From: Syntrophomonadaceae bacterium
GTDB taxonomy: Bacteria > Bacillota > PH28-bin88
Reading direction: 5' to 3'
Assembly (NCBI GenBank): GCA_018333865.1
Contig: JAGXSE010000027.1
Span: 1 to 64,000, forward strand
Length of the DNA: 64,000 nt
In this document: positions 1 through 64,000 of the stretch, piece after piece
How the letters are laid out: every line of letters starts with the position of its first letter
How positions within the stretch are numbered: the first letter of the stretch is position 1
The notes under the pieces: model-generated
The model's input: the letters and a program-made list of their open reading frames with translations, nothing else
Database searches by the model: none
Told to the model about the DNA's origin: nothing
Translations under genes and position numbers: made by a program

Positions 1-153
1 TAGCTGGTATCCGCTGGTTTCTTTATGTTTCTCAAGTATCTCTATAAACTTCTGGTTGTCCTCATCATCTTCAAATATCGGCTGTTTATTAATTCCTCTT
101 AATACTATATGGTAGATACCTGTGCTGTTTTTTTTTCTTGCGGCTCTTGGCAT
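1..153 (-). CDS. RAYT/IS200-like Y1 transposase, N-terminal part (runs off the left edge)
   Basis: Only the first 51 residues are in the window; the gene continues past position 1. The visible start MPRAARKKNSTGIYHIVLRG, followed by INKQPIFEDDEDNQKF, is the standard N-terminus of REP-associated tyrosine transposases (Y1/HUH nuclease family), which cut and join single-stranded DNA at small palindromic repeats. The HUH and catalytic Tyr motifs lie outside the window, so activity cannot be judged. The start at 153 is preceded by AAAGGGGTGATGG, a good ribosome site. A GGGGACGG-core hairpin (198-225) lies just upstream, as expected for this family. It sits against a broken IS21 fragment. Confidence 0.85.
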   Translation of the reverse strand, partial: MPRAARKKNSTGIYHIVLRGINKQPIFEDDEDNQKFIEILEKHKETSGYQL

Positions 154-197
154 ACCATCACCCCTTTTGAGGGTAGCATATAAAGGATTATTTTGTC

Positions 198-225
198 AAC
201 ACAAAAGAACCGTCCCCCTTGTGTT
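198..225. repeat. GGGGACGG-core hairpin repeat beside the RAYT gene
   Basis: On the minus strand this reads AACACAAG, then GGGGACGGTTC, then TTTTGTGTT: complementary arms around the core, so it can fold as a short hairpin. The same core recurs at 49276-49329 and 60973-61068. Dispersed hairpins of this kind are the substrates of RAYT transposases. It lies at the junction where the IS21 fragment loses its reading frame, which suggests it arrived with, or caused, that break. Confidence 0.7.
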
Positions 226-239
226 CCTTGTGTTCTTTC

Positions 240-402
240 GGCCGCTTTTCCCTTGTCTTTCCCATGGTACATGGGAGCCATCACAATATTTTTTTACAGT
301 GTTGCGGGAGATGTTTAGCTTCTTGGCTATTGCTCTTTGTGACATGCCATCATGTTCATAAAATTGCCGGATCTTTTCATATAGTTCCACTTCAATTGAC
401 AT
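240..402 (-). pseudogene. IS21-family transposase IstA, N-terminal remnant
   Basis: The reading frame from ATG 402 gives MSIEVELYEKIRQFYEHDGM and then an SQRAIAKKLNISRNTVKKYC helix-turn-helix, the N-terminal DNA-binding domain of IS21 IstA transposases. Homology ends after about 50 residues near HVPWERQGK, where the sequence runs into the GGGGACGG repeat; an intact IstA is several hundred residues and would be followed by IstB. GGTGAAAGG precedes the start. The catalytic DDE domain is absent, so this is a dead fragment. Confidence 0.82.
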
Positions 403-464
403 CCTTTCACCCCCGGTAATCCAGTCATTATCTTTCTGAATTATACAGGGTTTTTTTGTTGAAG

Positions 465-510
465 TGGCTCACTTTTTTCCTGGCGTTTCTATGATTAATG
501 GCTCACTTTT
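465..510. repeat. IS21-type end with two TGGCTCACTTTT repeats
   Basis: TGGCTCACTTTT occurs at 465-476 and again at 499-510, in the same orientation and 34 bp apart. IS21-family ends carry multiple short terminal repeats bound by IstA, and this block sits between the IstA fragment and the broken HNH gene, so it marks the outer end of the element. The exact terminal base (about 510-516) cannot be fixed without the empty site. Confidence 0.7.
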
Positions 511-1129
511 ATTGTAGCGAATATAGGTAAGCATCAGTGATAAGGACTTTAAAAGCTCCTTGACCGATTCTTGGCTTGATAATTTGTTCCTTTCCGTATC
601 TATTTGCCAAAGAACTCTCAGCAATACCTATATCCATTATATGTTGTGTTTTAAGCTTGTTTTGTACCTGTTCATATAAAGCCAAGCCGCTTTGTTCATT
701 GGTATCATATGTCTTTCCCTGGACAATATTTCTGTTCCAGTCTTTTGGGACCGGCATCCAATCCTTCTTATCAAAATAGAAAGGCATAGAAAGGATAATG
801 CATCCTATGTTCGGGTCGGGATCAGATAATCGATTGGTCTTTTTATATTTATATATACGATCTCTAAGTTCAATTAGGCTTGTGGCCCCATTGGCAATGC
901 CAAAGGCTTCCCAGGCTAATGACGACGGCAAACTAGAAAACTTCAGAAAGAACCCACCGCCTACAATATAATCATTGGGGCTATGTAATTTAAACAAAAA
1001 GAGGTCCCCTTCATTTAGAGCCCTAAAGTTTGTAGCCCCTCCGGGTTTCCAAAAGTTGATTTCATCACAATTTGCTTGTTTGAGGGTTCTGAACCAATTA
1101 AAATCGGTTATTCCAACATACATTTTCAT
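509..1129 (-). pseudogene. Putative restriction endonuclease truncated before its HNH domain
   Basis: The product starts MKMYVGITDFNWFRTLKQ and contains GGGFFLKF, SLAWEAFG and DWNRNIVQGKTYD, the conserved N-terminal domain (EVE/PUA-like by general resemblance) of a family of HNH restriction endonucleases. Intact relatives continue from GQGAFRVLVTDAY into a Cys-containing HNH domain of about 90 residues. Here the protein reads GQGAFKVLITDAYLYSLQ and stops at 509, exactly where the IS21-type end begins, so the nuclease domain is lost. The remaining 206 residues could still bind DNA, but cleavage is not expected. It lies downstream of another HNH gene in the same orientation. Confidence 0.8.
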
Positions 1130-1209
1130 AACGTTTCGCTTCCTTGCCCAAGCTCGTCATCTACCTTAAGGCATTGGCAACGATATGCAATCAATAATGT
1201 TCTCTTTCA

Positions 1210-2136
1210 TTACCCAGCCTTGATAAATCTATCATATCTCATTTCGAGTTTTTCCTGATCCGGCCACAGTGTTCTACTACTTGGAAGTATAATTCTCTTA
1301 TCATGGAATTGCTGAATCCCATAAAGAAGCATTGGCCCATCTTTTTCTAACAGGATGTCTTTCCTCACTTCTATTTTATACTCAGGGGTTACCCCAATAA
1401 TATTGCTATCAAATGCAGCGTGGTGAATTTTACACAAAGAAAGCCCATTATTTACATTTGATTCACCGTATACTTCAGAATCAGGTATTATATGAGCTGC
1501 ATCAAGAAGTTCAATATGCCGGAGTCGGCAGAATGTGCATTGCTGGTGATATGCTTCAAGAACTCTTTCCCTAAACGATTTTTGATGTAATCGTGTTTTA
1601 ATAGTAGAAGTTATGTAACTGCGCTTGTAATAAGCGCTTTCGTCTGCAACCAAGGAACCCTGACTTGAATTTAGACTGTTCAGGTATTGTCCAATTGACA
1701 TTTGTTCGTCTGCCGCTAATGTGAAAGACAAAGCCTTCGGGTTATCTCCGATAACAAAAACCGGCCATACCGCCAAGTATTTGCTTTTAACTATGCCATG
1801 AAAATAGATCAGAGGTATTTGTCTAACCATTGCTTCTCTTAATCCTACATTGTCACGATGGTTGATATCAGTCCCTCTATAACGGTATTCAAGAAAGCCG
1901 TCCTTAGTAAAAACGTCATCATACGGCCCGCCAGCCACAGTAGTAATTGATAACGGCACCTTCTCTAATACTTTCGGTTTCCAAATCCCTGAAGGACCGA
2001 CCAGAGTGACTTGCTGGCTGTTCAATATGAACCCCTTTTCAAGAATGGAACGTGGAAGAACCTCACCATGGATTTGAACCTGCTCTTCAATCCATTTAAA
2101 TGCGGCTAGTCTATATTGCTCTTCCAATACAGCCAC
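1210..2136 (-). CDS. HNH endonuclease (HNH_2 type), probable restriction nuclease
   Basis: A 308-residue protein with two parts. Residues about 20-150 (GPSGIWKPK, PLSITT, YRYRGTD, HRDNVGLREAM, YLAVWPVFV) form the conserved N-terminal domain found before many HNH_2 nucleases, probably for DNA recognition. Residues about 195-260 form the HNH domain: CTFC, LLDAAHIIPDSE, VNNGLSLCKIHHAAFD. The first His, the Asn and the final HH are all present, so it looks catalytically intact. Such proteins are usually annotated as putative (often modification-dependent) restriction enzymes. No methyltransferase is visible nearby, which fits a modification-dependent role but does not prove it. Confidence 0.8.
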   Translation of the reverse strand: MAVLEEQYRLAAFKWIEEQVQIHGEVLPRSILEKGFILNSQQVTLVGPSGIWKPKVLEKVPLSITTVAGGPYDDVFTKDGFLEYRYRGTDINHRDNVGLREAMVRQIPLIYFHGIVKSKYLAVWPVFVIGDNPKALSFTLAADEQMSIGQYLNSLNSSQGSLVADESAYYKRSYITSTIKTRLHQKSFRERVLEAYHQQCTFCRLRHIELLDAAHIIPDSEVYGESNVNNGLSLCKIHHAAFDSNIIGVTPEYKIEVRKDILLEKDGPMLLYGIQQFHDKRIILPSSRTLWPDQEKLEMRYDRFIKAG

Positions 2137-2147
2137 CCCAGTCTATC

Positions 2148-2342
2148 TCATTCTTCAACTAATACCTGATAAGCCATTTTCTCGGGTATAACCCCTATTA
2201 CTCCACCTCTTGGATTTGCCATATCGCCTACCCGTCTTGGAATAAGGTGAATATGGCAATGCAACACAGTCAAGTTATCGTTATGAATAATGTGACTATA
2301 CCAATTATATGGATAATGGGAAGTCTCTTTATTTAGACTTAC
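2148..2342 (-). pseudogene. HIT-family C-terminal remnant
   Basis: An open stretch of 64 codons ends in HCHIHLIPRRVGDMANPRGG followed by VIGVIPEKMAYQV. HxHxHxxPR is the histidine-triad nucleotide-binding and catalytic motif, and the NPRGG...VIPEK tail is typical of HIT hydrolases. The N-terminal half (the usual CIFC...ETxHxxV part and about 70 residues) is missing: only ETSHYPYNWY remains, and no start with a ribosome site is seen before the stop of the STAND gene, which it nearly abuts. Read as a decayed gene left between the STAND gene and the HNH gene. Confidence 0.65.
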
Positions 2343-5300
2343 TTAACTCCTTGAATTATGTAATTAATTTTTCCTGTTGTAGTATCATCGTATAAACAAT
2401 ACACCCCTGAAAGTTCTAACCATTTTAAATGTCGGCGCCTACTTAGAGATTCTCCAAGAATTTGTTTTTCTCCTAGGCATGTCCAAAATACTTTCAGTTT
2501 GTTTTCTGTAAGAAACTTGAGAAATATATCTTTCATAATTAATAGACAAGAAGATTTACCCGTCTGCACTGAAACATCAAAACAAACAGCCTCTCCCTTT
2601 TGATTAAGCCACTCTCCAATATTTTTTGAATATTGTAGTTTCATGCCGGAATAAATATACTCATGTGGCGCAAGATATGATGGCTGATCCTCGCCGTCTA
2701 ATCTTGATTCCCATCTATGCCCCTCAGTTGTAGGCATTACAAGGGCCATTACTTGTTCTTTATTATCTCTTCTATTTTTATATACTTTTTTCCAGTTAAG
2801 TTCATTATACTTTGTATTATTAAAATAACGATAGGCCGGTGACCAGTAAAACTCACGACTAAATACCTGGTACTGTTCATTCCCTTCAGGGAACCATCTT
2901 CCCATAAAGTGTTGATCTTTTAACCAACATAATAATTCCTCTGCTTTCTCTTCTTTTATTAAGTAACTTCTTATTTGATACCAAAGGCGTTTATATGGGG
3001 TTTCATATTTATCTCGCCCTATAGGTACAGGTTCCTCCCAGGAAGGATGGGCTTCCAATACTAGCCATTCATTTTTTTTATTATAAGTAACAGTTATTAA
3101 CGATTGTGGATCAGGAAGATTATCAGCTTTTATTACCCAGTTTTCATTTGTATCAACCCAATCAACATACTCCTCTAATATCCTGATAATATTCTCCTGA
3201 GGCAATTGCAAGTTTGAATTTACAACGGTCGGATCAATATTTCTAACAAATGGTTCCCAAGGTCCTTGATACCATACTTTTCCCTTTCTGTCATTATAAG
3301 AATCTATCATTTTATAATTATCAGAAAGGCGGGCCAAGATTTCATAAAAAGATAGCCATTGATATTTTTTCCCAATTCTTTCCGCTTTGTTTCTATATCT
3401 ATCACCACTACTTGCATTTCGATCAAAGCGACCATGTTTTTCAACGTCGTATCCATATTTGCTGAAAATCAATTGACAAGCATAATTACTTAAGTCATTA
3501 GGGTCAAACTTATTCCAATTATGTACTGCACTCTGAAATATATAGCGACCAAAATCACCATATCCGCCAACTCCTCGTCCATATTCAGTTACCATTGAAC
3601 TTAATATTTCATTTTGCCCCCAATAATAATCTTTGAAGTTTTCCGCTTTGTAATCATATCTATAAGAATCTATTTCATCATTTGTCGGAAAAGTAGATGG
3701 AAAAGTACTTTTATATGGAGGACGAATTATCTTCATATCTTCAAGATTTATGTGTCCTTTATATTGCGCATATTCAACAATATTTCTTGCATAGTCTCTC
3801 ACTAATATATTTGGATATACTTCATCCTTACTAAAAAAACTTTCAACGATATAGCGTGAAAGATTTCCTAAGCCCTCCAGGTTATCTGAGCGTAAAACAG
3901 CACCGTATGCAGCAGCAAAGACACGCTCAGATACATAAGGGTCGTTGACTTCTTCAAATGCTGATAAGAGTTTTATTATCGTTGTTAAATTATTTTCCAA
4001 CAATACAACCAGTGCCTTAGTTGCCGAATCACGGAATAGTATATTTGTACTGGTAAAAAGCCATGCAAGAGCCATAGCTGCCAATAAACGTGAATCTGTC
4101 GACAAATACGATTTGTCGTCATTTAATTTTGCCCAATTAATAAGCCTATTCATGGCGGTTCCTTCGTGGTCCTGGTCATGAAGATAAGTAGTCCAGATAC
4201 TATCCCTTTGTGCTAAAGTATGTTTCATTAAATATTGATGAAAACTATCTGCGTTGTAAAAATGATAGGGGTCTGTAGAAACCGAATACACTACCTGAAA
4301 GAATAAATCACGCGTATACTCATAAGGAAGAAGGTATTTATTTACATATTTTTTTGTGTTTTCCTTTATTGATTCCGGCTTTCTCCAGATTAAGCTATTT
4401 ATAAACGATTCTTTAACCGATATAAAAGCTTTTTGTTGTTCATCAAGTAATTCATAAAGTTCTTTCCCTGTTCTTTCAGGTATCTGAATTGATAGAGCTT
4501 CCAATATTCCTTGTTTAAGATTTGAACTGTCAATACAACAGGCTAGCTTTCCATTATTTTTGAAGATTGTTTCCAAATTGTCATTGTCAAGATTAATGTC
4601 CAGTAAATAAGAAGCCGTAAGATGATCTTCAAATCGCTCATAAGCCAGATAAACAAATTCTTCATATTTCCCTCCCTCAAACCAGAATAAATTTTTTGAT
4701 AATACACCTTCTGATATGAGGGCATCAAGAAAGCGACGTTTATTGCTATACTTGGATAAAATTCTGTCGGCTATATCAAAAGCATCTTCATATGTAACGA
4801 AATCAAGACCATTTTTTAATTTATGTTCTACTAATCCGTCAATAACCATATGGACAATTTTCCGCCTTGGCGGATAATCAAAAAGCGAGGGGCTCGAAAG
4901 CTTATTATCAATGCTTTCAATGAAAAAATCTATAATGCTACTAATACCTCCATAACCTTTCGGCATTTTAGTTAACCCTGAACGGTATAACCCCTCACAA
5001 AACAATTTAAGAAATAAAGGGTTACTAAATTCGGGGTGAAGCAATGGGATACTCGGTTGTTCAATACCATATTGTGTAAAGAAGAAACTAGAAGCATAAT
5101 GTTCAACACCTTCAAAACCCAAATGATCAAGTTTGATGATTTTGTTGTCAGATATCAAATCCTCGGGTATAAGCAATCTTTCATAAGATGAACGGATGCT
5201 AAGGACTAGTCCAAGCCAAGGATATTTTTTAAATTCATTCACAAATCCTCTTATGTGTTCAGTCCAAAAATACTTACCTCTACCCTCGTTTATTGCATCG

Positions 5301-6541
5301 ATGATAAATAGGAGTCTTTCTCCTTGAGCCTCTGCTTTAGCATTTAAAGCACCTAACAACTCGCTTTCATTACATTTAACCCTGAGTAAATTACGAAGAA
5401 TCTGTGTCCAGGGAGATTCCTCTGTAGAGAAATGCTGCCCCAAAACGAACATACATGCCTTATTTCCTCTTATCTTGTTTATTGCTACATCAGCCAACAA
5501 ATGTGATTTACCAATACCAGCAGGCCCGGAAAGCAAGACTCTGGGGAAATTTGCTAATGCTATTGATGTTCCTTGAATAAAACTAGAGAATTCATATAAT
5601 GCTCTCCATAGTTTATTTATTTCATACTTAGAATAGTTATTTAATTCTTTACTTTCATTTTTATTTTCATCTATATATCTCTCGCATTGGGAGAGAGCTA
5701 TTTTAATAGTATTTATATTTTCTTCTAATGAAGATGTATCAATTGGGATGATTCCCATTTTTTGCGATAACAAGTATCCAGATTCGAGGTTATCTTTAGC
5801 GTCTATTATTTTATTTAATTCATCTACGGTTGGTAATCCAGACAATTTACTTAAAGCTTTATTAATAGTTAACAGCAATTCATGAAATTTCTCTTGCATA
5901 TATATTCGGTAAGAATCATTTCTACTTATAAAATCGAATGCCTTTGCAATTTCCAATTTAATATTTAATTCAGGAGTATAACGTTTTCCTAAATTATTTA
6001 CACTGTTTTCAACATGAGTTTTGAACCATTCATCTGAAAATTCCTCCTGAGAAAACCAGAACAGTGTTCTACCAACATGCTTTTCTTGGGACAGTCTATG
6101 GATGAGTTCGGAACTCCCCCAATACTCAAAATCAATCTGTCTCCCTTTATTTTGGGCGTAATCAGTCCATTCCTGCACTTTTTCATTCCATCGATCCATA
6201 AACCACATTTGGTTATCCCGTCTGGGGTCCTGCCTGTCCAAAGGAATACAAATATAGTATTTCTTAAGATTGGGATGTGTTCTTAAAGCAGTTTCATACG
6301 ATTCTTTCAATTGATTCCACTGCGGGTTACCTATTGAAGTAAAATACTTAGCTTGCCAACCATACTCATCTCCGTTGTTTAAAACGCAATATGCTTCAAC
6401 TCCACCATCTGGAGCAGCAATACGGTAGAACCCCTTTTTATTAGGTATTTCTTCTTCTCTAGCCAGCTGGCATACTAACTCTTCAAAGGCATTATTCTTT
6501 GAGTTATTAAATGATCTTATATTATTCCAATCAATAGCCAT
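2339..6541 (-). CDS. Avs-like antiviral STAND NTPase with N-terminal PD-(D/E)XK nuclease
   Basis: A 1400-residue protein. Residues 15-70 carry an Mrr/Cap4-like nuclease signature: FEELV (20-23), DGGVE (45-49) and QAK (63-65), the acidic and Lys positions of a PD-(D/E)XK site. The central STAND NTPase shows Walker A GPAGIGKS (339-346), Walker B LLFIIDAINE (410-419) and an SIRSS sensor segment (448-452), followed by a helical region and about 700 residues of repeat-like C-terminus. This is the layout of antiviral STAND (Avs) proteins, where the C-terminal sensor binds a phage protein, the NTPase oligomerises and the nuclease degrades DNA. The start at 6541 has AAGGAGAAAGG, 22 bp after the ATPase gene, indicating co-translation. 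The Avs subtype cannot be assigned by eye. Confidence 0.82.
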   Translation of the reverse strand: MAIDWNNIRSFNNSKNNAFEELVCQLAREEEIPNKKGFYRIAAPDGGVEAYCVLNNGDEYGWQAKYFTSIGNPQWNQLKESYETALRTHPNLKKYYICIPLDRQDPRRDNQMWFMDRWNEKVQEWTDYAQNKGRQIDFEYWGSSELIHRLSQEKHVGRTLFWFSQEEFSDEWFKTHVENSVNNLGKRYTPELNIKLEIAKAFDFISRNDSYRIYMQEKFHELLLTINKALSKLSGLPTVDELNKIIDAKDNLESGYLLSQKMGIIPIDTSSLEENINTIKIALSQCERYIDENKNESKELNNYSKYEINKLWRALYEFSSFIQGTSIALANFPRVLLSGPAGIGKSHLLADVAINKIRGNKACMFVLGQHFSTEESPWTQILRNLLRVKCNESELLGALNAKAEAQGERLLFIIDAINEGRGKYFWTEHIRGFVNEFKKYPWLGLVLSIRSSYERLLIPEDLISDNKIIKLDHLGFEGVEHYASSFFFTQYGIEQPSIPLLHPEFSNPLFLKLFCEGLYRSGLTKMPKGYGGISSIIDFFIESIDNKLSSPSLFDYPPRRKIVHMVIDGLVEHKLKNGLDFVTYEDAFDIADRILSKYSNKRRFLDALISEGVLSKNLFWFEGGKYEEFVYLAYERFEDHLTASYLLDINLDNDNLETIFKNNGKLACCIDSSNLKQGILEALSIQIPERTGKELYELLDEQQKAFISVKESFINSLIWRKPESIKENTKKYVNKYLLPYEYTRDLFFQVVYSVSTDPYHFYNADSFHQYLMKHTLAQRDSIWTTYLHDQDHEGTAMNRLINWAKLNDDKSYLSTDSRLLAAMALAWLFTSTNILFRDSATKALVVLLENNLTTIIKLLSAFEEVNDPYVSERVFAAAYGAVLRSDNLEGLGNLSRYIVESFFSKDEVYPNILVRDYARNIVEYAQYKGHINLEDMKIIRPPYKSTFPSTFPTNDEIDSYRYDYKAENFKDYYWGQNEILSSMVTEYGRGVGGYGDFGRYIFQSAVHNWNKFDPNDLSNYACQLIFSKYGYDVEKHGRFDRNASSGDRYRNKAERIGKKYQWLSFYEILARLSDNYKMIDSYNDRKGKVWYQGPWEPFVRNIDPTVVNSNLQLPQENIIRILEEYVDWVDTNENWVIKADNLPDPQSLITVTYNKKNEWLVLEAHPSWEEPVPIGRDKYETPYKRLWYQIRSYLIKEEKAEELLCWLKDQHFMGRWFPEGNEQYQVFSREFYWSPAYRYFNNTKYNELNWKKVYKNRRDNKEQVMALVMPTTEGHRWESRLDGEDQPSYLAPHEYIYSGMKLQYSKNIGEWLNQKGEAVCFDVSVQTGKSSCLLIMKDIFLKFLTENKLKVFWTCLGEKQILGESLSRRRHLKWLELSGVYCLYDDTTTGKINYIIQGVK

Positions 6542-6563
6542 ATACCTTTCTCCTTAGAATTTA

Positions 6564-8747
6564 CTAACTTGCATTTATTAGACTAGCTACTTCATTATAT
6601 AGATTTATAAGGTGCTCAATAGTGAGGTCAAGGATTGGTTCGTACATAAACGAGTTCAGATGGATGTTTGAACTGACTGTAATGTTGACCTTTTCTAAGG
6701 TACGAATAGCAGGTGCTGATGGATCCAATAATGAAAACTCCTTGATGAGATATCCAAATTGAGCATTAGAACTACACCAGTATTCCTGATCGTTTTTTTG
6801 TATTCGAAGCTTGTCAGTCATCATTATCTCAGCTTTAATCCGTATCGCCATACATAGCAATACTTTATTCTCGAGGTTTAACCCATCATGCATGCCTAAA
6901 CTGCAAATTTCATCAGCCTTCTGAAATAACAAATTTTTCAAAATGGTATGATTATCTGTTGGATAATTTGTTCCGAACAGGTTGTTGTATATGTTCAGAT
7001 AATCCCCTACAGTAATATGATCTGTTTCCCTCTTCCAATGAAGAAGACTGGTGAGTTTAATATAATCAGAGTGGCTTTCTCCTTTGGTATATTCAATCAA
7101 ATTACGTGTGAATGGAATGGATGCACACAAAATAACATTATCGCTATGAATGTTATTTTTCCACTTGCCAATAAAATAATTTTTTACTCCCTCTGCTTTT
7201 GCAAGACAGATAGATGTGTCATTTTTGATGGTCATTAGGCATCTGTCACGATGCACAAATGTGGTTGCTAGTGTTCGGAAAAAATCATAGTTGTGAGTTA
7301 ATATTATCTGATGAAAATTATCGGTATTGGTTAAATCTCTTAAGTATTGAACGATGGCATGTTTATTCTTGTAGTCAAATGAATCTGCAATATCATCGAA
7401 AACAAATAGTGTCTCCTGACTATTCAACTTCCTTGATTCGACTTCAAAAATGAAGTTTAGAAGATATAAAGCTCGTTTTTCTCCTTGGCTTAGTGTTTTC
7501 AGTTCAGAGCGTGACCATTCAACAGAGTCATTACCGTCTTGAAAAATAAATCTTAATTGTGCATTCTCTTTTCCTAGTGCAACTTCTGTCTGATTTGCAA
7601 TAAACAAGGTAAATGGCATATCTACAAAGCGATCATTAAAAAGATCTACAGCTTTTGTCCATCGGGGTACAACTTGCGAAGCTGCAACCTCAATACTTTG
7701 AAGTTCATCTTTGTTTAGATTATATGTCCTAAAATATGCTTCGGCATCAGGGCTTTTCTGGACATAATAAGCCCAAAGATTCTGACGAAACTGCGATTGT
7801 TTCTCTGGCTTTAAATTATCGAGAAGGAACTCTACCTGGGTATAAGTCAGATTCTCAATTAGATCAACTAAAGCCTGGGTTTGTGCGTTTTTTGCTAGGT
7901 TATTTCTAAGTTTTTTTAGTGTCTCGTCAGTATCAATTCTTTCTAAAATTCGTTTATGTTTCAGATCAAGCTCATCTTGACTAATAGAAGTTTGATCGCC
8001 CCTGAGGTGAACACGATGCCCGCCCTTAAAGAATCCCTGTTTTTTTAACGTTTCAAATGATGTTTCTGCTTTTATTGGATTAAAAATACCTTTTGTATAA
8101 ATTGAGTCATCACTGTTGAAGAGTTCCTGGTAACGATTATTAAACTCATTCGCTTTTGATACAAACTCCTGGCTATTCAGTATCTCAATGGCTTTAGGAT
8201 CAAAAATGGTTGCATATTCATAAGGTTCTAATTCATCCTCAACCGAATGCTCCAATGTTTTTGCTATGCAAATCGGGAAATCTCTTGTATCAAAATCCTT
8301 AAGAATTAGTTGTTCGATATCATTTTTTTTAACTTTCGATAACTTCTGAAGGGCACCTATAAGTTTATTTTTCATCTTATCAAGCTCAATAATAAGTTCA
8401 TCGTATCTTGCCTTATTCTCAGGATTAACAAGTATGTTTGTTATAGCAGGGGTTTCGGATTTAATGTCTATTTCCGACTTTAAGACATAAATTGCTTCTT
8501 TCGAAATGGGGCTTTCATTTAATTCGATTATACATGTTGTTGGTCGGTTATATCGTTCTTCTTTAGGTCGTTCGCCCTTTGCGATATCTTCGAACGTCTT
8601 AGTAAAAGAAGTCTTCATTGATCCATTGGGAGCATAGATAGCGTAAGCTTTGGCTTTAGGATTCCCTGTACTATTGTTAAATTCGAAATTGTGCTCGAAT
8701 TCCTTTATGCCATAGCAGTTTTTTAAAATAACTTTTAGCATACTCAT
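6564..8747 (-). CDS. AAA/ABC-type ATPase of a defence-island family (RloC/PrrC-like head)
   Basis: A protein of about 727 residues. In the longest frame (M1 at 8759), the N-terminus LKNCYGIKEF leads into a P-loop APNGSMKTS (43-51) in which the first and last glycines of GxxGxGK[ST] are Ala and Met. Then follow a long helical insertion, ABC signature LSQGEKR (423-429), Walker B LFVFDD (451-456) and an H-loop LTHNYDFF (His489). This is the SMC/ABC head plan seen in AAA_13 and RloC-like proteins. The C-terminal 220 residues resemble no domain I can name; RNLIE (552-556) and later His residues are only loosely like an anticodon-nuclease site. GGAAGGT sits before the ATG codons at 8747 and 8741, so the start is one of these rather than 8759. 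It is the first gene of the cassette with the STAND gene. Confidence 0.72.
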   Translation of the reverse strand: MSMLKVILKNCYGIKEFEHNFEFNNSTGNPKAKAYAIYAPNGSMKTSFTKTFEDIAKGERPKEERYNRPTTCIIELNESPISKEAIYVLKSEIDIKSETPAITNILVNPENKARYDELIIELDKMKNKLIGALQKLSKVKKNDIEQLILKDFDTRDFPICIAKTLEHSVEDELEPYEYATIFDPKAIEILNSQEFVSKANEFNNRYQELFNSDDSIYTKGIFNPIKAETSFETLKKQGFFKGGHRVHLRGDQTSISQDELDLKHKRILERIDTDETLKKLRNNLAKNAQTQALVDLIENLTYTQVEFLLDNLKPEKQSQFRQNLWAYYVQKSPDAEAYFRTYNLNKDELQSIEVAASQVVPRWTKAVDLFNDRFVDMPFTLFIANQTEVALGKENAQLRFIFQDGNDSVEWSRSELKTLSQGEKRALYLLNFIFEVESRKLNSQETLFVFDDIADSFDYKNKHAIVQYLRDLTNTDNFHQIILTHNYDFFRTLATTFVHRDRCLMTIKNDTSICLAKAEGVKNYFIGKWKNNIHSDNVILCASIPFTRNLIEYTKGESHSDYIKLTSLLHWKRETDHITVGDYLNIYNNLFGTNYPTDNHTILKNLLFQKADEICSLGMHDGLNLENKVLLCMAIRIKAEIMMTDKLRIQKNDQEYWCSSNAQFGYLIKEFSLLDPSAPAIRTLEKVNITVSSNIHLNSFMYEPILDLTIEHLINLYNEVASLINAS

Positions 8748-8759
8748 AATACCTTCCAT

Positions 8760-9221
8760 TCGCGTAATTATTCATATAACAGACAACTTGCCTAACTTCA
8801 TAAATTCATCTCATGCTCCGCAACTTCCCATTAAGATATTGACATAGCTCTACCCATTACTACTATCCTACATAATCCGAATATTTTCCAGGGGAATTGT
8901 GTCGTAATTTGTCGTTGCCAAATAAGATGTATAAAAAAGTCGCACTTCTGCTTTTTACTCTTGATACTTATCTATATAAAAAGAGAACGCCAGCTTAAAA
9001 GCCGACATTCTCTCATCATTGTCCATTCTCAAATTTGCCCCAAACTGCGTAATATGGACATGCCTAAACACTCTATTCAAACCACTGTGTAAACATGCCT
9101 ACACACTCCATATCCAATACAACCGAAACATCAATTTTATCTTTCAAAACCTTATTCCTGAAATCATCGCCATCTGTTGTGAAAGTAGTGTATCGCGCAA
9201 AGTGCTGAAAACTCAGGATTT
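8760..9221. other. Island-to-chromosome spacer without a recognisable gene
   Basis: About 460 bp separate the defence cassette from the rlmD-like gene. A minus-strand intrinsic terminator occupies 8974-9013. The rest is AT-rich and holds only short frames without family resemblance or ribosome sites. The promoter of the ATPase/STAND cassette must lie in its left part, but no convincing -35/-10 pair was singled out. Confidence 0.6.
8974..9013 (-). terminator. Intrinsic terminator downstream of rlmD-like gene
   Basis: On the minus strand AGAGAATGTCGGCTT pairs with AAGCTGGCGTTCTCT through about 14 pairs including G-U pairs, with a tiny loop, and is followed by TTTTTATA. It lies about 210 bp after the stop of the methyltransferase gene and insulates the island genes that follow. 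Confidence 0.75.
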
Positions 9222-10589
9222 CTACGTATCTTTCCTTTGCATTCCTACCACGCACTCTGTATGATGCGTATGTGGAAACATATCCACTGGCTGGACAGTA
9301 CCAAGGGAATAGTTTTTAGCGGCCAAATAGTGGAGGTCCCTGGCCAGGGTTGCTGGGTTACAGGAAACGTATACGATCCGCTCTGGTTCCATGTTGATGA
9401 CTGTTTCAAGCACCTGGTGGCTGCAGCCTTGCCGGGGCGGGTCTAGCACCACGACTTTCGGGCGGACACCCTGGTTGTATAGGTCTGGCAGAATGGTTTC
9501 AGCCTCTCCTGCCAGGAAACTGACGTTTTCAATCCCGTTTAGTCTGGCGTTTTTTTTCGCATCCTCTACAGCTTTCTCGAAAGTCTCCACTCCATAAACC
9601 AGACCGGCGCTTTTAGCTAAAAATAAGGATATGGCGCCCGTGCCACAGTAGACATCTACAGCCGTATCATTTGTACTTAGCCCAGCCGTTTCCTCAACCA
9701 GGTTGAAAAGTTTTTCGGCCATAATTGAATTGACCTGAAAAAAAGAACCGGGTGAAATCAAAAACTGAAAATCTCCGACCAGTTCCATGATCTGGTCCCT
9801 TCCGCTGAGCAGAATATTGTTTTCGCTTAACGGCAAAGCAGAATCCCGGTCTGTTACATTTTGGATAACTGAGACAAGCTCTGGCCTGTCCTCTGTTAAG
9901 GCCGCAGTTATGCCTTGCAGAGAAAGGGAAGCAGACGTGGTTACCAGCACCAGCATCATTTCGCCGGTGGCTAACCCCTGGCGGAGTAACACCCCATCCA
10001 ACTGACACTTGCCATTTTCAAAAAGACTGTCTCTTATTTTCCCGGTATTAACTAGCTGCTCCAATTCCAGCGCCAGGCCGACCATGTTTCTGGGCAGCAA
10101 AGCGCACTCGATATTTCCTCCCAAAGTATGGGAGGCTGCTTGGAAAAAACCCAATTTAATATTTCCCTTATCTGATGTCACATGAAAGTAAGCCTTGTTG
10201 CGGTAATGCCACGGGTTGTCCATGCCGATAATTGGCCTCAGGTGATAGCCATCCAGTTTCCCAATCCGGCGCAAGGCCTGATCCAGTTGTTCGGCCTTTA
10301 TTTGCAGTTGCTTGCTGTACTCAATGTGCTGGTAGTGACAGCCCCCGCAGAGGGTAAAATCGCTGCAGTAAGGATCTATCCGGGCCGGCGATGGACGAAT
10401 AACATGAAGAAGACTGGCTCTGGCAAAATTTTTTTTAACTTCAGTCACCTTACAGGAAACTTGCTCACCGGGGACGGTGTCAGGAACAAAAACTACAAAT
10501 TTGGCTAGCCGGCCTACCCCTTCTCCCCGGTACCCGGTGCCTTCAATATCAATATTGATCACATCTCCTGGCCGCAATAGCGAAATCAC
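9222..10589 (-). CDS. rlmD: 23S rRNA (uracil-C5)-methyltransferase, RumA/RlmD family
   Basis: This 455-residue enzyme methylates C5 of uridines in 23S rRNA using S-adenosylmethionine. An N-terminal TRAM domain (about 1-60) is followed by the [4Fe-4S] cysteines Cys75, Cys81 and Cys84 (CSDFTLCGGC), with a fourth in IECALLP. The Rossmann methyltransferase domain shows DVYCGTGAISLF, then DPPRQGC, then the catalytic-Cys motif YVSCNPATLARD. Length is normal. It starts with GTG at 10589, 24 bp after the CPBP protease gene. In Gram-positives one enzyme of this family can modify more than one uridine (RlmCD), so the exact target is not fixed by sequence alone. Confidence 0.9.
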   Translation of the reverse strand: MISLLRPGDVINIDIEGTGYRGEGVGRLAKFVVFVPDTVPGEQVSCKVTEVKKNFARASLLHVIRPSPARIDPYCSDFTLCGGCHYQHIEYSKQLQIKAEQLDQALRRIGKLDGYHLRPIIGMDNPWHYRNKAYFHVTSDKGNIKLGFFQAASHTLGGNIECALLPRNMVGLALELEQLVNTGKIRDSLFENGKCQLDGVLLRQGLATGEMMLVLVTTSASLSLQGITAALTEDRPELVSVIQNVTDRDSALPLSENNILLSGRDQIMELVGDFQFLISPGSFFQVNSIMAEKLFNLVEETAGLSTNDTAVDVYCGTGAISLFLAKSAGLVYGVETFEKAVEDAKKNARLNGIENVSFLAGEAETILPDLYNQGVRPKVVVLDPPRQGCSHQVLETVINMEPERIVYVSCNPATLARDLHYLAAKNYSLGTVQPVDMFPHTHHTECVVGMQRKDT

Positions 10590-10613
10590 GAACTGACCAC
10601 CAACCTTTGATTT

Positions 10614-11315
10614 TTAAGCAAACTTTCCCAGCAGCAACACTGCGAGCATCAATGCGTTCCATGTTCCGTGGGCAGCGATAGCTACATATAGGTTCCTGCT
10701 TCTGTTAAAAAGCCATGCCAAAAACATCCCGCCCACGGCCAAGGGGATAAACCGGAACAAATCCATATGAACCCCGGCAAAAAGAACTCCATTAAGAATT
10801 ATTGCTGCTGTCGGCCCCACCCTCTCCCGCATGGCAGGAAACAGCAAACCTCTAAACAATAGCTCTTCGGCCAAGGGGGCAACTACGACCGCAATCAGTA
10901 TTCCCGCACCCAATTCAACCGGTCTTTGGGCAGCAAGCAGAACCTCAGCAAAAGCCTGGGGTTTTGGAGGAATTGGCAAAAATTGTTGCATTACCATGCC
11001 GGAAATAATTACGGCGATAAAAATACCTGTTCCCCAATATATCCCCGGGCCAAGACCTTGAGAAAACATTGGCAAGCCTAACCCTAAATCCTTCAAGGAG
11101 AGCCGGCGGCTAAAAAACACCAGGCCTACCATACCAATAACTACCAGCGACTGCCATACAGTAAGGATAAAAAAACGCCAAATTGCCGGCCAGGGTTTAA
11201 TTGCTACATTAATTAACGGAGCAGTAATGGTAATAATAATAGCTATTAAGGCCATCAGGATAACGGCCTCTTTTAAGCTGACCCAGGAAGACGGCAGCTC
11301 TTTGTCTTCGTTCAT
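10614..11315 (-). CDS. CPBP-family intramembrane glutamic protease (CAAX/Abi)
   Basis: A hydrophobic protein of about 233 residues with several membrane segments. The family motifs are EELLFRG (motif 1, catalytic Glu pair), FAGVHMDLFRF (motif 2) and HGTWN (motif 3). Members include the eukaryotic Rce1 CAAX protease and bacterial proteins linked to bacteriocin immunity; the substrate here is unknown. I chose the ATG at 11315 (MNEDKELPSSW), which has GGGAGGGC just upstream. The longer frame to 11459 adds a low-complexity Phe-rich leader without a ribosome site. It lies upstream of the rRNA methyltransferase gene and is divergent from the glycogen cluster. Confidence 0.85.
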   Translation of the reverse strand: MNEDKELPSSWVSLKEAVILMALIAIIITITAPLINVAIKPWPAIWRFFILTVWQSLVVIGMVGLVFFSRRLSLKDLGLGLPMFSQGLGPGIYWGTGIFIAVIISGMVMQQFLPIPPKPQAFAEVLLAAQRPVELGAGILIAVVVAPLAEELLFRGLLFPAMRERVGPTAAIILNGVLFAGVHMDLFRFIPLAVGGMFLAWLFNRSRNLYVAIAAHGTWNALMLAVLLLGKFA

Positions 11316-11569
11316 GCAAGCCCTCCCAATAATAATTACATTATTTATATGACAATTCATATGACAAAAAGCAGTATAATCCTGCCAGCATCCTGGAACC
11401 GGAATAAAAAACTTAAAGAAAAAATTAAAAAATAAATAAACCATCAGGAAGAAGAACATAATAAGGCTGACATAGCCGCTACTTATTCTAACATTCCACC
11501 CGGCGGTTTTAATTATGTTTTCTGCGCTTATAAAAACTTATCTCAGATTGGGAGGCAAGGAGAAGAGCC

Positions 11570-12223
11570 ATGGAAATACTGTTTATCTCTCTAGTTATAG
11601 TTTTCGGTGCAGTTGGGCTAGGCCTGATAGCTTACCGGCTTTTTTTAGCTAGCCCCGCCAGAAAACCCCACGAGCATACCATGTTGGGGGAGGAAAACTA
11701 TTACCTGCCCCCGGTCTACGGCGAAGATGAGCTGGTTGCTCTGGTAAAGGATCCGTACTGGATTTATGCCTACTGGGAAGTAACGGATCAAACACGCCAA
11801 CACTTCAACAAGGTCTATGGGGACGGTATGTGGGAGATCTCTACACCACTCCTGCGGGTATATGACCTGACTGAATCGGGAGCAGCCGTCACCCTGGATG
11901 TTCCCTTCACTGACCTTCCAATTAACCCCTTCGCCGATAACTGGTACATTAATGTCGGGCAGCCAAATCATACTTATTGCCTTGATTTGGGACGCTTATT
12001 ACCTAACGGGGTTTTTGTAACTGTATTGCGTTCCAATACCGTTACAACCCCTAGCGACCGGGTTTCAGATATCATTGACCCGTTGTGGCCCCCCGTTGAG
12101 GCTATCTGGCGCACCTTTGGCCGCAGCGTGTCCGGAACACCCGAGATACAACCTTCCGGTTTAAGCTCACCTGTCTTGCTTCACGGCATCAGCAGTGAAA
12201 TAGTTTTAAAAGTTAAGGAGTGA
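11570..12223 (+). CDS. DUF4912 membrane-anchored protein of the glycogen cluster
   Basis: 217 residues: one N-terminal membrane segment (about 4-26) followed by a DUF4912 domain with YGEDELVALVKDPYWIYAYW, then VTDQTR, LRVYDLT and DNWYINVG. DUF4912 proteins often sit beside GH57 genes in Firmicutes and cyanobacteria; the fold is immunoglobulin/carbohydrate-module-like, so a glucan-binding role is plausible but unproven. AAGGAGAAGAGCC precedes the ATG. Its stop lies 4 bp before the next start, so the two are almost certainly translated together. Confidence 0.85.
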   Translation: MEILFISLVIVFGAVGLGLIAYRLFLASPARKPHEHTMLGEENYYLPPVYGEDELVALVKDPYWIYAYWEVTDQTRQHFNKVYGDGMWEISTPLLRVYDLTESGAAVTLDVPFTDLPINPFADNWYINVGQPNHTYCLDLGRLLPNGVFVTVLRSNTVTTPSDRVSDIIDPLWPPVEAIWRTFGRSVSGTPEIQPSGLSSPVLLHGISSEIVLKVKE

Positions 12224-12227
12224 TCCT

Positions 12228-13811
12228 GTGTCAAAAGGCTACCTCTGCTTGGTTCTTCATGCCCATCTGCCCTATGTAAGGCACCCGGAAGATGAGCATG
12301 CCCTTGCCCAGCGATGGCTTTACGAAGCAATCACGGAGACTTATCTCCCGTTGATCATGGCGATGGAAAATTTGGAAAGAGACGGGGTTGACTATCGGCT
12401 TACTCTATCTTTAAGTCCCCCGCTGATCTGTATGCTGGCCGATTCTCTGGTCCAATCCAGGTATCTAGACCACTTGGAAAAACTTAAGCGGTTAGCCGAC
12501 CAGGAAGTTAAGCGGACAAAGGGAGAGCCTCATTTCAATTACCTTGCGAGGACTTACCAGGATTTTTTTCACAGGTGCCATGAGGTTTATCATGATCGCT
12601 ACAACAACAACCTTTTATCCGCATTTAAGCGGCTAATGGATTCAGGCAAACTGGAGTTAATAACCTGTGCGGCAACCCATGGATTTTTGCCTTTAATCGG
12701 GATCCGGCCGCAGGTGGTAAAAACTCAAATCAGCATAGCAGCAGAAGTATTCGCGAGGAATTTTGGTCAACTCCCAAAAGGCATGTGGCTTCCGGAGTGC
12801 GGTTATGCGCCAGGTATAGACGAAATATTACGGGACTTTGGCATCAGATATTTCTTTGTGGATACTCACGGCATCTTATTTGCCGCACCTCGCCCAAGAT
12901 ACGGCATATTTGCTCCAATTAGCTGCCCGAAATCGGGAGTAGCAGTTTTTGGTCGTGATGTGGAATCTTCCCTGCAGGTTTGGAGCTCACAAGAGGGTTA
13001 TCCCGGAGACTTCGATTACAGAGAATTTTACCGTGATATTGGATTTGACCTGGATTACGAATTAATTAAAGAATATATTCATCCAGAAGGCATCCGGCTT
13101 GACACCGGCATCAAATATTATCGCATCACCGGCAAAACCAATCACAAGGAGCCCTATCACCCTGATTGGGCCAGGGAAAAAGCCGCAATTCACGCCGGCA
13201 ACTTTCTTTTTAACCGGGAAAAACAAGTCGAATACTTGGCGGCCAATATGGATCGCACCCCAATTATTGTAGCTCCTTATGACGCCGAATTATTCGGTCA
13301 TTGGTGGTTTGAAGGACCTCTTTGGCTTGAATTTCTGCTGCGGAAAACCGCTTTTGATACTAATATGGTTAAGACAATCACCCCCAGCGAATACCTCAAT
13401 TTATATCCGGTTAACCAGCCTTCCACACCATGCATGTCCAGCTGGGGGAGCAAAGGATACAATGATGTTTGGCTGGATAGCAGCAATCACTGGGTTTACC
13501 GCCACCTCCATCAAGCTGCAAAACGGATGACTAAATTAGCGACACAGATGCCGAATTCAACCGGTCTGGCGAGGGAAGCTCTTAATCAAGCGGCAAGAGA
13601 AGTCTTGTTGGCTGAAAGCAGTGATTGGGCCTTTATCATGAAAACCGGCACCATGGTCGATTATGCCTGTAAACGTACTGTTAACCATATTGGCAGGTTT
13701 TCCAGGCTCCATCATGAGGTGTCCAATGGGTGCATTGACGAAAGTTTCCTTGCAGAAGTAAAAGAAAAAGACAATATTTTTCCTGACCTGAACTACCAGG
13801 TTTATAGTTGA
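12228..13811 (+). CDS. GH57 1,4-alpha-glucan branching enzyme
   Basis: 527 residues. It opens KGYLCLVLHAHLPYVRHPE, the GH57 first motif with the His pair. The nucleophile motif is GMWLPECGYAPG (Glu190) and the acid/base motif is APYDAELFGHWWFEGP (Asp352); a helical DUF1957 C-terminus follows. This arrangement and length are those of GH57 branching enzymes, which introduce alpha-1,6 branches into glycogen; 4-alpha-glucanotransferase is the nearest alternative. The neighbours, GlgA and sugar-nucleotide enzymes, support glycogen synthesis. The start GTG at 12228 follows GGAGTGATCCT. A strong terminator follows. Confidence 0.88.
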   Translation: MSKGYLCLVLHAHLPYVRHPEDEHALAQRWLYEAITETYLPLIMAMENLERDGVDYRLTLSLSPPLICMLADSLVQSRYLDHLEKLKRLADQEVKRTKGEPHFNYLARTYQDFFHRCHEVYHDRYNNNLLSAFKRLMDSGKLELITCAATHGFLPLIGIRPQVVKTQISIAAEVFARNFGQLPKGMWLPECGYAPGIDEILRDFGIRYFFVDTHGILFAAPRPRYGIFAPISCPKSGVAVFGRDVESSLQVWSSQEGYPGDFDYREFYRDIGFDLDYELIKEYIHPEGIRLDTGIKYYRITGKTNHKEPYHPDWAREKAAIHAGNFLFNREKQVEYLAANMDRTPIIVAPYDAELFGHWWFEGPLWLEFLLRKTAFDTNMVKTITPSEYLNLYPVNQPSTPCMSSWGSKGYNDVWLDSSNHWVYRHLHQAAKRMTKLATQMPNSTGLAREALNQAAREVLLAESSDWAFIMKTGTMVDYACKRTVNHIGRFSRLHHEVSNGCIDESFLAEVKEKDNIFPDLNYQVYS

Positions 13812-13825
13812 TTAGCGACGAATGA

Positions 13826-13856
13826 GGGAGCCCAAACTGGAGGGCTCCCTTTTTTG
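13826..13856 (+). terminator. Intrinsic terminator after the GH57 gene
   Basis: GGGAGCCC (13826-13833) pairs perfectly with GGGCTCCC (13842-13849) around an 8-nt loop, followed by TTTTTT. It separates the plus-strand pair from the convergent nucleotidyltransferase gene. Confidence 0.9.
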
Positions 13857-13873
13857 ATTTTCTTCATTAATTT

Positions 13874-16351
13874 TTAGTGGTCTTTGGTCAAGATGGCCCG
13901 AATCTTATTAATGTAGAGATTAGTTAACTCTTCGGCATATTCCTGATTAAAACCTTCGCTAAAGACCTGGTAAGATGGCTCTTCTGTATGAGGCAATACC
14001 AGTGCCCAGCCTCGTTCATGATTAATCTTGATTCCATCCAGGAGCTCAACCCTGTCCCCCGCTTCTTCCTCAATCAATGTCCGCATTACCTTTCCTTTTG
14101 CTTCCCAAGGACAATCGGTAGCTTGGCTGTGCACATAGCTCTCGGGGATGGAGGCAACCAGTTCAGACAAGGAGATATTGTTTAATGCCAAATAGTCCAT
14201 GAGTTTTACCACTCCCTGGATTGCGTCAAACTGGAGGCCCATTTGAAAATATTTGCCCTGTTTTTCCTTGATGTCTTCCCGCGTTACTGCCTCCATCAGG
14301 GCGTAAGGGGTTGTTTTAGTCCGGATTACCTGGCCGCCGAATCGTTCGGCCAATCGCTCCACCGCCCTGGAGACAGTAACCGGAACGACTACGGTTGCGC
14401 CGGGTTTAGAATGAAATATAATCAGCGACATTAGCGTGGTCAGCTGCGGCTCTTCAATAACCTGGCCTTTGTTATCAATTAACACCAGGTTTTCAGCATT
14501 GCTGTCCATCATTACACCCAAATCCGCCTCATGCCGCAGAACCTCTCTTGCTAAGTGGGGCAGCATTTTTGGCAGCTCCTGAAAATCCTGTTCCTGTTTC
14601 TTGATTGGCACATAAAAGGGTTCTACTTCGCAGCCCATCACTTCCCATAAGGGATCCAGGAGTTCTGCCATATGGGCGGCATGGCAGTCCACAACCAGCC
14701 GAAAATGTTTCTTTTTTATTGCTTCCAGATCAACTTCATTGGTTAACCATCTGATATAGGAATCAGATATCAGGGGAATCACCTGCTCGTTACCTGTTTC
14801 TGAACCTTTTACCCGGCGGAAATCCTCGCGCCAGAACATGTTTTCAACTTTGCGGGCTGAATTGGGACTAATATCAATCCCTTTATCATCCATGAAGCAA
14901 AACCATATTTTATCGTGATTCCAGGCATCCCGTTTTACATGGACACCACCCTTTACCTTTATGGCAGCTAATGCAAAACGATGCATTGGAGTTGCCAGGT
15001 CACCCAAATCTGCAGTCGAGACGCCCGTTGACCTGATTCCGGTGGAGAAGGCTTGTTTCAGCATGCCGGTTATTCTCGAACCGTCACAACTGACAGCAAC
15101 CATACTGTCTTTTGCTAGTGTGCTGCCATAAGCAGATCCCAGGCGAACAGCAAACTCCGGCGAAATTTCCACATTGGCTATACCTGGGATGCCCCATTTC
15201 CCGAACAAGGATTTAGCTGTTCTACCGCCCCAGACCAGACTGGAGCTCAACGTAGTACCTTTTTCAATTATCTTATAGGGCCAGACTTTGACATCTGGCT
15301 TAATAACCGCACTTTCCTCCACTCTTGTTTCGTCGCCTATCACCGCACCTTCAAAGATTGCCGCTTTAACCCCGATCCTTACCTGTCGACCCACTACGCT
15401 GCCCCGCAAGGCCGCATGCTTTCCAATAACAGCATTCTCCCACAGAATAGCTCTCTTGAGGCTGGCACCTTCCTCTACTACAGTCCGGTCCCCGATTACC
15501 GAACAAGGGCCGACTACCACATTAGGTCCAATTACACAGTAATCTCCCAGTAGCAGCGGGCCTTCCAAGGTTGCACTGGAGTGCACTTCCACACCCTGAC
15601 CCCAGCGGATCCCCTGAGCATCCATATCAGGCAAGTTGACTTTAACCTTACCCTCCAAAAGATCGTAATGGGACTGCCTGTACTGCTGCAGGTTACCGAT
15701 GTCGCACCAGTAACCATCCAGAACACAGCCAAACATAGGCATCCCTTTAGCCAGCAAAGCGGGAAACAAATCCTTGCTAAAATCGAACATCCGATCCGGA
15801 GGTATCCAGGATAAAACTTCCGGTTCCAATATGTAGATACCCGTATTAACCCTGTCGCTAAACACTTCACCCCAGCTTGGTTTTTCTAAAAACCGCCGGA
15901 TCGCGCCTTTTTGATCGGTAATGACCACTCCGAATTCCAACGGGTTTTCTACCGTTGTCAGGACTAAGGTAACCATGGAGCCCTGTTTTTTATGAAAAGC
16001 AATTGCCTGAGCCAGATTAAAGTCGGTCAAGGCATCTCCACTGACAACAATAAAAGTATCGTCTAGAAAAGCTGCTGCATTTTTTACGCTGCCGGCAGTC
16101 CCTAAAGGCGAATCTTCAATATAATAGGAAAGATTTACTCCATAGTTACTGCCGTCGCCAAAATAATCTTGAATGGCTTGGGGCAAATACTGGAGCGTAA
16201 CCCCGATATCAGTAATTCCGTATTTTTTTAGCAGTTCAATGGCATAGGCCATGATTGGCTGGTTTGCCACCGGAACCATTGGTTTCGGTCTGTCACAAGT
16301 TAACGGTCTCAAGCGGGATCCCTCGCCACCCGCCATTATAATTGCCTTCAC
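13874..16351 (-). CDS. Sugar nucleotidyltransferase / phosphomannomutase-like fusion
   Basis: 825 residues. Residues 1-235 are a nucleotidyltransferase: [20 protein letters not shown] (7-26), [10 protein letters not shown] and [11 protein letters not shown]. Residues 250-370 form a left-handed beta helix of hexapeptide repeats. The C-terminal 440 residues have the phosphohexomutase fold, but the usual TASHNP phosphoserine loop is replaced by [14 protein letters not shown] and the metal loop DGDADR reads DSNAEN, so mutase activity looks lost. Fusions of this type are annotated as mannose-1-phosphate guanylyltransferase or glucose-1-phosphate adenylyltransferase-like; the location between GH57, GT4 and GlgA genes suggests a role in nucleotide-sugar supply for a glucan. 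Its start overlaps the GT4 stop by 4 bp. Confidence 0.82.
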
Positions 16352-17700
16352 ATACCCTTCCTCCCTTCACGGTGATAGTGGACCGACTTAACCCGCTGTT
16401 CAACTAAACTAAAGCGGTTATGATGAACAGTGTTCTGGACACTTTCCGGGTGCCGGCGCCCTACCAAGGAAAGGGCATAACGCCTGGCCTTCTGAATAGG
16501 GCCATTCTTAAGGGGCCAGGAACTATACCGATATTCCTTGAATACCCTCGTGTATAGCTGCATGGTTTTCCTGACTATCTGCTGCCAGTCATAAATTTCG
16601 TCTATCTGACGCGAGGCATGTTCGCGCAACTTTTCTCCGTATGCCGGGTCTTTTAAAATGGTAATGATATTGCCAGCCAAAGAGTTTGGATCACCCGTAT
16701 AAGCCTTCAGTCCATTGCGTCCATGGTAGATGATTTCCCCCAAACCACCGGTGTCAGATACAACTACAGGCACACCAGCCGCCATTCCTTCTAATGCCAC
16801 AATCCCAAAGGGCTCATACAGGCTGGGAAAGGCTGCCACAGCAGAGATGTAATACAAGTTGTTCCTGGTGGTGTCATCAATATAACCGGTAAAGCAAAAC
16901 TTATGCCCGACACCAGTACTCCAAGCCTGGTGTTTCAGGTGGTTTTCCATCGAACCAACCCCAGCCACTACAAACTTGGCTTCAGGGCAGACCGCTAGGA
17001 TTTTGGGGGCTGCCTCAATCAAGACATGCACCCCTTTTTCTCTAACCAGCCTCCCTACAAAAAATACCACTTTCTCCCATGGTTTGGCAAATCCATCCCG
17101 GAACTGGGGTTGCGGGTGGGCTGTCCTGAATTTCTCTGCATCAACCCCATTGGGAATCACTTCAACCTTATCAGTTGGAAGCTGGAAGAGACCCTGGACT
17201 TCATGCCGCATGGATTCACTACAAACAATAACCCGCCAAGCTTCGTATGTCAACCACCATTCAACACTGCTGATGTATCTCTGCATATCATTGTGGAGAC
17301 CCTGGTTTCGTCCCGCCTCCGTCGCATGAATAGTGGCAATCAGCGGCAGCTGATAAGCATGTTTCAAGGCCCGGCCGGTAAAAGCCACCAGCCAATCATG
17401 CGCATGAATGATGTCAAAAGGCCCTTGCTCTTGGACAAGGTTTATGGCATGTTCCAACATTGCCAAATTTAACTGCAAGATCCAGCCGGTAAAGTCCATG
17501 GAGTTGACAGGATAGGCATGAACCCTGTGCACCATCACACCTGAATTGACCTCATAAAGTGGTGCTTTCGGTCCAGCAAAAGTGAGCACGTGAACCTGCA
17601 AACCTTCCTTCGCCATGGCGATGGATAGACCTTCGACATGTCTGGCCAATCCTCCCACACTATGGGGAGGATATTCCCAGGACAACATTAATACCCGCAC
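16348..17700 (-). CDS. GT4 glycosyltransferase, glucan synthase-like
   Basis: 450 residues with the GT-B plan. The N-terminal half starts [20 protein letters not shown] with a glycine-rich acceptor loop. The C-terminal half carries [14 protein letters not shown] and the E-x7-E nucleotide-sugar motif [19 protein letters not shown]. It resembles archaeal/bacterial glycogen synthases of family GT4 more than GlgA (GT5). The stop overlaps the start of the nucleotidyltransferase fusion (ATGA), so the pair forms a translationally coupled unit. The donor (ADP-, UDP- or GDP-sugar) cannot be read from sequence alone. Confidence 0.83.
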
Positions 17701-17875
17701 CTTATTCCCCCCAATTATTTACTTTCTAAGGTGTAACCAGAAGTCAGGATGACAGCCTTATTTTTTCAATAATGACCAATTTTTATGCCGATTATAGCCA
17801 GCAAGAAAATCCCCGGCATAATAAAGAACGAAATTGTTCAGGCTAAATAGAAGCAAACAACAGGAGGCTTTACCA

Positions 17876-19351
17876 GTGGTAAAAATCAATAAAGTATTAA
17901 TTCTCGGTGCAGAAGTCACACCATTTGCTAAAACAGGCGGCCTTGCCGATGTATTGGGATCACTGCCAAAAGCTTTGTCTGAACTTGAACTGGATGTACG
18001 GGTAGCCATGCCGTGCCACAAACAAGTATCCAAATCCACGTATTTAACCGACATGCCGGTAGCTATGGAAGGGCATTGGGAGACTGCCATTATCCGGGCA
18101 ACCCAACTTCAACCCAATTCCAGCAAACAAGTTCCGGTTTACCTGGTCGACAACTACAGGTATTTCCACCGGGAAAGCCTTTATGGCTATCATGATGACG
18201 CACAAAGATACGATTTTTTTTGCAAAGCCGTGATCGCCATGCTTCCCCTAATCGGATTTAATCCCGATGTTATTCACTGCAATGACTGGCAAACAGGACC
18301 ATTGCCCTTGTATTTAAAAGAAAGGCATGAAGGCGAACCGTTTTACAAGGATATGGCGACTCTTTTTACGATCCATAACCTGGCCTACCAGGGCAGGTTT
18401 GGCCGGGAAGTATTAGCAGGTATGGGCCTGGGAAACGAATTCTTTACCCCGGCGAAAATTGAATCTTATGGCCAGGTAAATTTTTTAAAAGCCGGGCTGG
18501 TTTACGCAGACGTTATTAACACTGTTAGTAAAAAGTATTCCATGGAGATTCAGGATCCGGAGTACGGGGAAGGTTTGGACGGTTTAATGCGACAGCGAGC
18601 AAGTGACTTGTACGGAATCTTAAATGGTATCGACTACCAGGTTTTTGATCCATCCACCGATCCCCATATTGCGGCAAATTATAATGTAAAAGATATCTCC
18701 CCAAAAAAGGAAAACAAAAAGGTTCTCCAAGAAAAAATGGGCCTCCCGCGGAGCGAAGTGCCGGTAATTGGCCTGGTAACCAGGCTGGCAGCTCAAAAAG
18801 GGCTGGATTTAATTAACGAAATGGCCTGTCAGTTGTTACATGAAGACATCCAATTTGTAGTTTTGGGGAAGGGCGAGGACCATTTCCAGCAGATGTTTTT
18901 ACAGCTGGCTAAATCATGCAAAAATAAGGTCGCCGTTAAGATAGGTTTTGACCCTGAGTTAGCGCAGCTTATATACGCCGGAAGCGATATGTTTCTGATG
19001 CCATCCCGGTATGAACCCTGCGGCTTGGGCCAAATGATCAGTCTCAGATATGGGACTATTCCAATCGTAAGAGCAACGGGCGGTTTGGAAGACACCATTA
19101 TAGATTACAACCAGAACAACAAACAGGGAACGGGGTTTTCTTTTAAAGAAAAAACTCCGGCCGCCTTATTTACTGCTGTCCAAAGGGCATTATCACTATA
19201 CCGGAACAATCCATCGGAGTGGGATAAAATGGCCATCCGGGGAATGCAGACTGACTTCTCTTGGAACAAATCAGCTGGGGAGTATCTGAAAGCATATGAA
19301 CGGGCTCTGATCAAGCGGCAGGATCACTACAGAATGCAGACAGGACAGTAA
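17876..19351 (+). CDS. glgA: Glycogen synthase GlgA (GT5)
   Basis: About 491 residues; transfers glucose from ADP-glucose to the growing alpha-1,4-glucan. Family motifs are LGAEVTPFAKTGGLADV near the N-terminus (KTGGL binds ADP-glucose), HCNDWQTG, TIHNLAYQG, LVTRLAAQKGLDL and the C-terminal EPCGLGQMISLRYGTIPIVR. The GTG at 17876 is chosen because AGGAGG (17862-17867) sits 8 nt upstream; an in-frame ATG at 17834 would put that site inside the coding region. It is divergent from the GT4/fusion pair. A weak hairpin with a T-run follows the stop. Confidence 0.92.
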   Translation: MVKINKVLILGAEVTPFAKTGGLADVLGSLPKALSELELDVRVAMPCHKQVSKSTYLTDMPVAMEGHWETAIIRATQLQPNSSKQVPVYLVDNYRYFHRESLYGYHDDAQRYDFFCKAVIAMLPLIGFNPDVIHCNDWQTGPLPLYLKERHEGEPFYKDMATLFTIHNLAYQGRFGREVLAGMGLGNEFFTPAKIESYGQVNFLKAGLVYADVINTVSKKYSMEIQDPEYGEGLDGLMRQRASDLYGILNGIDYQVFDPSTDPHIAANYNVKDISPKKENKKVLQEKMGLPRSEVPVIGLVTRLAAQKGLDLINEMACQLLHEDIQFVVLGKGEDHFQQMFLQLAKSCKNKVAVKIGFDPELAQLIYAGSDMFLMPSRYEPCGLGQMISLRYGTIPIVRATGGLEDTIIDYNQNNKQGTGFSFKEKTPAALFTAVQRALSLYRNNPSEWDKMAIRGMQTDFSWNKSAGEYLKAYERALIKRQDHYRMQTGQ

Positions 19352-19370
19352 AAAGGGGCCGCCTTTTTTT
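19351..19370 (+). terminator. Possible weak terminator after glgA
   Basis: AAAAGG (19351-19356) pairs with CCTTTT (19362-19367) around GGCCG and runs into a T-tract. The stem is short, so read-through into the regulator gene is possible. Confidence 0.45.
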
Positions 19371-19493
19371 ATTATTTGGGTGGATAAGGAGAACTATAAC
19401 AGGAAATTTTTGTTGCTGTCCACCGGCTTTACTATGCAAAACAGAAATTTAGTCTATAATAATATTTACAGAAGATTGGAAAGGATGAATCCG

Positions 19494-20111
19494 ATGGAAG
19501 GATCTGCAGGTACTGCCCGGTATATGTCAATTGCAACTGATTTGGCCACAAGAATTGCCCGGGGCGAGTATAAAGAAAAACAGAAGTTGCTTGGGCGTTC
19601 TTCTTTGGCCGGAAGGTATAATGTCTCCCCCGAAACCATACGGAGGGCATTATCTTTGCTGCAGGACAAGGACATTGTAGAAGTTATCGCCGGAAAAGGG
19701 GTTTTGGTTACTTCAAAGGAGGCTGCCGAGGCCTACTTAACTCAGATTAGCCAGCATCAAGCCTTGCAGGAAATACAGCAGCGTCTCTCCAGTTTAATCG
19801 AAGAACGAAATAGACTAGATGCGGAAATCAGCCAGATGATGGAAGAACTATTGAATTATACCTTTAAATTTTTCACCCGGATGCAAAAAATCCAGGAATA
19901 TAAAATCCCCGCAGGCTCACGGCTTGCGGGCAAAACGCTGGAAAACTCGGAGTTTAGAGGAAAGACCGGCGCTACTGTGCTCGCAGTAGAGAAAAATGGA
20001 GAAACCATCTTTTCACCGTCTCCCCATACAGAAATCAGCGCCGGAGATGTGCTGGTAATTATCGGGCCGCCAGAAGCTAAAAATCTGGTAGCGAAATTAA
20101 TTTCAGGGTAA
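19494..20111 (+). CDS. GntR-type regulator with RCK_C (TrkA-C) ligand domain
   Basis: About 205 residues from ATG 19494. An N-terminal winged helix (GEYKEKQKLLGRSSLAGRYN, then VSPETIRRALSLLQDKD) is followed by a coiled coil (LQEIQQRLSSLIEERNRL) and a C-terminal RCK_C domain (AGSRLAGKTLENSEFR to GDVLVIIGPPE). RCK_C domains in potassium transport proteins bind small ligands, including cyclic di-AMP, so this is a DNA-binding protein with a possible nucleotide sensor; the target is unknown. The frame is open to 19380, but GGAAAGGATG precedes 19494 and a TATAAT (19455-19460) lies within the extension, favouring the later start. Confidence 0.75.
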   Translation: MEGSAGTARYMSIATDLATRIARGEYKEKQKLLGRSSLAGRYNVSPETIRRALSLLQDKDIVEVIAGKGVLVTSKEAAEAYLTQISQHQALQEIQQRLSSLIEERNRLDAEISQMMEELLNYTFKFFTRMQKIQEYKIPAGSRLAGKTLENSEFRGKTGATVLAVEKNGETIFSPSPHTEISAGDVLVIIGPPEAKNLVAKLISG

Positions 20112-20360
20112 TCTTAACTCACCTGCTATGGTTTCCCTTAAAAATTAATACAATTTGGAAGCATGGTAAATGCGCAAATATTGATTGATATTTTTCTAAA
20201 AACACACACCTAAAACCATTGTAATTGCTGACCTTTTCTGGCATAATCGCCATTGAAACCACTTTAATATTTTCTTAAAAGGTGGCGATGATTTACCTTG
20301 ATACCGCCATAAAGTAAATACACCCAAAGGTCCGTCTTGTTATATTAGGAGGGATAAACG

Positions 20361-21494
20361 GTGAGCAGTAATATTATTAAAGAAGCCTTCCCGGACCAAT
20401 GGGAGAACTGGGCCTGGCAACTACAGAACTCTATTGTGTCTGTAGAACAGCTTGCCGGCCTGCTGCGCATATCTGAGGCGGAATGCGCAATGTTAAGAGA
20501 GACCACGCAAAAGTATCCGCTGGCCATTACTCCCTACTACTGGTCTCTCATCGATTTTACCGATCCTGAAGATCCACTGAGAAAACAGTGCTTGCCTAGT
20601 TATGAAGAGATTTGCTGCCCTGTATCTAATGAGGACGACCCGCTGGCCGAAGATGAGGATATGGTAGTGCCAAATCTGGTGCACCGCTATCCAGACCGTG
20701 TCCTCATGATTGTGACAAATATTTGCGCTATGAACTGCCGCCACTGCACGAGGAAAAGACTGTGGGAGAGTGGAAGGAAGGGTTTTTCCCGGCAAGAGGT
20801 AGACAAAATGCTCGCATATATCCGCCTGACTCCCACTATCAGGGATGTGGTGGTTTCTGGCGGTGATCCTTTGATGTTGAGCGATAACAACCTTGAGTAC
20901 ATTTTAAGAAACTTAAGAGAAATTAGACACGTGGAAATAATCCGGATTGGGACCAGGGCTCCTGTGGTTTTGCCCCAAAGAATCACCCGGGGATTAGTAA
21001 CAATGTTGCGAAAATACCGTCCGATTTGGGTTAATACTCAATTTAATCATCCAAATGAGTTGACCACCAGGTCCACGCTGGCTTGCGATCAGATTATCTC
21101 CGCCGGTATTCCGATTAATAACCAGAGCGTTTTACTAAAAGGTATTAATGATGACGCCTCGATTATGAAAACTCTTTGCCATAAATTGTTAGCAGCCAGT
21201 ATCCGCCCCTATTACATTTTTCAGTGTGACCCTGTAAAAGGCACAGAACACTTTCGCACTTCGGTCTGGACAGGCGTAGAAATAATTGAGAACCTGCGCG
21301 GACATACCTCCGGCCTCGGAGTCCCAACCTTTGTAGTGGACGCCCCTGGCGGCGGAGGCAAGGTTCCTTTACAGCCCAACTACCTGATCTCTATGTCTGC
21401 AGACTCCCTGGTTTTCCGCACCTACGAAGGCCGGGTCATTCGCTATCCCAACCCGGCGGATAATTTTGCTTCAACCTATAGTAAAGAATTTTAG
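20361..21494 (+). CDS. KamA-family radical SAM enzyme (lysine 2,3-aminomutase-like)
   Basis: 377 residues. The radical-SAM cluster is CAMNCRHC (Cys122, Cys126, Cys129). The PLP lysine lies in DAPGGGGK (Lys334), and both aspartates that bind the substrate side-chain amine in lysine 2,3-aminomutase are present (Asp290 in FQCDPVKGTEHFRT, Asp327 in VVDAP). This favours a true aminomutase, making beta-lysine or a related beta-amino acid, over EpmB-type relatives. The start is GTG at 20361 after TAGGAGGG. The usual partner, the beta-lysine acetyltransferase AblB, is not here; instead an ATP-grasp ligase follows 18 bp later. No structured leader was recognised in the 249 bp upstream. Confidence 0.85.
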   Translation: MSSNIIKEAFPDQWENWAWQLQNSIVSVEQLAGLLRISEAECAMLRETTQKYPLAITPYYWSLIDFTDPEDPLRKQCLPSYEEICCPVSNEDDPLAEDEDMVVPNLVHRYPDRVLMIVTNICAMNCRHCTRKRLWESGRKGFSRQEVDKMLAYIRLTPTIRDVVVSGGDPLMLSDNNLEYILRNLREIRHVEIIRIGTRAPVVLPQRITRGLVTMLRKYRPIWVNTQFNHPNELTTRSTLACDQIISAGIPINNQSVLLKGINDDASIMKTLCHKLLAASIRPYYIFQCDPVKGTEHFRTSVWTGVEIIENLRGHTSGLGVPTFVVDAPGGGGKVPLQPNYLISMSADSLVFRTYEGRVIRYPNPADNFASTYSKEF

Positions 21495-21512
21495 CGGAAA
21501 AGAGATCATAAA

Positions 21513-22550
21513 ATGAAAATAGGCATCACCTTCAATTTGCGTCAGGAAGTCCCCGCCGAAAAAGGCCCCATCGATCTATTTGAAGAATTTGACTGCAAGG
21601 AAACGATTCAGGCCATTGCGCAGATTCTTAGCGAAATGGGGCATGAAGTGAAAGAATTGGGATGGGGAAAGGAATTTTTGCAGAATATCCTCTCAGAAAA
21701 AATTGATCTGGTGTTTAATATTGCCGAGGGGATGGGAAAAAGGAGCAGAGAAGCACAGGTACCAGCCGTGCTGGAAATGCTGGACATCCCCTATACTTTC
21801 TCAGATACCCAGACTTTAACTATCTGTATGGACAAGGCTCTTACCAAAAAAATAGTGAGCACGATTGGAGTAAAAACACCAAAGTACTTTGTAACAACTA
21901 CTGCGGGCGGTGTACGTAAACACCGCCTCAGGTTCCCCTTATTTGTGAAGCCGGCGCTGGAGGGATCAAGCAAAGGAATTCGTCTCCATTCCATAGTAAA
22001 GGATCAGGCGGAATTAGAACAACAGGTGACATGGGTGTTAAAAGAATACGGGCCCCTGCCGGTACTGGTGGAAGAATTTATCCGGGGCCGTGAAGTAACT
22101 GTGGGAGTGTTGGGCAATGATAAACCACATATCTTGGGAATCATGGAAATAAGGGGTAAAAATGCCGGAGACGAATTTGTGTATTCCCTTGAAGTGAAGC
22201 GTAATTGGCAAGAGGAGGTAGAATATTGCTGCCCCTCAGAGTTAGATCACCTGACTGCCAAAAGAATTGCCAGAGACGCCCTGAAGGCATATACACTGCT
22301 GGGCTGCAGGGATGCAGCCAGGTTTGATTTTCGCGTAGATTGCCTCGGCCAGCCCTACTTTCTGGAGGTTAATCCGCTGGCTGGCCTGTCACCCGAATAC
22401 TCAGACTTAACCATTATGGCAAAAAAATCCGGCTACGATTATCCATGGCTGATCAGAACTATTGTAAATCTGGCGATTGAACGTAACGGGATCGAAACTG
22501 AACCTGTCAATACAACGAAATTGCATGGTTGCGTGGAAAAACCACTTTAA
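21513..22550 (+). CDS. D-Ala-D-Ala ligase-like ATP-grasp ligase
   Basis: 345 residues. The ATP-grasp core is visible: LFVKPALEGSSKGI (ATP-binding lysine and small loop), LVEEFIRGREVTVGVLG, and the metal/ATP motif FRVDCLGQPYFLEVNPLAG. The N-terminus (FDCKETIQAIAQILSEMGHE, DLVFNIAEG) follows the D-alanine--D-alanine ligase fold. Such enzymes join an amino acid or carboxylate to an amine via an acyl phosphate. Its place right after a KamA enzyme, away from cell-wall genes, suggests ligation of a beta-amino acid rather than peptidoglycan D-Ala-D-Ala synthesis; this is inference. A strong hairpin terminator follows. Confidence 0.8.
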   Translation: MKIGITFNLRQEVPAEKGPIDLFEEFDCKETIQAIAQILSEMGHEVKELGWGKEFLQNILSEKIDLVFNIAEGMGKRSREAQVPAVLEMLDIPYTFSDTQTLTICMDKALTKKIVSTIGVKTPKYFVTTTAGGVRKHRLRFPLFVKPALEGSSKGIRLHSIVKDQAELEQQVTWVLKEYGPLPVLVEEFIRGREVTVGVLGNDKPHILGIMEIRGKNAGDEFVYSLEVKRNWQEEVEYCCPSELDHLTAKRIARDALKAYTLLGCRDAARFDFRVDCLGQPYFLEVNPLAGLSPEYSDLTIMAKKSGYDYPWLIRTIVNLAIERNGIETEPVNTTKLHGCVEKPL

Positions 22551-22551
22551 A

Positions 22552-22580
22552 CCAAAAGCCGGGGTTTTCCCGGCTTTTGG
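22552..22580. terminator. Bidirectional hairpin terminator between convergent genes
   Basis: CCAAAAGCCGGG (22552-22563) pairs with CCCGGCTTTTGG (22569-22580). The stem ends in A/T-rich runs on both strands, so it can serve both the ATP-grasp gene and the minus-strand MoaD-like gene ending at 22602. Confidence 0.8.
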
Positions 22581-22601
22581 CTATTGGTGATTAACGCTCT
22601 C

Positions 22602-22841
22602 TTAACCGCCACCTACAGGAGGAAAGATACCGATGCGATCTCCCTCTTTCAGTTGGTGCAGCAGATCCTCTTTCCGCCCGTTAATTACTAATATTTTAGG
22701 AACATCATCGGGTATACCCAACACCCGAACTAAATCTTTGCCAGTTGCGCCTGCGGGCACTTCAATTATTTGCGGCTGGCCGATTAAGAGGTGAGGGGCA
22801 TATGCCCGCATGCCAGCATATAAACGAACTTCCACCTGCAT
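22602..22841 (-). CDS. MoaD/ThiS-family sulfur carrier
   Basis: 79 residues with a beta-grasp pattern and a C-terminal PPVGGG, the diglycine end that is thiocarboxylated for sulfur transfer in pterin-cofactor synthesis. EVPAGATGKDL and LKEGDRIGIFPPVGGG are typical of MoaD-like proteins. It lies 28 bp downstream of the aldehyde oxidoreductase gene, and such MoaD copies often accompany tungsten enzymes to supply their cofactor. The GG occurs as GGG, so one residue might be trimmed or tolerated. Confidence 0.85.
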   Translation of the reverse strand: MQVEVRLYAGMRAYAPHLLIGQPQIIEVPAGATGKDLVRVLGIPDDVPKILVINGRKEDLLHQLKEGDRIGIFPPVGGG

Positions 22842-22869
22842 AGGCCTTCCCTCCTGAACATATTAACCG

Positions 22870-24627
22870 TTAGGCGGGCCGCACAGGAGCCACCGCATCA
22901 GGTATCACTGCAGCCAATTCCATGTCTGGTACATCAAAGACCAACTGATGGGGGGGCAGCACTTCCTTGTAGAAAAACTCCGGCAAGCGGTCATGGGCAA
23001 CAGTGAAGCCAGCCCGGCGGTTAAAGTCAAGCTCATCCGCCAATACCTTTTGGCCCAGTTTGGTCACATCTGCACCTGTCAGGCTTAATCCGAACTTGGC
23101 GTTTAACATTTCTATTACCGCCTCCATCCCCTCGGGAATATCAAGGAGGGCAAAAGCCGTGAATACGCATAGCCCGGCAGAGTCGATAGCGGCAGTTGCG
23201 ATTTGCAAATTGCGGGACAAATCGGCTTGACCTTCCGGCTTTAAGGGATCAACATAGCCGCCCACTTTTAGAATATTGGTTGCTACGCTGTAACCGGCTG
23301 TATGGTCAGCGCCCATGGTGCTGGTAGCATAAGTGACACCGATGCCCTTTACCGCTCTCGGGTCATAGGCGGGAATCCCCTGGCCTTTAACAACAGGAAC
23401 CCTGGTCATCCCAAAGACCTTGCCCACCGTTTCTGTCCCAGCCCCTAAAATCCGGCCCATAGGAGTACCCTGCCCAATCTCTTCCAGCAGCTTGATAGCT
23501 CCGGCGCCATCTCCGAAAGGCACTACCCCTGCCTCCATGGCAACAGCCAGGGCGACACCGGTTTCAATGGTATCAATGCCAAAATCGTTGCATTGACGGT
23601 TGAGCCTGGCGATGGTATCCAGTTCACCAATACCACAGTTAGCGCCAAGCGACCAGTCGGTTTCATATTCCACTGGGGAGCATAATGCTTCGCCGTTTTC
23701 ATCTGGATAGATATTTGAGCAGCGCATTACACAGCCAGGATGGCAGGCATGGCCCATCTTGCCTTTTCCGCCCCGCTTTTGAACCATCTCTGCTATCGCC
23801 TCGCCGCTGATCTCCGCAGCCTTTTCAAACCTGCCCTCACTGAAGTTCCGGGTGGGCAAACCGCCGGCTTCATTCAAAACATTGACCAGAACAGCCGTGC
23901 CATATGCTGACAGGGTCTGCCCGGTGACCGGGTGGCTCCGGAGCACTTTGGTTAACTTCTGAGCCGCTTCTTTAAAGGCCTCTTTATTCTGGACCGGAGA
24001 TTCAAACAGCTTTGCGGTCTGCAGCACAATAGCCTTCAGCCCCTTGCTGCCCATTACCGCCCCCATGCCGCCGCGGCCACAGAAGCGGCCTGGCTGGCCC
24101 TCCATATCATTGTTGGAAATACCGGCTATCGGCATTTTTCTTTCGCCGGCAGGGCCGATACAGATGACGCCAATCTTGGTGCCGTATTTTTCTCTTAACT
24201 TATTGTTTAATTCGTATGTCCCCATCAAGGCATATTCATCTGCCGGAAGCAGTTTAGCCCCTTCTTCAGTAATCAGCAACAAGAATAATCCTGCGGCAGG
24301 CTGGCCTTCAACAACTACTGCGCTGATACCAAGGCTAGCCAGTTTTTGGGAGGTCATACTGCCGGCATTTGATTCTTTGATTGTGCCAGTTAGGGGGCTT
24401 TTTGCGCCTGCAGAAAGCCGGCCGGAAGAAGGACAACTGGTGCCGGTTAACAAGCCGGGGGCGATAACCAATTTATTGGTTGGACCAAGAGGGTGACAGG
24501 TCGGATCCACTTCGCTTGATACAACTTTAGAAGTAAGGGCTCTTCCTCCCAGGCCAACATAGGCTTCCGCAATATCCTCAAATGCTACCGTTAACGAGCT
24601 CATGTTTACGCGTAGAATTTTGCTCAC
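22870..24627 (-). CDS. Aldehyde:ferredoxin oxidoreductase, tungsten-type
   Basis: 585 residues of the AOR family, cytoplasmic enzymes that oxidise aldehydes to acids and reduce ferredoxin using a tungsten bis-pterin and a [4Fe-4S] cluster. The N-terminal domain has YVGLGGRALTSK, TGTSCPSSGR and AGAKSPLTGTI. The cofactor region has FCGRGGMGAVMGSKGLKA (182-199). Cluster cysteines are Cys295, Cys299 and Cys303 (CHPGCVMRC), with a fourth near residue 495 (DSAGLCVF). Length fits the shorter AORs. It heads an operon with the MoaD-like gene and has a long structured leader with an internal terminator. Confidence 0.9.
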   Translation of the reverse strand: MSKILRVNMSSLTVAFEDIAEAYVGLGGRALTSKVVSSEVDPTCHPLGPTNKLVIAPGLLTGTSCPSSGRLSAGAKSPLTGTIKESNAGSMTSQKLASLGISAVVVEGQPAAGLFLLLITEEGAKLLPADEYALMGTYELNNKLREKYGTKIGVICIGPAGERKMPIAGISNNDMEGQPGRFCGRGGMGAVMGSKGLKAIVLQTAKLFESPVQNKEAFKEAAQKLTKVLRSHPVTGQTLSAYGTAVLVNVLNEAGGLPTRNFSEGRFEKAAEISGEAIAEMVQKRGGKGKMGHACHPGCVMRCSNIYPDENGEALCSPVEYETDWSLGANCGIGELDTIARLNRQCNDFGIDTIETGVALAVAMEAGVVPFGDGAGAIKLLEEIGQGTPMGRILGAGTETVGKVFGMTRVPVVKGQGIPAYDPRAVKGIGVTYATSTMGADHTAGYSVATNILKVGGYVDPLKPEGQADLSRNLQIATAAIDSAGLCVFTAFALLDIPEGMEAVIEMLNAKFGLSLTGADVTKLGQKVLADELDFNRRAGFTVAHDRLPEFFYKEVLPPHQLVFDVPDMELAAVIPDAVAPVRPA

Positions 24628-24860
24628 TTTTAATTTCCCCTCCTAATTTTTTCTCTTTAGTCTTTTTTGTGAAATATCACACAAGCCTTGAGAAGTTTTT
24701 TTCACCTCCTTTTTCTTTGGGGAAAAAATAAAGGAGTCCTCTATTAAAGGGCCTCCTTTGCGCAGTGGCTGGGAAAGTAATTGCTTACTAACCCTATCGT
24801 CCAACCTTTCCCCTAAGGAGAGGTTTGGATCGGATCCCATTTTAAAATATTCTGCCCAAA
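24628..24860 (-). promoter_or_regulatory. Structured leader of the AOR operon, possible riboswitch/attenuator
   Basis: Read toward the AOR start, this non-coding stretch has a hairpin CCAAACCTCTCC-TTAG-GGGAAAGGTTGG (24803-24832 region), a mid-section with GGGTTAGTAAGC and CTTTCCCAGCC, and then an intrinsic terminator (24722-24759) about 95 bp before the start codon. A structured element followed by a terminator inside a leader is the layout of an attenuation riboswitch. CCTC...GGAAAGG resembles part of the molybdenum/tungsten cofactor (Moco) RNA, but the rest of that fold was not found, so the class is uncertain. It could instead be the 3' end of the CC/Se gene transcript. Confidence 0.35.
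24722..24759 (-). terminator. Intrinsic terminator in the AOR leader
   Basis: On the minus strand AAAGGAG (24759-24753) pairs with CTCCTTT (24736-24730), with a partly paired inner loop, followed by ATTTTTTCCCC. It either ends the CC/Se gene transcript or acts as the regulated terminator of the AOR leader. Confidence 0.7.
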
Positions 24861-24923
24861 AGCAAGTTTTCCTGCTGGGAATAGTTACAAGAAAAAATTT
24901 TTTTCCTTATTTGGGACATTCCT

Positions 24924-25226
24924 TTAAACCCATTCGGCAACCAGACGGGAACGACGCCAAACGATGTCAAGGCGAATTCTCAGATCCTTCTTGTATTTGG
25001 TTCCTCTTTTTACGTAAACCTTAACGCCGTCAACAACCCAAAGCAGGCCATCGGCTTCAGCCGGCCGGCCCAGGCTAACATAAGGGATAAGGGTACTACT
25101 GCAGCAACTCACAGGAACTTCTTCAGTCCAAACCGTAATTGTTCCATTATTTTCCTGGATGTGCCTGAGCGCCTGAGGAGTAAACCTGATCTGCACGGTT
25201 TGATTCACCCCCAAAGAAACGGTCAT
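24924..25226 (-). CDS. CC/Se-motif family protein (HesB-like, Cys-Cys version)
   Basis: 100 residues with a HesB/IscA-like small beta-rich plan. The family's signature dipeptide is VSCCS (Cys41-Cys42); in some relatives the second Cys is selenocysteine. RFTPQALRHIQENNGTITVW and DGVKVYVKRGTKY are the other conserved parts. No function is established for the family; a metal- or sulfur-handling role is suggested by the vicinal cysteines and HesB likeness. It lies between gatB and the AOR operon on the same strand; no link to either is proved. Confidence 0.75.
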   Translation of the reverse strand: MTVSLGVNQTVQIRFTPQALRHIQENNGTITVWTEEVPVSCCSSTLIPYVSLGRPAEADGLLWVVDGVKVYVKRGTKYKKDLRIRLDIVWRRSRLVAEWV

Positions 25227-25295
25227 AAGCCATTATATGTGAAGGGCTCGTTGGAGGTGAATTGTAGCAGTGCTTAAAAAACTTGCTTCCTTTTT

Positions 25296-26717
25296 TTATC
25301 GGAGACGTTCTTTTAATAATTGGTTTACTACAGCCGGGTTAGCCTTCCCCATTGTCTCTTTCATCACTTGCCCCACCAGGAAACCAAGCGCTTTTTCTTT
25401 GCCTGCCTTAAAATCCTGCACCACAGACGGATTGGCAGATAAGACCTTTATAACTACGGCAGCAATCTCGCCAGTGTCGGAAATTTGAGATAAACCCTTC
25501 TCACGAATAACCTCAGTAGGCATCTTCCCGCTGGCAAAGATTTCTTCGAAAATTGTTTTGGCTAGTTTTCCGCTGATAGTGCCGATTTCAATCAGTTTCA
25601 GCAATTCCGCCAACCCATGGGGAGAGATTTTTGCCTTCTGGATTTCTACATTGCTGGAGTTTAGCAGGCGCAGCAATTCCCCCATTACCCAGTTGCTGAC
25701 GGTTTTAGCATCCGGATATAATAGAACACACTCGTCGAAGAAGTCTGCTAACGCCTTAGAACCGGTAATCACTCCCGCGTCATAGTCAGGCAGCCCGTAA
25801 TCGCGCACAAGCCTTTCTCTTCTTGCCTGGGGCAGCTCCGGCAGGTTTTGGCGCATTTTTCCCACCCAGTCCCCGTCAATAACCAGCGGCACCAGGTCGG
25901 GGTCCGGAAAATAGCGGTAGTCATGGGCCTGCTCCTTGCTGCGCATGGAAAAAGTAATTCCTTTGTTTTCGTCCCATGAACGGGTCTCCTGGATTATCCT
26001 GCCCCCAGATCTGATTTCGTCTATTTGCCTTTTTATTTCATACTCCAGGGCCCTTTGCACTGCCCGGAAGGAGTTCATATTTTTGATCTCTGCCTTGGTG
26101 CCTAATTTTTCACTGCCCACAGGCATTATCGAAACGTTAGCGTCACACCGAAGCGAACCCTCTTCCATCTTGCAGTCCGATACATCAATATATTGAAGAA
26201 TTAGCTTTAACTGCTCCAAATAGGCTTTAGCCTCTTCGGCAGACCGGAGATCAGGTTCGGTAACAATTTCTATTAAAGGCACGCAAGAGCGGTTATAATC
26301 TACAAAAGAATGACTGCCCTCATGGATTAATTTGCCGGCATCTTCTTCCATATGAACCCTGGCAATACCAACGGCCTTTTTTTTGCCATTAACTTCGATT
26401 TCCAGGCAGCCGCCGAAGGCTATTGGCAAGCCAGATTGGGATATCTGGTAATTCTTAGGTAAGTCTGGATAATAATAATTCTTGCGGTCAAATTTGCTAA
26501 AACTCGCAATTTGACAGCCAAGGGCCAGTCCCGCCAGCGTGGCCAGCTCTACCACTCTTTGATTCAAGACTGGGAGCGTCCCGGGTAAACCCAGGCAAAC
26601 CGGACAAACGCTGGTGTTAGGCTCACCGCCGAACTGGGTGGAACAGGCACAAAATATCTTGGAATTGGTTTTTAACTCCACATGGACTTCGAGACCGATG
26701 ACAGGTTGATAATCCAA
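25296..26717 (-). CDS. gatB: Asp-tRNA(Asn)/Glu-tRNA(Gln) amidotransferase subunit B
   Basis: 473 residues. GatB binds the mischarged tRNA and activates the side-chain carboxylate with ATP; ammonia arrives from GatA. The signature [20 protein letters not shown] (9-28), [31 protein letters not shown] and [10 protein letters not shown] are all present, with the tRNA-binding YqeY/GatB tail at the C-terminus ([16 protein letters not shown]). Length is normal. It starts 3 bp after the gatA stop, last in a gatC-gatA-gatB operon. Confidence 0.97.
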
Positions 26718-26719
26718 GG

Positions 26720-28186
26720 CTAATTCACCTCCAAAGCAGGCTTTGCCAAGTGATAGGAAGTATTCTGTTCATAGGTATAAGCAACTCTGAACAACAAGGC
26801 CTCCGAAAATGGCTTGCCAATAAGCTGAAGCCCGACCGGCATACCTTCACTTAAGCCGCAAGGGATGGATATGCCAGGAACCCCTGCCATATTAACAGGA
26901 ATTGTGAAAGTGTCAATTAAGTACATGGCCAAAGGATCTTCAATTCTTTCCCCAAGCTTAAAAGCCACCATAGGAGCAGTTGGCGCCGCAAGCACATCAA
27001 CATGCTCAAAGGCTCTCGCAAAGTCTTGTTTCACCAAGGTGCGCACCTTTAATGCCTTGAGATAATATGCATCATAATAGCCTGCGCTAAGGGCATAGGT
27101 ACCCAGCATAATCCGGCGCTTAACCTCTGGACCAAATCCTTCCCGGCGGGTTTTCATGTACATCTCCATCACATCAGACGCGGCTGTATTCCGGAATCCG
27201 TAACTTACTCCGTCAAACTTGGCCAGGTTGGAGCTGGCTTCAGCCGGAGAGATTATGTAATAAGCAGCCAGGGCATATTCCGTATGGGGCAAGGATACCT
27301 CCTTGCAAACAGCTCCCAACTCCTCTAACTTGGCAATTGCTGCCTCCACTGCCTTTTTAACTCCCGGCTCCAAACCGGCTACAAAATATTCTTTTGGGAT
27401 GCCAATACGCAAGCCCTTAATATCGTTGACCAGGGCTTTGCGGTAATTAGGGGGCATATAACCGACAGAGGTGGAATCAAGGGGATCTTGGCCGGCTATT
27501 TCTTGTAATACTAAAGCACAATCAGTTACGTTTTTTGTCATCGGACCAATCTGATCCAAAGAGGAAGCATAAGCTACCGCTCCATAACGGGACACTAAGC
27601 CATAAGTGGGTTTCATGCCTACGATGCCACAAAATGAGGCTGGCTGCCGTATTGACCCCCCCGTATCTGTACCCAAAGAAAAGGCTACTTCCCCGGCCGC
27701 CACTGCCGCTGCCGGGCCGCCACTGGAACCGCCGGGCACCCGGTTCAAGTCCCAGGGGTTCCTGGTTGGGAAAAAACGAGAAGTTTCATTGGAAGATCCC
27801 ATGGCGAACTCATCCATGTTAAGTTTGCCTATTAAGACGGCACCCCTTTGTGCCAGGCGGGATACCACTGTGGCATCATAGGGTGGGATAAAGTTTTCTA
27901 AAATTTTAGACCCACACGTAGTCAGGATGCCTTTGGTACAAAGGTTATCTTTCAAGCCCATCGGGATTCCTGCCAAGGGGCTAATCCCCTCGCCAGCCGC
28001 CAAACGGCGATCTACCTCCATAGCTTTGGCCAGTGCCGTTTCAGTGGTAATGGTAATAAATGCCCGGACATGGCTTTCTACTTCATCTATCCGGCTGATA
28101 AAGGCTTCTGTGATCTCCTTGGCACTGACTTCCTGTTTAATGAGCATGGCATGTAATTGATATAGCGGCAAAGAATACAGAGACAA
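26720..28186 (-). CDS. gatA: Asp-tRNA(Asn)/Glu-tRNA(Gln) amidotransferase subunit A
   Basis: 488 residues of the amidase-signature family. GatA hydrolyses glutamine and channels ammonia to GatB. The catalytic triad is complete: Lys79 (GIPMGLKDN), Ser154 ([15 protein letters not shown]) and Ser178 ([14 protein letters not shown]). Length and motif spacing match the family exactly. It lies between gatC and gatB with short gaps. The presence of GatCAB implies that this organism makes Gln-tRNA and/or Asn-tRNA by the indirect route. Confidence 0.97.
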
Positions 28187-28227
28187 TTTACCGTCCCCTT
28201 TCTAACCCTGATTTCGACCTGCAGTGC

Positions 28228-28512
28228 CTAGATAATCCTTGGCACTCTAAATTGACCCCTCTCTTGATCCGGGGCATTGGCCAAGGCCTCATCCTGGGAC
28301 AGGCCTGGTTCGTTTACATCTCCCCGGAACACATTTTTTAAAGGCAATACATGGGCAGTAGGTTCTACCCCAACTGTATCTAAGGAATTTATTTTTTCCA
28401 TGTAACCCAAAATGCTGTTTAACTGTTTGGTATAGGTAGCAATTTCCTCCTCATCCAAGGCCAAGCGAGCAAGAAATGCTACACCTTCGACATCCTTTTG
28501 AGCAAGTGCCAT
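28228..28512 (-). CDS. gatC: Asp-tRNA(Asn)/Glu-tRNA(Gln) amidotransferase subunit C
   Basis: About 94 residues. GatC is the small subunit that wraps around and stabilises the GatA-GatB interface. The family pattern VAFLARLALDEEE, YTKQLNSILGYMEKINSLD, VEPTAHVLPLKNVFRGDV and the RVPRII end are complete. The start at 28512 (MALAQKDVEG) fits the usual N-terminus and has AGGAG upstream; the open frame to 28539 is an unneeded extension. First gene of the operon, with a promoter and palindrome just upstream. Confidence 0.95.
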   Translation of the reverse strand: MALAQKDVEGVAFLARLALDEEEIATYTKQLNSILGYMEKINSLDTVGVEPTAHVLPLKNVFRGDVNEPGLSQDEALANAPDQERGQFRVPRII

Positions 28513-28548
28513 ACATCTACCAACTCCTGTTTTTAGCATTATTTGACA

Positions 28549-28584
28549 CTGTTATATTATAACAGACACTATTTGTAAGAGCAA
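28549..28584 (-). promoter_or_regulatory. gatCAB promoter overlapped by a 17-bp palindrome
   Basis: On the minus strand TTGCTC (28584-28579) and TATAAT (28561-28556) are separated by 17 bp, a good housekeeping promoter. The -10 lies inside CTGTTATA-T-TATAACAG (28549-28565), a perfect inverted repeat with 8-bp arms and a 1-bp centre, positioned as a repressor operator would be. The binding protein is unknown; the 7-1-7-like shape recalls Fur/PerR-family sites but the bases do not match a consensus I can name. Confidence 0.6.
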
Positions 28585-28746
28585 ACCTCGTTTTATACCA
28601 CTTGTATTTTTGTTAACTTTTGGTTATACTTATTAAAGCTCGGATAATGCGAATGGATATTTTCAAAACCTCCTCAGTTGCCTCTGGCAAAGGAAGTATC
28701 TTGATTTGTCCTTGCAACGGGCAATAATATCTTAGGAGGTTTTAAT

Positions 28747-29064
28747 ATGCCAAATGACAAGGTGCTAGGATGCAAGGATTGTGGCAAAGAATTCGTTTTT
28801 ACTGCCTCAGAGCAGGAATTCTATGCGGAAAAGGGCTTTACCAATGAACCAGGACGTTGCCCCGAATGCCGCTCTGCCAAAAAAGCGCAGCGCAATTCTT
28901 CAAATAGAGGCGGCACTGGGTTTGGACGCACCCAGCAGCGGGAAATGTTTCCTGCTACCTGCGCATCCTGCGGAAAACGTACAACTGTTCCATTCCAGCC
29001 TACTGGCGATAAGCCTGTATACTGCAGGGACTGTTACCAGCCCCGCAGCCGGAACAGCTGGTAG
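28747..29064 (+). CDS. CxxC-rich zinc-ribbon protein
   Basis: 105 residues with four CxxC pairs: CKDC (9-12), CPEC (about 38-41), CASC and CRDC near the C-terminus, forming two zinc-ribbon-like units joined by a Gly/Asn/Arg-rich linker. This matches the CxxC-x17-CxxC family of small zinc-binding proteins common in anaerobes; their role is unknown, though the basic linker would suit nucleic-acid contact. TTAGGAGG sits upstream of the ATG and a strong terminator follows, so it is a single-gene unit, divergent from gatC. Confidence 0.85.
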   Translation: MPNDKVLGCKDCGKEFVFTASEQEFYAEKGFTNEPGRCPECRSAKKAQRNSSNRGGTGFGRTQQREMFPATCASCGKRTTVPFQPTGDKPVYCRDCYQPRSRNSW

Positions 29065-29080
29065 TCTGCCGCTGACAAAA

Positions 29081-29115
29081 ACCTTCTTAAGCTAAACGCT
29101 TAAGAAGGTTTTTTG
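29081..29115 (+). terminator. Intrinsic terminator after the zinc-ribbon gene
   Basis: ACCTTCTTAAGC (29081-29092) pairs perfectly with GCTTAAGAAGGT (29098-29109) around TAAAC, followed by a T-run. Confidence 0.9.
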
Positions 29116-29305
29116 TTTCAAAACATTCAGGAATAACGAAAATCAAACCAAGAACATTTTACTGTCAGGCAATTAATATACATATACCCAGTTTGTGATC
29201 AAATTTAAATAATCTATAATTACTGGCCTTGCTCGTTATTAGCAAAAATTGCTATAATTTATTTCAGAAGAGGCAGTTGCAGATGTTTAAAAGGGGGGCG
29301 GTTAG

Positions 29306-31039
29306 ATGCTAAGTGAACCAAAGATTGGCGGAAATTCAAATAATAATATTATTCAGCTTGACTCCCTGCCGGATCTGGCTGTAGTGCCCGAACACTCGAT
29401 CTCTTTCATGCAGGCGATGTCAGGCGGAAATCCTTTTTTGAGGGGTACTTATCTTTTCCTTTCAAGCGGAGATTTGCTGATGGCGATTGGCTACCCTATT
29501 TCGGGCAAGTATGACCCAAAGGAATTTGACCAGGCCCTCTTAGAAGCACTTGGCCAGACAAAAGCAAAGGAATGCATCGCCATCTCGCCTTCTTTGCCTG
29601 AACGGTTACATCCCCACCGCCGGGAGCAGGACCAGTATTACACACTTCCCGCCAATGCTCCAATACCTTCCCGGCTCGAACGACTGGCAAACCGCGCCGC
29701 CTCCTCCTTGCAGGTTGAGGAAGGGAAAGTTTTTACCCTTTCCCATCGGCGTCTTTGGGCCGAATTTGTTGGGCGGGAACCTTTGCCTCCCATTGTACGC
29801 AAACTTTATGAAAAGACAGAAACCGTCCTTACCGCTGATTCCGACCTGATCCTGCTTAACGCCTGGACTGAAGACGGACACCTGGCAGCGTGTCTGCTTT
29901 TAGATTTGGCGCCAAAAGGTTTCCTCAGCTACATTATCGGCGCCCATTCCCGCATTCATTACACACCTTATGCCTCAGACCTGCTTTTCAAGCAAATGAT
30001 CTGTATCGCCAGGCGCGAGGGAAAAAGCTACCTGCACCTTGGTCTTGGTGTCAACGATGGAATCAGGCGCTTCAAGGCTAAGTGGGGCAGCATCCCTTCC
30101 CTGCCGTACGAAATGGCTGTATGGAACGAGGACCAACCGCTAAGCGCAAAGAAAATGCTGCAGATGCTTTCTGCTCCTCCAACAAATACCATGACCACAC
30201 AGCAGTATCTGGATAGCATCCTGGAGGAAAAGCCTTTTACCATGCTATGGGAAATTGAGAAGAACGGCTGCCGGTCCTGGATTGGCGGCACGGCCCATTT
30301 TTTCCGTTACAGCTTCGAGGCTTCCTTCCGGGAATTATTTAACCATGTACACACTGTTATTTTCGAAGGCCCTCTGGATCAAGTGAGTATGGAGCAGGTT
30401 ACTGAAGCTGGGCAGAAGCTAAATTCCGGTGCCCCCAGGCTGATCGATGCAATGAGCGAAGAAGAGATTCGCCGGTTGGAAAAGGTGGTTGCCGGGCCCC
30501 AGGGCATTTGGGCCAGGCTTGCAGGGCTGGAACAAAAAAATATTCCAGATGTGCGTTATTATTTATCTGAAACCCGGCCCTGGCTGGCTTTCTTCTCCCT
30601 GTGGTGTGCCTTCCTTAAGCGCAAGGGGTGGGACCAGTCCGTGGATATGGAGGCGTGGCATTTGGCCCGGGATATGGGGAAGGTTGTTTTCGGTATGGAA
30701 ACCATTGTCGAGCAAATCGAAACCCTGGAGAGCATCCCTTTCCAACGCATTGTAAACTTTTTCCGAGATTGCAACAAGTGGAACTCCTACACCATTAACT
30801 ATGAAAGGTCCTACCTTCAGGGCGAACTGGAAGCCATGCTGGGTACCTCGGCGGAATTTCCCTCCCGCACAGAAATGGTCATTTGCCGGCGGGACGAGAC
30901 TTTCCTCAAGCGCATGCTGCCATTCCTGGAGAAAGGCGGGTGCGCAGTGTTTGTAGGGGCAGCCCACATGTTAAACCTGCGTCGGATGATTGCCGAGGCG
31001 GGCTTTAACATTCGAAAAACCGGCAAGAAGCTAAGCTGA
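29306..31039 (+). CDS. GNAT/FemAB-like plus TraB-family fusion protein
   Basis: 577 residues in two parts. Residues about 30-280 resemble an acyltransferase of the GNAT/FemAB fold, with LILLNAWTEDGHLAACLLLD, YASDLLFKQMICIARREG and LHLGLGVNDGIRRFKAKWGS. Residues about 310-577 are a TraB/GumN (TIKI-like) domain with two spaced GxxH motifs, WIGGTAHFFRYSF and FVGAAHMLNLRRM, and FGMETIVEQIETL between them; these are the metal-site motifs of a proposed metalloprotease family. No signal peptide is visible, so it is probably cytoplasmic. GGGGGGC precedes the ATG. The fusion has no known role. Confidence 0.7.
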   Translation: MLSEPKIGGNSNNNIIQLDSLPDLAVVPEHSISFMQAMSGGNPFLRGTYLFLSSGDLLMAIGYPISGKYDPKEFDQALLEALGQTKAKECIAISPSLPERLHPHRREQDQYYTLPANAPIPSRLERLANRAASSLQVEEGKVFTLSHRRLWAEFVGREPLPPIVRKLYEKTETVLTADSDLILLNAWTEDGHLAACLLLDLAPKGFLSYIIGAHSRIHYTPYASDLLFKQMICIARREGKSYLHLGLGVNDGIRRFKAKWGSIPSLPYEMAVWNEDQPLSAKKMLQMLSAPPTNTMTTQQYLDSILEEKPFTMLWEIEKNGCRSWIGGTAHFFRYSFEASFRELFNHVHTVIFEGPLDQVSMEQVTEAGQKLNSGAPRLIDAMSEEEIRRLEKVVAGPQGIWARLAGLEQKNIPDVRYYLSETRPWLAFFSLWCAFLKRKGWDQSVDMEAWHLARDMGKVVFGMETIVEQIETLESIPFQRIVNFFRDCNKWNSYTINYERSYLQGELEAMLGTSAEFPSRTEMVICRRDETFLKRMLPFLEKGGCAVFVGAAHMLNLRRMIAEAGFNIRKTGKKLS

Positions 31040-31082
31040 CAATGATTTGCTGACCCTGATCTTCAGCATTCAAGTAAAATGT

Positions 31083-31508
31083 CTACTTAACTTTGTCCAT
31101 TAATTTTTTTAAACATTGGGTGCTTTGCTGCCAGTTACTTAGATAGGTTATGGCTTTTTTCAGCTCATCCTTGTCTTTTATATGTTCTTTAGCCAGATCC
31201 TGGAGATGCTTTATGTAATCTACCAGCCAGTGTAAAGGTATTTTTATTTTTGCCAGTGCTTTTAAGTTGCGGTTATCGCAGATATCTTTAAGATCATTTA
31301 ATAGAATAAGCCATTCATCGGCTGGCATCCCAGCATAATCATTAAAGTCGCGCAGCACCCACATTCTCTCAAAAAGCGGCCTTTCCTTGAGGCTTTCGTA
31401 CTGCTCTATAAACATTACGCGCACCCTATCACATACAGGCATTATCTCATCAATTAATTTTTCCCTTATTGCTGTTAACTCACTATTTTCCATATCTATT
31501 CGTTGCAA
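31083..31508 (-). CDS. Unrecognised all-helical protein downstream of ligA
   Basis: 141 residues, mostly charged and helical, with no family I recognise, no membrane segment and no Cys cluster. It begins within 3 bp of the ligA stop, from TTG 31508 after GAGGG or from the internal ATG (MENSELTAIREKL), so it is co-transcribed with ligA. It could be a lineage-specific accessory protein. Confidence 0.6.
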   Translation of the reverse strand: MQRIDMENSELTAIREKLIDEIMPVCDRVRVMFIEQYESLKERPLFERMWVLRDFNDYAGMPADEWLILLNDLKDICDNRNLKALAKIKIPLHWLVDYIKHLQDLAKEHIKDKDELKKAITYLSNWQQSTQCLKKLMDKVK

Positions 31509-31510
31509 AA

Positions 31511-33661
<2,151 letters not shown>

Positions 33662-33749
33662 TTAGCAGAAGAGTTGGCATCCTGGATGCAGGGCGCAGGC
33701 TTAACTGAGGTAAAAGCTGAGGTGCCTGTTCGCCGGCCAGGCTAAAAGA

Positions 33750-34544
33750 TCAGGGCTGGTGATCCCTTAAAGCTACATACCGCCCGGCAATGGAGCTTAA
33801 TTCTTCTTCTAGCTTTACGTTCCAGTGCTGGTTCACCAAAGTAAAAACCCTCAATACCGCCTCCAGTGCAGCAGGAATGGCCTCCCCTACCCAGTCGGCA
33901 GAAGGGCCAACCAGTACCGCAAGCCGCCCGCCGGAGGCTTCTTTTATATATGGCTTAACCCCCACCACATTGCTGTGGGAAAGGTTAGACAGGTGGGCAT
34001 AAAGCACATGAACATGCCAGGACATTTCAACTTCTGCCGCCATCTCGGCCAGGGTAATTCCTGACCAGTTGCCTTTCTTTTTATCTTCCCGGAAGTTTTT
34101 AGCCACTTTACGGTAAAGATCTAGCACCCGCTTTCTTTCAGCATAATACTTTTTGCTCACCTGAGGGTGGTAAGCCTCCATATGCCGCCACAGCCATTCC
34201 TTACGAATCGGCTCCCAGTCAACATACCTTTGGGTTCGGGGGCGCGGGTCCCTGGCAATATACAGTATATTTATAGCTAATTCTATTATTGTCCGGGTGA
34301 TTACACAGGCATCCTCCCCGAAACCTCGTTTAGCCAGAACGGTAAGACTTTCAAGGGATTTATGGGCTTTAACGGCACAAGCCAGCAGAACATCGCCGTA
34401 TAATTCCTTGCGCGGAAATGGTTTTGCAAACAGCCTGCATCCTAGCTTTACCAATTCATCGGCCAGTATGAACTCCCCGCCAAATTTTTCTTTCAGCTCC
34501 CTGGCAAGCTGTTTCTTTGAAATGCACTTCATGCATCCCACCAC
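33750..34544 (-). CDS. DUF5677-family helical protein
   Basis: 264 residues, largely helical. VLAKRGFGEDACVITRTIIE followed by LAINILYIARDP, and YAHLSNLSHSNV near residue 190, match the DUF5677 pattern of unknown function; the Arg/Glu and Ser-His positions are the conserved polar ones. It lies between pcrA and ligA on the same strand, 26 bp downstream of pcrA, so it is likely co-transcribed. No evidence links it to DNA repair beyond that position. Confidence 0.65.
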   Translation of the reverse strand: MVGCMKCISKKQLARELKEKFGGEFILADELVKLGCRLFAKPFPRKELYGDVLLACAVKAHKSLESLTVLAKRGFGEDACVITRTIIELAINILYIARDPRPRTQRYVDWEPIRKEWLWRHMEAYHPQVSKKYYAERKRVLDLYRKVAKNFREDKKKGNWSGITLAEMAAEVEMSWHVHVLYAHLSNLSHSNVVGVKPYIKEASGGRLAVLVGPSADWVGEAIPAALEAVLRVFTLVNQHWNVKLEEELSSIAGRYVALRDHQP

Positions 34545-34570
34545 CCAATCGGTAGTATGGTTCCATTATT

Positions 34571-36751
34571 CTAAATCTTTTTTAAAGGAGCGTAACCTAT
34601 CAGCAGTTCTTTGAGACCCTGGTCAGGAAAGGCAACAGTTATTTTCCCGTCTGCCCCCTCGCCATGCACCTTTACCACCACTCCTTCACCCCACTTGGAA
34701 TGCTCTACTCTGTCCCCCAGGTTGAAACTGAGGGCTTTTTCACCGGCCGTTTTTACCGCCTGACCTCTGATCTTGTTCGGCTGCCAGGCTTCTTGCCGGA
34801 GTCCAAAACCGGAAGCGGGGCCTCCATGCAGGCGGCTGCTGTTCCCCTCAACCAGGAGCAGTTTTTCCGGCACCTCCTTAATAAATCTGGATTGCTCATT
34901 GGCCACCAAATTTCCGTACAGGGTCCTTTCCCTGGCACAAGAAAGATAGAGCTTTTGCTGGGCGCGGGTCATCCCAACATAACACAACCGCCGTTCTTCT
35001 TCCAATTCCGCTTCGTCTAGCAGAGCCTGGTTGTGAGGGAAGATCCCCTCCTCCATCCCGACAAGAAAAACCAGCGGATACTCCAAACCCTTGGCGGAGT
35101 GGAGAGTCATTAAGACCACGGCATCACCTTCCGCATAGGTGTCAATATCGGCCACTAACGAAACCTGCGCCAGGAAACCCTCCAATGTCCTTTCTTCGCT
35201 GTTTTGGTCATAATTGCGGGTGACTGATTTGAATTCCTGCAAGTTCTCCAGCCTGGCCCACGCTTCCGGGGTGTTCTCAGCCTCCAGTTCCCGCAAATAG
35301 CCGGTGTCCAAAAGAACTTTGTCTACTAGTTCAGTGACAGTTAATCGGGACCGAGCCTCACTGAGGTCCTCGATCAGCTGTTTAAATAAACCCAAGGCCT
35401 TTGCCGTTCTTCCTCCAATATCTGGACGGTCCAAAACTTCGATCACGGCCAGGCCCTGCTGGATCGCAGCCATTTCTAGCCGGGACCAGGTCGCTTCTCC
35501 AATACCGCGGCGGGGCACATTGATTATTCGCTGCAGACTGATACTGTCAGCCGGATTCTGGAGCACCCGCAGATAAGCCAATAGATCCTTGATCTCTTTT
35601 CGCTCATAAAAGCGTAAGCCGCCCAGGATCTGGTAGGGCAGTCCTTTTTGCATCAGCATTTCTTCCAGCACCCGGGACTGGGCATGAGTCCGGTAAAGAA
35701 CAGCAAAATTCCGGTAGCTTATCCCCTCTTGTTGATGAAAGCGCATTATTTCATCAATAACAAAACGAGCTTCCGCCCATTCGCTCTCTCCGGTAAAAAA
35801 AACAATGGGATGGCCATTATTTTGGTCAGTCCAAAGGTTTTTATGCTTTCGGTTAGTGTTACAGGCAATAACTGCGTTGGCGGCAGCTAAAATGTTGCCG
35901 GTCGAGCGGTAGTTTTGTTCCAACCTGATTACTGCAGCCTCAGGATAGTCTCTTTCAAAATCCAGTATGTTTTGGATATCGGCGCCGCGCCAGCGGTAAA
36001 TTGACTGATCCGGGTCACCGACAACACACAGGTTGTGATGTTCCTTGCTCAGAAGTTGTACTAATTTGTACTGGGCATGGTTGGTGTCCTGGTATTCATC
36101 AACCAAAATATATTTAAACTTCTCCTGGTAATAGGCAAGTACATCAGGATACCGGGTAAAAAGTTCCACCGTCTTCATGATCAGGTCATCAAAGTCACAG
36201 GCGTTAAAACCGCGCAATCTGTGCTGATAAAGGTGATAAACCCTGGCTGTCTCCTGCTCATACCAGGTTGAGGCATGGGACGAATACTGGTCTGGGCTTA
36301 AGAGCCGGTTTTTTGCCTGGCTGATCGCATGGCTTACTGCCTTGGGGGGGAATTTTTTATCATCGAAACATAATTCTTTCAAGCAGTTTTTCAGCAACAC
36401 CTGTTGGTCTGAGGTATCATAAATAACAAAGTTGGATTGATAGCCCAACACTCCAATCTCCCGCCGCAGGATGCGCACACAGGCGGCATGAAAAGTGCTC
36501 ACCCAAAGATCTAGCGCCGTGGGACCAACTGACATAGCCAGGCGGTCTTTCATTTCCTGGGCAGCCTTATTGGTAAAAGTAATCGCCAGAATCTGGTAAG
36601 GTCGGACGCCAAGCGCCAGGAGATGGGCTATCCGGCTCGTCAACACCCTGGTCTTTCCGGTACCAGCACCTGCCAGCACCAGCAGAGGCCCATCAACGTG
36701 CTTAACTGCCTCCACCTGCTCCGGGTTCAGGTTCGCCAACAATTCTTTCAA
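34571..36751 (-). CDS. pcrA: ATP-dependent DNA helicase PcrA (UvrD family)
   Basis: About 726 residues. A superfamily-1A 3'-5' helicase for repair and removal of roadblocks. The helicase motifs are in order: NPEQVEAV (Q motif), LAGAGTGKTRVLTSR (I), ILAITFTNKAAQEM (Ia), ILVDEYQDTNHAQY (II), VVGDPDQSIYRWRGA (III), RLEQNYRS (IV), VVLMTLHSAKGLEYPLV (V) and RRLCYVGMTRAQQKLYL (VI), then the PcrA C-terminal region ending in a Tudor-like DRVEHSKWGEGVV. I chose TTG 36751, which has AGGAGG 6 nt upstream and gives the standard start KELLANLNPEQ. Confidence 0.95.
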   Translation of the reverse strand: MKELLANLNPEQVEAVKHVDGPLLVLAGAGTGKTRVLTSRIAHLLALGVRPYQILAITFTNKAAQEMKDRLAMSVGPTALDLWVSTFHAACVRILRREIGVLGYQSNFVIYDTSDQQVLLKNCLKELCFDDKKFPPKAVSHAISQAKNRLLSPDQYSSHASTWYEQETARVYHLYQHRLRGFNACDFDDLIMKTVELFTRYPDVLAYYQEKFKYILVDEYQDTNHAQYKLVQLLSKEHHNLCVVGDPDQSIYRWRGADIQNILDFERDYPEAAVIRLEQNYRSTGNILAAANAVIACNTNRKHKNLWTDQNNGHPIVFFTGESEWAEARFVIDEIMRFHQQEGISYRNFAVLYRTHAQSRVLEEMLMQKGLPYQILGGLRFYERKEIKDLLAYLRVLQNPADSISLQRIINVPRRGIGEATWSRLEMAAIQQGLAVIEVLDRPDIGGRTAKALGLFKQLIEDLSEARSRLTVTELVDKVLLDTGYLRELEAENTPEAWARLENLQEFKSVTRNYDQNSEERTLEGFLAQVSLVADIDTYAEGDAVVLMTLHSAKGLEYPLVFLVGMEEGIFPHNQALLDEAELEEERRLCYVGMTRAQQKLYLSCARERTLYGNLVANEQSRFIKEVPEKLLLVEGNSSRLHGGPASGFGLRQEAWQPNKIRGQAVKTAGEKALSFNLGDRVEHSKWGEGVVVKVHGEGADGKITVAFPDQGLKELLIGYAPLKKI

Positions 36752-36892
36752 TCTCAGGCCTCCTATAACATTATTCACAACGAATTCAAATTCAACCCTT
36801 AAAGCCTTAATCCTCTTTAGTCAGGCACTTAAATCCCACGCCGCTGAACAGCGGCCGGCAGAGAAATGAAACCTGCTCAAAAAACGGCTTTT

Positions 36893-36922
36893 CAGTTAAA
36901 ATAAGCCAGGATGACCTGGCTT
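36893..36922 (-). terminator. Probable terminator downstream of ilvC
   Basis: AAGCCAGG (36903-36910) pairs with CCTGGCTT (36915-36922) around a 4-nt loop. On the minus strand it is followed by ATTTTAAC. It lies about 80 bp after the ilvC stop. Confidence 0.6.
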
Positions 36923-36999
36923 AAAAAAGATACTGTCACAAGAATATTGGATATTTGGCAATTAAATAAACCAAAACCCTCAAGGACATTTGAGCGGCC

Positions 37000-38001
37000 T
37001 TAATCCCGCTCTCGTTTCAGCCACGGCATCATCGCCCGCAGCTCTGCCCCTACCACTTCGATCTGGTGTTCCTTTTCCCGCTTCCGGAGAGCGTTAAATA
37101 CAGGCCGATTGGCTTTATTTTCCAAGACCCACTCCCTGGCAAACTCGCCGTTTTGGACCTCTTTCAGGATCTTTTTCATTTCCTTCCGGGTTTCCTCGGT
37201 AATAATCCGGGAACCGCGGGTATAGTCGCCGTACTCGCAGGTATTGCTGACAGAATAACGCATGAAATCCAGTCCGCCTTCATAGACCAGGTCTACGATC
37301 AGCTTCATCTCATGCAGGCACTCAAAATAGGCCATTTCCGGTGCATAGCCTGCTTCCACCAGGGTTTCAAAACCCGCCTTGATCAGTGCCGCCAGGCCGC
37401 CGGTCAGCACACACTGCTCTCCGAACAGGTCGGTCTCGGTTTCTTCCGCAAAGGTGGTTTCGAATACGCCTGCTTTGGTGGAGCCAATGGCTTTAGCATA
37501 GGCCAGCGCTATATCTTTGGCCCTGCCGGAATAGTCCTGGTGGATAGCCACCAGCGCAGGCACCCCTTTCCCCTCTTCAAACATCCAACGCAAAAGATGG
37601 CCGGGGCTTTTTGGCGCTACCATAAAGACATCGATATTTTTAGGCGGCTGGATCTGATTGAAATGAATATTAAACCCATGGGAAAACATCAGGGTTTTAC
37701 CTTCCGACAGATGGGGCAATATTTCTTCCTGATAAACCTGGGCTTGCATCTCATCGGGAAGCAAGACCTGTATAATTTGAGCTATAGCACAGGCCCCGGC
37801 AACTGTAGCGACCTTAAGCCCGGCTTTTTCGGCTTTAGCCCAACTGGCGCTACCCTGCCGCAGCCCCACCACCACATCCATCCCGCTGTCCTTTAAGTTC
37901 TGAGCCTGAGCGTGCCCCTGGCTGCCGTAACCCAAAACAGCTATTGTTTTATCTTTCAGCAAGAGCAAATCGGCATCATGATCATAATAAATTTTTGGCA
38001 C
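37000..38001 (-). CDS. ilvC: Ketol-acid reductoisomerase
   Basis: 333 residues, the class I length. It converts acetolactate to dihydroxyisovalerate for valine/leucine (and the isoleucine analogue) using NADPH and Mg2+. The Rossmann motif [17 protein letters not shown], the phosphate-binding [12 protein letters not shown], the acidic metal site [19 protein letters not shown] and [13 protein letters not shown] are all present. It stands alone here: no ilvBN, ilvD or leu genes in the window. ATG 38001 follows AAAGGAGGAG. Confidence 0.96.
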
Positions 38002-38086
38002 AAATACTCCTCCTTTTATTAGGCACCAACTAACTTCGCACTAAGAAACATATCTGTTCAGCCATTCTTCAAAACAGCTTTATGAA

Positions 38087-39355
38087 CTATCTCCAGAAAA
38101 ACCAGATGAAAAGATAGCCCGCAGTAGTGGCCGCAAGGGTAAATGGCAGGCCATACTTGAAAAACTCAAAGAAACTCACATTATAGCCAGCCTTGCGCAG
38201 GATGCCAATTCCCGCAATATTGGCCGAAGCCCCAATCGGGGTGATGTTACCGCCCAAAGTAGCCCCTGAAAGCAACCCAAAATATAACAGGTATGGTTCA
38301 GTGCCCACAGTATTGGCGATAGAAGCTACCACCGGCAGCATGGTGGCAACATAGGGAATATTATCGATGAAGGCCGAGAAAAACACCGAGGCCCAAACGA
38401 TCAGGGTATAGATTAAAAATATGTTGTCACCGGTCAACTGAACAAAGAGCATGCTGATCATGTCAACTATTCCTACCTCCACAATGCCGCCGATAACCAC
38501 AAACAAGCCGGCTAAAAGCAGGATGGTAAAATAATCGATCTCAGCTATCCGCTTTTTAAACAGCCCCAATTCTCTATTCTTAATAATATCACGGATCAGT
38601 CCGAGAAGAAACAGGCTGACACAGATCAATCCATTGGTTATCCTTGGTCGCTCGGGGATAAAGGAGGCCAAGATCAACAGGAGCACCATTGACAGTAAAA
38701 GATAGCTGGGAAAATAGTCATTAACAGTTTCCTTTCCTTCGAGTTTGATAGGCTGTGTTTCCTTGCGGAAGATTAAATATAGGATCAGGGTAGAGGCCAG
38801 CATCCCGGTTTGAACTGCAAAGAATAATCCCGGTTTACCCTGGAAAAAGATAAAGTCCATAAAATCCATATTAGCAAAGCCACCCAAAAGGATCGACGAA
38901 GTATCCCCTACCAGGGTAGCCGCTCCCTGCAGGTTAGAGGAGATGGCAATGCAGATGATGCTGGGCACAGGTGAGATATTAAGCTTTCTGGCAATAGTTA
39001 ATGCTACCGGCGCTACCATCAGCACGGTAGCCACATTATCTATAAATGCCGATATCACGCCGGCAAAAATCGCCAAAGCAATTATGGCCCACTTCATATC
39101 CGGCATCTTATCGATCAACACATCCGCCATCCGCGCCGGCATTTTAGAATCGATAAACAACCCCACTATTCCCATGGTCCCGCCAATCATCATCAGCACG
39201 TTCCAGTCGATGGCACCGAACACCTGACCCACCGGCAGAATCCCCAGGACTACAAATATTGTCGCTGTTGTTAAGGCTATATAGGCCCGCACCATCGGAA
39301 AGGCAATCAGCAAGGCATAGTTCAACAAAAAAAGACCAAGAGCGACTTCTTTCAT
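38087..39355 (-). CDS. ArsB/NhaD-type (SLC13-like) ion transporter
   Basis: About 422 residues with 10-12 membrane segments. The two inverted halves each carry the re-entrant motif of the ion-transporter superfamily: SAFIDNVATVLMVAPV and SAFIDNIPYVATMLPVV, and each half is followed by a Gly/Asn-rich loop (AISSNLQGAATLVGDTSS; ATLGGNITPIGASANIAG). This fits NhaD-type Na+/H+ antiporters and related anion permeases; the substrate cannot be told. I chose ATG 39355 (MKEVALGLFLLNYAL), preceded by AAAGGGGA; the frame is open to 39427. It lies next to a tricarboxylate-transporter operon but has its own spacer. Confidence 0.8.
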   Translation of the reverse strand: MKEVALGLFLLNYALLIAFPMVRAYIALTTATIFVVLGILPVGQVFGAIDWNVLMMIGGTMGIVGLFIDSKMPARMADVLIDKMPDMKWAIIALAIFAGVISAFIDNVATVLMVAPVALTIARKLNISPVPSIICIAISSNLQGAATLVGDTSSILLGGFANMDFMDFIFFQGKPGLFFAVQTGMLASTLILYLIFRKETQPIKLEGKETVNDYFPSYLLLSMVLLLILASFIPERPRITNGLICVSLFLLGLIRDIIKNRELGLFKKRIAEIDYFTILLLAGLFVVIGGIVEVGIVDMISMLFVQLTGDNIFLIYTLIVWASVFFSAFIDNIPYVATMLPVVASIANTVGTEPYLLYFGLLSGATLGGNITPIGASANIAGIGILRKAGYNVSFFEFFKYGLPFTLAATTAGYLFIWFFWR

Positions 39356-39673
39356 CTGGCGACAATCCCCTTTTAAAATTATTTGGGAACATCCCGTAAC
39401 AAAAATACCCGGCTTCTGTAACGGCATGTCCCCTGCATCACATAATTATTTTTACCAGAATCCAATGCTCTTGTCAATCGATGTTTGAAAAGTCTTATAT
39501 ATCATTACTTACATTGCTAGCTCCCGGCCAGCATTCATGAACAGCGCCAAAGCCTTCGCCAGGTATATTTTCAGGATACAACATATTCTATTATTTCTAT
39601 AACAGATGTTTGTAGCGATCCAGCCAGTATCGAATGCGCCATCCACTTAAGATCACCTTGCCACCGGTAAGGG
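39356..39673. other. Spacer between tctA and the NhaD-like gene
   Basis: About 320 bp without a recognisable gene, strong terminator or repeat. It must hold the promoter of the NhaD-like gene unless that gene is read through from tctA. Confidence 0.5.
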
Positions 39674-41176
39674 TTAACTTCCTGCGGCATCTCCTGTTTT
39701 ATTCCTGCGGGATTTAAGCAACTGGCTAATTATAGGATAAAGCATGAGGATTGCCCCTCCAATCAAAAGGGTCATGGCAATGGGGCTGTCCAAGAAGATC
39801 TGCCAGCTGCCACCAGACATGATTAAGGCCCGGCGGAGTTCTTGTTCCGCCATCCCGCCAAGGACCAGGCCCAGAATAATCGGCGCCAGCGGGAACCCGT
39901 ATTTCTCCAATACATATCCAACCACCCCAAAAAACAGGGCAATCCAGACATCCATCAAATTATTGCGAATGCCGAAAACTCCTAAGATACATAGGAGCAA
40001 AATCAGCGGACCCAATACCGAATAGGGGATCTTGATAATATTGGCAAATCCCATGATAAATGGTTTGGCCATAAACAGGATCAGGAAATTCGACAGAAAC
40101 AGGCCGACGAACAAGGTATTTACCAGAAGAGGTTGCTGGAAGAAAAGCAACGGACCGGGCTGGATCCCGTGCAAGATAAAGGCTCCCAGCAAGACAGCTG
40201 TAGTTGCGCTGCCAGGAATGCCAAGGGCCAAAAGCGGGACCATCGCCCCGTTGGCGGCAGCATTATTGGCCGCTTCTGGCGCGGAAACACCTTCTTCCAA
40301 ACCTGTGCCGAATTTTTCCGGTTCTTTCGACCACCGGACTGCTTCACTGTAGCTGACCATGGCCGCGGTAGTCGCGCCAATGCCAGGTAAAATACCGATA
40401 AAGGTGCCTATTATGGAAGAGCGGGCAATTGTGCCGGTTAATCTCCTGATCATCGGCAGTTTGGGTAAGGTAGATGTGACCTTGCCCACCTTCTCCCGGA
40501 CTGTCTGGTCTTGCATTACCCGCCGCAAAACCTCGGAGATGGCAAAAAGGCCGATCAAAACGGCAACCAGCTCGATTCCGCCCATCAAAACACCAATCCC
40601 AAAGGTAAACCGGGGTACCCCAGACATGGCATCGATCCCGACGGTAGCCAGCCACAATCCCAACAATCCGGCCATAAAGGCCTTGATCATATTGCGGGAT
40701 CCCAGCACAGCGACCACGCTCAAGCCGACAATCGCCAGGGCAAAATATTCCGCCGGCCCAAAGGCCAAGGCGAAACTGGCCAGGCGAGGCGCCGCGAAAA
40801 TCAGGATTAAGGTCCCAATCAAGCCGCCGAGTGCCGAGCTAAAGATAGAAATGCCCAGAGCTTCCGCAGCCTTGCCTTTTTTGGTCATTTCATACCCGTC
40901 TAAAGTAGTTGCCACAGCTTCCGGCGCACCCGGGGTGCGGAATAAAATGGCGCTGATGGACCCGGAAAAAACCGCCGCGCAATAAACAGCCGAAAGCAGG
41001 AGAAAGGCGGCATCAGGCTGTAAAAAATAGGTGATTGGTATGAGCAAGATGACCATCATCGTGCCGCTAATTCCTGGTGTTGCACCTGCCAAAAGACCGA
41101 TGAAGACCCCCCCCACCAGCATCAGAAAGTTTAGCGGCTGCAATAAATTCACTATCGCTTCCAAAACTAGGTTCAA
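39674..41176 (-). CDS. tctA: Tripartite tricarboxylate transporter, large permease TctA
   Basis: 500 residues, about 11-12 membrane segments. TctA motifs are LIGLLAGATPGISGTMMVIL near the N-terminus, RTPGAPEAVATTLDGYEMTKKG, and the second-half repeat GILPGIGATTAAMVSYSEAVR with APEAANNAAANGAMVPLLALGIPGS. It forms the channel of a secondary, binding-protein-dependent carboxylate importer with TctB and TctC. Last gene of the run starting at 46 kb, 30 bp after tctB. Confidence 0.93.
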   Translation of the reverse strand: MNLVLEAIVNLLQPLNFLMLVGGVFIGLLAGATPGISGTMMVILLIPITYFLQPDAAFLLLSAVYCAAVFSGSISAILFRTPGAPEAVATTLDGYEMTKKGKAAEALGISIFSSALGGLIGTLILIFAAPRLASFALAFGPAEYFALAIVGLSVVAVLGSRNMIKAFMAGLLGLWLATVGIDAMSGVPRFTFGIGVLMGGIELVAVLIGLFAISEVLRRVMQDQTVREKVGKVTSTLPKLPMIRRLTGTIARSSIIGTFIGILPGIGATTAAMVSYSEAVRWSKEPEKFGTGLEEGVSAPEAANNAAANGAMVPLLALGIPGSATTAVLLGAFILHGIQPGPLLFFQQPLLVNTLFVGLFLSNFLILFMAKPFIMGFANIIKIPYSVLGPLILLLCILGVFGIRNNLMDVWIALFFGVVGYVLEKYGFPLAPIILGLVLGGMAEQELRRALIMSGGSWQIFLDSPIAMTLLIGGAILMLYPIISQLLKSRRNKTGDAAGS

Positions 41177-41206
41177 GGGTTAACCTCCTTTACTCCCATG
41201 CTCGTT

Positions 41207-41686
41207 CTAATAGAAAAAGAGACTAATAGTCCGGAATAAACCTGTTCCCCGGGGCAAAGGAATGCCTAACAAACGCGGAAATAACAGCACGCTGAACAAA
41301 GTGGAACCAAAAATAACCAAAAGCAAAGGTTTAGTCTGCCGGAATTTTAAGATCCAAAACAAGGCCCCCAAGAATAAAATGGTGGCCACTACAAAACCAA
41401 TCCACTCCATCCCGGCGACATAGGCTGCCGTACAGCCGAGAACCAACCAAAAATTGTGGGGATAGGGCTGTTTTTCTTGCAGGCTTTCGGCAGCATATTG
41501 CCGCCGGTAAATAACTGTACCAATGACCAAAAGTGCAGAAAAAACGAACATTCCGCCCATCACAATCTGAGGCCAAAATTCAGGCCCAACGGCTGTTGCT
41601 CTAGACACTGGGAACCTGCCGGCCTCAAAAAACATCCAGGCTGAGAACAGCAAAAATCCTGCTGCTATAATTAGATTCATGCTCAT
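41207..41686 (-). CDS. tctB: Tripartite tricarboxylate transporter, small permease TctB
   Basis: 159 residues with four predicted membrane helices and the TctB signature GPEFWPQIVMGGMFVFSALL after the first helix. It is the poorly conserved small membrane subunit, recognised here chiefly by this motif and its position between tctC and tctA. The start MSMNLIIAAGF has an AGGTGAGAT site upstream. The gap to tctA is 30 bp. Confidence 0.88.
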   Translation of the reverse strand: MSMNLIIAAGFLLFSAWMFFEAGRFPVSRATAVGPEFWPQIVMGGMFVFSALLVIGTVIYRRQYAAESLQEKQPYPHNFWLVLGCTAAYVAGMEWIGFVVATILFLGALFWILKFRQTKPLLLVIFGSTLFSVLLFPRLLGIPLPRGTGLFRTISLFFY

Positions 41687-41749
41687 CGCATCTCACCTCT
41701 TTGCTGAATACGGGGAGAAGCATAAAGCTCCTCCCCGCCTAGTTATCAG

Positions 41750-43012
41750 TTACTTGACATGGCCAAGCTGACGCAGAACATTCCGGTAGAGTTCAATGCT
41801 CATGTTAATACTGCGCAAGAAGTCGTCGCCTCTGTGGTAACCTGGGACCAGGTCCAAGAATCTTTCCCGTTCAAAGGTTTTGTACTCTGGGTCTAGAATA
41901 GCCTGCTCGAAGGTATTCCTAAGTTTCTCCACTATTTCCGGCGGGGTACCGGCTTTAACCATTAATCCCCGCCATTGGGGAAGTGTAATGTTCCAGCCTT
42001 TTTCCGGTGCTAAAGGGATATCCGGAAAGCCCCTGATCTTTTGGCTGGCAAATGCCAATACCGGTTTGACAGTGCCGGCAGCAATCAGTCCGGCTACCGG
42101 GCCTAACTCTTCATAAAGCACATGCACATGGCCTCCGAGGAGGGCAGCATGCATATCCCCCGCCCGCTCATAAGGCACGTAAATGACTTCAATTCCGGCC
42201 GAACTGGCCCAGGCAGCTACCATCACCTCGTCGTGGGCAATCGCGCCGCTGCCGCCAACCCGCAGCGGGTTTCTCTTGGCATACTCCACCACTTCATCGA
42301 TGTTATTAAATCTTTTCGACAAGACCTGCAGCATTCCGATATCCTTCTGAATCATAGCGATCGGGATATAGCTCGCAAGGGGGTGGGGACTTCTTCCAAT
42401 CACCAAATTAATGGGAAGATCAGTGGCTGTCATCGCCCAGACCGTATACCCGTCGGCTGGCTGCCTGACAACATAGTCAGCGGCGATGGTCGCTGATCCG
42501 CCGGGCATATTCTTCACTGGCATGGGTTGCCCCAGTATTCTGCTGGCAGGTCTGGCGATTGCCCGGGCGAATACATCCGTCCCGCCGCCGGCTCCCCAGC
42601 CCACGATAATTTCAATAGGCCGTTCAGGAAACTTGATCGCTGCCGGGGCCGGGGCAGGTGCCGGAGCTGGCGCGGGCGCCGGGGTTGGCGCCGGTGCTAC
42701 GGTAATGGGTCTTGGCGCCGGGGCCGGGGTTGGTGCCGGAGCTACTGTAATGGGTCTTGGCGCCGGAGCCGGGGTTGGCGCCGGTGCGACAGTAATTGGG
42801 GTTGGCGCAGGAGTCGGCGCAGCAGGAGCCGGTGCCGGGGCCGGAGCCGGGGCAGGCGTAGGTGCCGGTGCCGGTGCCGGCGCTGGGGCAGGAGCTGGTG
42901 CTGGTGCTGGTTGTTGGGCAGCACGCTCAGCGCCACATCCGGTTAAGGCCAGACTAACCATCACGATCATGGCAATTAAAACCAGGATTAGCCGATAATT
43001 CCTTTTATGCAC
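41750..43012 (-). CDS. tctC: TctC substrate-binding lipoprotein with Pro/Ala linker
   Basis: 420 residues. A lipoprotein signal peptide ends at the lipobox LTGC (Cys26). Residues about 35-123 are an unusual Pro/Ala linker, including repeated PITVAPAPTPAPAPR units, that would hold the binding domain away from the membrane or cell wall. The binding domain (about 124-420) has FPERPIEIIVGWGAGGGTDV, VKNMPGGSATIAADYV and KRNPLRVGGSGAIAHD, typical of Bug/TctC proteins that capture dicarboxylates, tricarboxylates or other carboxylates. GTG 43012 follows AAGGAGTGAGG. The ligand is unknown; the neighbours hint at a hydroxy-acid. Confidence 0.92.
   Translation of the reverse strand: MHKRNYRLILVLIAMIVMVSLALTGCGAERAAQQPAPAPAPAPAPAPAPAPTPAPAPAPAPAPAAPTPAPTPITVAPAPTPAPAPRPITVAPAPTPAPAPRPITVAPAPTPAPAPAPAPAPAPAAIKFPERPIEIIVGWGAGGGTDVFARAIARPASRILGQPMPVKNMPGGSATIAADYVVRQPADGYTVWAMTATDLPINLVIGRSPHPLASYIPIAMIQKDIGMLQVLSKRFNNIDEVVEYAKRNPLRVGGSGAIAHDEVMVAAWASSAGIEVIYVPYERAGDMHAALLGGHVHVLYEELGPVAGLIAAGTVKPVLAFASQKIRGFPDIPLAPEKGWNITLPQWRGLMVKAGTPPEIVEKLRNTFEQAILDPEYKTFERERFLDLVPGYHRGDDFLRSINMSIELYRNVLRQLGHVK
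42696..42800. repeat. 45-bp minisatellite inside tctC
   Basis: GCTAC(G/T)GTAATGGGTCTTGG starts copies at 42696 and 42741, and a diverged copy starts at 42786: a 45-bp period encoding PITVAPAPTPAPAPR. It lies within a longer GC-rich Pro/Ala-coding stretch (about 42640-42910). Copy number is likely to vary between strains by slippage. Confidence 0.85.
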
Positions 43013-43124
43013 TTATCCTCACTCCTTTTCTTTCTTTGAAAAAACCAGCCGAAACAACAGAAGTTTAGAATATTTTTTCTTTTTGCAGCACTCCTCCCTC
43101 CGATCAAAACCCCTGAAAACATTT

Positions 43125-43745
43125 CTACTTGGCCATTTCCCTTAACAGTTCTGCAGCTCTAGCCGGGTTAACAATACCGCAATGGCATTGGGCTGCCAAT
43201 TCATAAGCGGCGGCTTCGGCTGTGATCTTTCCTGCCTGTACTTCTTTTGCCGTCTTTTTGATCAGGTTAAAGGCCACCATCCCATGGCCGCACATGGTGC
43301 TGATCTCCAGGACCTTGTTTTCCGGCAGTTTTTCTGTCTTGCCGTGAATACCAAGGGATTGGTGGATGGTATGCCGCTGAATGCCGGCCTTTTTACAGCA
43401 CTCGTCCACATGATCTAGGATGCCGGACACCACGATTGAGGGGCCTAGCTCGGCCTCGGCCAGCTCTTTTAAGACCTTGGCCACAGTCTCCTTATCTGTA
43501 AATACGGCATGGACAATGGTGTTATCCTTAAAGCCGGCACGGATGGCCTCCAGGCCAACCGCAAACTGGTTGCCTGTCCGCATATCTCCCCAGGAAAGAG
43601 GCTGATATTTGTCCACGATCTCAAAAAACTTGCCGAAAGCCGGAGCCATGCCTTTAGCATTGACGGTCTGGGCGGCAATAGAAAACACCACATAATCACC
43701 TGCCAAACTTTCCGGGGTTCCATGACGGTGCAGGGTATGGGTCAT
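43125..43745 (-). CDS. Unknown Cys/His-rich protein, module partner A
   Basis: 206 residues of a family I cannot name. It is paralogous to the protein at 44669-45298: both open MTHTLHR-x-GT-x-ESL-x-GD and share, in register, a CC pair (Cys116-Cys117), HTIHQSLG (His125, His128), GKTEKLP, MCGH (Cys152, His154) and CxCGIxN (Cys187, Cys189). Five invariant Cys and three His could bind a metal or cluster, but no known domain is matched. It lies 41 bp downstream of an Fe-S protein gene, which is itself one of a duplicated pair, and upstream of tctC. No signal peptide, so cytoplasmic. Function unknown. Confidence 0.75.
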   Translation of the reverse strand: MTHTLHRHGTPESLAGDYVVFSIAAQTVNAKGMAPAFGKFFEIVDKYQPLSWGDMRTGNQFAVGLEAIRAGFKDNTIVHAVFTDKETVAKVLKELAEAELGPSIVVSGILDHVDECCKKAGIQRHTIHQSLGIHGKTEKLPENKVLEISTMCGHGMVAFNLIKKTAKEVQAGKITAEAAAYELAAQCHCGIVNPARAAELLREMAK

Positions 43746-43786
43746 CGGCTGTCATCCTCCTTTTTGCAGATTATTGATAACATTGG

Positions 43787-44530
43787 CTAAATTTTGCACT
43801 GGCGGTAGTCTTCTCTGGCCAGCGGCCGACCCAGTCCCACATTGGTCTTCCCGTTGATCGCGGGGGCAAACCCAACTTTCCGGGCAATCGCTTCTGTTGG
43901 GACTGTATTATCGGGATCCATGCGGCAAGCCAGGTCCAGGCTGAATACCGTGTCCAGGGTGGGGGCGACATCTTTAATAGCTGTGAGGGCAGCTTCCAGT
44001 TGGTCAAGACCCAGCTCAAACTCAACAATGGCCGACAGCACTTTTTCGTCTAAAATGTCGGGCCGCATCTGGCCGGTGGCTTTGTCCAGCATCAGATGGG
44101 TTACCGGGTTATGAGGTTCAAAGTTGACACCAACTTTGGCAACTGCCATCGCTACTTTTTCTACGTCTTTAAACCTGGTTCCCGTACCAGGACGGCCAAG
44201 TTCTGCCGCCACTCCTGCTCTGCCATGCTTAAAACGGGCTGTCACCTCATTGGTTTTCATTTCCTCCGTTCCTCTGCCCGGAACGGAAGTTGTTTTGTGC
44301 GGTATCAGTGGGTTGGAGAAGGCCTGGCGCAACAGCCGCTTTTCATCCAGCTCCTGCTGGTAGAGGGCATCTGTGGGACAGATTGCCGGACGCATACAAA
44401 TGCCGCACTCAACACACTCATCAAAATCTATTTTGCAGATTCCTTCCCTGTCGTCATAGATGATGCATCCCATGGGACAGTAGGGTTGGCAAGCCTGGCA
44501 ACCAATACAGCTTTCCTTGTCAATCCGCAT
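43787..44530 (-). CDS. 2x[4Fe-4S] protein of duplicated module, copy A
   Basis: About 247 residues. The N-terminus has two ferredoxin-like clusters: C8-x2-C11-x2-C14-x3-C18, then C39-x2-C42-x2-C45-x5-C51-P. The remaining 190 residues are a domain I do not recognise, strongly conserved with copy B: GRGTEEMKTNEVTARFKHG, VAMAVAKVGV, LDTVFSL and NVGLGRPLA. AAAGGAGACAAGAA precedes ATG 44530, so the open extension to 44554 is rejected. It could pass electrons to or assemble metal on its partner; that is inference from gene order only. Confidence 0.8.
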   Translation of the reverse strand: MRIDKESCIGCQACQPYCPMGCIIYDDREGICKIDFDECVECGICMRPAICPTDALYQQELDEKRLLRQAFSNPLIPHKTTSVPGRGTEEMKTNEVTARFKHGRAGVAAELGRPGTGTRFKDVEKVAMAVAKVGVNFEPHNPVTHLMLDKATGQMRPDILDEKVLSAIVEFELGLDQLEAALTAIKDVAPTLDTVFSLDLACRMDPDNTVPTEAIARKVGFAPAINGKTNVGLGRPLAREDYRQCKI

Positions 44531-44668
44531 TTCTTGTCTCCTTTCGCGATTCAACCAAGCCTGGCTTCAGCAGAGGAAGTTAGCCTCCGCTGAAGACCAG
44601 AGCCAGTTAAAATTGAACGGCTATCGGCAAACCCTGTTCTAGTATTAATTGAAGATCAAGGGATCCAA

Positions 44669-45298
44669 CTAGCCTTTTCCTACTATCGCCTCGATGAGTT
44701 TAGCCGCTCTGTCGGTGTTGAAGATGCCGCACATGCAGGGTTTAAAGAGTTCTGCAGCAGCTTCTTTGGAGGTTTTCTTTCCTGCTTTTACTTCCTCAAT
44801 CATTTCCTTGATGAAGTTCACTGCTACCAGGGCATGACCGCACATGAGCGCAATATCCAAAATTTCACGGGGAGGAAGTTTTTCCGTTTTACCCCATCTG
44901 CCAAGAGAATGGTGCACTGTATGTTGTCGCAGACCAGCCATGGCACAGCAATCTGCTACCTCGTCAAACAAGCTGGAAACATTGACCGACATGCCCAGGT
45001 CTTCTTCTTTCAAATCTTTTAACATCTGGATCACTGATTCTTTGTTGTTAAAGGAAGCGGTCACTACCGCCCTGTCTTCAATGCTGTCCAGCATTTTTTC
45101 CAGGCTGCCGTGGTGGAAGGCGTTGCCTCTGCGGGCGTCGCCTATGGTCACGCAGCCATTCTTCAGGCACAACTCTAAAAACCTTCTTAGCTTAGGACCA
45201 GACCCCACATGGTTAATGTCTTTACTGGGCATGCAGAGCATGACAAAATCTCCCTCCAGGCTTTCCCTGGTTCCTAAGCGGTGCAGTGTATGGGTCAT
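44669..45298 (-). CDS. Unknown Cys/His-rich protein, module partner B
   Basis: 209 residues, paralogue of partner A with all its invariant positions: CC (117-118), HTVHHSLG (His126, His129), GKTEKLP, MCGH (Cys153, His155) and CMCGIFN (Cys188, Cys190). The N-terminal half differs more, with extra cysteines (Cys22, Cys44, Cys49). It starts 3 bp after the stop of the Fe-S protein copy B, implying coupled translation and probably a stable pair. No function is known to me. Confidence 0.75.
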   Translation of the reverse strand: MTHTLHRLGTRESLEGDFVMLCMPSKDINHVGSGPKLRRFLELCLKNGCVTIGDARRGNAFHHGSLEKMLDSIEDRAVVTASFNNKESVIQMLKDLKEEDLGMSVNVSSLFDEVADCCAMAGLRQHTVHHSLGRWGKTEKLPPREILDIALMCGHALVAVNFIKEMIEEVKAGKKTSKEAAAELFKPCMCGIFNTDRAAKLIEAIVGKG

Positions 45299-45301
45299 TA
45301 T

Positions 45302-46024
45302 TTAGTCCTCCTTCGCTAAGGGCCGGCCCAGGCCCACATTGTTTTTTCCGTTTGGAGATATCCAGATGCCCAGTTCTTCGATTACCTTGACGTGAGGATA
45401 AGAACCATCAGGGGCAACCCTTGAGATAATGCCGAGGCTAAAAACAGTATCAAGCTGTGGTTCAATTTCTTTTAGCCGATTGATAATGGCTGGCACTCTC
45501 TCCAGGGGGATCAAAAGCTCAATGACACCGGACAACACCCGCTCGTTTAATAGTTCGTCTTTGAATTTTCCAGTCTTGAGGTCTGACATCATGCTGGTAA
45601 TGGGGTTTAGTTTTTCAAACTCTACCCCTTCTTTGGCTACCGCCATGGCTACTTTCTCCATTTCGTACATCCTTGTGGCTATCCCGGGGCGACCTAGTTC
45701 AATTGCGATGCCTGCCCATCCGTGTTTAAAGCGGCCAGTGACGTCGTTGGTCTTCATTTCCTCTGTCCCCCGGCCAGAGATGCCAGTTTCCTCAGCAACT
45801 ACCAATTCATCGCTCATCAGGCTGCGGATGGTGCGGGGCCAGACTAGCGGCTGCTGATAGATAGCCTCGGTGGGGCAGATGCGCAAGCGCTTGCAAACCC
45901 CACACTCCACACACTCATCAAAGTCGATTTGAATACCTTCCGTGGTGTCCGTCTTGATGGCTCCCACCGGGCACCTGGTTACACAGATGCCGCAGTCAAT
46001 ACAGGTTTCTTTGCTGATCAACAT
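45302..46024 (-). CDS. 2x[4Fe-4S] protein of duplicated module, copy B
   Basis: About 240 residues, first gene of the seven-gene run. Two cluster motifs at C8/C11/C14/C18 and C38/C41/C44/C50 (counting from MLISKETC) are followed by the unrecognised domain shared with copy A: GRGTEEMKTNDVTGRFKHG, VAMAVAKEGV, LDTVFSL, NVGLGRPLAKED. The start at 46024 aligns with copy A; a GTG at 46039 in frame is the alternative, and neither has ideal ribosome-site spacing. The TTGTATACAA palindrome lies about 50 bp upstream, so regulation by the adjacent GntR protein is likely. Confidence 0.8.
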   Translation of the reverse strand: MLISKETCIDCGICVTRCPVGAIKTDTTEGIQIDFDECVECGVCKRLRICPTEAIYQQPLVWPRTIRSLMSDELVVAEETGISGRGTEEMKTNDVTGRFKHGWAGIAIELGRPGIATRMYEMEKVAMAVAKEGVEFEKLNPITSMMSDLKTGKFKDELLNERVLSGVIELLIPLERVPAIINRLKEIEPQLDTVFSLGIISRVAPDGSYPHVKVIEELGIWISPNGKNNVGLGRPLAKED

Positions 46025-46075
46025 CTTTCTTCTTGCCACTCCTCTCTCTTTTGTTTGTGCAATTGCGCACTTGTA

Positions 46076-46091
46076 TTTTTGTATACAAAAA
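46076..46091. promoter_or_regulatory. Candidate GntR operator upstream of the Fe-S/tct operon
   Basis: TTTTTGTATACAAAAA is a perfect 16-bp palindrome; its core TTGTATACAA (46079-46088) has the TnGTnnnACnA style of FCD/FadR-subfamily operators. The near-identical TTGTATACAG occurs at 46911-46920 before the regulator gene itself. Confidence 0.6.
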
Positions 46092-46193
46092 AATTAACAC
46101 CCATTTTTGATAATTATTTCGCGCTTATCTGCAAATTTCCTCTAACAATTTTTAAAATTTTTTAAATAAGCAGTCGATATCAGGCTTTAATCA

Positions 46194-46871
46194 TCAGCTA
46201 TTCCTCAGCATCTCGAGGAACAGTTTTCTCGCGATCGCTAAATGACTGTGCATCGTCTCTAATGCCTTATCTTGATCTCTTTCCTTGATCGCCTGCAATA
46301 ATTCTGTGTGTCCAGACAGGGATACTTCTGGCTCCAAAGAGTGCCGCATACTCACATTGCGAAAAGCTTGCAGGTAATTGCGCAAACTGGCGATGAATTC
46401 ACCCAGCCTCTTATTGCGGCTGGCTGTGATGATCTCGTTATGAAACTGGGTATTCAACTCAATTATTCGCTCAAGGTTGCCTTGCTGGTAGGCAATTTTG
46501 CTTGTCGCCACGATTTCATCCAACCGCTTAAGTTGGGCCTCTGAAATGTTTTCAATCGCCTTTTGAATCCCATAGGTTTCTAACAATACGCGCAGATCAA
46601 AAATCTCGTGAATTTCGTCGATGGAGAATTCTACAACTTTAACACCCCCACCCGCCAGCGGAGTTAATAGTCCTTCCAGTTTTAGCTGGCTGATTGCCTC
46701 CCTGATGGGGGTCCGGCTCACCCCCAACTTTTCAGCTAACTCTATCTCCCTTAAACGTTCACCTGGTTTGAAAACTCCTGCAAAAATAGCATTTTTTAGC
46801 GAGATATAAACTTGTTCAGTTAAAAGCGACCTGTTTTTTAGCTGAAAAGGGCTGTTCGTCAATCCAGACAA
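46194..46871 (-). CDS. FadR-subfamily GntR regulator (FCD domain)
   Basis: About 225 residues. The winged helix has VYISLKNAIFAGVFKPGERL and the recognition region AEKLGVSRTPIREAISQLKL; the C-terminal all-helical FCD domain, with Asp/His ligand residues in FHNEIITASRN and HTELLQAI, binds small carboxylates. It probably senses the acid taken up by the neighbouring TctABC system and controls that operon. The frame opens at TTG 46904, but that codon directly follows the 46911 palindrome and has no ribosome site; TTG 46871 has GGAGTGAA upstream and is preferred. Confidence 0.82.
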   Translation of the reverse strand: MSGLTNSPFQLKNRSLLTEQVYISLKNAIFAGVFKPGERLREIELAEKLGVSRTPIREAISQLKLEGLLTPLAGGGVKVVEFSIDEIHEIFDLRVLLETYGIQKAIENISEAQLKRLDEIVATSKIAYQQGNLERIIELNTQFHNEIITASRNKRLGEFIASLRNYLQAFRNVSMRHSLEPEVSLSGHTELLQAIKERDQDKALETMHSHLAIARKLFLEMLRNS

Positions 46872-46910
46872 AGACTTCACTCCGATCCGCAAATATGTCC
46901 ACAAGCATTA

Positions 46911-46920
46911 TTGTATACAG
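46911..46920. promoter_or_regulatory. Candidate GntR operator before the regulator gene
   Basis: TTGTATACAG matches 9 of 10 bases of the core at 46079-46088 and lies about 40 bp before the preferred regulator start, as expected for autoregulation. It may also influence the divergent glycerate kinase gene. Confidence 0.5.
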
Positions 46921-47135
46921 GAGCTATTCGACGTGAACATAATTTCTCCTTTTTTTCGTGAATTTTTTTTCCATCTTTATTTAAAATGATCCTGTTTTTC
47001 AATCTAAACTTCTACTCAATTCTTGTGTTTTTTTCCTTAAAATTTGGAATCTATGGTATTATCCAGTTATACACTTTATTGCAGATGGCAAATAGATTAA
47101 AAATGATGCAAATTCCTTTTGGGGGTGCAAGACTT

Positions 47136-48287
47136 TTGCGAATTTTAATCGCTTCCGATTCCTTCAAGGGCAGCTTAACCAGCCAGGAAGTTGGAACAGC
47201 AATCACTGAAGGCATCCAACGGGTCTGCCCGGAGGCAGAGATTACCGTCATTCCCATGGCCGACGGCGGCGAGGGCACCGTAGCAGCCCTGATCGCAGCT
47301 ACCGGGGGACAATTGATCACAACTGAAGTGACCGGACCTTTAGGCACTCCGGTAACAGCCAGCTTTGGCCTGCTTCCAAACGGAACTGCCGTTTTGGAGA
47401 TGGCGGAAGCCTCCGGGCTGACCCTGGTTCCGGAAGGGTTAAGAAACCCAATGGTTACTACCACCTATGGCACAGGAGAGTTAATCGTGAAGGCCCTCGA
47501 CTTTGGGGCAAACCGCATCTTGATCGGCATTGGCGGTAGCGCCACCAACGACGGCGGGGCAGGAATGGCTCAGGCCTTGGGTGTTGGCCTTAAAGACAAG
47601 AACGGGCAAGTGCTTCCCTATGGGGGTGGTTTTTTAAGCCAGCTGGCTGCGATCGATATGTCAGGCCTGGACCCCAGAATAAAAAGAACTCCGATCATCG
47701 TAGCCTGTGATGTTAAAAACCCCTTGTGCGGCCCAAACGGCGCCTCCGCCATCTATGGCCCCCAAAAAGGCGCCTCTCCGGAAATGGTTAAACTGCTTGA
47801 CGCCAACTTGCGCCACCTGGCCCAGGTGATTGCCCAGGAGCTTAACCAAAACGTGATGGAAATCCCCGGTGCCGGCGCGGCCGGCGGGTTAGGTGCGGGA
47901 CTGATTGCCTTTGCCGGTGCCAGCCTCCGCTCTGGGGTGGAAACGGTTTTGGATACAGTAAACCTGGAAAAATACCTTGCAAAAACTGATTTGGTTATCA
48001 CCGGTGAAGGACGGCTTGACTACCAGTCGGCCTTTGGCAAAGTTCCCGTGGGAGTAGCCAGACGGGCTCTTGACCATGGGGTTCCCGTGATTGCTTTTGT
48101 AGGGGAGATCGGCCCGGGAGCCCACCAGGTTTTTGATCTGGGCATTGGTTCGGCTGTCACCCTGGTCAACGGCCCGATTGATTTACAACGGGCAATGGAA
48201 AAAGCGCCAGCTTTACTGGCTGATGCGGCAGAACGAACCATGAGATTAATTCTAATCGGGGAAAAAATAGGAGGGAAGACAGTTTGA
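47136..48287 (+). CDS. Glycerate kinase (GlxK/GarK family)
   Basis: About 383 residues. It phosphorylates D-glycerate with ATP, feeding phosphoglycerate to glycolysis. The opening RILIASDSFKGSLTSQEVG, then PMADGGEGTVAAL, GIGGSATNDGGAGMAQALG and the C-terminal TGEGRLDYQSAFGKVPVGV are diagnostic of type-1 glycerate kinases. I chose TTG 47136, which has GGGGGTG 8 nt upstream and yields the standard N-terminus; the frame is open to 46986. The stop overlaps the start of the dehydrogenase gene (TTGA), so the two are coupled. Confidence 0.9.
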   Translation: MRILIASDSFKGSLTSQEVGTAITEGIQRVCPEAEITVIPMADGGEGTVAALIAATGGQLITTEVTGPLGTPVTASFGLLPNGTAVLEMAEASGLTLVPEGLRNPMVTTTYGTGELIVKALDFGANRILIGIGGSATNDGGAGMAQALGVGLKDKNGQVLPYGGGFLSQLAAIDMSGLDPRIKRTPIIVACDVKNPLCGPNGASAIYGPQKGASPEMVKLLDANLRHLAQVIAQELNQNVMEIPGAGAAGGLGAGLIAFAGASLRSGVETVLDTVNLEKYLAKTDLVITGEGRLDYQSAFGKVPVGVARRALDHGVPVIAFVGEIGPGAHQVFDLGIGSAVTLVNGPIDLQRAMEKAPALLADAAERTMRLILIGEKIGGKTV

Positions 48288-49270
48288 GCATCAGGACAAA
48301 GGCTGCGTTGCTGAGGGGACCCCGTGAAATTGAGCTGATCGAGAGGGAGCTCATTTGCGGCGAAGACGAGGTTATCGTCAAAAACCACCTGGCTGGCATT
48401 TGCGGATCGGATAAGACCTTTTACCGGGGCCAGCTCCCGCCAAAAACGGCTGAATTCCGGCAAGAGCCCAAATTTCCTTTTTACTTGGGGCATGAAAGCG
48501 GCGGTACTGTTGTGGAAATCGGCAGTAAAGTGCGGGAATACCAGGTTGGGGACAAGGTAATGGCTTTTGGCTGGAACAATAACCTGGCGCAGTTTTTTAA
48601 AGCCAAGGTCTGGGAACTGCAGCCGGCACCAGCAGGCCTGGATCTGGACCTGGCTTGCCTGGGCGAGCCGATTGCCTGTGCCATGTACTCCGGACTTAAC
48701 TCCGGTATCCAGCTAGGTGACACGGTGGTGGTGATGGGAGCTGGGTTTGCCGGGCAGATCATTGCCCAGGCGGCTAAAAAGAAAGGTGCCGCCTCCACGG
48801 TGGTAGTTGATGTCTTGGAGGGTAAATTGGAACTGGCAAGAAAGCTGGGAGCAGATATCGCGATTAACGCAGCCAATGAGGACCCTGTGGAAGTGGTAAA
48901 ATCCATTACCAAGGGTTTAGGGGCTGATGTAGTTGTTGAGGCAGCAGGAAGTGAGCAATCCATCAATCAGGCTACAGAAATGCTGAAACACAATGGGAAA
49001 TTCGTCTGGTACAGCTGGATTACCACTCCGGTGAAATTAAATATCAGCCGCTGGCATGATGACGGGATTGAGCATATCAACACCTGCCTGGTGCACCACT
49101 CGCACCAGGAACGGTTTGTCTGGACACCAGGCTCTTTAAGACCGGTGGTTCAGAACCTGATCGATGTCAAGTCCCTGATCACCCATGAGTTTCCCCTGGA
49201 CCAGATCAAAGAAGCTTTTGAATTAGTTGATAAGGATGACACTGCGATTAAGGTTGTGTTGCGGCCTTAA
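48284..49270 (+). CDS. Zinc-dependent MDR dehydrogenase
   Basis: 328 residues of the medium-chain dehydrogenase family. Catalytic zinc ligands are Cys40 (GICGSDK), His70-Glu71 (LGHESGG) and a Glu in CLGEPIACAM. The nucleotide-binding Rossmann motif is VVVMGAGFAGQIIAQAA, with an Asp after the second strand (VVVDVLEG), suggesting NAD rather than NADP. The four-Cys structural zinc lobe is absent, as in sorbitol-dehydrogenase-like members. TTG start after AGGAGGG. With the glycerate kinase it probably oxidises a hydroxy-acid or polyol on a route to glycerate; the substrate is unknown. Confidence 0.82.
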   Translation: MSIRTKAALLRGPREIELIERELICGEDEVIVKNHLAGICGSDKTFYRGQLPPKTAEFRQEPKFPFYLGHESGGTVVEIGSKVREYQVGDKVMAFGWNNNLAQFFKAKVWELQPAPAGLDLDLACLGEPIACAMYSGLNSGIQLGDTVVVMGAGFAGQIIAQAAKKKGAASTVVVDVLEGKLELARKLGADIAINAANEDPVEVVKSITKGLGADVVVEAAGSEQSINQATEMLKHNGKFVWYSWITTPVKLNISRWHDDGIEHINTCLVHHSHQERFVWTPGSLRPVVQNLIDVKSLITHEFPLDQIKEAFELVDKDDTAIKVVLRP

Positions 49271-49275
49271 CCCAC

Positions 49276-49329
49276 GGATTATTTGGGGACGGGTTCACAC
49301 TAGGATTATTTGGGGACGGATTCACACTA
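49276..49329. repeat. Tandem 27-bp GGGGACGG-core repeats
   Basis: Two adjacent copies (49276-49302, 49303-49329) of GGATTATTTGGGGACGG-x-TTCACACTA differ at one base. The GGGGACGG core links them to the hairpins at 198-225 and 60973-61068. Confidence 0.8.
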
Positions 49330-49413
49330 AAGCGGGCTTTGCCCTCAACCCAAAAAAATCCCCTCCATGGAAGCGGTAGTAAATGATAAGGCTGACAAAG
49401 AACTCCCCAAATA

Positions 49414-49494
49414 ATTCCCCTCCCGTGGAGGGGTGTCCGTAGGACGGGGTGGTCATTCCCCTCCCGTGGAGGGGTGTCCGTAGGACGGGGTGGT
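49414..49494. repeat. Two 40-bp units of a palindromic repeat, forward pair
   Basis: ATTCCCCTCCCGTGGAGGGG followed by TGTCCGTAGGACGGGGTGGT occurs at 49414-49453 and 49455-49494. Each unit holds two small hairpins (CCCCTCC/GGAGGGG and GTCC/GGAC). These are non-coding. Confidence 0.9.
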
Positions 49495-49583
49495 GGTCTA
49501 AATACATTCAAGCGAAGGATGTTTTATACAAATTAGCTAGTGTAATGGAGTTGCCTTGGAACTATCCCGCATTGCAGCAAGGA

Positions 49584-49669
49584 AACCACCCCGGTGCTTC
49601 GCACCACCCCTCCATGGGAGGGGAATAACCACCCCGGTGCTTCGCACCACCCCTCCATGGGAGGGGAAT
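49584..49669. repeat. Two 43-bp units of the same repeat family, inverted pair
   Basis: AACCACCCCGGTGCTTCGCA followed by CCACCCCTCCATGGGAGGGGAAT is repeated exactly and adjacently at 49584-49626 and 49627-49669. Read on the minus strand, it aligns with the 49414-49494 units (ATTCCCCTCCC-x-TGGAGGGGTG), so the spacer carries two direct pairs in opposite orientation. The remainder of 49271-49766 shows no gene. Confidence 0.9.
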
Positions 49670-49766
49670 GGGGAGGATATACCCAAGATGGTTTCGCCCA
49701 CAACCCAATAACAACTTTTTTTTATTGTAGTTTTGAAACCGTAAGGTACTAACAACCCGGCCCCGA

Positions 49767-50438
49767 TTACGTTGCCCTTCCTTTCAGCTCTTGGGCTAGA
49801 TCCTGCAAGCTGATACCGTGGTAAGCCATGAGCACCAAACAATGGTACCACAAATCTGCCATTTCATAGGTAACTTCTTCCCGGCTCAGATTCTTGGAGG
49901 CAATCACTACTTCCGCCGCTTCCTCTGCCAGCTTCTTTAAGATTTTATCCTGGCCCGCATTAAACAGGTAAGAGGTGTAGGAACCTTCCGGCCGCTCTAT
50001 TTTCCGCTTTTCAATCACCTGCCGTAACAGATTCAGTTGAATGGCCAGGTTATGCTCAGTAACCTGCCTGTCCTTGATCGACGCCTGTTCCCCGTCAATA
50101 GAGATTAAATGATGAAAGCAACTGAATTCTCCCTCATGACATGCTACGCCCGATTGCTCCACATGGATCAGCAAGGCATCCTGGTCACAGTCAAAAAAGA
50201 TTTGCTTGATTTTTTGCACATGCCCGGAGGTCGCTCCTTTATGCCACAATTCCTGGCGGCTGCGGCTGAAAAACCAGGTCTCCCCTGTTGCTAAGGATTT
50301 ATGCAGGGATTCTTTATTCATATAGGCCAGCATCAAAACCTGGCCGGTTCCTGCATCCTGGATAATCGCCGGCATCAGGCCATCAGAATTGAATTGAAAG
50401 GATTCAGTTAATTCCTGGAATACCATCTTTATCTGCAT
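49767..50438 (-). CDS. hisIE: Phosphoribosyl-AMP cyclohydrolase / phosphoribosyl-ATP pyrophosphatase
   Basis: About 223 residues; catalyses steps 2 and 3 of histidine synthesis. The HisI half has [32 protein letters not shown], the metal-binding DCDQDALL and [13 protein letters not shown]. The HisE half has [16 protein letters not shown] and [14 protein letters not shown], the acidic MazG-like metal site. The ATG at 50438 ([12 protein letters not shown]), inside the end of hisF, is preferred over the open extension to 50501. Last gene of the his run. Confidence 0.93.
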
Positions 50439-51192
50439 GGCGCACCACGACTCCTTTTGCCGCCAAATAGGCTTTGGCCTCGCCAATCGAATATTCTCCA
50501 TAATGAAAGATTGATGCTGCCAGCACAGCGTCTGCTTCCCCAGCCGTTAAGCCTTCATAAAGGTGCTCCAGGCTGCCTGCGCCGCCGGAGGCAATTACCG
50601 GAATATTGACTGCCTGGCTTACCGCCCTGGTCAGGGCAAGATCGTAGCCATCTTTCGTACCGTCCCGATCCATGCTGGTGAGGAGGATTTCCCCGGCTCC
50701 CAATTCCTCTGCCTGACGGGCCCAAACAAGGACATCGAGGCCGGTTGGAGTCCGCCCGCCGTTTACATATACTTCCCAATTCCCCAGTTTTACCTGCCTG
50801 GCATCAATGGCTACCACCACGCATTGGCTGCCGAACTTCTCTGCTGCCTCCCTGATCAGTTCCGGGTTTTTTACGCCCGCTGTGTTGAGAGATATTTTGT
50901 CAGCGCCAGCCTGCAACATCCGGCGAATATCTGTCAAAGATCGCAAACCCCCGCCAACGGTAAAAGGAATAAAAACCTGTTCGGCTGTTTTCGCCACTAT
51001 TTCCGCCATAATATCCCTGGCCTCCGCCGAGGCGGTAATATCCAGAAACACCAGCTCATCTGCTCCCATTTTATCGTAGGCAGCCGCCAATTCTACCGGA
51101 TCCCCGGCATCTCTCAGGTTAACAAAATTTGTTCCCTTCACAACCCGTCCGGCATTGACATCCAGACAGGGAATGATTCTTTTTGCCAGCAT
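50404..51192 (-). CDS. hisF: Imidazole glycerol phosphate synthase cyclase subunit
   Basis: 262 residues, a (beta/alpha)8 barrel. It closes the imidazole ring with ammonia from HisH. The catalytic Asp lies in [14 protein letters not shown] and the second Asp in [13 protein letters not shown]; the phosphate loops VGGGLRS and [11 protein letters not shown] are intact. The gap to hisA is 2 bp, and its 3' end overlaps the start of hisIE. Confidence 0.97.
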
Positions 51193-51194
51193 GA

Positions 51195-51932
51195 TCAGCT
51201 CACCTCTCTGCCTCCCGCTAATGCCAGGGCCTCCGGCAGGCTGATCGCTCCAGTATACAATGCCTTGCCGAGGATAACTCCTTCCACCCCATACTGCTCC
51301 AATCGAGCAATTTTCTCCACATCCTCCAGCGATGCCATCCCACCGGAAGCAATTATTTTTAACCCGGAAGCCTGGGCCAATTCTCTTGTCGCTTCCAAAT
51401 TCGGACCGGCCATGGTTCCGTCGCGCCGGATATCCGTATAAATAATCCTTTCCACACCCAGATCAGCCAACTGCCGGGCCAGGTCAAGCGCAGTCCGGTC
51501 GACTGTAGCGGCCCAACCCTCCACCGCCACCTGGCCATCCCGGCTGTCAATTCCCGCCAGGATGCGAGAACCGAATTCCCGGCAGGCTTCCTTAACCATT
51601 GACTGCTGGGATATGGCTGCCGTACCAAGGATTACTCTGCTAACACCCGTTGCCAAAACCTGAGCCACGGTTTCCATCGTCCGGATGCCCCCCCCCACCT
51701 GAACCGGAATATTGACACTCCGGGCTATTTCCCGCACAATATCCGAGTTTCGGGGATAGCCGCAAAAAGCCCCGTCCAAGTCAACGACATGCAAAAATGG
51801 GGCTCCCAGCTCTGCCCAGCGATTAGCTACGGCTACCGGATCATCGGAAAACACCGTTTCTTCCTCCAGCTTTCCCTGGTATAAGCGGACACACTTGGCA
51901 TCCCGGAGGTCTATGGCCGGTATGATCATCAT
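51195..51932 (-). CDS. hisA: ProFAR isomerase
   Basis: 245 residues, a barrel paralogous to HisF. It isomerises ProFAR to PRFAR. The catalytic Asp is in [18 protein letters not shown] and the second in [15 protein letters not shown]; phosphate-binding [11 protein letters not shown] and [13 protein letters not shown] are present. It overlaps hisH by 4 bp (ATGA). Confidence 0.97.
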
Positions 51933-52540
51933 TTAATTACCATCTCCCCGAAGTTTTTTAGCAATTGCAGACCGTGACAGCTACTTTTCTCCGGGTGAAA
52001 TTGGACACCCATCACATTTCCCCTGCCAACGGCTGCAGCAAAATCTATCCCATAATTTGACCAGGCCAGGACCTGCGCCCTGTCCTCTGGGTCAACATAA
52101 TAGGAATGCACGAAATAAAAAGAGGCCTGGGAAGGGATACCCTGCCATAAAGGGTGGTTATCCGCTGTCATTTCAATAGAATTCCATCCCATATGGGGCA
52201 CTTTCTGCATCGGCGGCAGCCGCCTGACTTTACCTGGCAGGAGGCCAAAACCCAGGTGGCAGCCATTTTCCTCGCTTAACTCAAACAGCATCTGCAGGCC
52301 CAAACAAATCCCCAAAAACGGCTTGCCTCTTTCTACCACCTGGCAGATGGCTTCACCCATCCCGGTACGTTTTAAACTGGCCATTGCTGCCGCAAAAGCT
52401 CCCACCCCTGGCAGCACTACCCCTTGGGCCTTAATCACCGTAGCGGGATCATCAGTAACCAGAGACTGATACCCAAACCGTTCAAACCCTTTTTGAACAC
52501 TGCGCAGGTTGCCTACACCATAATCAATAATTGCAATCAT
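51929..52540 (-). CDS. hisH: Imidazole glycerol phosphate synthase glutaminase subunit
   Basis: About 203 residues, a class I glutamine amidotransferase supplying ammonia to HisF. The nucleophile is Cys in KPFLGICLGLQML, and the His-x-Glu pair lies in VQFHPEKSS. ATG 52540 (MIAIIDYGVGNLRS) follows GTGGAGGAAATT and is preferred over the 4-codon extension. Confidence 0.96.
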   Translation of the reverse strand: MIAIIDYGVGNLRSVQKGFERFGYQSLVTDDPATVIKAQGVVLPGVGAFAAAMASLKRTGMGEAICQVVERGKPFLGICLGLQMLFELSEENGCHLGFGLLPGKVRRLPPMQKVPHMGWNSIEMTADNHPLWQGIPSQASFYFVHSYYVDPEDRAQVLAWSNYGIDFAAAVGRGNVMGVQFHPEKSSCHGLQLLKNFGEMVIK

Positions 52541-52561
52541 AATTTCCTCCACCCGGTAGCA

Positions 52562-53161
52562 TTATGCCAGAATCCCTTTTGTAGAAGGCACTCCTGCCTC
52601 CCGGGGGTCGATTTCCGTTGCTTCCCGTAAAGCCCGTCCCAAGGCTTTAAACACCGCTTCAAGCATATGGTGGGTATTGCGCCCAGCCAGGAACCTTACG
52701 TGCAGGTTCATTCCGCTCTGGTTCACAAATGCCCGCAAAAATTCTTCTACCAGCTCAGTTGCAAAGCTCCCAACCTGGGACGACAAAAGCACCTCGGCCG
52801 GCCAGGCCAGATAGGGACGCCCGCTGAGATCAACTGCTACCAGGATCAGGGCGTCGTCCATGGGAATAATTGCATGGCCGTAACGGCGTATTCCTTTTCG
52901 TTCACCCAGACAATCTTTGATGGCTTGGCCCAGGCAAAGGCCAACATCCTCTACCGTGTGATGACCATCCACTTCGAGGTCGCCCCTGGCCTCCACGTCC
53001 AGATCAAATAGCCCGTGGCGGGCAAAAAGAGACAATAAATGATCAAAAAACCCAATGCCCGTTTTAATGGTGGAAACACCTGTTCCCGCCAGGAGAAGCT
53101 GAACCGTGATTTCGGTTTCCCGGGTAACCCGCTTAATTAATGCCGGCCTAGACAATTCCAT
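52562..53161 (-). CDS. hisB: Imidazoleglycerol-phosphate dehydratase
   Basis: 199 residues, the monofunctional IGPD type. The manganese-binding motifs are FFDHLLSLFARHG, DGHHTVEDVGLCLGQA, and near the C-terminus HVRFLAGRNTHHMLEAVFKA. The start overlaps the hisD end by about 25 bp; ATG 53161 is only 1 nt after GGGGAGGA, so the TTG at 53155 may be the real start. Confidence 0.96.
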   Translation of the reverse strand: MELSRPALIKRVTRETEITVQLLLAGTGVSTIKTGIGFFDHLLSLFARHGLFDLDVEARGDLEVDGHHTVEDVGLCLGQAIKDCLGERKGIRRYGHAIIPMDDALILVAVDLSGRPYLAWPAEVLLSSQVGSFATELVEEFLRAFVNQSGMNLHVRFLAGRNTHHMLEAVFKALGRALREATEIDPREAGVPSTKGILA

Positions 53162-54468
53162 TCCTCCCCTTTCCTTCGGGTATCGAGCTGCTGGAAACGC
53201 ACCATTACCGCATTAGCATGGGCCGCCAGACCTTCTACTCGGGCCAGGCACTCAATGTGAGGGAGAGCAGCCTCTAAACCCTCTTTGGTGTAGGAAACCA
53301 GGCTCATCCGCCTCATAAAGGTTTCTACACCCAAAGGAGAAAAAAACCTGGCAGTACCTCCTGTGGGAAGAACATGATTGGTACCGGCAAAATAATCACC
53401 TACTGGTTCAGGGGTATAATGGCCCAAAAAGACCGTCCCGGCGTTTTGCACTTTGCCCAACCACTCCCATGGTTCTCCCAAAGCCAATTCAAGATGCTCC
53501 GGAGCGAATTTATTAGCTAAATCCATTGCTTCCGCCAGGTCGGCAGTGATAATGATCCCGCCGTTTTGTGCCAGAGAGGCCCTGGCGATTTCTTGGCGGG
53601 GCAAAAGAGTTAGCTGGTGAGTTACCTCTTGTTGCACTTTTTGCGCCAGATTTGTTTCCGGCGTACATAATACAGAAGATGCCAGAGGGTCGTGCTCTGC
53701 CTGAGACAAAAGGTCAGCAGCCACCCAGGCCGGGTTGGCTGTATGATCAGCCACAATCATGATTTCACTGGGTCCAGCCAGCATGTCAATATCCACATCG
53801 CCAAAAACCCTTTTCTTGGCCGCCGTTACATAGATGTTGCCAGGGCCAACGATTTTATCTACTTTTTGCACCAGCTTTGTACCATAGGCCAGGGCGCCGA
53901 TAGCCTGGGCACCGCCTATCTTATAAATCTCAGTCACTCCGGCCAGGTCTGCCGCAACCAGAACATAAGGGTTAACTGTGCTGTCTTTTTGAGGTGGTGT
54001 AACCATTACAATTTCCGGCACCCCTGCCACAACGGCGGGCAAGGCATTCATCAATACTGAAGAGGGATAGACTGCTGTTCCGCCTGGCACATAAATACCT
54101 ACCCGCCTGAGTGGCCGGTAAAAAAGACCGAGAATATTGCCCGTCGCATCGGGACTGAGCCAGTTGTTTTTAGTCTGGCGGCGATGGTAAGCGATAATAT
54201 TCTCTTTAATTATATTTAATGAAGTGAGGAACTCCGGTTCAATTTTTTGATAGGCATGATCGATCTCCTCCTGGCTTACCCGGATATTGTCCAGTTTAAG
54301 CTGTACCCCGTCATATTCTAAAGTATATTGAAACAATGCTGTATCACCGGATTCTTTTACAGCTGTCAGCACATTGCCGACCACGTTTTCCACTTCTTGT
54401 AATATCTGCAGCTTCTTATTAAGGAGTTCATCAACTGCCGGGTGCCTGCTGGTTATAATTCTCAACAC
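53137..54468 (-). CDS. hisD: Histidinol dehydrogenase
   Basis: 443 residues; oxidises histidinol to histidine with NAD and zinc. PLRRVGIYVPGGTAVYPSSV, KIGGAQAIGALAYGT, KIVGPGNIYVTAAKK, DMLAGPSEIMIVAD and the zinc/substrate region LLSQAEHDP and FAGTNHVLPTGGTARF are all present. GTG 54468 overlaps the hisG stop, with GGAGG 9 nt upstream. Confidence 0.96.
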   Translation of the reverse strand: MLRIITSRHPAVDELLNKKLQILQEVENVVGNVLTAVKESGDTALFQYTLEYDGVQLKLDNIRVSQEEIDHAYQKIEPEFLTSLNIIKENIIAYHRRQTKNNWLSPDATGNILGLFYRPLRRVGIYVPGGTAVYPSSVLMNALPAVVAGVPEIVMVTPPQKDSTVNPYVLVAADLAGVTEIYKIGGAQAIGALAYGTKLVQKVDKIVGPGNIYVTAAKKRVFGDVDIDMLAGPSEIMIVADHTANPAWVAADLLSQAEHDPLASSVLCTPETNLAQKVQQEVTHQLTLLPRQEIARASLAQNGGIIITADLAEAMDLANKFAPEHLELALGEPWEWLGKVQNAGTVFLGHYTPEPVGDYFAGTNHVLPTGGTARFFSPLGVETFMRRMSLVSYTKEGLEAALPHIECLARVEGLAAHANAVMVRFQQLDTRRKGEEWNCLGRH

Positions 54469-55139
54469 TTCTGTTCGCCTCCATTCCCAACTGCCAATCG
54501 CAGATGCTCCACGATCGTATGCATTCGATGATGGTGAATCCGGTAGCTCACTCTATTGGCAATCAACCGCGCTGTTGCTTCAAAAATATCGGCTACGGGA
54601 ACCAGATCGTTCTCGGCCAGAGTACGGCCAGTAGAAACAATATCAACTATCATCTCCGCCAACCCAACCCTAGGCGCTAACTCAATGTTTCCATGCAATT
54701 TTAGAACTTCTACCTGCATCCCCTTGCCGGCAAAATACTCCTGGGCAACCCGGGGAAACTTAGTTGCTACCCGCACCCGGTCAAAATAGGACAGGCCCTG
54801 ACCGCTTTTATGATATTCCGCGGCTACCTGCTTCGGCACCGCAGCCACAAACCGGCAGCGGCCAAATTTCAAATCAACCAATTCAAAAACCTCTGCCCCG
54901 GCTTCAACCACCGTATCTTTGCCGACGATGCCCATATCGGCTGCTCCATAATCGACATAAATTGGGATGTCTGTCGGGCGGCAAATAATATAGCGGATTT
55001 GCTCCCGGGGAAAATGAAACAAAAGCTGACGGGATTCGGTTAGCACATTTTCTACCGGCAGTCCGGCCTTTCCCAGTATCCCCAAGGCCTCATCCCCCAG
55101 TTTGCCTTTCGGCAAGGCGATAGTCACTTCTTTTTGCAT
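54462..55139 (-). CDS. hisG: ATP phosphoribosyltransferase catalytic subunit, short form
   Basis: 225 residues; the first step of histidine synthesis, joining ATP and PRPP. IALPKGKLGDEALGILGKAG, DYGAADMGIVGKDTV, RVATKFPRVAQEYF and ELAPRVGLAEMIVDIVSTGRT are typical. It lacks the C-terminal regulatory domain of long HisG, so it depends on HisZ, encoded directly upstream. The start immediately follows the hisZ stop. Confidence 0.96.
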   Translation of the reverse strand: MQKEVTIALPKGKLGDEALGILGKAGLPVENVLTESRQLLFHFPREQIRYIICRPTDIPIYVDYGAADMGIVGKDTVVEAGAEVFELVDLKFGRCRFVAAVPKQVAAEYHKSGQGLSYFDRVRVATKFPRVAQEYFAGKGMQVEVLKLHGNIELAPRVGLAEMIVDIVSTGRTLAENDLVPVADIFEATARLIANRVSYRIHHHRMHTIVEHLRLAVGNGGEQKC

Positions 55140-56321
55140 CTAATCCTCTCCTATGGCGATGACCTCTTTGATCCCTTTAGATTTAGCATAGGCATATAAT
55201 TCAGGTCCTGCTTTCCCGCTCAATTCCACTTCCACTTTGGCCCCGGCCTGGCGCAACTTCGCTGCCGTTTGCAGTACCCTGGCATGGCTGGCTCCGGCCA
55301 CCAGATAATCCGGTGCCAAAGCCCCGGCTAACCTTGCCGTCGGGCTTGCCATCATCACCCGCTCTATTCCCAGGGCGAATCCGGTGGCCGGACAAGGACA
55401 GCCGAACCTTTCCAACAAGTTATCATATCGGCCTCCGCCGCAGACAGGAAAACCAAGACCAGGGGCATAACCTTCAAACACGATTCCGGTGTAGTAATCA
55501 AAATCCCGCAACAGCCCCAGGTCGAAAAACACCTGGTCAGCAACTTTATAGGCTTGCAATGCTTCCCATACCTCTGCCAGGTTTTCTAACTCAAGCCTGG
55601 CCTCCTCATCTTTGATTAAATTGAAAAATTTCTGTAAAACCGAGTTTCCCCCGTGCAGGTTATAAACAGCCAATATAAGCTCCCGCTGCCCTGGCGACAA
55701 GTTGGCTTTTTCGAGCAGCTGTTCAAGTTTAACCAGGTCTTTTCTGCTCATAGCTTGTTTTAACATGTGAATTTCATCGGGAGGCAGGTCTAACTCAGCC
55801 AACAAGCGTTTGGTAACTGATATTTGACCGATCCCCAAGCGAAAATTCTCCAGTCCCGCACACCGCAGGGCTTCAATAGCTAAAGCGATCACTTCGGCAT
55901 CGGCCCAGGGGCCTTTAGCCCCTACCAGTTCTACCCCGGCCTGGTAAAATTCCCGCTGCCGGCCGGTCTGGCTGGATTCATAGCGAAATACATTTGCGAT
56001 ATAAAAAAGTCTCAGCGGAGTTTCCTGTCCCCTCAATAAGCGAGAACCGGTCAACCGGGCAATTGGGGTGGTCATGTCAGGCCGCAAGGCCAGCACAGGG
56101 CCCTGCCGGTCTATGAACTTATAAATCATGTCCTCTTCCAGAGTGGTTTCTGCGTTTTGAAAGGTATGGTAATACTCTATAGTGGGGGTTACTACCTCCT
56201 GGTATGCCCACTGTTGGAACAGTTTGGCCAACCTGTTTTCCAATTCCCTTTTCTTCCAGGCCTCTCCCGGCAGCCAGTCCCTTACTCCTTCAGGCAGCCG
56301 CCAGACCATTATCTTAGCCAT
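55140..56321 (-). CDS. hisZ: ATP phosphoribosyltransferase regulatory subunit HisZ
   Basis: 393 residues, a HisRS-like class II fold without the tRNA-synthetase C-terminal domain. LPEGVRDWLPGEAWKKRELE, LALRPDMTTPIARL, the FRYE-type motif NVFRYESSQTGRQREFYQ and GGGRYDNLLERFG are visible. It forms a hetero-octamer with short HisG and confers histidine feedback control. It is the first gene of the operon, behind a good promoter. The weak AAGG site before ATG 56321 leaves a start four codons later possible. Confidence 0.93.
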   Translation of the reverse strand: MAKIMVWRLPEGVRDWLPGEAWKKRELENRLAKLFQQWAYQEVVTPTIEYYHTFQNAETTLEEDMIYKFIDRQGPVLALRPDMTTPIARLTGSRLLRGQETPLRLFYIANVFRYESSQTGRQREFYQAGVELVGAKGPWADAEVIALAIEALRCAGLENFRLGIGQISVTKRLLAELDLPPDEIHMLKQAMSRKDLVKLEQLLEKANLSPGQRELILAVYNLHGGNSVLQKFFNLIKDEEARLELENLAEVWEALQAYKVADQVFFDLGLLRDFDYYTGIVFEGYAPGLGFPVCGGGRYDNLLERFGCPCPATGFALGIERVMMASPTARLAGALAPDYLVAGASHARVLQTAAKLRQAGAKVEVELSGKAGPELYAYAKSKGIKEVIAIGED

Positions 56322-56339
56322 GCCTTCGCCCCAATTCCT

Positions 56340-56351
56340 TTATCATGATAA
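56340..56351. promoter_or_regulatory. Palindrome in the his operon leader, candidate HisR operator
   Basis: TTATCATGATAA is a perfect 12-bp inverted repeat between the his promoter and the hisZ start. Its place near the probable transcription start and beside the yerC/hisR-type gene makes it a candidate operator. Confidence 0.45.
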
Positions 56352-56363
56352 CATATTAACGTA

Positions 56364-56393
56364 ATAATACCACCGGTTCAGAAACCCCGTCAA
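56364..56393 (-). promoter_or_regulatory. his operon promoter
   Basis: On the minus strand TTGACG (56393-56388) and TATTAT (56369-56364) are separated by 18 bp, about 45 bp before the hisZ start codon. Confidence 0.7.
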
Positions 56394-56408
56394 TAAAATT
56401 TTTTGCTA

Positions 56409-56434
56409 AAGAAGAAAACCCCTGCAGGGGGTTT
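56409..56434 (-). terminator. Intrinsic terminator between yerC/hisR and the his operon
   Basis: On the minus strand AAACCCC pairs with GGGGTTT around a small loop, followed by TCTTCTTT. It isolates the regulator gene from the his promoter. Confidence 0.75.
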
Positions 56435-56444
56435 CGGGAAAAAT

Positions 56445-56759
56445 CTATGGTTCCTGATGGCTGTGAAGGCGGCGTAAAATAAGGCGGTAACCGTCAGCGC
56501 CATAGTAAAGGGATCGCTTTACCCTGCTGATGGTGGCGGTGCTAGCTCCGGTTACCTCTGCAATAGTGCCGTAAGTATAGTTTTTTTCCAGCATCTTGGC
56601 TACCTCAAGGCGCTGAGCAAGGGCTTTGATTTCACCGATTGTGCAAATATCTTCGAAAAAGCGATAGCATTCCTCCCGGTCCTGCAGCAAGAGGACCGCT
56701 TCGAACAGGGCATCTACAAAAGGATCCTGCAGCTTGCTGTTAAAAGCCACGCCCGCCAC
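56445..56759 (-). CDS. TrpR-family regulator YerC/HisR type
   Basis: 104 residues. ICTIGEIKALAQRLEVAKML is the TrpR-like helical core and TYGTIAEVTGASTATISRVKR the DNA-binding helix-turn-helix. YerC-type proteins of Firmicutes have been assigned as histidine-synthesis repressors (HisR); its position just upstream of the his operon supports that role here. The longer frame starts at 56759 (GTG/ATG context GGAGGTGGC); no second gene shares its transcript. Confidence 0.88.
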   Translation of the reverse strand: MAGVAFNSKLQDPFVDALFEAVLLLQDREECYRFFEDICTIGEIKALAQRLEVAKMLEKNYTYGTIAEVTGASTATISRVKRSLYYGADGYRLILRRLHSHQEP

Positions 56760-56996
56760 CTCCCTCTAATTCTTATTATTTATTCTACAGACATAAATTA
56801 ACTCCTTTACCTCTCCCATCAGATCTGGGAAACAAATGCAAATCTCGCTCCAGCCGCATTACCAGCAAAGCCTCATGCCATACTATAGCCAGAATACCCT
56901 GGTGTCATGCTAAAGGGAAGACTTGAGCAACAGGTTTGACACTCATCCAGCCAGCGGTTAAAATTAACATAAAATGTTGAATGGGGGAAATTTTAA

Positions 56997-57374
56997 GTGG
57001 CAAGAAGAAAAATCGTTAACATCAACGAGGACCTCTGCGACGGGTGCGGCCTGTGTGTAAGTCCTTGCGCCGAATCGGCCATCACCATTGTGAATGGCAA
57101 GGCCAGGGTAATCAGTGATGAGCTCTGTGATGGAATGGGGGTTTGTCTTTCGGTCTGCCCTACGGGAGCTTTGACCTTAGAGGAACGGGAGGCAGCAGAT
57201 TTTAATCCGGAAGCAGTGGAAGAGCGCCAGCGGGAACTTGCGCATAAAGAGGCCGATGCCCTGTGCCACCGCTGTGGCAGCGATGACCAGGACAGAGCCC
57301 TTTTGCAGGTCCGCAAACAGGGCAAACAGCAATGGGTTTGCACCCGCTGTCTGCCCGGCCTTATTCACGGGTAG
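56997..57374 (+). CDS. Ferredoxin-like protein with C-terminal zinc-ribbon-like motif
   Basis: 125 residues. The first cluster motif is complete (Cys14, 17, 20, 24). The second reads C44-D-G-M47-G-V-C50-L-S-V-C54-P, with Met in place of the second Cys; CDGxGxC variants of this kind are common in anaerobe ferredoxins. The C-terminus adds CHRC (90-93) and CTRC (115-118), which could bind zinc or another cluster. GTG 56997 follows GGGGG. It stands alone between the his regulator and purD, on the opposite strand. An electron-transfer role is likely but the partner is unknown. Confidence 0.82.
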   Translation: MARRKIVNINEDLCDGCGLCVSPCAESAITIVNGKARVISDELCDGMGVCLSVCPTGALTLEEREAADFNPEAVEERQRELAHKEADALCHRCGSDDQDRALLQVRKQGKQQWVCTRCLPGLIHG

Positions 57375-57449
57375 ACTCCCAGACTACAATCGCAGAATGC
57401 AGCCGGGGTGAACTGCCCTGGTTTAAGCATGACTTCGATAACCTTGGGC

Positions 57450-58727
57450 TTATTGCTGCCGGGCTTTCTTGCCAATATCGGTGCGGTAGTGCATAGCCGG
57501 AAAGCTAATCCCTGCTACTCTGTTGTAAGCCTTCTGAATCGCTTGTGGAATCGTACCCCCCCTGGATGTGACGCCCAGGACGCGGCCGCCGGCTGTTACA
57601 ATTTGTCCGTCTTTTTCAGCAGTTCCGGCATGAAACACCATTACTCCCTGCGATTCCTGTTCCACCCATGGATCAAGCCCTGTAATCAGATCACCTTTCC
57701 GGTAACTGCCGGGATACCCTCCGGCGGCCAGGACCACACACACAGCCGGATCCGGCAACCATCGGATTTCCTGGCCGGCCAGCCTTTCTTCCACCACCGC
57801 CATCATGATGTCCAGCAAATCGGTTTCCAAACGCATCAGGATCGGCTGGGTCTCCGGGTCGCCAAAACGGGCGTTATACTCCAGGACTTTGGGCCCATCT
57901 TTGGTGAGCATCAGGCCGGCATATAAAACTCCTTGATAGGGATGGCCTTCCTTCGCCATTCCTTGGATTGTTGGCAGCAGAACTTCTGCTAACACCTGTT
58001 GTTGCAGATCCGGGGTAAAAATTGGAGCTGGGGAATAGGCGCCCATGCCGCCGGTGTTGGGACCGGCATCGCCATCAAAAACTCGCTTGTGGTCCTGGGC
58101 CGAGACCATCGGGATAATGGTGCGGCCATCGGTAAAAGCCAGCAGGCTGACCTCCTCCCCTTCCAGGTATTCTTCGATCACTACCCTTTCACCGGCCTGG
58201 CCGAAGGAACGCTCTTCCATGATCGTATCCACGGCAGCCAGGGCTGTAGCCTCATCCATGGCTACGACTACACCTTTCCCTGCTGCCAAACCGTCTGCCT
58301 TCACCACACATGGAGCTCCGTGACCCCGGATAAACTCTCTGGCCTTGTCCGGCTCCCAAAACACCCCGTAACGGGCAGTGGGGATCCCGTACTTCACCAT
58401 TAATTCTTTGGCGAAAGCCTTGCTGCCTTCGATGGCGGCGGCTTTTTGAGCAGGGCCGAATATTTTTAAGCCCGCTGCCCGGAATTGGTCCACAATTCCC
58501 TGCACCAGGGGCCCTTCCGGGCCGACTACGGTCAGGTCTATTTCCTCAGCCTGGGCAAAAGCCAAAAGACCCGGCAGGTTATCTGCTGCAATGTCAACAC
58601 ATTTAGCCAGTTTGGCGATGCCGGCATTGCCTGGGGCGCAATAAATCCTGCTCGCTTTCGTGCTCTGGCTCAGCTTCCAGACCAGGGCATGTTCCCTGCC
58701 CCCGCCGCCAATAACCAGGATCTTCAT
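57450..58727 (-). CDS. purD: Phosphoribosylamine--glycine ligase
   Basis: 425 residues; an ATP-grasp enzyme making GAR in purine synthesis. MKILVIGGGGREHALVWKLS, VVKADGLAAGKGVVVA, the PurD motif AQDHKRVFDGDAGPNTGGMG and EYNARFGDPETQPIL are complete. It is the last gene of the pur operon, 28 bp after purH. Confidence 0.97.
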   Translation of the reverse strand: MKILVIGGGGREHALVWKLSQSTKASRIYCAPGNAGIAKLAKCVDIAADNLPGLLAFAQAEEIDLTVVGPEGPLVQGIVDQFRAAGLKIFGPAQKAAAIEGSKAFAKELMVKYGIPTARYGVFWEPDKAREFIRGHGAPCVVKADGLAAGKGVVVAMDEATALAAVDTIMEERSFGQAGERVVIEEYLEGEEVSLLAFTDGRTIIPMVSAQDHKRVFDGDAGPNTGGMGAYSPAPIFTPDLQQQVLAEVLLPTIQGMAKEGHPYQGVLYAGLMLTKDGPKVLEYNARFGDPETQPILMRLETDLLDIMMAVVEERLAGQEIRWLPDPAVCVVLAAGGYPGSYRKGDLITGLDPWVEQESQGVMVFHAGTAEKDGQIVTAGGRVLGVTSRGGTIPQAIQKAYNRVAGISFPAMHYRTDIGKKARQQ

Positions 58728-58755
58728 TCATACCAACTCCAATGCTGAATGGTTC

Positions 58756-60294
58756 TTAATGCTTAAAGTGGCGGTAACCAGTAAATACCATTGCTATACC
58801 CAAACGGTCGCAAGCCTCGATGGATTCCTGGTCCCGGAGGGAACCTCCCGGCTGAATGATGGCTTTTATACCTGCCCGGGCAGCCTCCTCCACCGTATCG
58901 GCGAAGGGAAAGAAGGCATCAGAAGCCAGGACGGCCCCTTTAGCGGCCTCTCCAGCCTGCTCTAACGCAATCCGGGCCGAACCAACCCGGTTCATTTGCC
59001 CGGCGCCAACCCCCAGGGTTGCACTTTCTCTGGCGACAACGATGGCATTTGATTTCACGTGTTTAACCACTTGCCAGGCAAAGGCCAGGTCGTCAAATTC
59101 TTCCTGGGCAGGATACCGGCGGGTAACAACACGCCACTGGCCAGGTAAAGCGGTTTGGCTATCCGCTTCCTGGACCAGAAAACCGCCGCTGACTTTTTTG
59201 AGATCGAAACTTGAGGCTGCCGCTGCGTCCCCCGCCGCCAACAACCTTAAGTTTTCTTTATGGCGAAGGATTTCCAAGGCCTCTGGCTCAAAGGAGGGGG
59301 CAATCACCGCCTCCAGAAAGATCTTGGTTAATTCTTCCGCACAAGGGGCGTCTACCGGCCTGTTCAGACCCACAATTCCGCCAAAGGCTGAGACGGGATC
59401 AGCTTGCAAGGCCTTGCGGTATGCGGCCTGGAGGCTGGCGGCTAGAGCTGTCCCGCAGGGATTGGTGTGCTTAATAATTGCCGCTGCCGGCCGGGTAAAC
59501 TCCCGGACCAAAGACCAGGCGGCGTCCAAATCAACTATATTATTAAAGGAGAGCTCTTTCCCCTGGAGCTTTTCCGCCATCGCCAGTGTACCTGGTCCGG
59601 CCTGTTCCTCCCGGTAGAAAGCCGCCCGCTGGTGGGGGTTTTCCCCATAGCGCAGGTCCTGCACTTTAACTCCTGTTAAATTAAAGGTTCCCGGGAACAA
59701 ATCCCCTGGCCGGCTTGACACAGCATGCAAATACCCGGAGATAGCGCTGTCATAGGCCGCGGTGTGGGCAAAGGCTTCCATGGCCAGGTTAAAACGCAGT
59801 TCCGGGCTTAAAGTTTCATTGGCTGCCAGCTCCTCCAGCACCTGGCCATAGCGGTCCGGGTTGACGACTACCCCCACCCACCGGTAGTTTTTCGCCGCCG
59901 CCCGCACCATGGCCGGACCGCCGATGTCTATGTTCTCAATAGCTTCCTCCAAACTGACACCCAGCCTGGCAATGGTCGCTTGAAAAGGATAAAGATTAAC
60001 TACTACCAGGTCAACGGGCTGGATGCCGTTTTCCTTAAGCTGCAAGAGGTGCTCCGGGGTCCGGCAGGCCAGAATACCGCCATGCACCTTCGGGTGCAGG
60101 GTCTTTACCCGCCCGTCCAGTATTTCGGGGAATCCGGTTATGTCCGTAACGTAAGTCACGGGGAGACCAGCCTCCTGCAGGGCTTTAAAGGTTCCGCCGG
60201 TGGATACGATCTGCCAGCCTAAAAGAACCAGCCCGGCGGCAAAGCCCGTTACCCCTGTTTTATCTGAAACACTGATCAAAGCCCGCTTCAGCAA
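58756..60294 (-). CDS. purH: Bifunctional AICAR transformylase / IMP cyclohydrolase
   Basis: 512 residues; the last two steps to IMP. The N-terminal MGS-like cyclohydrolase domain has [15 protein letters not shown] and [12 protein letters not shown]. The transformylase domain has [12 protein letters not shown], the catalytic Lys-His in [20 protein letters not shown], and [14 protein letters not shown]. Length is normal. It lies about 60 bp after purN. Confidence 0.97.
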
Positions 60295-60355
60295 AGCTAT
60301 CCTCTCCTCATTTCACTACTATTTTCGTTCCTCTGATGTCCGTCAGCGCTCGGGG

Positions 60356-60955
60356 CTATTTAACTATTACCCTCCGGCCTGCCACCAGGACCCGTCCGGC
60401 AGCTATCCATGCTAGCACTTGGGGGTACAGCCTGTGTTCCTCTTTCAGGATCCGCTCCGACAAGGTCTTTTCTGTATCATCTTCCAAAACCGGCACCACC
60501 GCTTGCGCGATGACCGGGCCGGTATCTATCCCCGCATCAACAAAATGGACGGTGCAGCCGGAATATTTTACACCGTAGGCCAAGGCCTGTTGCTGTGGGT
60601 TTAATCCTGGAAAGGCAGGCAAAAGGCTGGGATGGATATTGACTACCCGCAAGGGATATCTCATTAAAAATTCGGCTGAAATTAACCGCATGTAACCGGC
60701 CAGGACTACCAGATCTACCTCGTTTTCAGTTAAAACTTCAGCGACTTTTAAATCATACTCTACCCGGCCAGGGAAATCCTTCGGGTTTATAAATACGGCA
60801 GAAATCCCCGCCTGCCTGGCCCTGTTAAGAGCCGGGGCGTCCTCCCGGTCACTGATTACCACCTTCAAGGTGACGGGTAAACGGCCCTCTTTTATGGCAT
60901 CAATAATCGCCTGTAAGTTGGATCCCCGTCCGGAGGCCAGTACCCCGATCTTCAT
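60356..60955 (-). CDS. purN: Phosphoribosylglycinamide formyltransferase
   Basis: About 199 residues; uses 10-formyl-THF to formylate GAR. MKIGVLASGRGSNLQAIIDA, VVLAGYMRLIS, the catalytic NIHPSLLPAFPG (Asn-His) and CTVHFVDAGIDTGPVI (Asp) are in place. ATG 60955 has GGGAGGTGGGGT just upstream. The frame stays open to 61150 only through the repeat block between purN and purM and that part is not family sequence. Confidence 0.96.
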   Translation of the reverse strand: MKIGVLASGRGSNLQAIIDAIKEGRLPVTLKVVISDREDAPALNRARQAGISAVFINPKDFPGRVEYDLKVAEVLTENEVDLVVLAGYMRLISAEFLMRYPLRVVNIHPSLLPAFPGLNPQQQALAYGVKYSGCTVHFVDAGIDTGPVIAQAVVPVLEDDTEKTLSERILKEEHRLYPQVLAWIAAGRVLVAGRRVIVK

Positions 60956-60972
60956 ACCCCACCTCCCATGGG

Positions 60973-61118
60973 AGACAAGGGGACGGTTCTCTTGTCTGCC
61001 TAGCTCTTGTCTCTTGTCTCTTGCTTCTTGACCGTGCCAGGGAAGACAAGGGGACGGTTCTCTTGTCTTGTCTCTTGGCTCTTGTCTCTTGCTTCCTGCT
61101 TCTTGACCGTGCCAGGAA
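60973..61118. repeat. Two tandem ~72-bp GGGGACGG hairpin units between purM and purN
   Basis: AGACAAG-GGGACGGTTCT-CTTGTCT hairpins lie at 60973-60997 and 61044-61068, each followed by CTTGTCTC-rich sequence and CTTGACCGTGCCAGG (61027-61041, 61102-61116). They occupy most of the 172 bp between two purine genes and share their core with the repeats at 198 and 49276. Confidence 0.85.
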
Positions 61119-61127
61119 TGTCCCCAA

Positions 61128-62168
61128 TTAGCGGAGTTCGACCCCGCCATTGCCCCGGATTATTGAACCAATTTCAAAGACCTTTTCCCCAACCCCCGCC
61201 AGCTCCTGGCGAATTGCACCCGACTGTTCCGGCGGCACTGCCAGCACCAGGCCAATCCCCATATTGAAGGTCCGATACATCTCCAGGCCCTCAACCTGAC
61301 CCAGTTCTTGAATCAGCCGAAAAATTGGCGGCACCGGCCAGCTGGTGGGATCAATTTTTGCTGTGAGCCCGGCAGGCAGGATGCGGGGAATGTTTTCCAC
61401 CAATCCCCCGCCGGTGATATGGGCCATGCCCCTGATCTCGTATTTGCTTAAAAGGGGCAGCACTGAGGCAACATAAATCCGGGTCGGGGTAAGCATTGTC
61501 TCCCCCAGGGAGGCCCCTAGCTCCGGGGTAACGGATTCCAGGTTCAGGCCGGCCACTTCTAACAAGACCTTCCGGGCCAGGGAAAAGCCGTTGCTGTGCA
61601 GGCCGCTGCTGGCCAGACCCAGCAAAAGGTCCCCTTCCTTAATGTAGGAACCGTCGATTATTTTTTTCTTTTCAACAATGCCCACGGCAAAGCCTGCAAT
61701 ATCATACTCATCAGGGCCGTAAAACCCTGGCATTTCCGCTGTCTCTCCGCCGATCAGGGCGCAACCTGCCTGCCGGCAGCCTTCAGCGATACCGCTGACA
61801 ATGGTGGCAACCTTCTCAGGCACAAGTTTGCCAACGGCCAGATAGTCCAGAAAAAATAAGGGCTCTGCCCCCTGAACCAGGATGTCGTTCACACACATGG
61901 CCACTGCATCAATACCAATGGTATCATGCCGATCCATGCCAATGGCAATCCGTAGTTTTGTGCCTACTCCATCGGTACCCGAAACCAAAACCGGCTCTTG
62001 ATATTTAGCAGTATCCAGTGCAAACAGGCCACCAAACCCCCCCAATCCGCCCAACACCCCGGGCCTGTGGGTGGAGTGAACCGCTGCCCGCATCAGTTCC
62101 ACTGCCCTGTTGCCAGCCTCAATATCTACTCCGGCCTGAGCGTAAGTTATTCCCTGTCCTTTAGTCAC
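61128..62168 (-). CDS. purM: Phosphoribosylformylglycinamidine cyclo-ligase
   Basis: About 346 residues; makes AIR from [49 protein letters not shown] and [19 protein letters not shown] are typical. GTG 62168 has AAGGTGACAGCT upstream and overlaps the purF stop by 8 bp. The frame extends to 62300 inside purF and is rejected. Confidence 0.96.
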
Positions 62169-63624
62169 AGCTGTCACCTTTCTCCAGGAAGAATTTAGCC
62201 TCCAAGACTTTACGCGGCACTTCCACAGGGTAGCGGCCGCTGAAACAGGCCACACAGAAATTGGCCTGGTCTTGCGCAACACTTCCCAGCATGCCTGCAA
62301 GGCTTAAATAATGAAGGGAGTCCGCACCAATAAACCTGGTGATATCCGCCGGCTCGTGCTGGGCCGCAATCAGTTCCGCCCTGGCCGAGGTGTCGATGCC
62401 GTAATAGCAAGGATGTCTCACCGGCGGCGAGGCGATCAGCAAGTGCACCTCTTTCACTCCGGCGTCCCGCATCAAGGCCACAATCTTTTTGCTGGTGGTG
62501 CCCCTTACGATCGAATCATCCACTAACACCACCCGCTGGCCCTTTAAAACCTGGCGGATAGGGTTTAACTTCAGTCTGACCCCAAGATCCCGCATCTTTT
62601 GCGAGGGTTGAATGAAAGTCCGGCCGATATAGCGATTCTTCATTAAGCCTTCTGTAAAGGGAATGCCGGATTCTTTGGCATAGCCCATTGCCGCAGCGGT
62701 GCCTGAGTCTGGCACCGGTACCACCATATCTGCCTCAAGCTGGCATTCCCTGGCCAGCTGCCTTCCCATTTCCTGGCGGACTTTTGTCACAGTCTCCCCG
62801 TCAATAGTGCTGTCGGGACGGGCTAAGTAGACAAATTCAAAAAAACACAGGGCCCGGTGTGCAGCCGCCATGGTTTTAATTGAGGTTAGTCCGTTTTTGT
62901 CAATGATCACAATCTCCCCGGGGCTTACATCCCTCAGAAACAAAGCACCGATGGTATCCAGTGCACAGGACTCGGAAGCCACCACATAGGCCTCACCCAT
63001 CCGGCCCAGGCATAAAGGCCGAATTCCGTAAGGATCTCTGACCGCCAGGAGTTTATCTTCTGTCATTATCACTAAGGAATAGGCCCCTTTCAGGTCGATC
63101 ATGCACTTCATGACAGCTTCTTCAATAGTGCTTTGACCATAACGGGCAATCAGATTGATAATGATTTCACTGTCGGAAGTTGATTGAAACACTGAGCCGC
63201 TCATGGCTAAGTTCTGCTTCAGCTCTGCGGCATTGGTCAGGTTGCCGTTATGGGCCAGAGCAACCATGCCGCGCAAATAGTGAAAAACCAGGGGCTGGGC
63301 ATTGATCAGGGAGCTTGATCCGGTGGTGGAATAGCGGACATGACCGATGGCAATGTTCCCCGGCATGGCTTTCAGGCTGTCTTCATCAAAAACTTCAGCC
63401 ACCAGACCCATGTTTTTGTGTAAGTGGATCTCCTTGCCATCGGACACGGCGATGCCTGCACTCTCCTGTCCCCGGTGCTGCAAGGCATAGAGGCCGAAGC
63501 AGGACAGTTGGGCAACATCCATTCCGGGTCCAAAGACGCCGAAAACGCCGCATTCTTCCCGGGGTTTATCCTCCCAAAGCCATGACTCTTCTAGGCCATT
63601 AAGCACGGAATCGCCCCCCGCCAT
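62161..63624 (-). CDS. purF: Amidophosphoribosyltransferase
   Basis: 487 residues; the first committed step of purine synthesis. A short propeptide precedes the N-terminal nucleophile Cys25 ([11 protein letters not shown]). The PRPP motif is [18 protein letters not shown]. Cysteines in [19 protein letters not shown] and [11 protein letters not shown] match the [4Fe-4S] cluster of the B. subtilis-type enzyme. The start overlaps the purL end; GTG 63606 after GGGGGGC is a possible alternative to ATG 63624. Confidence 0.96.
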
Positions 63625-64000
63625 TTGTCCTCTATTTCCTGCAGGGACAGATCAACTAATACCTTCGCTTTTTGGGCCTTGATCACCAGCCGCTCGCCGC
63701 CAACCACTCCCATCACCTGACAGGGAACCTGGTGTTTTGCCGCCAGCTCTGCCAAGGACTTAACAGCAGCGGAATCCACTGACAAGATAATTCGTGACTG
63801 GGACTCGCTAAACAAGAATAAGTGCGCTGCCAACTGGGTCTCGACAATTATTTCCGCCCCCACCTGGCCGGCCACCGCGCATTCGGCCAGAGCAACGGCC
63901 AGTCCCCCTTCGCTCAAGTCATGGGCCGATTTAACCAGCCCCTGGTGGATGGCTTCCAGGCAGCAGGACTGCACCGCCTTTTCCCGCTCCAAATCCAGCT
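63591..64000 (-). CDS. purL: Phosphoribosylformylglycinamidine synthase PurL, C-terminal part
   Basis: Only the last ~136 residues lie in the window; the gene continues past 64000. SAHDLSEGGLAVALAECAVA is the conserved motif of the second AIRS-like C-domain of small-type PurL, and FLFSESQSRIILSV follows. The stop overlaps the purF start, giving the operon order purL-purF-purM-purN-purH-purD. Confidence 0.93.
   Translation of the reverse strand, partial: LDLEREKAVQSCCLEAIHQGLVKSAHDLSEGGLAVALAECAVAGQVGAEIIVETQLAAHLFLFSESQSRIILSVDSAAVKSLAELAAKHQVPCQVMGVVGGERLVIKAQKAKVLVDLSLQEIEDKWRGAIPCLMA

Follow-up and report, generated by a model that had tools for sequence, protein, structure and literature searches.

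Adjacent Avs2 and PDC-S46 ATPase genes in a bacterial defense island are probably independent modules

The window analyzed here is a stretch of 64,000 nucleotides from a Syntrophomonadaceae bacterium (contig JAGXSE010000027.1, positions 1 to 64,000). Its minus strand carries two long open reading frames arranged head to tail, an ATPase gene (6564-8759) followed by an Avs2 gene (2339-6541), at the place given by the initial annotation. The features of the locus are as follows.

6564-8759, minus strand: PDC-S46-family ABC/SMC-head ATPase (open reading frame, PADLOC, conservation, predicted fold)
6564-7187, minus strand: C-terminal helical domain of the ATPase, residues 525-731, a candidate RNase domain (conservation and spacing, model)
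6542-6563, minus strand: intergenic gap of 22 nt with the ribosome site TAAGGAG (sequence)
2339-6541, minus strand: Avs2, 1400 residues, with nuclease, NACHT/STAND NTPase and repeat sensor (profiles, PDB matches, fold)
1210-2136, minus strand: HNH endonuclease, 308 residues (open reading frame, profile matches)
509-1129, minus strand: second HNH endonuclease, N-terminal two thirds (open reading frame, comparison with relatives)

The 22-nt spacing and strong ribosome site noted in the initial annotation are both present, with TAAGGAG lying ∼8 nt before the Avs2 ATG. Such close spacing, together with a good ribosome site, suggests co-expression of the ATPase and Avs2, and co-transcription is plausible from the sequence in this one genome. 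Even if real, co-transcription is no pointer to a shared mechanism. The two genes lie in an AT-rich island (34-36% GC versus 45-50% beyond), and a gene assigned by eye as rRNA-methyltransferase-like (9222-10589) is found upstream of the ATPase.

Within the same island, 202 bp downstream of Avs2, the intact HNH gene is a neighbor and not part of Avs2. Its product resembles a family that restricts phosphorothioated DNA (62 bits, below the cut-off of 180), and an McrA-like or phosphorothioate-dependent type is suggested by its sequence. Full-length relatives with 30-36% identity occur on many plasmids. The second HNH gene is probably a remnant; it breaks off after residue 201 at the end of an insertion sequence, and its relatives have ∼309 residues. 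This interruption indicates that the island has been rearranged. Past the break we observed a repeated AAAAGTGAGCCA, an IS21 IstA-like start and, further on, a REP-type transposase start.

The downstream protein had been described as following the Avs plan, with a PD-(D/E)XK effector, a STAND NTPase bearing Walker A and B motifs and a long sensor-like C terminus. Each of these elements was borne out, and by its sequence the protein is an ordinary, already known Avs2. It scores 1298.7 bits against the NCBIfam Avs2 model NF041813 (cut-off 1000) and matches the PADLOC Avs2 model PDLC02162 end to end (residues 1-1396, 1490 bits). The solved Avs2 structure (PDB 9o4e) aligns with residues 167-1399, and the sensor residues 1019-1390 were separately aligned with the same entry (i-Evalue 6e-79). 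The layout comprises a PD-(D/E)XK-type nuclease at ∼1-165, a NACHT/STAND NTPase at ∼330-660 and a repeat sensor extending to the C terminus. Pfam NACHT was detected at 335-422 with 27.6 bits, just above the cut-off of 26.7. A Pfam search of residues 1-200 gave no match. Residues Asp-45, Glu-49, Gln-63 and Lys-65 of this region are invariant among relatives, and the first match to its predicted fold (mean pLDDT 81) was the Avs4 nuclease (PDB 8dgf, E = 3e-5). From this conservation and the model, assignment of the N terminus as a PD-(D/E)XK-type nuclease effector holds. The same N terminus is present in other Avs2 proteins of the phylum. Members of the Avs2 family recognize the large subunit of phage terminase through the C-terminal sensor. 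Among the relatives found, the closest full-length Avs2 is encoded on a Moraxella plasmid (L010:2396-9184), where a second nuclease-STAND gene follows it, encoding a 732-residue Cap4-like nuclease plus NACHT protein.

The ATPase reading frame encodes 731 residues, or 727 if translation starts at an in-frame ATG at 8747, four codons in. The shorter length, which the initial annotation had given, is probably correct because GGAAGG lies just upstream of this ATG and the start of an 85% identical relative (L112) corresponds to it. The protein scores 747.8 bits against the PADLOC family PDC-S46, with residues 5-727 covering model positions 1-718 of 719. PADLOC gives no function for PDC-S46, and a literature search found no paper naming it. 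The P-loop is atypical, as originally noted: it reads APNGSMKTS at residues 43-51 (family form APNGxMKTS), with Met-48 and Lys-49 invariant in all 35 aligned PDC-S46 members. In the same alignment the LSQGE signature at 423-427 (LSxGE), the Walker B residues DD455-456 and the H-loop histidine His-489 are conserved. The description as an ABC/SMC-head ATPase also stood. Pfam SMC_N matched below its cut-off (34 bits), and the top Foldseek matches to the predicted structure (mean pLDDT 86) were SMC and Rad50 heads. With the whole chain searched against the PDB and viral libraries only such heads were found, because the head dominates the chain.

The initial annotation had gone on to propose that the ATPase is a constant partner of the STAND protein, forming an undescribed Avs arrangement, and had named adjacency of the two genes across distant genomes as the point on which this would turn. 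A GTDB scan yielded 455 ATPase relatives, of which the best 80 were taken together with as much as 10 kb of DNA to either side (less at contig ends). A tblastn search with the Avs2 protein found no match in any of these 80 loci. When the whole genomes were searched, 3 of the 80 ATPase-bearing genomes had an Avs2 match, in no case in the flanking DNA taken with the ATPase. Among 399 genomes of the same phylum, Avs2 occurred in five and PDC-S46 in five, and both occurred only in the genome studied here. The pair was likewise absent from plasmid loci (0/8 with the ATPase, 0/2 with Avs2) and from same-phylum loci (0/4 with Avs2, 0/3 with the ATPase). On viral contigs eight ATPase loci and one Avs2 locus were found, of which L115, the one screened for the other gene, did not show the pair. 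The closest ATPase relative found, the 85% identical protein from the same phylum mentioned above, has a gene with 86% DNA identity to precisely 6578-8759 of the window, the extent of the ATPase gene, and the DNA on either flank is unrelated. Conservation confined to the gene in this way indicates that the ATPase gene moves alone. On these counts of adjacency and co-occurrence a conserved Avs2 partner for the ATPase was rejected, and as far as these data show the adjacency is incidental.

The commonest neighbors of the ATPase across the 80 GTDB loci are restriction-modification (R-M) genes of several types, as is the case for PrrC. In 14 of these best 80 of 455 loci the ATPase has an R-M gene on its own strand at a distance of no more than 200 bp, a raw count not set against a matched base rate, part of which may reflect general clustering of defense genes. 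The R-M calls, which are backed by Pfam confirmations, include type III Res/Mod genes (L017, L018, L022, L048, L052, L059, L065 and L074), type I HsdR or HsdS genes (L019, L023, L027, L037 and L063) and a type ISP gene (L056). An Mrr-nSTAND3 protein (PADLOC PDC-S73) adjoins the PDC-S46 ATPase in four unrelated loci:

L025:12271-14589, L050:2299-3309 and L059:12136-14451, downstream, same strand: Mrr-nSTAND3 with the ATPase
L115:5348-7696, divergent: Mrr-nSTAND3 with the ATPase

Judged by gene order, PDC-S46 and PDC-S73 are a recurring pair, better supported than the pairing with Avs2. DUF2130 proteins were observed directly beside the ATPase at L048:12169-13605, L065:8669-9955 and L092:2812-4134, and at two of these three loci type III R-M genes are present as well.

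The ATPase ends in an all-helical domain at ∼525-731 (pLDDT mostly above 90 in the model). No Pfam family or PDB sequence entry recognized these residues, and a search for Pfam HEPN families among the 35 PDC-S46 members found none. The domain carries the arrangement R640-X3-E644-X50-55-H700, with Arg, Glu and His each present in 35/35 members, located 83-103 residues from the C terminus; the distance is similar in the RloC-type set. A second set, R552-N-X2-E556-X17-H574, has invariant Arg-552 and His-574, with Glu-556 in 34 of 35, and an N-X-H-X-N-SFM-X-EP motif is invariant. The Rx4-6H form of the HEPN motif is absent from the domain.

The anticodon nucleases PrrC and RloC join an ABC ATPase to a tRNase domain at the C terminus (PMC2610378), and this domain has been assigned to HEPN (PMC3710099). 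The PDC-S46 ABC region (319-500) is related to that of PF13166 (AAA_13) proteins, with an hhalign probability of 99.1% over the signature, Walker B and ILTHN motif; the Pfam AAA_13 model itself did not match the ATPase at E = 1. For the triad, RloC carries R-X3-E-X36-52-H (PMC2610378), and we compared the form R-X3-E-X31-52-H for RloC and PrrC together, relative to which the spacing in PDC-S46 is longer and without alignable context. Direct profile comparison of the C-terminal domain with the RloC-type C terminus gave a probability of 0.4%, so that by this comparison the ATPase could not be placed in the PrrC/RloC group. The CxxC zinc hook that RloC has in its coiled-coil insert is present in only 3 of the 35 PDC-S46 members.

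The reading that we favor, at a probability of roughly 0.8, is that of a small, horizontally acquired island containing independent single-gene Avs2 and PDC-S46 modules, the latter being likeliest PrrC/RloC-like. The modules would lie head to tail and might share a transcript. By homology, the Avs2 sensor would bind the large terminase subunit of the phage, with oligomerization by the STAND NTPase and DNA cleavage by the N-terminal nuclease. The ATPase would travel alone or with R-M loci. Its ABC/SMC head, by analogy with PrrC and RloC, would sense damaged DNA or the disturbance of a restriction enzyme and so release a putative RNase activity of the helical C-terminal domain, which would stop translation in infected cells. 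A broader and more tentative proposal, which we regard as somewhat doubtful, is that the PDC-S46 proteins are ABC-gated RNases of a family not yet described. This family would stand alongside PrrC and RloC, have a catalytic domain of its own, back up restriction enzymes of many types as a second line of defense and also move alone.

A true two-component system in this lineage, in which the ATPase would regulate Avs2 or serve it as a second sensor, would fit the short gap, shared strand and strong ribosome site, and both proteins belong to defense families. We consider it very improbable, however, as the pair was seen at no other GTDB, plasmid or same-phylum locus examined, the closest ATPase relative has no Avs2 and shares DNA only up to the gene ends, and other genes lie beside the closest Avs2 relatives found in the phylum and on plasmids. 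The ATPase could instead be a PrrC-like R-M accessory, present here as an orphan parted from its R-M partner or working with R-M enzymes in trans. PrrC is silenced by the type I R-M enzyme linked to it, an action in trans has been proposed for RloC (PMC2610378), and the adjoining genes in the 14 of 80 loci span types I, II, III and ISP. Most loci, including that of the window and that of the closest relative, nevertheless lack an adjacent R-M gene, the range of R-M types is too wide for a single fixed partner, and a defense-island effect could explain part of the raw count; such a role is possible, with the odds somewhat against it.

The ATPase might also be a DNA-directed SMC/Rad50-like defense protein, as in Lamassu, Septu and Wadjet, whose C-terminal domain has a structural role or brings in a nuclease, for instance the product of the nearby HNH gene. 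In addition to the Foldseek matches, HNH genes occur in this island and beside the ATPase on a Leptospira plasmid, and in several loci an SbcD/SbcC-like gene pair comes after the ATPase. Nevertheless, the HNH gene of the window shows no linkage to the ATPase in the 80 loci, where it has just two weak, distant matches, and the strictly conserved polar Arg, Asn, Glu, His and Lys residues of the C-terminal domain have the character of an active site more than of a scaffold. We judge this explanation unlikely. As a Septu-like PtuB partner, the HNH protein was rejected on a weak PtuB score (PADLOC, E = 0.004) and the same lack of linkage.

The independent-module reading removes the proposed Avs arrangement, in which two closely spaced genes of one defense island had been read as a system. 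The locus is an ordinary defense island, with one known system, Avs2, and one candidate already on record, the ATPase. The ATPase is the more interesting half of the pair. PDC-S46 is a widespread defense candidate without a stated function, for which there is now a concrete, testable prediction of residues, activity and partners.

Compared with Avs2 (AVAST type 2, PDB 9o4e), the STAND protein has the same nuclease-NTPase-sensor layout, a whole-length family match and an alignable sensor; the difference is that residues 1-165 do not align in sequence and instead have a fold like that of the Avs4 nuclease. The ATPase is a member of PDC-S46, a PADLOC single-gene phage defense candidate, from which it shows no difference. 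Relative to PrrC and RloC, PDC-S46 differs in a C-terminal domain that is not recognizably homologous by profile, a P-loop altered to NGxMK and a unique N-x-H-x-NSFM-x-EP motif, and relative to RloC in the lack of a conserved zinc-hook CxxC and in an E-to-H spacing of 50-55 versus 36-52. It resembles them in combining an ABC head, with a related ABC region, and a C-terminal helical domain, and in frequent R-M linkage; an R-X3-E...H pattern reminiscent of their triad lies about as far from the C terminus. That the ATPase is a PrrC or RloC protein is not supported; that it works like one is a reasonable prediction.

What the first reader, a model, noticed from the sequence alone, without database searches (positions are those of the whole stretch)
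43125..46024. Duplicated module of unknown function: 2x[4Fe-4S] protein plus Cys/His-rich partner
Two diverged copies of the same gene pair lie in tandem upstream of tctCBA. Both partner proteins keep five Cys and three His in register (CC, HTxHxSLG, MCGH, CxCGIxN), and both Fe-S proteins keep a long unassigned domain (GRGTEEMKTN, VAMAVAK, LDTVFSL, NVGLGRPLA). Retention of both pairs suggests a heteromeric enzyme or two enzymes for related substrates. I recognise no known family, so this is a strong candidate for an undescribed metabolic system.
Basis: partly seen in the sequence, partly recalled or inferred. Interest (0 to 1): 0.75.

Follow-up and report, generated by a model that had tools for sequence, protein, structure and literature searches.

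The report
Undescribed iron-sulfur gene pair beside importers
Two neighbouring bacterial genes of unknown kind, one for an iron-sulfur protein and one for a cysteine- and histidine-rich partner, travel together as a unit next to nutrient importers in many bacteria, and probably form an unrecognised enzyme that starts the breakdown of imported acids.

Summary
Two gene pairs, A (2[4Fe-4S] protein with an unassigned domain) and B (Cys/His protein), lie between a GntR/FCD regulator and tctCBA. Neither B nor A's C-terminal domain has a convincing match in Pfam, NCBIfam or PDB sequences; the predicted folds are only generic ferredoxin-like. The pair is an obligate unit: A and B share 24 of 398 phylum genomes, A sits directly upstream of 60 of 64 B genes, and their distances correlate (r = 0.845; within-genome partner swaps reach at most 0.607). 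'CC' is not conserved; the invariant or nearly invariant set includes H3, R7, D17, N29, H126, C153, H155, C188, C190, N194, with a fixed N-terminus. TctA lies within 8 kb of 34 of 54 B genes (expected 1.4), but other copies sit with TRAP, GntP, 2HCT or (by eye) ABC/ECF importers. In one genome a 98%-identical A-B cassette serves three operons with different neighbours. Best reading: a heterodimeric Fe-S oxidoreductase acting early on imported (hydroxy)carboxylates. The reaction is unproven; confidence 0.4.

The parts
45302..46024 (-). A, pair 1: 2[4Fe-4S] ferredoxin domain plus unassigned C-terminal domain (GRGTEEMKTN...GRP...NVGLGRPL); ORF extends to 46039
   Evidence: Fer4 PF00037 39.6 bits over cut-off 21.1; C-domain without family
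44669..45298 (-). B, pair 1: Cys/His protein, MTHTLHR N-terminus, H126, MCGH, CxCG
   Evidence: no Pfam or NCBIfam match at cut-off, no PDB match
43787..44530 (-). A, pair 2 (ORF extends to 44554)
   Evidence: Fer4 34.2 bits
43125..43745 (-). B, pair 2
   Evidence: no family; nearest relative L055, 72%
41750..43012 (-). TctC solute-binding lipoprotein with a long Pro/Ala-rich linker
   Evidence: PF03401 105.8 bits; linker
41207..41686 (-). TctB
   Evidence: PF07331 73.7 bits
39674..41176 (-). TctA
   Evidence: PF01970 505 bits at 39872-41125
46194..46904 (-). GntR/FCD regulator at the head of the run
   Evidence: PF00392 and PF07729
38087..39427 (-). CitMHS-family transporter, co-directional downstream of tctA (link to the pairs uncertain)
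   Evidence: PF03600 187 bits

Best explanation
A and B form one obligate heteromeric metalloenzyme, each A specific for its own B. Shown: obligate pairing and co-divergence, eight-Cys 2[4Fe-4S] motif in A, invariant polar residues in both proteins, fixed N-terminus of B, strong linkage to tripartite tricarboxylate importers. Inferred, likely: B holds a metal or Fe-S site built from C153, H155, C188, C190 (perhaps with H126 and the N-terminal H3/H6), the active site lies at the A:B interface, and A's two clusters carry electrons between it and soluble ferredoxin or an NAD(P)H adaptor. Inferred, weaker: the enzyme does the first oxidation of an imported hydroxy-carboxylate (2-hydroxyacid to 2-oxoacid) or of a closely related intermediate. 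The two window pairs would be two such enzymes of different specificity fed by one TctCBA importer.
For: Pairing: 24 shared genomes of 398; 60 of 64 adjacent; r = 0.845 over 59 pairs; 0 of 2000 permutations and 0 of 2000 within-genome swaps reach it. Enzyme-like conservation: 13 polar residues of B (54 rows) and 11 of A's C-domain (56 rows) kept in at least 95% of rows. Redox: each of the 8 Cys of A in 56 or 57 of 57; in two separate subfamilies the pair sits with a CooF-like Fe-S protein and an NAD(P)H-flavoprotein, in four of these five loci also with a CooS-like protein. Substrate: TctA within 8 kb of 34 of 54, expected 1.4; 2HCT (453 bits, L079) and GntP (291 bits, L056) in other loci; in L059 a nickel-pincer isomerase and an Ldh_2 dehydrogenase in the same run. 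Pathway gaps: L065, L061 and L079 hold importer, A, B, 2-oxoacid:ferredoxin oxidoreductase and ADP-forming acyl-CoA synthetase in one neighbourhood, with no dehydrogenase recognised by eye; L060 has AllG- and FdrA-like genes and its genome (90% complete) shows no Ldh_2/AllD-type gene. Not tied to one transporter: a 98%-identical A-B cassette in three operons of one genome.
Against: No catalytic fold was recognised; both models match only generic ferredoxin-like folds. 2-oxoacid oxidoreductase genes are not significantly enriched near B (4 of 54 against 2.6 expected, p = 0.27; the POR list was truncated and L061's IOR was not counted), so the pathway-gap argument rests on a few loci; in L079 an opposite-strand ORF separates the pair and 2HCT from the oxidoreductase genes. 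L060 also carries an SDR dehydrogenase, L059 and L068 an Ldh_2 dehydrogenase, and the genome of L061 has an Ldh_2 gene elsewhere; any of these could do the step. Several loci have ABC/ECF importers (by eye) and peptidase- or sugar-like genes (L046, L052, L060). No flavin, haem or pterin site is evident for a hydride transfer.
Confidence: 0.4

Rival explanations
1. A-B is a non-redox Fe-S lyase, dehydratase or isomerase: B's three invariant Cys hold a [4Fe-4S] cluster with an open iron site, and A's clusters are structural or keep it reduced.
For: Exactly three invariant Cys plus invariant His in B; aconitase (L072) and IlvD-type dehydratase (L006) genes near some copies.
Against: Two ferredoxin clusters and CooF/NAD(P)H-flavoprotein neighbours suggest electron flow; known Fe-S dehydratases are already present in some of these loci.
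Confidence: 0.2
2. A-B is a redox and metabolite sensor (ACT/PII-like folds plus Fe-S) that controls uptake or expression of the operon in which it lies.
For: Fold matches to ACT-bearing aspartokinase (A, Z up to 5.7, 78 residues, 2.6 A) and PII-like CPII/SbtB (B, Z up to 6.4, 79 residues, 3.0 A); the pair often lies just after the regulator and ahead of the transporter.
Against: These Z values are in the range of a common arrangement (tool note). Regulator types (labelled partly by eye: GntR, IclR, sigma54-PAS) vary inside the one subfamily that holds pair 1, and transporter types vary between near-identical copies, so the pair follows neither.
Confidence: 0.15
3. A-B is an electron-transfer or maturation accessory for other oxidoreductases (AOR, POR, CooS-like proteins).
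For: AFOR_C within 8 kb of 8 of 54 (expected 1.8, p = 4e-4, five of the eight from one genome); CooS-like neighbours in two subfamilies.
Against: In the window and in L006 no such enzyme lies between regulator and transporter; POR proximity is not significant; the polar invariants look like more than a carrier needs.
Confidence: 0.15

Closest known systems
2[4Fe-4S] ferredoxin domains (PF00037 and kin; PorD-type subunits)
   Same: The N-terminal part of A carries two CxxCxxC...C motifs; PF00037 over cut-off
   Different: PorD/KorD model TIGR02179 below cut-off (35 and 38.7 against 60.05); A adds an unassigned domain of about 160 residues with its own invariants
Hydroxyacid dehydrogenases of the Ldh_2/AllD family; LutABC lactate oxidation (the latter recalled)
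   Same: By inference works like them: placed beside carboxylate importers and 2-oxoacid-using enzymes
   Different: No sequence relation found; an Ldh_2 gene sits in the same run as the pair in L059 and L068
PII-like / ACT regulatory domains (SbtB, CPII, aspartokinase)
   Same: Generic ferredoxin-like fold in the models
   Different: No sequence match; the fold matches do not cover the Cys/His-rich C-terminal half of B or the ferredoxin part of A
Ni-CODH / mini-CooS with CooF and FNOR (PMC8776680, passages)
   Same: Some A-B pairs lie with CooF-like, CooS-like and FAD-reductase genes
   Different: The CooS-like protein of L063 has lost Cys that CODH-II keeps; A and B show no relation to CooS and are not mentioned in the passages read

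Membership tests
2[4Fe-4S] ferredoxin domain (PF00037), protein A | Curated score reached and eight Cys | tested here: met
   39.6 and 34.2 bits against 21.1; each of eight Cys in 56 or 57 of 57
PorD/KorD delta subunit (TIGR02179) | Curated score 60.05 over the whole protein | tested here: not met
   35 and 38.7 bits, ferredoxin part only
Any Pfam family, protein B | Curated score reached | tested here: not met
   Window copies: below cut-off or nothing; 54 B proteins (both window copies included): one family at E up to 0.01, 2 of 54 members, best E 0.0056
Any NCBIfam family, protein B | Curated score reached by the family | tested here: not met
   Window copies: none at cut-off; 54 B proteins: eight unrelated families, each in 1-2 members, best E 1e-4; cut-offs of those single hits not shown
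Any Pfam or NCBIfam family, A C-terminal domain | Curated score reached by the family | tested here: not met
   56 members: one Pfam family in 1 member, E 0.0019; one NCBIfam family in 1 member, E 0.0058
Solved-structure relatives by sequence | Profile match E below 0.001 | tested here: not met
   Best E 0.052 (B, 54 rows) and 0.015 (A C-domain, 56 rows)
PII-like / ACT regulators | Fold similarity well above background | tested here: inconclusive
   Z up to 6.4 (B) and 5.7 (A), tied with unrelated folds
Ldh_2 hydroxyacid dehydrogenases (PF02615) | Curated Pfam score reached by A or B | tested here: not met
   Not among the Pfam matches of A or B
Metalloenzyme with a metal or Fe-S site in B | Bound metal in purified protein | not testable with these tools
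   Only conserved candidate ligands C153, H155, C188, C190, H126, H3, H6

The most novel reading that the evidence does not exclude
B is a new metalloenzyme family whose cofactor is anchored by the processed N-terminus: removal of the start Met would expose Thr/Ser2, and its amine with His3 (and His6) would bind a metal as in a histidine brace or Ni hook (comparison recalled), close to the C153/H155/C188/C190 site. Wired to A's 2[4Fe-4S] clusters, it would oxidise or reduce hydroxy-carboxylates without flavin, haem or pterin.
Probability: 0.18. Interest if true: 0.85.

Novelty: categorically new. Interest (0 to 1): 0.62.

Why it matters
A conserved, obligate two-protein unit, with up to nine copies in one genome (G023), placed next to nutrient importers and outside the family libraries searched here, suggests a missing enzyme class in the catabolism of imported carboxylates. 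The claim of novelty is at the level of the two protein families; the function is inferred. Solving it would give a meaning to many tctABC operons of unknown substrate and could reveal a new metal site.

Tried and rejected
Two-pair heteromer from tandem duplication: rejected by tree and co-divergence. An accessory of TctABC only: rejected, because TRAP, GntP, 2HCT and, by eye, ABC/ECF contexts exist. 2-oxoacid oxidoreductase linkage as a general rule: not significant. A and B as homologues of each other: no support (probability 0.1%). Plasmids and phages: no match for B of pair 1. Fold searches gave only generic ferredoxin-like matches; the absence of other folds there proves nothing. Weak single-member family hits agree on nothing and were taken as chance.

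Literature: searches returned no paper; searches listed 6, 3, 7 and 12 (of 32) papers, none of which by title or start of abstract is about this pair. I read passages only of PMC13056359, PMC8776680 and PMC11338639. UniProt, InterPro and COG were not searchable here, nor were most subscription journals.

Rows dropped: 3 of the 55 rows (fragments in G367 and G066) were left out and two B genes added, giving 54. In one search I gave 54 of 62 B references, 56 of 60 A references, leaving out mostly close relatives of kept rows and the truncated L080. L036 was dropped because its contig length (18,196) equals that of L044. The tree and first conservation count used 57 rows, made before L113-L117 were fetched.

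Full report
OBSERVATION. The window holds regulator (46194-46904), A, B, A, B, tctC, tctB, tctA, all on the minus strand. The two B proteins are 46% identical and the two A domains 52%. A carries eight Cys typical of 2[4Fe-4S] ferredoxins (PF00037 over cut-off) followed by about 160 residues without a family. B has no family.

FAMILY. The genome holds four B copies: the two here and two on another contig, which flank a second tctCBA in the order regulator, A, B, tctC, tctB, tctA, A, B (TctA there confirmed). In 398 genomes of the phylum, B is found in 25 and A's C-terminal domain in 25; 24 are shared. The exceptions are one B at a contig end (G002, with a cut A beside it) and one weak A hit over 53 residues (G388). 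Named relatives are Bacillota, Synergistota and Armatimonadota; of 201 genomes drawn from the last phylum, 2 have B. B of pair 1 has no match in the plasmid or phage collections.

OBLIGATE PAIR. Of 64 B hits in fetched loci, 60 have A directly upstream on the same strand (gap -4 to +83 bases). The other four: one is split by my own region boundary, one has a 402-residue minus-strand ORF (looks like an IS110 transposase, by eye) between A and B, one lies in a B-A-A-B arrangement, one is a fragment. A and B distances correlate with r = 0.845 over 59 pairs; no shuffle (0 of 2000) and no swap of partners within the 11 multi-copy genomes (0 of 2000, maximum 0.607) reaches this. Genomes with several pairs thus keep each A matched to its own B.

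NOT A LOCAL DUPLICATION. In the B tree (57 rows) the window copies sit in different subfamilies: 44669-45298 near L034, L035 and L044 (71-72%), inside a well-supported set of 17 rows; 43125-43745 near L055 (72%; that fork 92/95, no starred set). L034, L035, L044 and L055 each show one pair with Tct genes in the stretch fetched. The heteromer idea loses its basis.

ANATOMY. B: 62 of 64 hits fit the N-terminal pattern, and in all 62 the residue before Thr/Ser2 is a start codon (52 ATG, 8 GTG, 2 TTG), with Thr (56) or Ser (6) next; 60 of 62 have a Shine-Dalgarno-like word by a loose pattern. In 55 this is the first possible start codon after the upstream stop; in the 7 with an earlier possible start the codon is still ATG. 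My pattern required the letters at positions 2, 3, 5, 6 and 7 (with a few variants), so the start codon is the independent result; the two hits outside it are a truncated contig (MMHSLHR) and a fragment. In 54 aligned B rows R7, D17, S104, C153, H155, C188, C190 and N194 are invariant and H3, H6, N29, H126, R197 nearly so; in 56 A domains R5, E9, K11, N13, R32, E89, K147 are invariant (domain numbering). Models: B pLDDT 84, A 69; the low-confidence stretches include the most conserved loops, which could mean contact with a partner or metal, or only a thin alignment of 12 rows. Only ferredoxin-like matches, Z at most 6.5, which the tool rates as background.

CONTEXT. TctA lies within 8 kb of 34 of 54 B genes, expected 1.4 (p about 2e-40); AFOR_C 8 of 54, expected 1.8 (p = 4e-4; five of the eight from one genome); POR_N 4 of 54, expected 2.6 (p = 0.27; the POR list was truncated, and L061's IOR was not counted). 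The binomial test treats copies as independent, which related copies are not. Other importers beside pairs: TRAP (DctP), GntP and 2HCT, ABC/ECF types by eye. In genome G023 a block of 98% DNA identity runs from A start to B stop in two operons, and two pieces that abut at my region boundary (99.4 and 98.3%) show a third copy; the neighbours are TRAP/AOR, GntP, and FAH/Zn-ADH genes downstream of a tct set. The unit moves or is homogenised as a cassette, independent of the transporter. Within the subfamily of pair 1 the regulator type varies (labels partly by eye) while Tct mostly stays.

PATHWAY HINTS. L065: TctCBA, A, B, 2-oxoacid oxidoreductase alpha and beta, ADP-forming acyl-CoA synthetase; L061: pairs, TctCBA, synthetase, IOR; L079: A, B, 2HCT, then, beyond an opposite-strand ORF, oxoacid oxidoreductase and synthetase genes. 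L059 has Ldh_2 and a nickel-pincer isomerase. L060 has AllG- and FdrA-like genes. Of eight genomes searched for Ldh_2, G305 (L060), G217 (L065) and G158 (L079) have none, while G000, G280 (L061), G192, G187 and G080 do. Five loci in two subfamilies have CooF-like and NAD(P)H-flavoprotein genes. These favour a redox step from hydroxy- to oxo-acid but are few, and L060 also has an SDR.

VERDICT. The pair is a real, recurrent, obligate unit of two unassigned protein families. The most likely function is a heterodimeric Fe-S oxidoreductase for imported (hydroxy)carboxylates (0.4). Pairing and context are shown here; metal site, reaction and substrate are inferred.

Noticed in passing
window 41750-43012; L006 8337-9662: Both TctC lipoproteins seen in this genome's A-B loci carry a linker of roughly 100 residues of Pro-Ala-rich repeats between the N-terminal lipobox-like segment and the binding domain.
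   Followed up: no
L063 7198-8715; L064 7411-8976; L077 11744-13015; L078 7555-8823: Short CooS-like proteins (422-521 residues) beside A-B. L063 aligns to CODH-II with D-cluster Cys and some C-cluster Cys replaced (ligand roles recalled); L077/L078 keep more Cys by eye. Mini-CooS is known in print with complete motifs (PMC8776680 passages).
   Followed up: partly
L045 4551-5889, L045 19319-20000 with L046 1-652, L056 8930-10268: 98%-identical A-B cassette in three operons of one genome; the matches run from A start to B stop and do not extend into the flanks searched.
   Followed up: partly
L041 6516-7724: A minus-strand 402-residue ORF resembling an IS110 transposase separates A and B in Oscillibacter sp. 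PC13 (identification by eye).
   Followed up: no
L006 3164-3985 and 4017-5714: LarB (nickel-pincer cofactor) and IlvD-type dehydratase genes beside the genome's other A-B/tct locus.
   Followed up: no
L037 6088-6777: A second, 3'-altered copy of A upstream of the intact pair; a duplication or an assembly artefact.
   Followed up: no
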